A stretch of DNA of 24,845 bases from Candidatus Aerophobetes bacterium Ae_b3b (lineage in GTDB: Bacteria > Aerophobota > Aerophobia > Aerophobales > AE-B3A). Under the pieces are notes generated by a model. The model was not told where the DNA came from and did no database searches. It worked only from the letters and a program-made list of their open reading frames with translations. Both the position numbers and the translations under genes were made by a program. Positions 1 to 24,845 of the stretch are shown here, in pieces. Location: the NCBI GenBank assembly GCA_005223085.1, contig NJBP01000030.1, forward strand, positions 1 through 24,845, given 5' to 3'. The first letter of the stretch is position 1. Each line of letters opens with the position of its first letter.

Positions 1-744
1 CACTTTAATCCAGCCGGTTTAGTCCAGATCAGGCAAAGACAACTGGGAACAATGCACGCCGATTTATACGGTTTGGGTCTTCTGCACCACTATTTCCTCT
101 CCTTTGTGGAACCCACTACCGGTATGGGGGCAGGGGGAATCAGTTGGAGTCGATTATCGGCTGATCTTGAACCGGAGAAATGGAATTATGACTTAATTTT
201 CTATTCCTATGGACAGCTTCTGTCACCCACCAAACCAAGCCCGAAGGAGGCTTTTAGTAGTTGGGGAGTTAATATAAAATACTTAAAACATACTACTACC
301 TGGGAGGAGGGCAGTGGCTATGGTTTAGACGCCGCCTTTTTCATACGAAGAAGAAAGTTCTCGTGGGGGGCTAATGTAGAGAATTTAATTTCTCAGGTAA
401 AGTGGGGAACACAGAGAAAAGAATCTATGCCCCTCACTGTAAAATTGGGTACAGCCTACACGTTTTCTTCCCGAGCCCTTTTAGCCCTGGATATAGGGGC
501 TTCCAGAGAAGACTTTCCCAGGGAGATTCGCTTGGGCAGCGAGTGGTGGCCAATGCAAGGTATGGGAATTCGCCTGGGAATAGTTAAAATATTCCAGAAG
601 TCTGCTGATTCTCGGATTACGGCAGGATTAGGTTTTCACATCCCGGTCGGAAAGAAGATAGGAAGTATTGAGTTTGATTATGCCTTCTCATACAACAGAG
701 ATCTTCGTCACACTCACTACTTTTCCCTCTCCTATGGCTTCTAA
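1..744 (+). CDS. PorV/PorQ-like outer-membrane beta-barrel protein, 3' part
   Basis: The reading frame is open from the first base, so the start lies outside the window and 247 codons are visible. The fragment begins with an 'NPAG' motif (residues 3-6), which is typical of the PorV/PorQ (UPF0164-like) beta-barrel family. It continues with alternating polar/hydrophobic stretches rich in Gly, Tyr, Trp and Ser, and ends in 'HYFSLSYGF' with a terminal phenylalanine, as expected for a beta-signal recognised by the BAM machinery. Family members sit in the outer membrane; some act in type IX secretion, but many in uncultured phyla have no assigned role. It converges with the M42 peptidase gene, leaving 14 bases between the stops. 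Family assignment is by motif and composition only. Confidence 0.7.
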   Translation, partial: HFNPAGLVQIRQRQLGTMHADLYGLGLLHHYFLSFVEPTTGMGAGGISWSRLSADLEPEKWNYDLIFYSYGQLLSPTKPSPKEAFSSWGVNIKYLKHTTTWEEGSGYGLDAAFFIRRRKFSWGANVENLISQVKWGTQRKESMPLTVKLGTAYTFSSRALLALDIGASREDFPREIRLGSEWWPMQGMGIRLGIVKIFQKSADSRITAGLGFHIPVGKKIGSIEFDYAFSYNRDLRHTHYFSLSYGF

Positions 745-758
745 GTAGATATAAACTA

Positions 759-1823
759 TTACTCTCCTGGGATGAAACTCATTTTCCCATTTAATCTCTG
801 AACAAAGGTACTCAAAAGCTTTACCACATTCTCTAAATCCCGAAGTGAAAGAACCTCTACCGGGGTATGAAGATAACGTAGAGGAACCGAGACCAGACCC
901 GCTGCTACTCCTGCTCGACTAATCTGAATGACATTAGCATCAGTAGGAGTAGCCTTAGCTTCTCCAGAAAGCTGGTAAGGAATGTTCTCTTCTTGAGCAA
1001 TTGTCATGAGTAATTCTGCCACCTTAGGGTTTATATTAGCTCCTCGATAAAGAATAGCCCCTTCTCCTATACGTATCTCCCCTTCTTTCTTTTTATCCAC
1101 TTCAGGAAAATCACTGGCTACTCCCACATCCACGGCAATTCCTACCTGTGGATTGATGAAGTAGGCTGCTGTTCGTGCTCCTCTTAGGCCCACTTCCTCC
1201 TGGACCGTAGAAGCGGCAAACACGGCTGCCTCCAATGGCTTATCAACGATCTCTCTTAGAACCTCGCACACCACAAAAGTCCCCATTTTATCATCAAATC
1301 CCCGCGAGCTCACCAGTTCGCCCTGGAGTCTTTCTAATCCTTCAGTAAATGTAATCGGATCCCCGACAGAGACAAGTTTTTCTGCTTCTTTTTTGTCTTT
1401 GACACCTATATCAATCCACTGCTCAGAGAGTTTAACTACCTTCTTTCTTTCTTCTCGCTCCATGATATGAATAGGTTTTTTCCCTACCACTCCCAATACC
1501 GGGCCATTTCGAGTGTGAATCCTTACTCTTTTCCCTGGAACGATATGTGCATCTATTCCCCCGATAGAGGAGAAGAAAATAAATCCATCCTTATCAATAT
1601 ATCTAATCATAAATCCAATCTCGTCACAGTGTCCAGCCAGCATTAAACGGGGACTTCCCCGGGGATTCCTTATCCCAATAACATTTCCGTGAACATCTGT
1701 CTTAACCTCATCGACAAACTTCATCATCTGTTCCCTAACGATCTTTTGTACTGGTTGTTCAAATCCCGAAGGACTCGGAGCTTCCACCAGTTGCTTTAAA
1801 AACTGGAAGGAAATTTCTTGCAT
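759..1823 (-). CDS. M42 family metallopeptidase (glutamyl aminopeptidase/endoglucanase-type)
   Basis: A predicted cytosolic di-zinc aminopeptidase that trims peptides, of the FrvX/CelM/TET type. The visible metal-site motifs are in family order: 'AGHCDEIGF' (His ligand, near residue 65), 'RGFDDKMG' (bridging Asp), 'QEEVGLRGA' (catalytic Glu pair), 'DVGVASDFP' and 'YLHTPVE' (last His ligand). The 354-residue length is normal for the family. The frame allows a GTG at 1826, but the ATG at 1823 is better placed behind GAGGGG (6-nt spacing). It lies downstream of secG on the same strand with a 117-bp gap that contains an inverted repeat, so it may be partly uncoupled from the glycolytic block. The substrate cannot be told from sequence. 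Confidence 0.93.
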   Translation of the reverse strand: MQEISFQFLKQLVEAPSPSGFEQPVQKIVREQMMKFVDEVKTDVHGNVIGIRNPRGSPRLMLAGHCDEIGFMIRYIDKDGFIFFSSIGGIDAHIVPGKRVRIHTRNGPVLGVVGKKPIHIMEREERKKVVKLSEQWIDIGVKDKKEAEKLVSVGDPITFTEGLERLQGELVSSRGFDDKMGTFVVCEVLREIVDKPLEAAVFAASTVQEEVGLRGARTAAYFINPQVGIAVDVGVASDFPEVDKKKEGEIRIGEGAILYRGANINPKVAELLMTIAQEENIPYQLSGEAKATPTDANVIQISRAGVAAGLVSVPLRYLHTPVEVLSLRDLENVVKLLSTFVQRLNGKMSFIPGE

Positions 1824-1912
1824 CACTTTCCCCTCAAGAGAATCTCGGGACTCTTCCCCTTCGTCGCTGTATATCGACTTTGGATTGTTTCTGCTCGTCT
1901 TCTCGTCTCGGG

Positions 1913-1957
1913 AAAGACGTGAAACTCCTCGCTCCGCTCCTCAGACAGCACGTCTTT
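1913..1957 (-). repeat. Perfect 9-bp inverted repeat at the secG stop
   Basis: AAAGACGTG (1913-1921) and CACGTCTTT (1949-1957) are exact inverted copies with a 27-nt loop; one further G-C pair extends the stem. The secG stop codon (1941-1943) lies in the loop. The RNA could form a hairpin ending the upstream transcript or protecting its 3' end. No T-run follows on the minus strand, so it is not a canonical intrinsic terminator. Confidence 0.5.
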
Positions 1958-2333
1958 CTTCTTCCTCAACTCCAAGACTCGTTAAGGTGGCTGATATAAG
2001 GCTCCTCCGGGGAAAGTCCCTCGATACGCGTATAAATCTTCTACATACTTTCCTGGGACTATCCAGCCTACTCGACGCCTCTGGCTTGGGTTCAATCTTG
2101 GGAGGTTTACCTCCAGTTGCCAATACCGATAAGATAAGGGTTGTCACCGCGAAGGTCACCGCCAGGACAATGATAACCTTTCCCAGAAAAGTAATGGCCC
2201 CGGAAGAACCAAAGAAAGTTCTTACTCCTCCCCCAAAGGATGCTCCCGTGCTAGCTCCTCTTCCCACCTGCAATAAAATCATGGCTATCAAAAAAATACA
2301 GACCAATACATGGATAGTCAAAATAAATCCCAT
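1941..2333 (-). CDS. secG: Preprotein translocase subunit SecG
   Basis: Small inner-membrane subunit of the SecYEG channel that aids SecA-driven export. The product has two hydrophobic helices, one at the N-terminus ('ILTIHVLVCIFLIAMILLQ') and one around residues 49-70. Between them is the conserved cytosolic loop 'GRGASTGASFGGG...FFGSSG', diagnostic for SecG. GTG at 2339 would overlap the tpiA stop as GTGA, but the ATG at 2333 has GAGGAG five bases upstream and is preferred. The order tpiA-secG is common in bacteria. The last 55 or so residues after 'VLATGGKPP' are charged, Arg/Ser-rich and unlike usual SecG tails, and the stop lies in a hairpin, so the tail is probably non-conserved. Confidence 0.92.
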   Translation of the reverse strand: MGFILTIHVLVCIFLIAMILLQVGRGASTGASFGGGVRTFFGSSGAITFLGKVIIVLAVTFAVTTLILSVLATGGKPPKIEPKPEASSRLDSPRKVCRRFIRVSRDFPRRSLISATLTSLGVEEEERRAV

Positions 2334-2335
2334 CT

Positions 2336-3091
2336 TCACTCCTCATATTTGACAATTTTGACGAAGGAATTGATGATCAGACTAGCTCCCCCTACCAGGG
2401 CACCATCTATATCTGGCTGTTTCATTAATTCCTTAATATTCTCCGGCTTTACACTTCCTCCGTATTGAATACGCATGGAGGAACAAATCTTTTTTCCCCA
2501 AAGTTCCTCCAAGATTCCCCTGATGAAGCTATGCATCTCCTGAGCCTGGTGAGGAGTAGCAATCTTGCCTGTTCCTATAGCCCAAACTGGCTCGTAAGCA
2601 ATAATTAATTTCTTTATTTGCTGCAAATCAAGTCCTTCCAGGCATTTTTTCACCTGAGATTCGACAACTTCTTCTGCTCTACCAGCTTCCCTTTCCTTTA
2701 GTGATTCTCCTACACAAACCACCGGGGTGAGTCCCAGGGAGAGAGCCGCTTTAATTTTCCGGTTTACTCCGGCATCGGTTTCTCCAAAATATTGCCTTCT
2801 CTCGGAGTGGCCCAGAATCACATACTTACATCCTGCATCGAGCAGCATATGAGGAGATACTTCTCCAGTATAGGCACCTTTTTCTTCCCAGTACATATTC
2901 TGTGCTCCCAGGCCTATCCGGCTATCTTCGATAATCTTTTTTACTGCCCAAAGAGAAGTAAAGGGAGGAAAAATTGCTACTTCCACCCTCTCAACGTCTC
3001 CAAGCTCTTCTTTTAGCTGCTTCACCGCCTCGATAGATTCCTTCACCATTTTGTTCATCTTCCAGTTACCACCAAAGACAGGTTTTCGCAA
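2336..3091 (-). CDS. tpiA: Triosephosphate isomerase
   Basis: Interconverts dihydroxyacetone phosphate and glyceraldehyde 3-phosphate in glycolysis/gluconeogenesis; a cytosolic (beta/alpha)8 barrel. Visible motifs: 'FGGNWKMNK' (catalytic Asn and Lys), 'LGHSERRQYF' (electrophilic His), 'AYEPVWAIGTGK' (catalytic Glu and the mobile loop 6), and the phosphate-binding 'YGGSVKPEN' and 'DGALVGGASL'. The length of 251 residues is standard. The start is a TTG at 3091, with AGGAG six bases upstream overlapping the pgk stop; no in-frame ATG lies before the catalytic Asn. It is third in gap-pgk-tpiA-secG, nine bases after pgk, and its stop touches the secG start region. Confidence 0.97.
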   Translation of the reverse strand: MRKPVFGGNWKMNKMVKESIEAVKQLKEELGDVERVEVAIFPPFTSLWAVKKIIEDSRIGLGAQNMYWEEKGAYTGEVSPHMLLDAGCKYVILGHSERRQYFGETDAGVNRKIKAALSLGLTPVVCVGESLKEREAGRAEEVVESQVKKCLEGLDLQQIKKLIIAYEPVWAIGTGKIATPHQAQEMHSFIRGILEELWGKKICSSMRIQYGGSVKPENIKELMKQPDIDGALVGGASLIINSFVKIVKYEE

Positions 3092-3100
3092 AGCTCTCTC

Positions 3101-4288
3101 CTATTTCTTATCGCTCAGCGAGGTTACTCCTGGTAGCTCTTTTCCCTCCAGGAACTCCAGAGAAGCCCCTCCTCCCGTGGAGACATAGCTCATCTTATCT
3201 TTCAAGCCCATCTTCTGGAGAGCGGCAATGGAATCGCCTCCTCCCACCACCACCTTTGCCCCGGATTCGGCCGATATCGTCGCTATAGCCCGGGTACCTT
3301 CAGCAAAATCCTCAATCTCAAACCTCCCCATTGGTCCATTCCAAAATACTGTTTTTGCCTTTCTGATAGATTTCTCAAACAATCTTATAGTCTCTGGTCC
3401 AATGTCCAAAGCCAAATAATCGGGGGGAATTTTGTCCTGTGGTACTATGCTCACCTCCACATCCTCCTTTGCCTCCCTGGCTACCCGGTGATCAAGGGGA
3501 AGGAGAAGGTGGGTACCTTTTCGGGAGGCCTCCCTCATTATAAGATCCGCATCTTTTACCTTTTCGAGATCCACAAGAGATCGCCCCACCTCTATACCTT
3601 TTGCTTTAAGGAAGGTGTAAGCCATCCCTCCCCCGATAAGGATGTCCTGACATTTCCCTACAAGGCTACGCAACACTCCTATTTTATCGGAAACCTTAGC
3701 TCCCCCCAGGACAGCCACAAAAGGAGTCTCGGGCCGGCTAAGTATCTCCGCCAAAACCTCAAGCTCTTTGGCCATTAAAAAACCAGCCGCCGCTGGCAAA
3801 AACTGAGTCACCCCTACGGTAGAGGCATGGGCTCGATGAGCTGTTCCGAAGGCATCGTTGACAAAAACATCAGCCAGATCAGCCAACTTTTTGGCAAAGT
3901 GAGGATCATTTTTAGTCTCCTCCGGATGAAAACGAGTATTTTCCAAAAGAATTATGACTCCAGGCTTTAATTTGCTAACCGCATCTTTTACTTCGGGTCC
4001 CACACAGTCACTCAGCTTTAAAACTTTTTTTCCCAAAAGTTCGGCCAGACGATGAGCTACCGGGTCCATACGTAGCGATTCCACCACCTTACCCTTAGGT
4101 CTATCCAGATGAGACATTAAAATTAAACTGGCCCCCTGATCCAGTATATATTTAATAGTGGGAACTGCCGAGACTATCCTGGTATCATCAGTGATTCTTC
4201 CTGCCTCATCTAAACTCACATTAAAGTCAACCCGCATCAAAACCCGTTTATCTTTTAAATTCAGATCTTTAACTGATAATTTCATCAT
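3101..4288 (-). CDS. pgk: Phosphoglycerate kinase
   Basis: Transfers phosphate between 1,3-bisphosphoglycerate and ADP in glycolysis; cytosolic and two-domain. Motifs: 'RVDFNV' near the N-terminus (substrate Asp/Asn), 'NDAFGTAHRAHAST', the nucleotide-domain 'VLGGAKVSDK', 'NGPMGRFE' and 'GGGDSIAAL', and the closing 'STGGGASLEFLEG'. About 395 residues is normal. A TTG at 4303 would overlap the gap stop, but the two ATGs at 4288/4285 give the family's usual N-terminus 'MKLSVKDL' and follow AAAGAG, so 4288 is used. The usual 'SHLGRP' substrate loop reads 'SHLDRPKGK' here, a conservative oddity. It forms one transcription unit with gap and tpiA. Confidence 0.97.
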   Translation of the reverse strand: MMKLSVKDLNLKDKRVLMRVDFNVSLDEAGRITDDTRIVSAVPTIKYILDQGASLILMSHLDRPKGKVVESLRMDPVAHRLAELLGKKVLKLSDCVGPEVKDAVSKLKPGVIILLENTRFHPEETKNDPHFAKKLADLADVFVNDAFGTAHRAHASTVGVTQFLPAAAGFLMAKELEVLAEILSRPETPFVAVLGGAKVSDKIGVLRSLVGKCQDILIGGGMAYTFLKAKGIEVGRSLVDLEKVKDADLIMREASRKGTHLLLPLDHRVAREAKEDVEVSIVPQDKIPPDYLALDIGPETIRLFEKSIRKAKTVFWNGPMGRFEIEDFAEGTRAIATISAESGAKVVVGGGDSIAALQKMGLKDKMSYVSTGGGASLEFLEGKELPGVTSLSDKK

Positions 4289-4299
4289 TTTGGACTCTT

Positions 4300-5313
4300 T
4301 CAACCCATTTTCTTGTCCATATATTCAGCAAGATCTATCACTCGACAGCTATATGCCCACTCATTGTCGTACCAACCCAGAGCCTTCACCATTTTTCCTT
4401 CAATTACCACAGTAGAATCTGCATCCACAATGACAGAGGCAGGGTCAGTGGTAAAATCATGAGAAACCAGGGGCTCTTCACAGTACTTTAAAATCCCCTT
4501 GAGATTTTCCTCTGAGGCACACTTGAAAGCAGAATTCACCTCATCAACCGTAATCTCTTTTTCTACTTCAACCACCAGGTCTACCAGGCTCACATTGGGT
4601 GTAGGAACTCGGATGGCCAACCCATCAAGTTTTCCTTTCAACTCCGGAATTACCTTCCCTACAGCCACTGCTGCTCCCGTAGTAGTGGGAATCATGGAAA
4701 GACCGGCTGCCCTGGCCCTCCTAAGATCCTTGTGGGGACTATCAAGTAGGGCTTGATCATTGGTGTATGAATGAATGGTCGTCATTAAGCCTCGTTTTAC
4801 CCCGAAGTTGTCCATCAACACTTTTGCCATGGGAACGAGACAGTTGGTAGTGCAGGAAGCGTTAGAGACAACATGATGAATAGAAGGATCAAACTTTTCC
4901 TCATTTACTCCCATGACTATGGTTAGAACCTCATCACCACCTTTGGCCGGGGCAGTGATGATGACCTTGCTGGCCCCTGCCTTCAAATGAGAGGCTGCTT
5001 TCTCCTTAGTTCGGAAAAACCCGGTGGACTCTACGAGAATATCTACCCCCATCTCCTTCCAGGGAAGCTGTGTCGGATCTTTTTCTTGACAAACTCTTAT
5101 CCTTTTTCCATCAATGATAATAGAATCATCCTCAGCCTTTACCTCTCCGGGATAGGTTCCATGGATAGAATCATACTTAAACAGATGAGCCAGTGTCTTA
5201 GCATCCACCAAATCATTTACCGCAACAAAGTCCAGTTTCGACCCCTTCTCTAGTGCTGCTCTTAAGGTTATTCTCCCAATTCTGCCAAATCCATTAATAG
5301 CCGCTTTCCTCAT
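4300..5313 (-). CDS. gap: Glyceraldehyde-3-phosphate dehydrogenase, type I
   Basis: Oxidises and phosphorylates glyceraldehyde 3-phosphate with NAD(P), giving 1,3-bisphosphoglycerate for the pgk product encoded just downstream. The N-terminal Rossmann motif is 'INGFGRIGR'; the catalytic Cys lies in '[10 protein letters not shown]', the catalytic His in '[10 protein letters not shown]', and the C-terminal signature is '[12 protein letters not shown]'. The protein is 337 residues when started at the ATG at 5313, which follows a strong AGGAGGAG eight bases upstream. An upstream extension of the frame to 5355 is rejected because it adds 14 residues before the conserved N-terminus. First gene of the glycolytic block, 38 bp after thiL. 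Confidence 0.98.
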
Positions 5314-5351
5314 CTTTTGCTCCTCCTGTAGCTTAATTGATTTTTGGCTTT

Positions 5352-6359
5352 TCACTTAGTAGACGCAGAAAAATGGTTGTATCCACGATCTTCTATTTTC
5401 GTTCGATTTCCTCCCCTCTTCTTCAAATATATTCCTTGGTCTCTGTCTACAATTTCTCCAATTAAAGTATGCGGAAAACTAAGGGTTTGCTTAAGCTCTT
5501 CCTTCTTATTCGGAGGCACGGCAAAAAGAAGCTCATAATCTTCCCCCCCGTAAAGAATCCATTCCAACAGAGACTTCCCCATAACTTTAGCCAACTGCTC
5601 GGTAGCCAGAGCTGTCGGGAACTCATCTTCCCACAAAACTGCTCCTACCTTGCTTTCTTCAGCTAAGCGGTGAAGGTCAGAGGCAAGACCATCGCTTAAA
5701 TCTATCATGGAGGTAGCAATTTGGCTACTGGCTATCTTTTGACCTTCAACTAGTCGGGGAGAAAGCGTAAGGTGTTTCTTAATGAGAAACTGCCTTATTT
5801 CTGGCTTTACCTTCCAATTAGGCGCCTTTAAACAAGCCAATCCAGCTCCTGAACTTCCTAACTGGCCGGTAACATAGATCAGATCACCAGGTTTCGCCCC
5901 AGAGCGAAGAACGATATTTTCCCTTTTTACCTCTCCCAGCACAGACACCGTAATGATAAAGCTAGGTGCACGAACTGTATCTCCTCCCACTATCCCCACC
6001 CGGTATTTAGAGGCAGCCTTTTTCAGTCCTCGATAAACCTCTCTCACCAGATTCCTTTCGGTATCGGACGGTAAAGCTAAAGATACCAGACAATGGGTAG
6101 GATTTCCCCCTACGGCGGCAACATCAGAGATATTTACCACCAGAGCCTTCCATCCTACCTGGAAAGGGGAGGTGTAATCCCACTTAAAGTGAACATCTTC
6201 TACTAGGCTGTCGCTGGTGAACAACAATAGTTTCTCACCAGATACCTTTATAGCTGCTGTATCATCTCCTATGCCGACAATCACCTCTTTCTGAAAATCC
6301 TTTAAATCAGATCTGATAGAGCTAATAACCCCGAATTCACCAATATCACTTAGTTTCAA
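5352..6359 (-). CDS. thiL: Thiamine-monophosphate kinase
   Basis: ATP-dependent phosphorylation of thiamine monophosphate to the cofactor thiamine diphosphate; cytosolic, PurM/ThiL-like fold. Motifs: N-terminal 'IGEFGVI', '[10 protein letters not shown]' and '[11 protein letters not shown]' (metal/nucleotide-binding acidic residues), '[10 protein letters not shown]', 'GGDTVRAPS', '[15 protein letters not shown]' and '[10 protein letters not shown]'. The length of 335 residues matches the family. The start appears to be TTG at 6359; no ATG lies close and the 'GEF' motif would be lost with a later start. AGGA lies about ten bases upstream. It sits between tRNA-Gln and gap. No other thiamine genes are in the window. 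Confidence 0.96.
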
Positions 6360-6383
6360 GGAAATAAAATCCTAAGTCCCCTT

Positions 6384-6458
6384 TGGCTGGGGCGGGAGGA
6401 TTCGAACCTCCGTATGGCGGATCCAAAGTCCGCTGTGTTACCGCTTCACCACGCCCCA
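6384..6458 (-). tRNA. tRNA-Gln (anticodon TTG)
   Basis: 75 nt on the minus strand with the 3' CCA encoded. Acceptor stem TGGGGCG pairs with CGCCCCA, followed by discriminator G and CCA. The anticodon arm is GCGGA-CTTTGGA-TCCGC, with TTG at positions 34-36. The T arm is GGAGG-TTCGAAT-CCTCC. All stems pair fully. It lies between the Lrp-like gene and thiL on the same strand; a 6-bp inverted repeat (GGAAGC 6468-6473, GCTTCC 6493-6498) sits just upstream of its 5' end. Confidence 0.97.
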
Positions 6459-6571
6459 TCCGTAAATGGAAGCCCCCTAAAATTTCGGCGGCGCTTCCCC
6501 CTTTACTCCTATACCAGTGAAGGACGTTCCATGTTGTTGACTGCAAAGAGCCGAGCGGGGTTGATCTATTT

Positions 6572-6802
6572 TTACTCAAGCACAAGATCAGTTACCGTAC
6601 TTTTAATACCTTTAAGAGTTCGCAGTCTATCTATTACAACCTGCAAAATATCCTCGTAGCTGTCAGCCTCAATCGAAGCCAGAATATCTTGGCCTCCAGT
6701 GGTCAAATCCGCCCCCTTTACTTCATCAAATCTTAACAAGGCATCTCTGACACTTCTTTCTTTCCCTGCCTCCACCTTGATCTTTAAGTAGGCCTTAGCC
6801 AT
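6572..6802 (-). CDS. Stand-alone Lrp/AsnC ligand-binding (RAM) domain protein
   Basis: About 76 residues that cover only the effector-binding/dimerisation domain of Lrp/AsnC regulators. The visible pattern is 'AYLKIKVEAGKE' (first beta strand), a helix around 'VRDALLRFDEVKGADLTTG', 'QDILASIEADSYEDILQVV' and 'LKGIKSTVTDLVL'. There is no helix-turn-helix. Such single-domain proteins are known and can sense amino acids or form hetero-oligomers with full-length Lrp, but the ligand here is unknown. The start is ATG at 6802, six bases after AGAGGTG; a GTG three codons upstream is less likely. It follows def by 29 bp and is probably co-transcribed with it. Confidence 0.88.
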   Translation of the reverse strand: MAKAYLKIKVEAGKERSVRDALLRFDEVKGADLTTGGQDILASIEADSYEDILQVVIDRLRTLKGIKSTVTDLVLE

Positions 6803-6831
6803 CCTTCTCACCTCTTTTCCTGCCTAATTTA

Positions 6832-7344
6832 CTATAAACTGATGTAACCTCTGCTTTTTCTTTCTAGCAGCTTAAGTTTGGTGTTTAAGCGCATTCTTTC
6901 CGCTTGATCAGCATGGTCAATAATTAGGATCCCTGAAAGATGATCGATTTCATGCTGAATTACATGAGCCAGAAGATCCTCACCTTCGACCTTTATTATT
7001 TCCCCATCTTCATTCCAGCCTTCTACCATAACTCTTTTTGATCTTTTTATCTTAAGGGTAATCTCTGGTAGAGAAAGACATCCTTCCTCCAGAACACTCT
7101 CCCCCTCTTTCAACAAAATTAAAGGATTGACTAACTTTAGCGGATTATTATCACCCAGATCCACCACCACAAGCTCAAGATCAACTCCCACCTGAGGAGC
7201 AGCCAGCCCTATTCCTTGAGCTCTGTACATGGTCTTGGCCATTTGCTGGAGGATTTTTCTCTCTCTGGCCCCTACTTTCTCTACCGGCCTACACCGACCC
7301 CTCAAAATTGGATTTCCATATTTTCTAATTTTGTAAACTCCCAC
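6832..7344 (-). CDS. def: Peptide deformylase
   Basis: Removes the N-formyl group from nascent proteins at the ribosome exit; partner in function to fmt, which is encoded in the same strand block. All three diagnostic motifs are present: 'GIGLAAPQVG' (44-53), 'EGCLSLPE' with the metal-ligand Cys89, and 'QHEIDH' with His131, Glu132 and His135. The 170-residue length is typical. The start is GTG at 7344, eight bases after AAAGGA; that Shine-Dalgarno overlaps the stop of a small upstream ORF, which suggests translational coupling. Confidence 0.97.
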   Translation of the reverse strand: MGVYKIRKYGNPILRGRCRPVEKVGARERKILQQMAKTMYRAQGIGLAAPQVGVDLELVVVDLGDNNPLKLVNPLILLKEGESVLEEGCLSLPEITLKIKRSKRVMVEGWNEDGEIIKVEGEDLLAHVIQHEIDHLSGILIIDHADQAERMRLNTKLKLLERKSRGYISL

Positions 7345-7349
7345 TTTTT

Positions 7350-7469
7350 CTATCCTTTAACTGGTTTATTCTTCTCATCTACCAAGACTACTTTTGGCTT
7401 TAGAGCCCTGGCTTCTTCCTCGGTTACTCCAGCTTCGTGTATTTTCGATTTACACATTATCCTGAACAC
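7350..7469 (-). CDS. Small hypothetical ORF upstream of def (39 aa)
   Basis: A short frame that begins with GTG at 7469, five bases after AGAGGGG, or with ATG at 7457, and stops at TAG 7350-7352. From the ATG it starts 'MCKSKIHEAGVTEEEARALK' and ends 'DEKNKPVKG'. Three things favour a real gene: a sigma-70-like promoter placed to start transcription just upstream (-10 at 7491-7496), a Shine-Dalgarno, and a stop overlapping the def ribosome site. The 'MC.SK' start vaguely recalls the CooT nickel-binding family, but the peptide is too short for a confident match. It could instead be a leader peptide for def. Function unknown. Confidence 0.45.
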   Translation of the reverse strand: MFRIMCKSKIHEAGVTEEEARALKPKVVLVDEKNKPVKG

Positions 7470-7490
7470 CGAAGCCCCTCTTTTTTCCTT

Positions 7491-7519
7491 ATTTTATCCT
7501 ATAGAATAGCAGAAGTCAA
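7491..7519 (-). promoter_or_regulatory. Sigma-70-type promoter for the small ORF-def unit
   Basis: On the minus strand TTGACT (7514-7519) is followed after 17 bases by TAAAAT (7491-7496), each 5/6 to consensus. Predicted transcription start is near 7484, just ahead of the small ORF and def. Confidence 0.6.
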
Positions 7520-7557
7520 GAAATATCTCGGGAAAGATTGGGTGGGACAAAAGATCT

Positions 7558-8118
7558 TTATAACCCTAGTTCGGTGGAAATCTGTTTCATTGAATCAAGA
7601 ACATTCTGGATGTGGTGGTCTAAACCAATCCCCAGGTCTCTTGCTCCCCGTTCAATGCACTCCCGATCCACACCTCTAGCGAATGACTTATCCTTCCACT
7701 TTTTCCTTACCGACTTAACCTTCACATCCCTTATCTTCTTTGACGGCCTAACCAGAGCTACTGCCACCACAAAGCCGGTTAACTCATCTACCGCATAGAG
7801 GATCTTATCTAATGGATTTTCTCGTTTCACATGGGTATGGTCTCCGTGAGCCAAAATGGCATGAATCATGGACTCCGGGTATCCTTTGCCTCGGAGAATG
7901 CCAACCCCCCTGAAGGGATGATCCTCCATGGAAGGATACTTCTCATAATCGAAGTCGTGAAGTAGTCCCGTCACAGCCCACTTTTCTGGTGGTTCGCCGA
8001 ATCTTTTTGCGTAATCGGACATACACGCTTCTACAGCAAGAGCATGCTTGATCAGATTCTCATTCTCGGTATATTCCCTTAATAAAGAAAGGGCTTCATC
8101 CCGAGTTGGCCAGCTCAT
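7558..8118 (-). CDS. HD-domain (HDIG-type) hydrolase-like protein
   Basis: 186 residues with a compact HD metal-dependent phosphohydrolase core: the first His in 'LIKHALAVEACM', the name-giving His-Asp in 'GLLHDFDYEKYP', a further 'HPFRG' and 'LAHGDHTH', and the closing Asp in 'LYAVDELTGFVVA'. HD proteins often act on nucleotides or phosphomonoesters, but the substrate of this subgroup is unknown. The start is ATG at 8118, overlapping the TGA of the AMMECR1 gene by one base (TGATG), so translation is coupled; AAGGGG lies eight bases upstream. A TTG one codon earlier is possible. No output or regulatory domain is fused. Confidence 0.88.
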   Translation of the reverse strand: MSWPTRDEALSLLREYTENENLIKHALAVEACMSDYAKRFGEPPEKWAVTGLLHDFDYEKYPSMEDHPFRGVGILRGKGYPESMIHAILAHGDHTHVKRENPLDKILYAVDELTGFVVAVALVRPSKKIRDVKVKSVRKKWKDKSFARGVDRECIERGARDLGIGLDHHIQNVLDSMKQISTELGL

Positions 8119-8657
8119 CAATTCTTCCCCTTGACCATCTCGTAGCGAGTAACTGTAAATCGCTGGATCTCAAGTTGTTCCACAGGTGTCTCACCCAATC
8201 CGGCTTTTTGTTTGGCAATTTCTAGCTGCTGTTCAACTGTGTCTACCCCTTCCAGATCCGGCAGCAATAGACCTTTCTGCCATCCTTTACTCACAATCAC
8301 CCCGTATTTTTTGGGATCTAACTCGCGCTTGGATTTAACTGGCTCCGGTTTGCTTAGAACATCCACTGAGATCTCTAAATCTCTTATTTCACTGGTATCT
8401 ACCGGAGGAAAACGAGGATCCTGGGTGGCAGCACTAATGGCATTCTTTATAATCTCGTTGGCCAGATTATCCTGAGTGGGAAGATAAGTGCCAATACATC
8501 CCCGGAGTCTTCCCTTTTTATGCAAAGAGACAAAGGTCCCTGCCTTTTTTTGGAATACTTCAGGAATCCGAGAAGGGGGAGAAATTACCTTCCCACTGCG
8601 AAGGTAATCTTCTATCGTTCTCTTAGCCAGAAGAACCGGAAAATCCTCCTCGCTCAT
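8118..8657 (-). CDS. AMMECR1-domain protein (AmmeMemoRadiSam system protein A-like)
   Basis: The hallmark '[10 protein letters not shown]' is present, followed by '[14 protein letters not shown]' and '[13 protein letters not shown]', then '[28 protein letters not shown]', all in the order expected for the AMMECR1 fold. The family is found in all domains of life; in prokaryotes it often clusters with Memo-like and radical SAM proteins, but its biochemical role remains unsettled. Neither partner is adjacent here; the neighbour is an HD protein with a one-base overlap. The start is ATG at 8657, five bases after AGAGGTG; an in-frame ATG at 8672 lacks a ribosome site. Length about 179 residues, normal. 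Confidence 0.93.
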
Positions 8658-8733
8658 TGGTTCACCTCTCATTTTTTAGATACAGGCTAGGCTGCTGCTA
8701 GCTTGCGTCACTAAATTAGGCCAGTTAGAGCTC

Positions 8734-9699
8734 TTAGTCTCCTGATTCTCCTAAAACAAATCCTTTCTTAATCTGATATCCCTTTATAAAATCATACCCG
8801 GAGATAGGATTTCGATTGGGCAGTTGAACTTCTTTAACTAAAAGGGAAGCATCTCCTCCTTTTACCAGGAAACCTTCCGGCTTGCGTATCTGGATAATCT
8901 GGCCCGCCAACGCATCTTTCTCAAGGTTTGAATTTTCCTTTACCAATTCTGTGCGCCAGATTTTAATCCTCACTCTTTTTCCCCTTAGTCGAACAAAAGT
9001 TGAAGCACCCGGGTAAGAATTCAGCCCCCTTACCAGGTTATGGATAGTTAAGGCCGGTTTTGACCAATCGATCAGACTATCGGCCTTTTCTATCTTGGGA
9101 GCGTAGGTTGCTTCAGCCTCGTTCTGGGATTTATACTGGATCTGTCCTCTCTTTATGAGCTCTATTGCCTCACCCAGGAGCTCGGCTCCTAGACGCGAAA
9201 GTCTTCTTTCCAAATCCGCTGCGGTTTCAAGATCATTAATAGGAACCTTTTTCTGAAGAATTATTCCTCCCTTGTCTAGTTCCTTTTCCACTTTCTGGAC
9301 AGTCACCCCGGTTTCTCGTTCACCGTTAATTATAGCCCAGGGAATAGGACCAGGACCCCTATAACGGGGCAAAAGGGAAGGGTGAAGATTAATGCTAACT
9401 AATCCAGGAATCGATAGAAAATTGGGCCCCAGGAGCTGGCCAAACGCTACCACTACCACCAGCTCCGGCTTTAGCCTCTTCATCTGACTAATAAAAAAAT
9501 CCCGGTTTACATCCTCAGGCTGATAAAGAGGAATCCTTCTCTCCTCGGCAAATCTTTTCACCGCAGGAGCGACAGACCTTTTTCCCCTCCCTGAAGGACG
9601 ATCGGGCTGAGTAATGACCCCAACAATTTCTTCTCGCTCATTCAAACTCTCAAGGGAGGGACAGGCAAACTCGGGAGTTCCTAGGAAAAGAATGCGCAC
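8734..9699 (-). CDS. fmt: Methionyl-tRNA formyltransferase
   Basis: Formylates initiator Met-tRNA from 10-formyl-THF. The N-terminal Rossmann domain starts 'VRILFLGTPEFACPSLE'; the loop 'GRGKRSVAPAVKRFA' and the active-site block 'SINLHPSLLPRYRGPGPIPW' (Asn, His and the SLLPxYRG motif) are clear, followed by 'KELDKGGIIL' with the catalytic Asp. The C-terminal OB-like tRNA-binding domain includes 'YAPKIEKADSLIDWSKPA' and 'LNSYPGA'. Starting at GTG 9699, with GAGG five bases upstream, gives 321 residues, the usual size. An upstream frame extension to 9768 lacks conservation. It precedes the AMMECR1 gene and follows rpsU. Confidence 0.97.
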   Translation of the reverse strand: MRILFLGTPEFACPSLESLNEREEIVGVITQPDRPSGRGKRSVAPAVKRFAEERRIPLYQPEDVNRDFFISQMKRLKPELVVVVAFGQLLGPNFLSIPGLVSINLHPSLLPRYRGPGPIPWAIINGERETGVTVQKVEKELDKGGIILQKKVPINDLETAADLERRLSRLGAELLGEAIELIKRGQIQYKSQNEAEATYAPKIEKADSLIDWSKPALTIHNLVRGLNSYPGASTFVRLRGKRVRIKIWRTELVKENSNLEKDALAGQIIQIRKPEGFLVKGGDASLLVKEVQLPNRNPISGYDFIKGYQIKKGFVLGESGD

Positions 9700-9772
9700 C
9701 CTTACCTCACAATAATAAAAATCCCCGCCCTTCTGGATGACAAGGAAAGCTTTGAGTCGAAATCCCAAGGGG

Positions 9773-9838
9773 GTATCCTCTCAGATACATTATGCTTCTC
9801 AATTATGATGAGACTGCACGCCATATCTGAAGTCAGAT
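9773..9838. repeat. Two small inverted repeats between rpsU and fmt
   Basis: GTATC (9773-9777) pairs with GATAC (9784-9788), and ATCTGA (9825-9830) with TCAGAT (9833-9838). The motif ATCTGA recurs near both hairpins. They lie in the 193-bp gap before fmt, so a 5' leader structure or a weak terminator for rpsU is possible. No known riboswitch was recognised. Confidence 0.35.
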
Positions 9839-9892
9839 TCCCGTATCAGATGTGTTGGCTCAAAGTTCCTTCAGTCACCGCTAGGGCAGGGA

Positions 9893-10108
9893 TTAATATG
9901 CTCCTATCTTTTTTGTCTGAAACTTCAGCTCTCTTCTTCTTTGTCTTCGAATGGCCTTAAGTCTCTTTTTTCGCTTTCTCTCGCCTGGTTTTTCATATTC
10001 TCGATGTCTCTTAATCTCCGAGGTCAAGCCCGATTGCTGACATCGTACTTTAAAACGCTTTAAAGCTTGCGAAAAAGAATCATAGTCACCTACCTTTATT
10101 GTAACCAA
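9893..10108 (-). CDS. rpsU: 30S ribosomal protein bS21
   Basis: Small basic 30S protein that aids mRNA/16S base pairing. The product reads 'VTIKVGDYDSFSQALKRF' followed by 'QQSGLTSEIKRHREYEKP' and a very basic tail 'RKKRLKAIRRQRRRELK', the classic S21 layout. Starting at TTG 10108 gives 71 residues, the normal size; AAGGAGG lies ten bases upstream. The frame continues upstream into pnp (to 10258), but that part is non-homologous and is excluded. It follows pnp on the same strand with a 91-bp gap. Confidence 0.93.
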   Translation of the reverse strand: MVTIKVGDYDSFSQALKRFKVRCQQSGLTSEIKRHREYEKPGERKRKKRLKAIRRQRRRELKFQTKKIGAY

Positions 10109-10199
10109 CCTCTGTGCACCTCCTTCGCCATTTTCCAAATATAATACATTTTTAAAACAAGTCGGGTCAAGAAATTGGAAGGAAGGATCCTGACTCCCG

Positions 10200-12302
10200 T
10201 TAAGATGTCCCCTCCTGTATCCCCTTTTTACTAAGATTGAGTCTTCCCATCTCATCAATACCGATAAGCTTTACCGAGATTTTATCGCCCACCTTCACCA
10301 CATCAGAAACATTCTTTACGAATTTATCGCTAAGTTGCGAGATATGCACCAGACCTTCTTTTCGCGGCATGATTTCCACAAAGGCGCCAAAATCAGTTAC
10401 CCTCTTTACCGTACCTAGGTAAACCTCTCCCACCTTGGGTTCCCTGATCAAGTCTTTGATCATCATCAAAGCCCTATTTACTCCATCTTCATCCGGCGAG
10501 CTTATGGTTACTTTTCCTTCCAGATCATCGATATCGATCTCCGCGCCGGTCTCCTTGATAATCCCTTTGATAATCTTTCCCCCTGGGCCAATAATATCGC
10601 CAATCTTATCCAGGGGAATGCTAAGGGTGACAATTCTAGGGGCGTAGTCAGAGAGTTCTGATCGAGGTTTATCTATTATCTTCTCCATTTCTTTCAAAAT
10701 CAAACCCCGGGCAACTTTTGCCTTATCCAGAGCTTCTTCCATAATCTTTAGGCTAACCCCTGAGACCTTGATGTCTAGCTGGAGAGCAGTGATAGCCCCC
10801 TCGGTTCCGGCTACTTTGAAGTCCATATCTCCAAAATGATCTTCCAGACCCTGAATATCGGTTAAGATAACAACCTTGTCACCTTCCTTGATCAGACCCA
10901 TCCCCACACCGGCTATCGGGTCGGAGACGGGAACTCCGGCATCCATTAGAGAAAGACTCCCCCCGCAAACGGAAGCCATCGAAGAGGAGCCATTTGATTC
11001 AAGAATGTCAGAGACCAGCCTTATGGTATAGGGAAAAGATTTTTCATCGGGAAGAACCGGTAGAAGAGCCCTTTCGGCCAGAAGACCATGTCCGACCTCT
11101 CTTCTTCCCGGACCTCTCAAAAATCGTGTCTCTCCCGTAGAAAATGGGAGAAAATTGTAATGAAACATAAATGTTTTGGAGATTTCGCCCTTGTGCAGTC
11201 CATCGATTATCTGCTCATCAGAAGCGGTGCCCAAGGTTGCCGCCACCAGAGATTGGGTATCTCCTCGGGTAAAAAGTCCCGATCCGTGGACACGGGGAAG
11301 TATCCCTACCTCACAGCTAATGGGTCTCACTTCATCAATTCCCCGAAGATCCCATCTTTTCCCCTCCTCAATGATAAGCTCCCGGATCTTTTTTTTCTTT
11401 AGCTCCCCGAGTATATCTAGAAAATCTTTCTCTTTTTCCGGGTAGTCAGACAAGAACTTGTCCAAAACTTCCTCTTTCACTTTCTCAAAGTAACTATCTT
11501 TTTGGTCTTTGGTCCAATCAGATCCTATAGCTTTGATCTTGTCTTCAGCAAAATCGGTTACTTTCCTTCTGATCTCCTCTTCAATTTGATAAAGAGGGAA
11601 CTCCTTTTTCTCTTTTTTTGCCTGGCTGATGAATTCTTCCTCTATCTCAATTATTCTCTTAATAAAGGAGTGGGCCACCTGCAAAGCCTCGAGAACGACT
11701 TCTTCGGATACCCGGTCAGCATCCCCCTCCACCATGATTAGTCCTTCCTTGTTTCCTACTACCACCAGGTTCAACTCACTTTCTTTGAGCTGGTCATCCC
11801 GAGGATTAATCACCAATTGCCCTTTTATTCTGCCCACTCTTACTCCCCCGATAGTTTGAACGCAGGGAAAGCCAGCCACGGAGAGGGCCAGAGAGGCTCC
11901 AATCACACTGAGAATCGCAGGTTGGTTGGACTCACTGGCCGAGAGAACGGAGGCAATCACTTGAACTTCATTTCTGAATCCCTGGGGGAAAAAAGGACGA
12001 ATAGACCTATCTATCAACCGACATGAAAGTATCTCCTCATCAGAAGGTCTTCCTTCTCGTTTGAAAAAGCCCCCGGGAATCTTTCCCACCGCATAGGCTT
12101 TCTCCCGATAATCTACAATCAAAGGAGCAAATCCCATGTCTTCCTGAACCGTGGGAGAGATCACCACCGTAACTAAAACTATAGTATCTTCATATTGAAC
12201 CAGGACTGCGCCGCCACTTTTCTTGGCTACCCTACCAGTCTCCAAAATTAAGAGTCTTTCCTCGAGCTTCTTTTCTATTCTAGTGATGTTATTTTTTTCC
12301 AT
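10200..12302 (-). CDS. pnp: Polyribonucleotide nucleotidyltransferase (PNPase)
   Basis: Phosphorolytic 3'-to-5' exoribonuclease of the RNA degradosome. 700 residues with the complete architecture. The first RNase PH domain (about 12-145) has 'VDYREKAYAVGKIPGGFFKREGRP' split over its conserved blocks. An all-helical linker follows. The second RNase PH domain (about 320-540) has 'STGETRFLRGPGRREVGHG', 'CGGSLSLMDAGVP' and 'GDMDFKVAGTEGAITALQ', holding the catalytic Asp residues. Then a KH domain ('IIGPGGKIIKGIIKETGA') and an S1 domain ('GTVKRVTDFGAFVEIMPRKE'). The start is ATG at 12302, three bases after the rpsO stop with AAGG upstream. The rpsO-pnp pairing is classical and typically subject to feedback on the leader. 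Confidence 0.98.
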   Translation of the reverse strand: MEKNNITRIEKKLEERLLILETGRVAKKSGGAVLVQYEDTIVLVTVVISPTVQEDMGFAPLIVDYREKAYAVGKIPGGFFKREGRPSDEEILSCRLIDRSIRPFFPQGFRNEVQVIASVLSASESNQPAILSVIGASLALSVAGFPCVQTIGGVRVGRIKGQLVINPRDDQLKESELNLVVVGNKEGLIMVEGDADRVSEEVVLEALQVAHSFIKRIIEIEEEFISQAKKEKKEFPLYQIEEEIRRKVTDFAEDKIKAIGSDWTKDQKDSYFEKVKEEVLDKFLSDYPEKEKDFLDILGELKKKKIRELIIEEGKRWDLRGIDEVRPISCEVGILPRVHGSGLFTRGDTQSLVAATLGTASDEQIIDGLHKGEISKTFMFHYNFLPFSTGETRFLRGPGRREVGHGLLAERALLPVLPDEKSFPYTIRLVSDILESNGSSSMASVCGGSLSLMDAGVPVSDPIAGVGMGLIKEGDKVVILTDIQGLEDHFGDMDFKVAGTEGAITALQLDIKVSGVSLKIMEEALDKAKVARGLILKEMEKIIDKPRSELSDYAPRIVTLSIPLDKIGDIIGPGGKIIKGIIKETGAEIDIDDLEGKVTISSPDEDGVNRALMMIKDLIREPKVGEVYLGTVKRVTDFGAFVEIMPRKEGLVHISQLSDKFVKNVSDVVKVGDKISVKLIGIDEMGRLNLSKKGIQEGTS

Positions 12303-12305
12303 TGG

Positions 12306-12575
12306 TTACCTTCTTAATCCTAGTTTTTTTATCAAATCCTGGTATCTCTTAAGATCCTCACTCTTTAAATAATCGAGAAGCTTTCGTCGTCGCATCACCA
12401 ACTGAACCAGTCCCCTCTTGGAACTTTGATCTTTTTTATGTTTAGCCAGATGCTCAGTCAAATCACTGATCCTCTCACTAAGCACCGCTACCTGAACCTC
12501 AGGTGAACCAGTGTCATTAGGGTTATTGCCGAACTTCTCTCTTAACCCGCCCTTTTTTTCCTTACTTATGCTCAT
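12306..12575 (-). CDS. rpsO: 30S ribosomal protein uS15
   Basis: Primary 16S rRNA-binding protein of the 30S platform. The 89-residue product has the conserved '[16 protein letters not shown]', '[15 protein letters not shown]' and '[14 protein letters not shown]' blocks. The ATG at 12575 follows GGGGAG with four A residues between. A sigma-70 promoter lies 40-70 bases upstream, giving a short leader of the kind in which S15 autoregulates in other bacteria; I did not see a specific pseudoknot. First gene of rpsO-pnp-rpsU. Confidence 0.98.
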
Positions 12576-12615
12576 TTTTCTCCCCTAGGTAAAGCATCTT
12601 TTCAATCTACAATGT

Positions 12616-12644
12616 ATACTAGCATATTTTAAAATAGATGTAAA
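12616..12644 (-). promoter_or_regulatory. Sigma-70-type promoter for rpsO-pnp
   Basis: On the minus strand TTTACA (12639-12644), a 17-base spacer and TAGTAT (12616-12621), with TGC immediately before the -10, which is an extended -10 element. It lies in the short AT-rich gap between the GspJ-like stop and rpsO. Confidence 0.65.
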
Positions 12645-12660
12645 GGGCAGGCTAAATCAC

Positions 12661-13257
12661 TCATCCTCTCAGGGGAAGATAAACTACGGTGGAAAGAATT
12701 AAAGGAGGCTCATGAGCCTTTTCATCCTGAGTGCTAATAGTTATCTTTACCGCTTCGGGGAGACTATCATCAGCATTATCCGGCGTTCCCCTTGTTGAAT
12801 CCCAGAATCCTTGCCATTGATCCTGATCCCAGTATGAAAAGGTCAAATTCAAGACCCGCTCGCCAATCATAGCCGTAGCTCCACCGGAAAAGGAATCCAG
12901 GTGAGTTCCTATTCTCCTCCGGAGTCTTTCTTGGGATAAACTGTATTCAATCTTCCGAAGATCATATTCCCCCGTGGTGTTAGGTGTGTTAGAGGCAGAA
13001 ACGAAGGTCAGCAAAGATTCATTGCCCTTGAATATGAGGTGAGGATCGCCCCGGCTGATAAAAGAAGCCTTTATTTCCCGACTCATTAAGTCTAAAATTA
13101 TCCGGGCATTTTGATACATCCTGGTGCGGGATTCTCCTTTCTGCCAAGCAGAGGAACTTCCCAAGAAGACCCGATAAAGAGCTCCCATCAAGATCACCAC
13201 AATGGCGCAGCTCACTATGATCTCAACCAGGGTGAAACCCCCTTCTTTTTCACTCAT
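12661..13257 (-). CDS. Prepilin-type protein, GspJ/PulJ-like minor pseudopilin
   Basis: The N-terminus 'MSEKEGGFTLVEIIVSCAIVVILMGALY' (split here into a short leader ending in Gly, then Phe+1 and Glu+5, then a hydrophobic helix) is the type III signal cleaved by prepilin peptidase. The remaining ~170 residues contain 'RIILDLMSREIKASFIS' and a beta-rich C-terminal part, as in GspJ-like pilins; length 198 is right for GspJ. An upstream ATG at 13269 adds four residues; neither has a clear ribosome site. Last gene in a four-gene pseudopilin run on the minus strand. Exact assignment to J is from order and length. Confidence 0.78.
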   Translation of the reverse strand: MSEKEGGFTLVEIIVSCAIVVILMGALYRVFLGSSSAWQKGESRTRMYQNARIILDLMSREIKASFISRGDPHLIFKGNESLLTFVSASNTPNTTGEYDLRKIEYSLSQERLRRRIGTHLDSFSGGATAMIGERVLNLTFSYWDQDQWQGFWDSTRGTPDNADDSLPEAVKITISTQDEKAHEPPLILSTVVYLPLRG

Positions 13258-13318
13258 TAGCTTTATCATAACTTATAAATTTTAGAGGGACCCCTCCTGG
13301 GGGCTTTTCCTCCCCTTT

Positions 13319-13759
13319 CTAATTGTACCTGGCTAAATAAGTAACTAGCTCTAAATACTGCCGAGGATTATTTCTATCTTCAGCCCCGGCTTTCCCATAT
13401 AAGACCCTCACCCTTACCTTCCGAAGATTGGGAGTTTCAGTATCCCACCACCCCACCTCGTAGCCATATCCCTGGTATTCTTCGAACTTCCCTTCCCCTA
13501 TCCCCTGACCGTTAGTATCCTCAGGAAGGGCCTCACTTAAATCATCATATCCTCTTCTTTTTATCTCCTCCATCAGTGTTTGCCCTAAAAGAGAAGCAGT
13601 TGAATACCTCTCTACTTTCTGCTCTATTTCAAGACCCAGAGGAAAAACTCTCACTATCATCAAAAGACCACCGGAAAGAATGGCCGTAGCCAGGATAACC
13701 TCAACCAGAGCAAAACCCATCCCAGCTAAATATGTCTGTTTCTTAAAACCCTTCTTCAA
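13319..13759 (-). CDS. Prepilin-type protein, GspI/PilV-like minor pseudopilin
   Basis: 146 residues. The leader 'MKKGFKKQTYLAGMG' precedes Phe+1 with 'FALVEVILATAIL' (Glu+5), followed by one hydrophobic helix and a soluble domain with 'TASLLGQTLMEEIKRRGYDD', a GspI-like helix. The start is TTG at 13759, overlapping the GspH stop as TTGA, so translation is probably coupled; no strong Shine-Dalgarno is visible. It belongs with the flanking H- and J-like genes in a pseudopilus tip complex of a type II secretion or type IV pilus-like machine. The ATPase, platform protein and secretin are not in this window. Confidence 0.78.
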   Translation of the reverse strand: MKKGFKKQTYLAGMGFALVEVILATAILSGGLLMIVRVFPLGLEIEQKVERYSTASLLGQTLMEEIKRRGYDDLSEALPEDTNGQGIGEGKFEEYQGYGYEVGWWDTETPNLRKVRVRVLYGKAGAEDRNNPRQYLELVTYLARYN

Positions 13760-14259
13760 TGTTTTTTCGGGTAAACCCTGATATAACCAGTAGTAGAGCT
13801 AATGGTAATGGTGTACCACCTTCCACTACCATTGTTCTTAAGATAGATAGAGCCAGTCTCAGCCGTTCCTTGAGGATAGAAAGAAAGACTGTCATCATCA
13901 GGATCATCAAATTCCACAATTCCATCCTCCTCCTCCCTTTTCCAAAGATCAGGATCAGCAAAGGCTACATTCTCTAAAAGTGAATGTTTTCCTTCTATCA
14001 CCATCTTCTCTTCGTCTTCAATCCAATATTTTCTTCGAGCCGGATCAAAGACAACCCTGTATTCTCTTCTTTTAGTTATGGAGAGCCGACGTGCCCATCT
14101 TAGAGTAGAAGCTATATCCTCGGCTGAGTTTTTCAGACGGCTCCGGGAGAGGAAACTACCCACAGACAAAATACCCAAAAAGACCACCACGCTCACTACA
14201 CCCAGTACCACAATCAGCTCTATCAAAGTGAATCCAGATGTAGATTTTCGAGGTATCAT
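13756..14259 (-). CDS. gspH: GspH/FimT-family pseudopilin
   Basis: 167 residues with leader 'MIPRKSTSG' and 'FTLIELIVVLGVVSVVVFLG', the canonical prepilin cleavage site and membrane helix. The middle reads 'AEDIASTLRWARRLSITKRREYRVVFD', which is the GspH/FimT helix plus first strands, and the C-terminus ends 'TGYIRVYPKK', typical of FimT-type proteins. It lies 9 bp after the GspG-like gene and overlaps the GspI-like gene by four bases. Predicted minor subunit of the pseudopilus, inserted in the inner membrane before assembly. Confidence 0.85.
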   Translation of the reverse strand: MIPRKSTSGFTLIELIVVLGVVSVVVFLGILSVGSFLSRSRLKNSAEDIASTLRWARRLSITKRREYRVVFDPARRKYWIEDEEKMVIEGKHSLLENVAFADPDLWKREEEDGIVEFDDPDDDSLSFYPQGTAETGSIYLKNNGSGRWYTITISSTTGYIRVYPKKH

Positions 14260-14268
14260 CCCTCTTAA

Positions 14269-14931
14269 CTACCAGTTATTAATATCATCCTCTAAATACC
14301 CATCAGATGAACCTGGACCATTGGCATTCAGCTCATCTATAACTCCATCCCCATCATCGTCTATCTCATTCTGGCAATAATCACCATCCTCAAACTCATC
14401 ACCGTCAACGCCACTGCTCCCGGTCTTTCCATCAGATCCCTTAGAATAGATATCGTAGCTACTTTTGTTATGAAAGGGAGGGGAGGTAAAAGGAATTCCA
14501 TCAAGATCAGCCGCATAGAAATAGATATGAACCCGGTCATTTCTCCCTTTATGCCAGGGATCGAGTAGCTCACCAGCCTCATTCACCTCACTTTTTTTGA
14601 ACTCCAGGTAAGGCCCGGTCCATTCCGGATCCTCCCAGATAGGGTCCTCAGGGGCAGGCGAGAGAGCTTCTCTTAGAGAAGCAGAACCCCTCTCATCAGG
14701 GGGATAATGTCCGGTGTCAATTTTATACATGCTTATGGCTGTCTCTAACTGAGCCATGAAAGACTTTGCGGCGGCTCTTTTTGCTCTTCCGGTAGCCTGA
14801 AGGAAGTTGATGGTGGCAACCGCCGATAAAATTGCAATAACTGCCACCACGATCAAAAGCTCCAATAAGGTAAAACCAGTCTCTTTTCTTAGCCTGCTCG
14901 CGACTTTATCCTGTCTTATCTTCCTCCTCAT
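14269..14931 (-). CDS. gspG: GspG-like major pseudopilin with Asp-rich C-terminus
   Basis: About 220 residues. After a basic leader ('MRRKIRQDKVASRLRKETG') comes 'FTLLELLIVVAVIAILSAVA', the prepilin signal, then 'KSFMAQLETAISMYKIDTGHYP', the GspG helix and its typical Tyr-Pro end. 'GPYLEF...DPWHKGRN' and 'YDIYSKGSDGK' match the GspG beta/calcium-binding region. Unusually, the C-terminus adds an EF-hand-like stretch, 'NEIDDDGDGVIDEL', and further acidic residues, probably an extra calcium site. The start is taken at ATG 14931, which gives a sensible leader; the frame runs up to 15033 but that extension has no leader character. First gene of the pseudopilin run. Confidence 0.82.
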   Translation of the reverse strand: MRRKIRQDKVASRLRKETGFTLLELLIVVAVIAILSAVATINFLQATGRAKRAAAKSFMAQLETAISMYKIDTGHYPPDERGSASLREALSPAPEDPIWEDPEWTGPYLEFKKSEVNEAGELLDPWHKGRNDRVHIYFYAADLDGIPFTSPPFHNKSSYDIYSKGSDGKTGSSGVDGDEFEDGDYCQNEIDDDGDGVIDELNANGPGSSDGYLEDDINNW

Positions 14932-14983
14932 CTTTCCATATAACAAGCGGTATTTCTTCCTCCCAGCTCTTTTATTGTATTGC

Positions 14984-15012
14984 ACCTTAATACATTCACT
15001 TAAGAAAGTCAA
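14984..15012 (-). promoter_or_regulatory. Possible promoter for the pseudopilin genes
   Basis: On the minus strand TTGACT (15007-15012), 17-base spacer, TAAGGT (14984-14989). The -35 is good, the -10 weak; TACAAT at 14974-14979 is a better -10 but lacks a matching -35. It lies between the TnpB element and the GspG-like gene. Confidence 0.3.
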
Positions 15013-15057
15013 CCCCAAAATCAGTCTTGACATATCACACTTGGGAATATAATTAGA

Positions 15058-15200
15058 ACAGTTATACCTCAGGAACGGTGACTACTCCCCTCCCTAACGG
15101 AAGGGGCTTCTTGGGACAAGTCCCAGGCTCTGTAGCCCCAGAGCCAAAATATTTCTGGAGGCATTAATATCTCTATGCAGACGAATACCACAAACGGGAC
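15058..15200 (-). ncRNA. Predicted TnpB guide RNA (omega/reRNA), 3' part
   Basis: Three hairpins lie back to back at the 3' end of tnpB: GGCTCTG/CAGAGCC (15126-15145, 7 bp), TGGGA/TCCCA (15112-15125) and CCCCTTCC/GGGAGGGG with a GTTA loop (15087-15106, 8 bp with one G-U pair). The last is followed on the minus strand by AGTAGTCAC (15078-15086), which resembles IS200/IS605 right ends. In this family the guide RNA overlaps the tnpB 3' end and its guide is the flanking DNA just past the right end, here about 15058-15077. The 5' limit given is arbitrary. Confidence 0.5.
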
Positions 15201-16212
15201 ATCTATGCCAACGAGTGGACAGTTTCTTTTTGACTACTGTCCCACATTGGCTACAGATTTGACTTGTGTCTCGTGGGTCAATTGCTATGAACCTACGGCC
15301 AGCCTCTTCCGCTTTACTCGCAAGTGCTTGGGCAAATTGATTCCACGCTGCATCTACGATAGATTTTGCTAGGAAGTGATTTCTCATCATCCCCCTAATG
15401 CTCAATTTCTCAATGCAAATAATACCAAAACGATTAACAATCTTCCGAGACTCTTGATGGATAAAATTATGACGCTTATTAGAAATTCTTTCGTGAGTAC
15501 GGACAATTACCTTTTTAGCCTTCTGTCTTTCAGGAGCACCTTCAGACTGTTTAGACAGTTTTCTTTGGGCTTTAGCAAGCGCTTTCTCATCAGTCTTAAA
15601 AAAACGGGGATTAACGATTTTTTCTTTAGTGGAAAGAGTAGCAAAATTCTCAAGTCCAACATCAATTCCAACGGCTTTATTGCTTTTCCGCAAGGGTTTC
15701 GGTTCATATTCAACAGATATGCAAGCATACCATTTGCCAGCTTGTCTTCTGATAGTGCAGGTTTTAGGAATACCGATAATAGGACGGTGAAGTTTAATCT
15801 TAATAGAACCTATTTTGGAAAGAAAAAGATGGTTATCATCAATCTTCCAGCCAAAGCTTGCTTGTTTATAGGTGAAACTGTCATAGCGGTCAAATCCCTT
15901 AAAACGAGGATAGCCAGGTTTTTGTCCTTGTTTAACTCTACGGAAAAAGTTTTGAAAAGCTTTGTCTATCCTATCAGCAACATTTTGGAGAACTTGAGAA
16001 TAGACTATGTTAAGAGAAGGACGCTTTTTCTTCAAGGCAGGAAGAGAATTGCATTGCTGAAAATAGGTGATGTTTCTTTTGTCTTCTTCCCAAGCATTTT
16101 TACGTTCTTCGAGGAAATGATTATAAAGCCAGCGGCACTCATTGAGCTGTTCTTGAAGAATCCGTTGTTGTTTCTTAGTCGGAAAGAGTCTATATTTAAG
16201 GGTTTTTCTCAT
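15094..16212 (-). CDS. tnpB: RNA-guided nuclease TnpB (IS605 OrfB)
   Basis: 372-residue TnpB, full length. The N-terminal OrfB helix-turn-helix region reads 'MRKTLKYRLFPTKKQQ'. The RuvC nuclease triad is complete: Asp184 in 'VGIDVGLENF', Glu268 in 'IICIEKLSI' and Asp348 in 'LHRDINASRN'. A C4 zinc ribbon (Cys320, Cys323, Cys338, Cys341) is inserted before the last Asp. TnpB proteins are programmable DNA nucleases guided by a transposon-end RNA that help retain the element; they are the ancestors of Cas12. The stop codon falls in the loop of the right-end hairpin. The start is ATG at 16212, with AAGG 12 bases upstream. All residues needed for activity appear present. Confidence 0.95.
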   Translation of the reverse strand: MRKTLKYRLFPTKKQQRILQEQLNECRWLYNHFLEERKNAWEEDKRNITYFQQCNSLPALKKKRPSLNIVYSQVLQNVADRIDKAFQNFFRRVKQGQKPGYPRFKGFDRYDSFTYKQASFGWKIDDNHLFLSKIGSIKIKLHRPIIGIPKTCTIRRQAGKWYACISVEYEPKPLRKSNKAVGIDVGLENFATLSTKEKIVNPRFFKTDEKALAKAQRKLSKQSEGAPERQKAKKVIVRTHERISNKRHNFIHQESRKIVNRFGIICIEKLSIRGMMRNHFLAKSIVDAAWNQFAQALASKAEEAGRRFIAIDPRDTSQICSQCGTVVKKKLSTRWHRCPVCGIRLHRDINASRNILALGLQSLGLVPRSPFR

Positions 16213-16257
16213 ACTTATATTTTACCTTAAAGAAAAAAAAGGTCAAGGGCATTTCAT

Positions 16258-16295
16258 CTCCAATCTTACGGTTGGAGCCTTCTTGCCCAGGAAGG
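16258..16295. repeat. Tandem hairpins at the presumed left end of the TnpB element
   Basis: CTCCAA (16258-16263) pairs with TTGGAG (16272-16277), loop 8 nt; directly next to it CCTTC (16278-16282) pairs with GAAGG (16291-16295), loop 8 nt. IS200/IS605 ends carry such subterminal palindromes recognised by TnpA. Confidence 0.5.
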
Positions 16296-16412
16296 TAAAA
16301 AAAGAAAGGCAGGGTAGATAAATAATTGCTAGCTAAAAGTTCTCTGTTCAAAATACGTCGGGGAATTGGGAAATTGAACAGGTCCAAACAGACCAAAAAA
16401 ACGGGACAAGGT

Positions 16413-16460
16413 AGCCGCAACCTTTAGGTTGCGCTTGTTTGCGCAGGCTCTGAGCCTTGC
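16413..16460. repeat. REP-like cluster of short palindromes
   Basis: CGCAACC-TTTA-GGTTGCG (16416-16433) is a perfect 7-bp hairpin. It is followed by GCGC/GCGC (16431-16434 and 16441-16444) and AGGCT-CTG-AGCCT (16445-16457). The motif style, a GTAGC flank plus an 'aacctttaggtt' core followed by an 'aggct..agcct' hairpin, resembles dispersed extragenic palindromes of other bacteria. Only one copy is in this window. Confidence 0.5.
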
Positions 16461-16561
16461 TTAAAAGATCCATGGGAATTCTTGCTTAGCTGGATAAGAT
16501 ATTGGCCCTAAACATTGGACATTTCACTTTGAGAGGAGCTTGTCTTTAAGGCTTAAAAGAT
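16459..16561 (+). repeat. Direct repeat GCTTAAAAGAT, two copies
   Basis: Exact 11-nt copies at 16459-16469 and 16551-16561, 92 bp apart, both upstream of the sigma-54 promoter at 16604. The positions (about 70 and 165 bp before the predicted transcript start) suit enhancer-binding sites, but this is inference. Confidence 0.35.
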
Positions 16562-16603
16562 GAGAAAACTCCCCTTAGTCTTGATTTGTTTATCCTGGAA
16601 AAA

Positions 16604-16619
16604 TGGCACAGAAGTTGCT
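16604..16619 (+). promoter_or_regulatory. Sigma-54 (RpoN) promoter of the peptide/exopolysaccharide locus
   Basis: TGGCACAGAAGTTGCT matches the -24/-12 consensus TGGCACRNNNNTTGCW at every defined base, with the correct GG-to-GC spacing. The predicted start is near 16630, giving a 25-nt leader with AAGGGG (16643-16648) ahead of the ATG at 16655. Transcription would need RpoN and an AAA+ activator, neither of which is in the window. Confidence 0.85.
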
Positions 16620-16654
16620 CCTTTGAAAAACAAATCACGGCTAAGGGGAAACCA

Positions 16655-17041
16655 ATGGAAAAAAACCTTAAACAAATCCTTATTGTGGACGATGAGGCTA
16701 ATGTAAGAGTGGTGTTCTCGGATGTTCTAAGAAGGGAAAGCTACATAGTCAAAGTGGCCAAAGATGGTCCTGAAGCCATAAAAGCAGTAGATGAGGAGAC
16801 CTTCGATCTTGCTCTGGTTGATCTTAGAATGCCCTGCATGGATGGAATTGAGGTTTTGGAGAATATTAAGAAAAGAAAGCCTCAAATTCCCGTCATTATT
16901 TATACGGGATACGGTTCGATAACCACCGCAGTGGAGGCTATGAGGAAAGGAGCCGCCGACTATCTTAATAAGCCATTTTCTCCCCATGAGCTAAAATCAA
17001 GTATTAGAAAAGCACTAGAAGGAGCAGAGCAACGCAATTGA
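16655..17041 (+). CDS. Single-domain response regulator (receiver only)
   Basis: 128 residues forming one CheY-like receiver: the acidic pocket 'ILIVDDEA' (Asp12, Asp13), the phospho-acceptor Asp56 in 'LALVDLRMP', the switch Thr84 in 'IIYTGYGS' and Lys106 in 'YLNKPF'. No DNA-binding or AAA+ output follows, so it must act through protein contacts or as a phosphate relay. Sequence around the switch ('TTAVEAMRKGAADYL') is NtrC-receiver-like. The ATG at 16655 has AAGGGG six bases upstream; an ORF extension to 16586 would start before the sigma-54 promoter and is rejected. First gene of the plus-strand locus, 34 bp ahead of the tyrosine kinase gene. No sensor kinase is nearby. Confidence 0.92.
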   Translation: MEKNLKQILIVDDEANVRVVFSDVLRRESYIVKVAKDGPEAIKAVDEETFDLALVDLRMPCMDGIEVLENIKKRKPQIPVIIYTGYGSITTAVEAMRKGAADYLNKPFSPHELKSSIRKALEGAEQRN

Positions 17042-17075
17042 AGGGTGTCCTCATTGCCTTAGGGAAGGTAAAGCT

Positions 17076-18713
17076 ATGTATCGAGAAGAAGAAAGCGTTG
17101 AACTTCGCCAATACTGGGAAGTTCTTTGGCGACACAAATGGATCGTTCTTCTGGCAGTAGTTGTCGTTTTTGTGGGGACTATGATTTTTACCTATCGACA
17201 AGCCCCCGTTTATAGAGCATCAAGCAAGATTCTCATCAATCCCCCTCCCTCTCTTTACCCTTACACCGCGCCGGGACAGATTTTGACCTCTCAGGGTCTA
17301 CCTTATTCCCGGGATCTACCATATTACATTAACTATCTGGAAAACTACAGGGTCTGGCTGACCAGCGAAACCATGATGGATAAGATCATAGAGCGGGTAA
17401 AGTCCCTCTATCCTGAGTCGGAAGAAATACCGTTCAGTATGGGGGCCAGCGTAATCAGAGACACCAGCATTTTCGCTATCGGAATTGAATCCGGCGACCC
17501 CGAGCTATGTAAAGTAGCAGCCAATGCCACCGCCCAAGTTTTGGTGGAAGAAAACCAGAGAATGTTCGCCGCCGGCCTAAAAACGGCCAGCGAAATGATG
17601 AAAAAACAGATTCAAACCCCTTTAGAAGAGTTAAGTAAACTTCTGCCCGGCTCAGAGTTACCAGGCAAAGGCGTAGGTACAACGAAAGGCGAAAAACCAG
17701 AAAGTCAATTATGGCAGGCCGCTCAGCTCAACAACGTCCGTATTATGGATTATGCTAAAACTCCTCGCTCTCCCATAAAACCTCGCAAAAAGCTAAATGC
17801 CATGTTAGGACTACTGGTGGGATTTATGTTAGGAGGTGGCCTAGCATTCTTACTAACATACCTGGATACCTCTGTTCGAACTATTGAAGATGTAGAAAAA
17901 TACTTTTCCTGGCCGGTTTTGGGTATTATTCCCCGATTTGATCGCACTAATGACGAGCCTTCCGGAAAGACTTCTCCCTCAGAAATTGAACCAGTGGTAA
18001 GTAAATATCCAAAATCAGTCTCTGCTGAGGCCTACCGAACCTTAAGAACCAACATTCAACTCTCCAATCTGGATCACCCACCCAGATTTTTAGTGATAAC
18101 CAGTGCCGGTCCCCTGGAAGGAAAATCAACCACCGCCCTTAATCTGGCGCTGGCTTTGGCCCAAAGAGAAAGTAAGGTTCTCTTAGTCGACGGTGACCTG
18201 CGAAAGTCCACTATTCACAAAGCCCTACACTTAGATAACTCTACCGGACTAGCCGATTCAATCCTTAATCACGGCAGCCTGGAAGCAGCCATTAAGCGGC
18301 TTGATAGCGTGGCTAACCTATCGGTTTTAACCAGTGGATCGGCGCCGTCTAACCCTTCTGAGCTTTTAGGGTCGAGCGGGATGAGGTCATTGGTGGAGCA
18401 AGTAAAAAAAGAGTATGACTATGTGGTCTTTGACACCCCACCTCTTATGTCCGTTAGCGATGGCGCTGTTTTAGCCTCCCAGGCTGATGGAATCCTAATA
18501 GTTATCAGCCCCGGCAAATTAAGAAGAGAAATCGCCCGTCATACCAAAGAGCTACTTGACCGAATTGGGACTCCTGTCCTGGGTTGTGTCCTCAACGGTG
18601 TCGAGCCCAGTCACAGCAATTACTATTACTATTATCATTACTACCATTCCTACGCTGATTCAGAAGGAAAAGAAACCATCCGCGAGCGAAAAAAGAAAAA
18701 GAAAAATTTGTAG
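17076..18713 (+). CDS. Wzc-like polysaccharide co-polymerase/tyrosine autokinase
   Basis: 545 residues, one membrane protein combining a Wzz-type chain-length domain and a BY-kinase. TM1 is at about 22-40; a periplasmic part follows; the 'PRSPIKPRK' motif precedes TM2 (about 240-263). The cytosolic kinase has Walker A 'SAGPLEGKSTT' (343-353), Walker A' 'LLVDGDLRK' with Asp372 and Asp374, Walker B 'VVFDTPP' with Asp453, and a C-terminal tyrosine cluster from residue 516 ('NYYYYYHYYHSY'). BY-kinases regulate export of capsule or exopolysaccharide by cycles of autophosphorylation. The periplasmic region is short compared with Wzc of about 720 residues. The start has GGGAAGG seven bases upstream. 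Its presence in a sigma-54 unit recalls exosortase-linked EPS loci. Confidence 0.93.
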   Translation: MYREEESVELRQYWEVLWRHKWIVLLAVVVVFVGTMIFTYRQAPVYRASSKILINPPPSLYPYTAPGQILTSQGLPYSRDLPYYINYLENYRVWLTSETMMDKIIERVKSLYPESEEIPFSMGASVIRDTSIFAIGIESGDPELCKVAANATAQVLVEENQRMFAAGLKTASEMMKKQIQTPLEELSKLLPGSELPGKGVGTTKGEKPESQLWQAAQLNNVRIMDYAKTPRSPIKPRKKLNAMLGLLVGFMLGGGLAFLLTYLDTSVRTIEDVEKYFSWPVLGIIPRFDRTNDEPSGKTSPSEIEPVVSKYPKSVSAEAYRTLRTNIQLSNLDHPPRFLVITSAGPLEGKSTTALNLALALAQRESKVLLVDGDLRKSTIHKALHLDNSTGLADSILNHGSLEAAIKRLDSVANLSVLTSGSAPSNPSELLGSSGMRSLVEQVKKEYDYVVFDTPPLMSVSDGAVLASQADGILIVISPGKLRREIARHTKELLDRIGTPVLGCVLNGVEPSHSNYYYYYHYYHSYADSEGKETIRERKKKKKNL

Positions 18714-18771
18714 CCCTGGCTGTAAACCTCTCAGGAACCACATTGGAAGGAAAGGGAGGTAAGTAGAGGTA

Positions 18772-19068
18772 ATGAATTACTTGACGAAATCCTTTGTCAA
18801 GGACCCCAACATCGTTTCCAGAAAAATTGCTGGTGAGGTTATCTTGGTTCCTATTAGAAACAATGTAGGAGACTTAAAAAATATTTACACTCTAAATGGA
18901 GTGGCTACACGAATCTGGGAACTCATAGACGGCAAAAGGCAACCCGAGGATATAAAAAAGGTAATTTTAGAGGAATACGAGATAGAGGAAGAAGAGGCTG
19001 AAAAGGATTTGCTGGAATTTTTATCTCAACTAAAAGAAATAAAGGCAATCGTAGCCAGTGATGTATAA
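18772..19068 (+). CDS. PqqD-family peptide chaperone (RiPP recognition element)
   Basis: 98 residues matching PqqD-like RiPP recognition elements: 'NIVSRKIAGEVILVPIRN' (beta strands), 'IYTLNGVATRIWELIDGKRQPEDI' (helix with the family-typical 'LN..A..IWE.IDG'), then 'EEYEIEEEEAEKDLLEFLSQL'. Such proteins bind the leader of a precursor peptide and present it to a radical SAM enzyme. It lies 58 bp after the tyrosine kinase gene and 11 bp before the radical SAM gene. A ribosome site (GGGAGG, with AGAGG closer) precedes the ATG. No other pqq genes are nearby, so PQQ synthesis is not implied. Confidence 0.92.
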   Translation: MNYLTKSFVKDPNIVSRKIAGEVILVPIRNNVGDLKNIYTLNGVATRIWELIDGKRQPEDIKKVILEEYEIEEEEAEKDLLEFLSQLKEIKAIVASDV

Positions 19069-19079
19069 CTCGAATAAGT

Positions 19080-20261
19080 GTGAAGAAGGGAAGGGAATTT
19101 CAGGTGGAATGCCCTTATATTTCTCAAATTAGGTATGGTGAATTTGGCAAACGTATCCACAATAAGGCAGTAATTAAAAGGATTCCAATTAATGGGTCAA
19201 TCGAACCTACTTTTCGCTGTAACCTTCGCTGTGCTCACTGCTACTGCAATTTGCCCTTAAACGACAAAGATGCACGTGAGAAAGAACTGAAAGCCAAAGA
19301 AATCTTCGATATCCTAGATCAAATTGCAGAAGCTGGATGTCTGTGGCTCCTCATAACTGGAGGAGAGCCTCTGGTGCGTGAAGATTTCTTAGATATTTAT
19401 ACTTACGCAAAAAAGAAAGGATTCATCATTACGCTGTTTACTAATGGAACACTTCTCACTCCCCAAATTGCTGATTATTTAGCCGAATGGCCACCATTCG
19501 CTGTAGAGATCACCCTATATGGTATAACTAAAGAGACTTATGAAAAAGTGACCCAAACTCCTAATTCTTTTGAACGCTGCGTAAGAGGCATTAACTTACT
19601 CTTGCAACGAAAGATCCCTTTGAGACTGAAAACTATGGTAATGAAATTAAACCAAGACCAGGTCTGGCAAATAAAAGAATACGCCGAAGAATTAGGGGTG
19701 GAATTTCGTTTTGATTCAGTACTTAATCCTAGATTAGACGGGTCCAAAGATCCTTGTGATTTGAGATTATCTCCCGAAGAGGTTGTGGAGTTAGATTTGG
19801 CTGATAAGAAAAAATTTACTCAATGGCAGGAGTTCTCTAGCAAATTCCGGGAACCTGTTGGGTCTGACAAGCTTTATTATTGCCTGGCAGGCATTTCTTC
19901 ATTCCATATAGATCCGTATGGAAAGTTGAGTGTCTGCATGATGTCGCGTTTTCAGAATTGTGATCTACACAATAATTCGTTTCGTGAGATGTGGAATCAC
20001 CGTATCCCTCAGTTTTTAGATTTGAAACCCGTGCGTAGTTATCCATGCGGTGAATGCGACCTAATATCACTATGTGGTCAATGTCCGGGCTCGGCCTGGC
20101 TAGAGACAGGCAGTCCCGAAACTCCGGTTCAATATCTATGTCAGTTGGCTCACTTAAGAGCACGAGCGTTTAGAAAGGAGATAAATGAAAAAAATGGCCA
20201 AAAAGTCGAAGTCTGTGAAAGTAAAAAAGCCGTATCAGAAACCACTAATAAATCAAGTTAA
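19080..20261 (+). CDS. Radical SAM/SPASM peptide-modifying enzyme
   Basis: 393 residues. The radical SAM cluster motif 'CNLRCAHC' (Cys47, Cys51, Cys54) binds the SAM-cleaving [4Fe-4S]; 'LITGGEPLVREDF' is the SAM-binding GGE motif. The C-terminal SPASM domain has Cys268, 'GKLSVC' (Cys286), 'CGECDLISLCGQC' (323, 326, 332, 335) and Cys354, enough for two auxiliary clusters. Such enzymes install thioether, C-C or similar cross-links on RiPP precursors. The GTG at 19080 has no clear ribosome site; GTG at 19104 after GGGAAGGGAA is an alternative start. The conserved domain ends near residue 367, yet the frame runs on for about 25 residues over the start of the peptide gene (77-nt overlap). Confidence 0.93.
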   Translation: MKKGREFQVECPYISQIRYGEFGKRIHNKAVIKRIPINGSIEPTFRCNLRCAHCYCNLPLNDKDAREKELKAKEIFDILDQIAEAGCLWLLITGGEPLVREDFLDIYTYAKKKGFIITLFTNGTLLTPQIADYLAEWPPFAVEITLYGITKETYEKVTQTPNSFERCVRGINLLLQRKIPLRLKTMVMKLNQDQVWQIKEYAEELGVEFRFDSVLNPRLDGSKDPCDLRLSPEEVVELDLADKKKFTQWQEFSSKFREPVGSDKLYYCLAGISSFHIDPYGKLSVCMMSRFQNCDLHNNSFREMWNHRIPQFLDLKPVRSYPCGECDLISLCGQCPGSAWLETGSPETPVQYLCQLAHLRARAFRKEINEKNGQKVEVCESKKAVSETTNKSS

Positions 20262-20373
20262 GCTTGCCACCGATGAGATGCTCATAGCCGGTTGCAAAAT
20301 GGGGGGTGGAACAGTCTTCAGTCCCAACAACACCAACTGTCAGCCAGCCAAGTGTGTGGACCCAGGGACATAG
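20185..20373 (+). CDS. Putative RiPP precursor peptide (62 aa, three Cys)
   Basis: The ATG at 20185 follows AAGGAG by four bases, inside the 3' end of the radical SAM gene but in another frame. The product has a basic, Lys-rich leader ('KKPYQKPLINQVKLATDEML'), then 'IAG', then a Gly/Asn/Cys-rich core 'CKMGGGTVFSPNNTNC' and 'QPAKCVDPGT' (Cys37, Cys52, Cys57). The leader style 'KPYxKPxIxxVxLxxDE' and the small-residue step before the first Cys fit precursors for PqqD/SPASM systems. The C-terminal residue is Thr, notable beside a kinase-like gene. An imperfect inverted repeat (CGGA 20374-20377, TCCG 20395-20398) follows the stop and may reduce readthrough into the next gene. The function of the mature peptide is unknown. 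Confidence 0.75.
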   Translation: MKKMAKKSKSVKVKKPYQKPLINQVKLATDEMLIAGCKMGGGTVFSPNNTNCQPAKCVDPGT

Positions 20374-20439
20374 CGGACTTATTCGAGGGAATTATCCGGC
20401 ACACAACCAACCGAAAGAATCGGTAACCTTAAGGAAAAT

Positions 20440-21333
20440 TTGTTGAAGTCTATGAAACAGTTGAGCAGCTTCACATTAGAGGTAGCAGAGATTGTTTTCT
20501 GCATCAGTAGCGATTTTCCATTTGATGGCTCAAATTTTGGAAAGGTATACGATGATTTTCTCTCTGAGAAAAAGGCCAACGTTTGTATTCATGTTCAACG
20601 GAACGCGGTCCCTTCGCTTAATATCAAAAAAGGTAAATTGGTCTTGGATTCTGGCAAGACCTGGAGTGTGTATGAAAGCCAACAAAAGTACATTTTCACT
20701 TTTAAATCACCCGCCTTAGGACAGATACCTTACAGCGTCGCCGTTTTTACACCTACCTTCCACAGAGGTAAAGTCTACATACGACCCGTGACATCCCAGG
20801 ACAAGCTTTTACCCAATCCTATGCTCTATCCCCTTTTTGAATTGTTAATGATTAACCTCCTATGGCGAAGATATGGACTTATGTTCCATGGCTGCGGAAT
20901 TAACAGCAGTGGATGTGGGTATTTATTTTTGGGTAATTCAGCCCATGGTAAGTCCACCACTGCTAGACTATGGGCTGAAGACCGAGGTACAGTTCTTAAC
21001 GATGATAGAATTGTGGTAAGAGAAAAGGGAAGAAAGTTCTGGATGTACGGTACGCCCTGGCACGGGGACTTTACCAAAGTCTCATCCCAAAGGATACCAA
21101 TTCACAAAATATTCTTTTTGCGACATGGAAAAGAAAACTCAGCAGTTCCTAGGGAAGGAATAAAAGCAGTCTCACTGCTACTCACCAGATGCTTCCCCCC
21201 CATTTGGGATAAGAAGGGGATGAGCTTCACTGTGGATTTTTGCCGTCGTCTGGTAGAGAAGGTACCATGCTATGAACTGGATTTTGTGCCAGATGAGAAA
21301 GTAGTAGATTTTGTGAAAGGGGTCAGGTCTTGA
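20440..21333 (+). CDS. HPr kinase-like (HprK-related) protein
   Basis: 297 residues. After a variable N-terminal half, the HprK-type core is clear: 'MFHGCGI' (His150), P-loop 'LGNSAHGKSTTARLW' (Lys171), 'LNDDRIVV' (Asp188, Asp189) and 'GTPWHGD'. HprK homologues in RiPP and exosortase-linked loci are thought to phosphorylate a peptide or sugar rather than HPr; in paeninodin-type lasso loci the homologue phosphorylates the C-terminal Ser. No HPr gene is here. The start is probably TTG at 20440 or 20443, after AAGGA; ATG 20452 is further from the ribosome site. The stop codon lies in a repeat copy (21320-21343). Confidence 0.87.
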   Translation: MLKSMKQLSSFTLEVAEIVFCISSDFPFDGSNFGKVYDDFLSEKKANVCIHVQRNAVPSLNIKKGKLVLDSGKTWSVYESQQKYIFTFKSPALGQIPYSVAVFTPTFHRGKVYIRPVTSQDKLLPNPMLYPLFELLMINLLWRRYGLMFHGCGINSSGCGYLFLGNSAHGKSTTARLWAEDRGTVLNDDRIVVREKGRKFWMYGTPWHGDFTKVSSQRIPIHKIFFLRHGKENSAVPREGIKAVSLLLTRCFPPIWDKKGMSFTVDFCRRLVEKVPCYELDFVPDEKVVDFVKGVRS

Positions 21334-21343
21334 TTTTTGAATT
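21320..21343 (+). repeat. Inverted-repeat copy 1 (24 nt)
   Basis: Core CAGGTCTTGATTTTTGAA (21324-21341) is repeated exactly in reverse complement at 23535-23552; over 24 nt the two copies differ at two positions. This copy supplies the stop codon of the HprK-like gene. Confidence 0.75.
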
Positions 21344-21380
21344 ATTTCTCTGATCCTCTGCTCCATGTAGAGCCCTCATA

Positions 21381-21896
21381 ATGCCGAAGAAAACAGAAAC
21401 ACTGAACTTAAAAAGAGAGGATTTTGCCTCTATTGCTCAAGAGGTGCTGGGTCGCGGAAGAGCCCTCAGATTTAAAGCCAAGGGAGGAAGCATGTCTCCC
21501 TTTATTCGAAACGGAGATGTGGTAGAAGTAGTGTCGGTCAATGGCAAGATAAATCTCGGAGATATCATCCTCTACCGCTCTTCCTACGGGAACCCGGTTG
21601 TCCATAGAGTGATCCGGAGGAGCAAAGAAAGCGTCATCACCAAAGGAGACTCTTTACCCAGCTCTGACCAGCCCGTGCTATCTAGGCAGGTGCTGGGCCG
21701 CGTGGTAACTATACAAAAAAATGGATGGCGCATAAGACTGGGGACTCCGACAGGAAGACTCCTCAATGTTCTCCTGGCTACAATCTCTCCTTTTTCTTTT
21801 CTCATTTATCCTTCGCTTAGATTATTGAAAAAACCTATTAGTCCCTTTACCAGTAATGCATCAAACCCTTGTCTCTTCAGGCTTCCTCATAGCTAA
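21381..21896 (+). CDS. S26-family signal peptidase-like protein
   Basis: 171 residues. The motif 'GGSMSPFIRNGDVVEV' holds the nucleophile Ser37 of signal peptidase I-like enzymes (SMxP). 'NPVVHRVI' (His75) and 'VITKGDS' (Asp90) point to the Ser/His/Asp type seen in SipW/Sec11 rather than the Ser/Lys bacterial type. There is no N-terminal anchor; instead a hydrophobic stretch (about 127-149) near the C-terminus could be the membrane segment. It may remove the leader of the peptide encoded upstream, or process another exported protein. The start has no strong ribosome site. It is 12 bp ahead of the nucleotidyltransferase gene. Confidence 0.87.
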   Translation: MPKKTETLNLKREDFASIAQEVLGRGRALRFKAKGGSMSPFIRNGDVVEVVSVNGKINLGDIILYRSSYGNPVVHRVIRRSKESVITKGDSLPSSDQPVLSRQVLGRVVTIQKNGWRIRLGTPTGRLLNVLLATISPFSFLIYPSLRLLKKPISPFTSNASNPCLFRLPHS

Positions 21897-21908
21897 AGGA
21901 ATAAATCC

Positions 21909-23117
21909 ATGTATATCCGTCCCGAAGATCAGCTGTTACTGCAGTGTGCGAGAACTAAATTAAACGAGGATGACCAAGATAAAATCACGAAACTGGTAAA
22001 TAATGGCCTGGACTGGGACTATCTCTTGCAGATGGGCAAAGATCATAGTCTGGGACCATTGTTATACTATCACCTGCGCCAGATTAACGATGATCATCAA
22101 ATTCCTCAGTCCATTATGAATCAGTTCCATGACATTTACCATGGCAATCTGGCCCGGAATCTCCTTTTATATGATGAGTTAAGCCGGGTTTTAAAATCCT
22201 TCGAGGAAAAAGAAATCCCGGTGGTGGTGGTCAAAGGACTAGCTCTAGCAGAGCTCGTTTATAAAAACATTGCCCTGAGGCCAATGGCAGACGCTGATTT
22301 ATTGGTTCAAAAGAGAAGCTTACCAGAAGTAATGAAAACTCTTTTCAAACTGGGATTCGAAATACTACCTGAAGAGAAGCGGATAACCATAAAATACATG
22401 AATGAATTGCATCTGGTCAAGCATCAGGAAAATGTAAAGTGGCTTGCGAGTCTAATAATTAATATCCACTGGGATCTGACAGCTCCGATTAGATTTAAGG
22501 GGACAACAAAAACCGATCCCCAACAAATGATGTCAAGAGCTCGGCCAGCAAGAATAGCTTACAGTAATATTTTGCTTATGACACGGGAAGACCAAATACT
22601 GTGGGTTATTTATCATGCCACTTTTCAGCATCCTTTTATTGGCCTTCTCCAACTGTGTGATGTGGCTGAATTAATCAAACTAAAAGAAAATAAGCTTGAT
22701 TGGCAGTCCTTGCTGAAGATCTCAAAAAATAGAAGAATAGCAAGTGCTACTTACTACCTGCTCTCTTCGGCTAAAAAACTTCTGGGAGCTCCTATCCCCA
22801 ACTGGGTACTCCAAGCTCTTGCCCCAAACCTACTTAAGAGAAGCCTATTGGATACTTTGGTCATCAAAAGCGGCTTTTTAATCAAGTGCCCGACTCACTC
22901 GGTAGCCTCTCGATATCTTCTTCAGATATTGATGTTGGATAAAATGATCGATACACTCTCTTTGCTCTGTAAGGCAGTCTTTCCTCCTCCTAACTGGCTT
23001 GCGGCTTATTATGATCATACGAGGTCAAAAAACCTATATTTCTCCCACTTTATCAACCTTTTCACAATCCTCCTGGCCGGAATAAGAGATATCCTAAAAG
23101 TCTCAGGCAAAAGGTAA
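21909..23117 (+). CDS. PF14907-type nucleotidyltransferase family protein
   Basis: 402 residues. The key block around residues 103-135 reads 'VVVVKGLALAELVYKN' and 'RPMADADLLVQ', the signature (KG...R...DxDLLV) of the uncharacterised nucleotidyltransferase family NTP_transf_5. A later 'INIHWDLT' fits the family's 'xHW.l' element. Homologues sit next to HprK-like genes in lasso peptide and exosortase-related loci; their substrate is not established and could be the peptide. AAAGGA lies eight bases upstream of the ATG. Last gene of the tight plus-strand run. No transglutaminase or asparagine synthetase gene accompanies it. Confidence 0.88.
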   Translation: MYIRPEDQLLLQCARTKLNEDDQDKITKLVNNGLDWDYLLQMGKDHSLGPLLYYHLRQINDDHQIPQSIMNQFHDIYHGNLARNLLLYDELSRVLKSFEEKEIPVVVVKGLALAELVYKNIALRPMADADLLVQKRSLPEVMKTLFKLGFEILPEEKRITIKYMNELHLVKHQENVKWLASLIINIHWDLTAPIRFKGTTKTDPQQMMSRARPARIAYSNILLMTREDQILWVIYHATFQHPFIGLLQLCDVAELIKLKENKLDWQSLLKISKNRRIASATYYLLSSAKKLLGAPIPNWVLQALAPNLLKRSLLDTLVIKSGFLIKCPTHSVASRYLLQILMLDKMIDTLSLLCKAVFPPPNWLAAYYDHTRSKNLYFSHFINLFTILLAGIRDILKVSGKR

Positions 23118-23217
23118 CATCCTTCTTTTTCACTTTGTCATCTTCTGAATTTCTCTTTGATTCAGTACCTCGGGAAAGCCCATATGAAATTTGGGGAATC
23201 TCCAGTAATTCGTACAA

Positions 23218-23245
23218 TTTACATTCTTTGAAAGTTTGCTATGCT
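23218..23245 (+). promoter_or_regulatory. Possible promoter for the small membrane protein
   Basis: TTTACA (23218-23223), a 16-base spacer and TATGCT (23240-23245), preceded by TGC (extended -10). It is 41 bp upstream of the ATG at 23286. Confidence 0.4.
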
Positions 23246-23285
23246 TTTGGGAATTAAATAATCTTTGACAAAAGGAGGGGAAAGA

Positions 23286-23510
23286 ATGGGGTCAAAAGTC
23301 TTAAAAATGTTGGCTTACTTTTTCGGAATAGTTGCCGGAGTAAGTCTGGTAACTGGGGTTATATTACGATTAGCTAAAGGGCCCTGGGGACCCTTTTTTT
23401 TGGGGATTGTACCCCGCTCTTACGTGCTCTTTGCCCAAGTTTGTCTCTTGTTTGCCATCGCTCTTGGGGTAGCTACTTTACTAGAAAGGAAGACAAAAGA
23501 GAAAAAGTAA
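23286..23510 (+). CDS. Small membrane protein, two predicted helices
   Basis: 74 residues with hydrophobic segments around 'MLAYFFGIVAGVSLVTGVIL' and 'YVLFAQVCLLFAIALGVATLL', separated by a short Gly/Pro-rich loop 'KGPWGPFFLGIVPRS', and a Lys-rich C-terminus, giving a helical hairpin with a basic cytosolic tail. The ATG at 23286 follows AAAGGAGGGG closely; a TTG at 23265 is less likely. It has its own possible promoter and lies inside the segment bracketed by the inverted repeat. No family recognised; function unknown. Confidence 0.7.
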   Translation: MGSKVLKMLAYFFGIVAGVSLVTGVILRLAKGPWGPFFLGIVPRSYVLFAQVCLLFAIALGVATLLERKTKEKK

Positions 23511-23532
23511 TTCCTTTATACAGAAGAGCGGA

Positions 23533-23556
23533 AGTTCAAAAATCAAGACCTGGCCC
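23533..23556 (-). repeat. Inverted-repeat copy 2 (24 nt)
   Basis: Reverse complement of copy 1 (22 of 24 bases). It lies between the small membrane protein and vapC. With copy 1 it brackets 21320-23556 in the orientation of terminal inverted repeats. Confidence 0.75.
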
Positions 23557-23605
23557 TACCATTGCAATTGAAAAATATAGCTCTAAAGCCACATTAGATA
23601 GAGTA

Positions 23606-23992
23606 TTACTCTGATCCCTTTTTCTCTTCTATAAAGATTACTTTTTCCAATCTTTCAAAATGTGGGTCGGAGGTCACTACTGAGCATTCTTCAGAAAGTG
23701 CAGTCGCATAAACCAAGGCATCAGCCATAGGAAGTTTATGCTTTAAACTAACATCTGCCGCGAAGAGCGCCAGGTTGGGTGTAAGGGGAACGATTTTTGT
23801 TTCATGAAGTCTAGCAACTAGTCGAAGGGCTGATTCCTCATCTAAAGCTTGCTTTAATTTCTTATAAACTTCATACACAATGACCACAGGGGTGATAACT
23901 TCATTTGAGGAACGAAGATATTCAGCGTATTTATCCGCCAATGGTCCTTCCCTAAGCCACTCAATCCATCCAAAGGAATCTACTACTATCAT
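23606..23992 (-). CDS. vapC: PIN-domain toxin, VapC-type ribonuclease
   Basis: 128 residues with the complete acidic PIN active site: Asp5 ('VVDSFGWIEWL'), Glu41 ('VIVYEVYKKL'), Asp91 ('LPMADALVYATA') and Asp109 ('VVTSDPHFE'). VapC toxins cleave specific tRNA or rRNA and halt translation when free of antitoxin. The ATG overlaps the vapB stop by four bases (ATGA), so the pair is translationally coupled, with the antitoxin first. The frame looks intact. It is convergent with the small membrane protein gene. Confidence 0.93.
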   Translation of the reverse strand: MIVVDSFGWIEWLREGPLADKYAEYLRSSNEVITPVVIVYEVYKKLKQALDEESALRLVARLHETKIVPLTPNLALFAADVSLKHKLPMADALVYATALSEECSVVTSDPHFERLEKVIFIEEKKGSE

Positions 23993-24195
23993 ATCCGTTC
24001 CTCATCTTCACGAATTTCCCTCATCTCTATTCCTTTTGCCATCCCCCGCAGTTCCTCCAGAGAAGGAACTGGGACTAGAGAAATGACCCCATTCTTGACT
24101 ATTACAGCAAACTTTTGGCCTTTCTCTAATCCAAGATTTTCTCTTACTTCTCTAGGTATCACAATCTGGTATTTGGGAGAAAGAACGACTTCCAT
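23989..24195 (-). CDS. vapB: AbrB/MazE-type antitoxin, VapB
   Basis: 68 residues. The N-terminal swapped-hairpin DNA-binding domain reads 'LSPKYQIVIPREVRENLGLEKGQKF', typical of SpoVT/AbrB antitoxins; the C-terminal part ('VPSLEELRGMAKGIEMREI') is the kind of extended segment that wraps the toxin. AGGAGG sits eight bases before the ATG at 24195. The complex usually represses its own promoter; a perfect-consensus promoter with a flanking inverted repeat lies just upstream. Confidence 0.93.
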   Translation of the reverse strand: MEVVLSPKYQIVIPREVRENLGLEKGQKFAVIVKNGVISLVPVPSLEELRGMAKGIEMREIREDEERI

Positions 24196-24213
24196 ATCTT
24201 CTACCTCCTTCTT

Positions 24214-24247
24214 GATCGTTTGTCATATTATACACATTTTCTCGATC
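24214..24247 (-). promoter_or_regulatory. Possible VapB operator
   Basis: GATCG (24214-24218) and CGATC (24243-24247) form an inverted repeat around the -10 of the vapB promoter, a suitable place for autorepression by VapBC. Confidence 0.35.
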
Positions 24248-24255
24248 GATGTCAA
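24227..24255 (-). promoter_or_regulatory. Consensus sigma-70 promoter of vapBC
   Basis: On the minus strand TTGACA (24250-24255), 17-base spacer, TATAAT (24227-24232): a full match to both hexamers at optimal spacing, 31 bp ahead of the vapB ATG. Confidence 0.85.
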
Positions 24256-24519
24256 ATCAAATGGTATGTTAAAAGGTAAATTTCCTGTATGTGTTAAAGC
24301 TAATATTTGCTTTTACAAGAGCGGGAAACAATCGCCTTTACGCAATATGGGGTTGACATCTCCACATAGTAGTGTAGAAGAAAGGGTGCTTATCGGGTTA
24401 GCCCGGGCGAGATGGAAAAGGTGACTGGAAGAAGGAAAGATAAAAAAACTGGAAGAAAGAAGATACATGGTGAAACCGGAATAATGAAAACCAACCCTAC
24501 AACCTCTCAGGTAGAAACT
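24256..24519. other. Intergenic region, no gene recognised
   Basis: Lies between the ABC-2 permease stop and the vapB promoter. It has a GCCCGGGC palindrome (24401-24408) and two copies of ACTGGAAGAA (24424-24433, 24448-24457) in purine-rich sequence. No tRNA or clear terminator was seen. A 60-codon plus-strand frame here has no ribosome site and is not supported. Confidence 0.5.
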
Positions 24520-24845
24520 CTAATAATGGGTGAGACTTCCATCCTTTTTGGCCCTCCTTACCCCCACTTTAAAAACATAAATGCTAAAGGGTAGTAAAAC
24601 TACCGAAAACAAAGCCAGTATGAGTATGTCAAAGCCCAATGCCTGGAAAGAGTAGCTTTGCAGGAGTGCATGACGTATGGCCCTGAGGGAATAGGTAATG
24701 GGCAGAAAATAGGAGATCTTCTGCAGCCAACCGGGCAGAATAGTAATAGGAAAGAATACCCCCCCAAAAAGAGTGGAGAAACTGCCAATCAACCAATTTA
24801 AAGGGTTTCCCCGTTTAAAAACCATAATGAAGCTGGCCGATATAA
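24520..24845 (-). CDS. ABC-2 type transporter permease, 3' part
   Basis: The frame is open to the window edge, so the start lies outside; 108 C-terminal residues are visible. The pattern 'FKRGNPLNWLIG', 'LFGGVFFPITILPGWLQ', 'ISYFLPITYSLRAIRHALLQ' and a last hydrophobic helix 'ILILALFSVVLLPFSIYVF' is the typical C-terminal half of ABC-2 permeases, with the conserved 'P..LP..l..is..lP.ty..e..R' signature. Such permeases export polysaccharides, lipids or drugs with a partner ATPase, probably encoded upstream outside the window. The substrate is unknown. Confidence 0.9.
   Translation of the reverse strand, partial: ISASFIMVFKRGNPLNWLIGSFSTLFGGVFFPITILPGWLQKISYFLPITYSLRAIRHALLQSYSFQALGFDILILALFSVVLLPFSIYVFKVGVRRAKKDGSLTHY

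Follow-up and report, generated by a model that had tools for sequence, protein, structure and literature searches.

The locus at positions 16604-23117 of the window (the whole 24,845-nt stretch of DNA that was analysed, from Candidatus Aerophobetes bacterium Ae_b3b) was read as a peptide-maturation cassette whose product would act at the cell surface, with a probability of about 0.6. Its genes for a PqqD-like protein, a radical SAM/SPASM enzyme, a small peptide, an HprK-like kinase and an S26 peptidase are a real conserved cassette, beyond chance: the same genes, in the same order, recur in tens of unrelated genomes. The case for one precursor family with one conserved maturation cassette is strong, and that for a surface role of the peptide is moderate.

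Operon layout and local features

Eight plus-strand genes were placed behind an RpoN promoter by a first-pass annotation made from the letters of the window, and were found at or very near those places. The promoter is an exact match to the sigma-54 -24/-12 type (TGGCAC-N5-TTGCT, TGGCACAGAAGTTGCT; 16604-16619, plus strand) and lies 36 bp from the first gene, which encodes a stand-alone receiver domain of 128 aa (16655-17041; PF00072, Response_reg, 115 bits). It is followed on the same strand by genes for a Wzc-type polysaccharide tyrosine autokinase / chain-length protein of 545 aa (17076-18713; TIGR01007, 188 bits, cut-off 108) with the Pfam domains Wzz, GNVR and AAA_31 and a tyrosine cluster at its C-terminus, a PqqD-like leader-binding protein (RRE; 18772-19068; PF05402, 65.9 bits), a radical SAM/SPASM maturase (19080-20261; PF04055, 79 bits), a 62-aa precursor peptide (20185-20373), a putative HprK-like peptide kinase (20452-21333), an S26 peptidase of the Ser-His type (GGSMSP...HR; 21381-21896; TIGR02228, 55.3 bits, cut-off 51.85), which is the candidate leader peptidase, and a PF14907 nucleotidyltransferase (NTP_transf_5, KG...RPMxDxD; 21909-23117; 175 bits). 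Intergenic gaps are 11-78 nt, plus one overlap, of 77 nt, between the peptide gene and the 3' end of the SPASM gene; a Shine-Dalgarno sequence (AAGGAG) precedes the ATG of the peptide gene. The SPASM, HprK_C and S24/S26 domains scored under their Pfam cut-offs when the eight genes were scanned, and the PqqD-like protein under every NCBIfam PqqD cut-off. Despite the low Pfam scores, relatives keep the cysteines of SPASM and the residues needed for catalysis in HprK and S26.

Neither promoter nor receiver is supported as a general feature of the system, and both proved private to the window locus. No conserved sigma-54 site was found upstream of relatives (2 sites against 1.6 expected by chance; a -24/-12 site was common to 1 of 35 other upstream regions), and the site was rejected as a conserved cassette feature. 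The receiver was likewise rejected as a conserved partner, being missing from relatives' cassettes, and is a local addition; a recurrent upstream cluster first read as receivers consists mostly of HD-domain proteins. RpoN is encoded in the window's genome, and an RpoN-dependent PEP-CTERM gene acts in floc formation (PMC9850573), by analogy with which sigma-54 control of surface genes is plausible, no more; the role given to the site here is weakly held.

Downstream, the C-terminal part of an ABC-2 permease, a candidate exporter, is encoded on the minus strand (24520-24845; PF01061, 33.2 bits, cut-off 26.9), its gene interrupted by the contig edge. It is convergent to the cassette, as in 9 other loci, and probably belongs to the locus; the export route that it would provide is a weak assignment. 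A gene pair for a PIN-domain toxin and a MazE-like antitoxin (23606-24195, minus strand) separates the cassette from the ABC-2 gene, and an 81-aa predicted membrane protein without a family is encoded after the nucleotidyltransferase gene (23265-23510). An IS605 OrfB/TnpB-type gene lies directly 5' of the operon (15094-16212, minus strand), which is also adjoined by a run of type II pseudopilin-like genes (12661-15033, minus strand).

Conservation of the cassette and its precursor family

After alignment with two relatives, the window SPASM protein served as query against 84,980 species genomes. Relatives 33-70% identical to it were found in WOR-3, Omnitrophota, Nitrospinae, Nitrospirae, Aminicenantes, Desulfobacterales, Terriglobia, Lentisphaerae, Chloroflexi and others, with a match at E 1e-50 in 34 of 386 sampled genomes. 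Across 56 loci, usually with the gene order of the window, the SPASM gene (56) was accompanied by genes for PqqD (53), a precursor (50), an HprK-like protein (54) and S26 (54), and the proposed peptide-modification kit is borne out, SPASM relatives nearly always occurring with PqqD, a small Cys peptide, an HprK-like kinase and S26. The window was grouped with 18 others in the SPASM-protein tree (SH-aLRT 88; inner set of 7 at 96). The kinase/nucleotidyltransferase pair, whose constant absence beside SPASM relatives had been named as evidence against the proposal, was found: PF14907, present in 21 of the 56 loci and missing from many sister loci, is mostly present in the window's clade (14/19 vs 7/37 other loci). 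The ABC-2 permease was seen in 10/56 loci (7/19 in the window's clade vs 3/37 others). These neighbour-gene counts are lower bounds, the flanks being short in many loci.

The SPASM protein carries the radical SAM CxxxCxxC motif (C47, C51, C54) and the seven-cysteine SPASM pattern (C268, C286, C323, C326, C332, C335, C354). All 10 cysteines are kept in 46-48 of 48 relatives, and the chains of solved structure nearest to it are those of SkfB and PqqE. As expected of a SPASM-modified RiPP in general, cluster cysteines, an adjacent conserved precursor and a leader-binding RRE are present together. A variant cassette from Desantisbacteria has two insertions, an extra radical SAM protein and a PRMT-like methyltransferase (L029, 7233-8360 and 10523-11674).

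Precursor ORFs were chosen only by position (between the SPASM and HprK genes) and by the YxxP pattern; the C-terminal ending played no part in their selection. The resulting 43 peptides, the window's among them, share a leader (KxYxxPxI..V.L..EEAVL..CK), followed in most by two further cysteines in the core. Gly-Ser or Gly-Thr is the last pair of residues in 37/43, and the last residue is Ser or Thr in 42/43; among 4809 control ORFs of comparable size, 73 (1.5%) have a GS/GT ending. Invariant columns are Y, P, L, C37, K38, C52 and C57, with G61 and S62 at 90% or more. The window precursor consists of a leader (PYQKP..NQVKLATDEMLIAG) and a predicted core (CKMGGGTVFSPNNTNCQPAKCVDPGT; 20293-20370, plus strand) with C37, C52, C57 and a C-terminal Gly-Thr, so placed that Thr62 occupies the position of the family's Ser; it matches the family HMM at E 9e-19 and is present as a single copy in its own genome. 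Judged by their sequences, the precursors are one family, for which no name was found; NCBIfam held no model for it, and the viral contigs searched gave no match.

In the HprK-like protein, His146, the Walker A residues G166-K167-S168-T169 of its GxSxxGKST motif and Asp184-Asp185 are kept in 42-46 of 46 relatives. Its structural model (pLDDT 92.6) has a PEPCK/HprK-type fold (Z 14.2, rmsd 4.3, 238 residues), and the structures listed as matches are mainly PEP carboxykinases, with no lasso kinase among them, which carries no weight against such a kinase. Lasso kinases whose target is a C-terminal Ser use His-Lys-Asp-Asp as their catalytic motif (PMC9266682; PMC10368454), and a YxxPxL leader is also present in the precursors on which they act (PMC10368454). 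The C-terminal Ser/Thr is on these grounds a kinase site of moderate confidence, and a predicted rather than a certain one because the HprK-type lasso kinase BsfK phosphorylates Ser3 rather than a C-terminal residue (PMC10368454). The S26 Ser-His pattern is found in about 50 relatives, and the S26 and PF14907 domains are sometimes fused. The PF14907 protein has invariant G110, R124, D128 and D130 (DxD) and a model of Pol-beta-type NTase fold (Z 14.4 to MenT1, rmsd 3.0, 180 residues); the nucleotidyltransferase step and product suggested by analogy are weakly held.

Surface neighbours and precursors in trans

The envelope or exopolysaccharide link, which had been drawn from a single Wzc gene (the only surface gene within the window itself), is upheld by comparison. 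Genes for Wza, Wzc or an XrtA-type ATPase were found in 10/19 loci of the window's clade vs 2/37 others (p 1e-4 by Fisher's test, which ignores relatedness; the trait needs at least 4 changes on the tree), and in none of 27 distant SPASM loci. The counts for the two groups of the tree are again lower bounds, given the short flanks. Wza (Poly_export) is encoded directly before PqqD, within about 50 nt, in two loci (L043, L049), and close upstream of PqqD in a third (L065).

C25-domain proteins were found in 19/56 loci, with 18 among the 37 outside the window's clade. They are mostly giant and secreted and are encoded upstream of PqqD or fused to S26. Scored with the PorU sortase model, the C25 neighbours gave 256-364 bits and did not reach the cut-off of 420; PorU itself joins cargo to anionic lipopolysaccharide (PMC8545088). 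In Terriglobia, the S26 domain lies within a giant secreted ORF with a PorU-like C25 (L062, 12372-19766; L069, 12402-18737; and others), and these S26-C25 fusion proteins exceed 2000 aa. The C25 model gave no match in the window's genome, which is 88.6% complete, and readily matches other genomes. No paper joining C25 or PorU with radical SAM was found in the literature searched.

Precursors were also found away from cassettes. One genome (G057) has one cassette and ten precursor matches elsewhere, eight of them complete, with cores 93% identical and the first 16 leader residues 64% identical; each of the eight adjoins a secreted structural-type protein. None of the 10 matches is more than 1.6 kb from a shared C-terminal domain with the motif YKLEDxD. 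This domain has 27 matches in the genome, where it typically ends a large secreted protein, and the sequence within 2 kb of a copy makes up 2.7% of the genome. The nominal probability of this proximity was not used, since several of the copies probably arose by joint duplication. In a second genome (G202), this C-terminal domain of secreted proteins is encoded no more than 2 kb away from each of the 3 precursors, one of which also adjoins a C25 peptidase. In a third (G334), one precursor adjoins a PEP-CTERM protein and a C25 peptidase. An arrangement in which one maturase serves many substrates is reminiscent of GlyGly-CTERM/rhombosortase pairing (PMC3237569). The YKLEDxD domain (L156-L162 in G057, L180-L182 in G202) spans ~100 aa, often with a Lys-rich tail; no Pfam match covered it in the proteins scanned, and no copy was found in the window's genome (88.6% complete). 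In a further genome (G060; L163, 7164-7826), the precursor motif ends a 220-aa ORF whose true start may be further downstream.

These associations bear on the strongest alternative, that the product is a conventional radical SAM peptide of sactipeptide- or ranthipeptide-like type, either an antimicrobial or a signal, which the ABC-2 transporter would export, and that its exopolysaccharide and surface neighbours are incidental. An RRE, a SPASM enzyme, a three-Cys core, a kinase, a peptidase and an ABC transporter do resemble a RiPP cluster, and core length and sequence vary among precursors of the window's clade. The near-identical cores of G057, each beside a secreted structural-type protein, are nonetheless unlike a diversifying antibiotic, exopolysaccharide or C25 neighbours recur by clade, and no immunity gene was recognised; we consider this alternative unlikely, at somewhat better than one chance in five. 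The evidence suggests a cell-surface component rather than an antibiotic.

Proposed pathway and comparison with known systems

In the preferred reading of a surface-acting product, PqqD would bind the 62-residue precursor by its YxxP leader and present it to the SPASM enzyme, which would make a radical-dependent change in the three-Cys core. Thioether cross-links are the most likely outcome, the bond type being weakly assigned. The HprK-like kinase would then phosphorylate the C-terminal hydroxyl (Thr62 here, Ser in most relatives), as PadeK and ThcoK do on lasso precursors, and the PF14907 enzyme, found mainly in the exopolysaccharide-type clade, may extend the phosphate. S26 would remove the leader and the ABC-2 transporter export the product. 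Outside the inner membrane, the peptide would act with a surface polymer: in this clade a Wza/Wzc-linked exopolysaccharide, in sister clades large secreted proteins, on which PorU-like C25 enzymes probably act. We infer every chemical step, the order of the steps, the export and the function of the cassette.

A fuller version, put forward tentatively and with odds well short of even, is a surface-assembly system not described before, in which a SPASM-cross-linked, end-phosphorylated ribosomal peptide would provide surface polymers with an anchor, linker or cofactor. Proteins of the sister clades would be joined to the peptide via PorU-like C25 enzymes and via trans-encoded precursors, the latter paired with secreted proteins that have the shared C-terminal domain; the peptide of the window's clade would either become attached to exopolysaccharide or regulate it.

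Phosphorylation of the terminal Ser/Thr, if it occurs, would carry a tailoring reaction familiar from lasso peptides over to peptides modified by radical SAM enzymes. A surface role, if real, would mean that modified ribosomal peptides can be structural as well as antibiotics or cofactors, and would supply a candidate partner for many exopolysaccharide loci and giant secreted C25 proteins. One odd operon has in any case become a defined peptide family with testable residues in many mostly uncultured phyla.

Among the closest known systems is the SynChlorMet cassette (TIGR04248-TIGR04251), which likewise brings together PqqD, radical SAM/SPASM, an HprK-like protein, S26 and small YxxP peptides, and for which no paper was found in the literature searched. 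The window cassette might be a divergent and poorly scored member of that system, with ScmC as the best NCBIfam match of its HprK-like protein. Genuine ScmD, ScmE, ScmF and ScmC are, however, encoded on another contig of the same genome (139, 632, 604 and 302 bits, respectively), whereas the window genes fall far under the cut-offs (ScmC 27/125, ScmD 25/100, ScmE 81/400, ScmF 80/400 bits). SynChlorMet has two SPASM proteins (ScmE, ScmF) and the window one SPASM gene, and the precursors differ, with a Cys core and GS end here and an NGSLP end without terminal Ser there. Identity with SynChlorMet is judged improbable, at around one chance in ten; because its genes miss the cut-offs so widely, the window cassette is taken to work like SynChlorMet without being one. 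That cassette (L035, 13178-18048, on G000:C17) contains S26 and two small YxRP peptides with a common NGSLP motif. The same peptides, lying beside ScmC in the same genome and not ending in Ser, count against the surface-cassette reading. So do Wzc as the sole surface gene of the window, a genome in which neither C25 nor the YKLEDxD domain was found, the many sister loci that lack PF14907, and an ABC-2 gene that is truncated here and was seen in only 10 loci.

Less probable still is that the peptide supplies the material for a small redox cofactor or carrier, like PqqA for PQQ or MftA for mycofactocin: PqqD occurs with SPASM, PqqE is among the nearest solved structures and S26 could free a fragment, but the core, with its three Cys and terminal Ser/Thr, is conserved in full to its last residue, multiple precursors occur next to surface proteins, and none of the gene families recurring beside the cassette was recognised as a dedicated oxidoreductase.

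Kinase-tailored lasso peptides (paeninodin PadeK, ThcoK, SyanK, BsfK; PMC9266682, PMC10368454) share with this kind of cassette a YxxP leader, a separate PqqD-like RRE, an HprK-like kinase with His-Lys-Asp-Asp, a nucleotidyltransferase and a C-terminal Ser; they differ in that the window has a SPASM enzyme, S26 and a Cys-rich core, and no domain of a lasso cyclase (C protein) or B2 peptidase was found in the eight genes. The first-pass annotation had seen a radical SAM enzyme in the place of the cyclase. Cyclase and exosortase are indeed missing among the cassette genes, but the substitution is not new in kind because SynChlorMet has that build, and has it in the window's genome. Its overall interpretation held for the kit and the envelope link, and missed the ABC-2 exporter, the C-terminal Ser/Thr, SynChlorMet and the association with surface proteins. 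Sactipeptides, ranthipeptides and other SPASM-modified RiPPs offer a SPASM maturase with the full cysteine set and a Cys-containing core, to which the window adds kinase, S26, nucleotidyltransferase and surface-gene context.

Among surface sorting systems, PEP-CTERM/exosortase (PMC1569441) is similar in its exopolysaccharide genes with an XrtA-type ATPase, and differs in that no exosortase domain with PEP-CTERM substrates was found among the cassette genes; no paper joining PqqD with exosortase was found in the literature searched. Type IX secretion with PorU (PMC8545088) is similar in its C25 proteins and in having many secreted proteins with one common C-terminal domain, and differs from the window's genome, where no C25 was found. 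Set against both of these systems, the modified peptide is the new element.

Follow-up and report, generated by a model that had tools for sequence, protein, structure and literature searches.

The window analysed here, a stretch of 24,845 nucleotides from Candidatus Aerophobetes bacterium Ae_b3b, contains an operon in the order Wzz/tyrosine kinase, RRE, radical SAM/SPASM enzyme, peptide, HprK-like kinase, signal peptidase homologue and NTP_transf_5 protein. The first gene (17076–18713, +) encodes a Wzz chain-length/tyrosine autokinase (TIGR01007, above cut-off) and is exopolysaccharide context outside the RiPP machinery; polysaccharide genes were also found at the related loci L034 and L074. 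It is followed by a stand-alone RRE of the PqqD family (18772–19068, +; PF05402, E = 4.2e-18, above cut-off) and by the radical SAM/SPASM maturase (19080–20261, +; PF04055, E = 4.6e-22). The true start of the latter is probably the GTG at 19104 rather than 19080, because its relatives begin with MECPHIP or a similar sequence. Downstream of the precursor peptide gene (20185–20373, +) lie the genes for the HprK-like kinase (20440–21333, +), an archaeal-type signal peptidase I homologue (21381–21896, +; TIGR02228, 55.3 bits against a cut-off of 51.85) and the NTP_transf_5 protein (21909–23117, +; PF14907, E = 2.7e-51).

Several other features of the window were recognized by eye on the minus strand: a four-ORF run with type IV pilin-like N-termini, probably type II secretion pseudopilins (12661–15033), a complete-looking TnpB/OrfB-like ORF with a C-terminal zinc ribbon (15094–16212), and adjacent PIN-like and AbrB-like ORFs resembling a VapBC toxin-antitoxin pair (23606–24195).

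The precursor gene and its conservation

The precursor ORF starts with ATG behind the ribosome site aaaggagataa and encodes 62 amino acids. Its leader has a Lys-rich N-terminus and the RRE-binding-type motif Y17-QKP-L-I, while the core contains the conserved residues Cys37-Lys38, Cys52 and Cys57 and ends in Gly-Thr (Thr62). The 62-residue ORF, strong ribosome site, Lys-rich leader and three cysteines pointed out in the earlier note were all present as described. Its characterization of the core as Gly/Asn-rich did not hold as a family trait; the conserved elements are CK, a later Cys pair and terminal Gly-Ser/Thr.

The last 77 nt of the radical SAM ORF are shared with the precursor ORF, and this overlap could point to a chance frame running across the 3′ end of the radical SAM gene and intergenic DNA. 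The probability of such a chance origin is practically negligible. Homologous frames were found in many genomes, both adjoining related radical SAM genes and at loci such as L032 and L034, where the radical SAM stop codon lies upstream of the peptide start and the genes do not overlap; unlinked copies occurred in four genomes. A profile built from 27 relatives, with the window peptide left out, matched the 20185–20373 ORF at E = 4.5e-15, and the runner-up among 296 window ORFs reached only 0.45. The closest pairs of relatives, where sites are not saturated, gave a dN lower than dS; pairings with the window sequence were saturated. A chance ORF was rejected on the basis of the profile match and the dN/dS relation. 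It had also been noted earlier that the proposal would fail if the frame were unconserved or if only the radical SAM frame were conserved over the overlap. The latter was rejected as well, since the peptide leader is conserved in this region whereas the radical SAM tail past HLRARAF is not shared. On this comparison, the ORF is a real RiPP precursor gene, beyond chance.

Peptide family, locus organization and distribution

Relatives were collected by a radical SAM search of 386 genomes, which returned enzymes of up to 69% identity, and the named loci come from an alignment-based scan of species genomes. The related-locus search with the single radical SAM sequence gave no match; the alignment query gave the loci. 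The curated family set comprised 28 group-1 peptides, picked with profiles that include the tail. The leader motif [Y/W/F]xxPx[I/L/V/C] was present in all 28 members, with a single F variant, and was followed by roughly VxLxxEEAVLxxCK. The first core Cys was likewise kept in 28 of 28. Exactly three core cysteines were counted in 23 of the 28 (24 if two leader cysteines of the L039 peptide are not counted), and four group-1 peptides had only two.

The C-terminal residue was Ser or Thr in 26 of the 28 members, against a core background of 16% (binomial 5e-19, relatedness of members ignored), the exceptions being L078 and L084. Gly occupied position −2 in 82% of members, and the remaining tail positions were Ser/Thr in 4–29%. 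The terminal frequency of 93% is somewhat favoured by the use of tail-including profiles for curation; a search with the leader motif only gave Ser/Thr ends in 35 of 54 ORFs, with unrelated ORFs left among them. The alignment proposed in the earlier note thus recovered, in the 28 curated members, both conserved cysteines and terminal Ser/Thr. Group 2, from multi-radical SAM or related loci, contained 17 peptides with mostly WxKPEL-type leaders, 16 of which end in Ser/Thr. Four clostridial loci (L112, L117, L118 and L120), which may represent a third branch, combine radical SAM and HprK-like genes with Cys-rich ORFs of greater length whose last two residues are Asn-Ser or Ser-Ser.

These peptides have the characteristics of RiPP precursors, namely a short precursor with a conserved leader and a variable core, encoded with modifying enzymes. 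They also have those of RRE-dependent RiPPs: a stand-alone PqqD-like RRE is combined with a [Y/W]xxPx[LVIAFY] leader motif (YQKPLI in the window). The earlier statement that the peptide matches no nameable RiPP class stood insofar as no Pfam or NCBIfam model matched the peptides, but the LPPs (PMC13381572) are closely related and lack a radical enzyme. In a comparison of the peptide profile with PDB sequences, the top match was the TfuA lasso leader, with an E-value of 0.46 that is not significant by itself. The ranthipeptide motif NxxC (N49-x-x-C52) was considered and rejected; it recurs in L034 and is not conserved elsewhere.

The usual gene order at related loci was RRE (PqqD), radical SAM, peptide, HprK-like kinase and archaeal-type signal peptidase, in some cases followed by an NTP transferase. 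The RRE gene lay immediately 5′ of the radical SAM gene at 27 of 29 group-1 loci, and the precursor was placed between the radical SAM and HprK genes at 24 of the 26 loci with a linked precursor. A signal peptidase was encoded nearby at 24 of 29 loci and a same-strand NTP transferase at 9 of 29, with contig ends truncating several loci. Nearly all group-1-like radical SAM loci carried an HprK kinase; kinase-free loci mostly belonged to other radical SAM families.

Of 386 genomes, 16 contained the group-1 radical SAM enzyme, and these 16 were also the ones matched by the precursor profile; in four of them the precursor does not adjoin the radical SAM gene and had been left out of the profile. 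In G060, the sole radical SAM match is broken (45% identity), and the single precursor, which ends in Gly-Ser, lies on a different contig near an HprK-like ORF. The other three genomes have a radical SAM locus with no adjacent precursor and carry their precursors elsewhere: eight intact and two degenerate copies in G057, three in G202 and two in G334. All 13 dispersed intact copies in these three genomes end in Gly-Ser and have three cysteines. Loci L035, L040 and L041 therefore have no linked precursor because the precursors are unlinked in those genomes.

The family spans eight or more phyla, with named loci from Deltaproteobacteria, Omnitrophota, Nitrospinae, Gemmatimonadetes, Chloroflexi, Nitrospirae, Aminicenantes and Verrucomicrobia/Kiritimatiellia. 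A peptide search across 17 genomes of the window's phylum had the window as its sole match. The 16 phylum-mates of the window genome contained neither the precursor nor a close radical SAM enzyme, and the nearest radical SAM sequences (65–69% identity) came from genomes outside the phylum. This pattern suggests horizontal transfer.

Predicted maturation of core and tail

The alignment of the radical SAM enzyme revealed an invariant CxxxCxxC motif at positions 47, 51 and 54, invariant C268, C286, C323, C326, C332 and C335, and a nearly invariant C354. The SPASM Pfam match was sub-threshold (17.0 against 21.5 bits); the cysteine pattern and the structure model nevertheless mark the protein as a radical SAM enzyme with SPASM or twitch auxiliary clusters. 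The folds nearest to the model were the peptide maturases SkfB, PqqE and SuiB, with MoaA also among the top matches. We infer that the enzyme alters the Cys-containing core, most likely by forming the thioether cross-links for which the three cysteines had already been suggested as donors.

Radical SAM/SPASM enzymes can also make C–C bonds, epimers or decarboxylations. The peptide could be a RiPP precursor whose core the enzyme epimerizes, decarboxylates or cross-links through C–C or C–O bonds, with the cysteines forming disulfides or binding metal. The curated families nearest by score (NirJ2, AhbD and MftC, each far below its cut-off) are compatible with such chemistry, the structural matches include PqqE and SuiB, which form C–C bonds, alongside the thioether-forming SkfB, and no conserved thioether acceptor position was found in the peptide cores. 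However, strong conservation of three cysteines in an otherwise variable core is expected if the cysteines are modified, and the complete SPASM cysteine set fits thioether synthases, so that we regard non-thioether chemistry as a substantial but minority possibility.

The HprK-like kinase has the P-loop GNSAHGKST together with His150, Lys171 and Asp188/189. Across 80 kinase domains, His150 was kept in 79, and Lys171 and an acidic residue (Asp/Glu) at position 189 in all 80. The AF2 model of the kinase (pLDDT 88) was nearest in fold to HprK/P and PEPCK. The classical target of HprK/P homologues is HPr, and the protein might be a regulator or act on another target, with Gly-Ser/Thr serving as a recognition signal for the radical SAM enzyme, an exporter or the NTP transferase. 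More distant HprK-linked peptides with other ends, Gly or Asp (L059–L062 and L064), would agree with this. Such a role is rather unlikely: the kinase almost always adjoins the precursor or is fused to the radical SAM enzyme, the tail ends specifically in a hydroxyl residue, with Ser and Thr interchangeable, and PadeK provides a precedent for action on a C-terminal Ser. The conserved His150, Lys171 and acidic residue 189 match the His-Lys-Asp-Asp motif of lasso-peptide tail kinases, among which PadeK phosphorylates a C-terminal Ser; PsmN adds a hexose (PMC9266682). By analogy, the terminal Ser/Thr of the precursor is the expected phosphorylation target of the HprK-like kinase.

Fusion of the radical SAM enzyme with the HprK-like kinase, with full domains in one ORF, was found at eight group-2 loci and ties both activities to one pathway. 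These loci (L085, L093, L097, L098, L101, L104, L106 and L110) contain several radical SAM genes and WxKPEL-type precursors; L101 belongs to a cultivated relative, Desulfosediminicola flagellatus. In the signal peptidase homologue, Ser37, His75 and Asp90 were invariant among 17 aligned proteins.

Comparison thus establishes, at the level of sequence, the conservation of the precursor with its RRE motif, cysteines and tail, the catalytic residues, the enzyme fusion and the co-occurrence. We propose, with a probability of about 0.75, that the ORF is the precursor of a new radical SAM RiPP family with a lasso-like tail module, matured by the enzymes of the operon. The [Y/W]xxPx[I/L/V] leader motif is of the type bound by stand-alone PqqD-type RREs, and the RRE (18772) would hold the leader and offer the SPASM radical SAM enzyme (19080) its substrate. 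This enzyme would modify the Cys-containing core, and the kinase (20440) would phosphorylate the C-terminal Ser/Thr, Thr62 in the window. The NTP_transf_5 protein, where encoded, may put a further group on the phosphate, by analogy with PsmN/LppN. Finally, the signal peptidase (21381) would take off the leader, perhaps directly in front of the first core Cys. Once mature, the peptide is probably located at the cell surface or associated with exopolysaccharide.

The dispersed precursors provide a first lead to function. In G057, 8 of 10 precursors lie at most 266 bp downstream of a gene for a protein with a shared C-terminal domain of ~95 residues that occurs 25 times in this genome (chance ~6e-22 under a simple uniform model that ignores duplication of gene pairs). 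No Pfam or NCBIfam model matched this domain. The neighbouring proteins in G057 carry SBBP, DUF7948, TSP_3 or RCC1 repeats, and those in G202 have FG-GAP repeats or a C25 peptidase. The dispersed loci of both genomes (L162–L171) combine near-identical precursor cores (CKSDTGAGPNQSTCIIPQCFNPGS in G057) with adjoining large surface-protein genes. The domain was absent from the window's genome at the search threshold, which limits the surface-protein link to a subset of the family. As a highly speculative idea, one radical SAM/kinase set might mature many near-identical peptides encoded behind genes for large repeat-rich surface proteins with this C-terminal domain, and each peptide, once cross-linked, might be attached through its phosphorylated, further modified tail to these proteins or to exopolysaccharide.

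Relation to known systems

The closest resemblance is to the LPPs, whose machinery combines SpI, RRE, HprK and an NTP transferase with a YxxP leader motif (PMC13381572, Nat Commun 2026). The window operon encodes this same machinery set, with a stand-alone RRE, an archaeal-type signal peptidase, an HprK-like kinase and an NTP transferase in a polysaccharide-locus context. In contrast to LPPs, which are described without radical SAM enzymes (the word "radical" is absent from the text), are restricted to Bacillota and are phosphorylated at core Ser3 rather than the C-terminus (PMC13381572), the present system has a SPASM radical SAM enzyme, three conserved core cysteines and a conserved C-terminal Ser/Thr, and occurs outside Bacillota. 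The leaders follow YxKPxIxxVxLxxEEAVLxxCK instead of the LPP consensus YxxPxVLxHQxIxFETxxS. LPP loci also encode an MsbA-like exporter (PMC13381572); no same-strand LSGGQ ABC ORF was found at the 29 group-1 loci, some of which are cut by contig ends.

Paeninodin and pseudomycoidin share with the present system an HprK-like kinase with a C-terminal Ser (Thr in the window), a nucleotidyltransferase, a PqqD-type RRE and a [Y/W]xxP leader. However, no lasso cyclase or B2 peptidase was identified by Pfam among the operon genes, which instead encode a radical SAM enzyme and a leader peptidase of the signal peptidase type. Sactipeptide and ranthipeptide systems (SkfB, CteB, SCIFF) likewise use a SPASM or twitch radical SAM enzyme on a Cys-containing core. 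Here the RRE is a separate protein, a tail kinase and NTP transferase are present, and the core has three cysteines, not the six in ~45 residues of SCIFF; a review of sactipeptides and ranthipeptides mentions neither kinase nor phosphorylation for them (PMC8326336). SynChlorMet (Scm) also combines an HprK-like ScmC-related protein, a PqqD homologue and radical SAM/SPASM enzymes, whereas the window has a single radical SAM gene. Identity with SynChlorMet, prompted by the ScmC match, was rejected: none of the ScmC/D/E/F equivalogs scored above its curated cut-off, and scores were far below for ScmC (27 of 125 bits) and ScmE (81 of 400).

A search of the open literature, with subscription papers and preprints outside its scope, found no RiPP system that pairs a radical SAM enzyme with an HprK-type kinase. 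The system thus resembles LPPs and paeninodin tail chemistry and adds a radical SAM core step; as judged from gene content, a RiPP family that joins a tail phosphorylation module to radical SAM modification of the core appears to be new. The interpretation of the earlier note is supported on every point open to sequence analysis.

Two RiPP chemistries reported separately would meet here in one conserved operon: radical SAM modification of the core, and phosphorylation of the terminus combined with leader cleavage by a signal peptidase. The operon spans at least eight phyla, and most of the bacteria concerned are uncultured. The precursors now supplied belong to a family that has no Pfam or NCBIfam model and, with their conserved cysteines and terminal Ser/Thr, offer a defined substrate for a widespread pair of SPASM radical SAM enzyme and HprK-like kinase.
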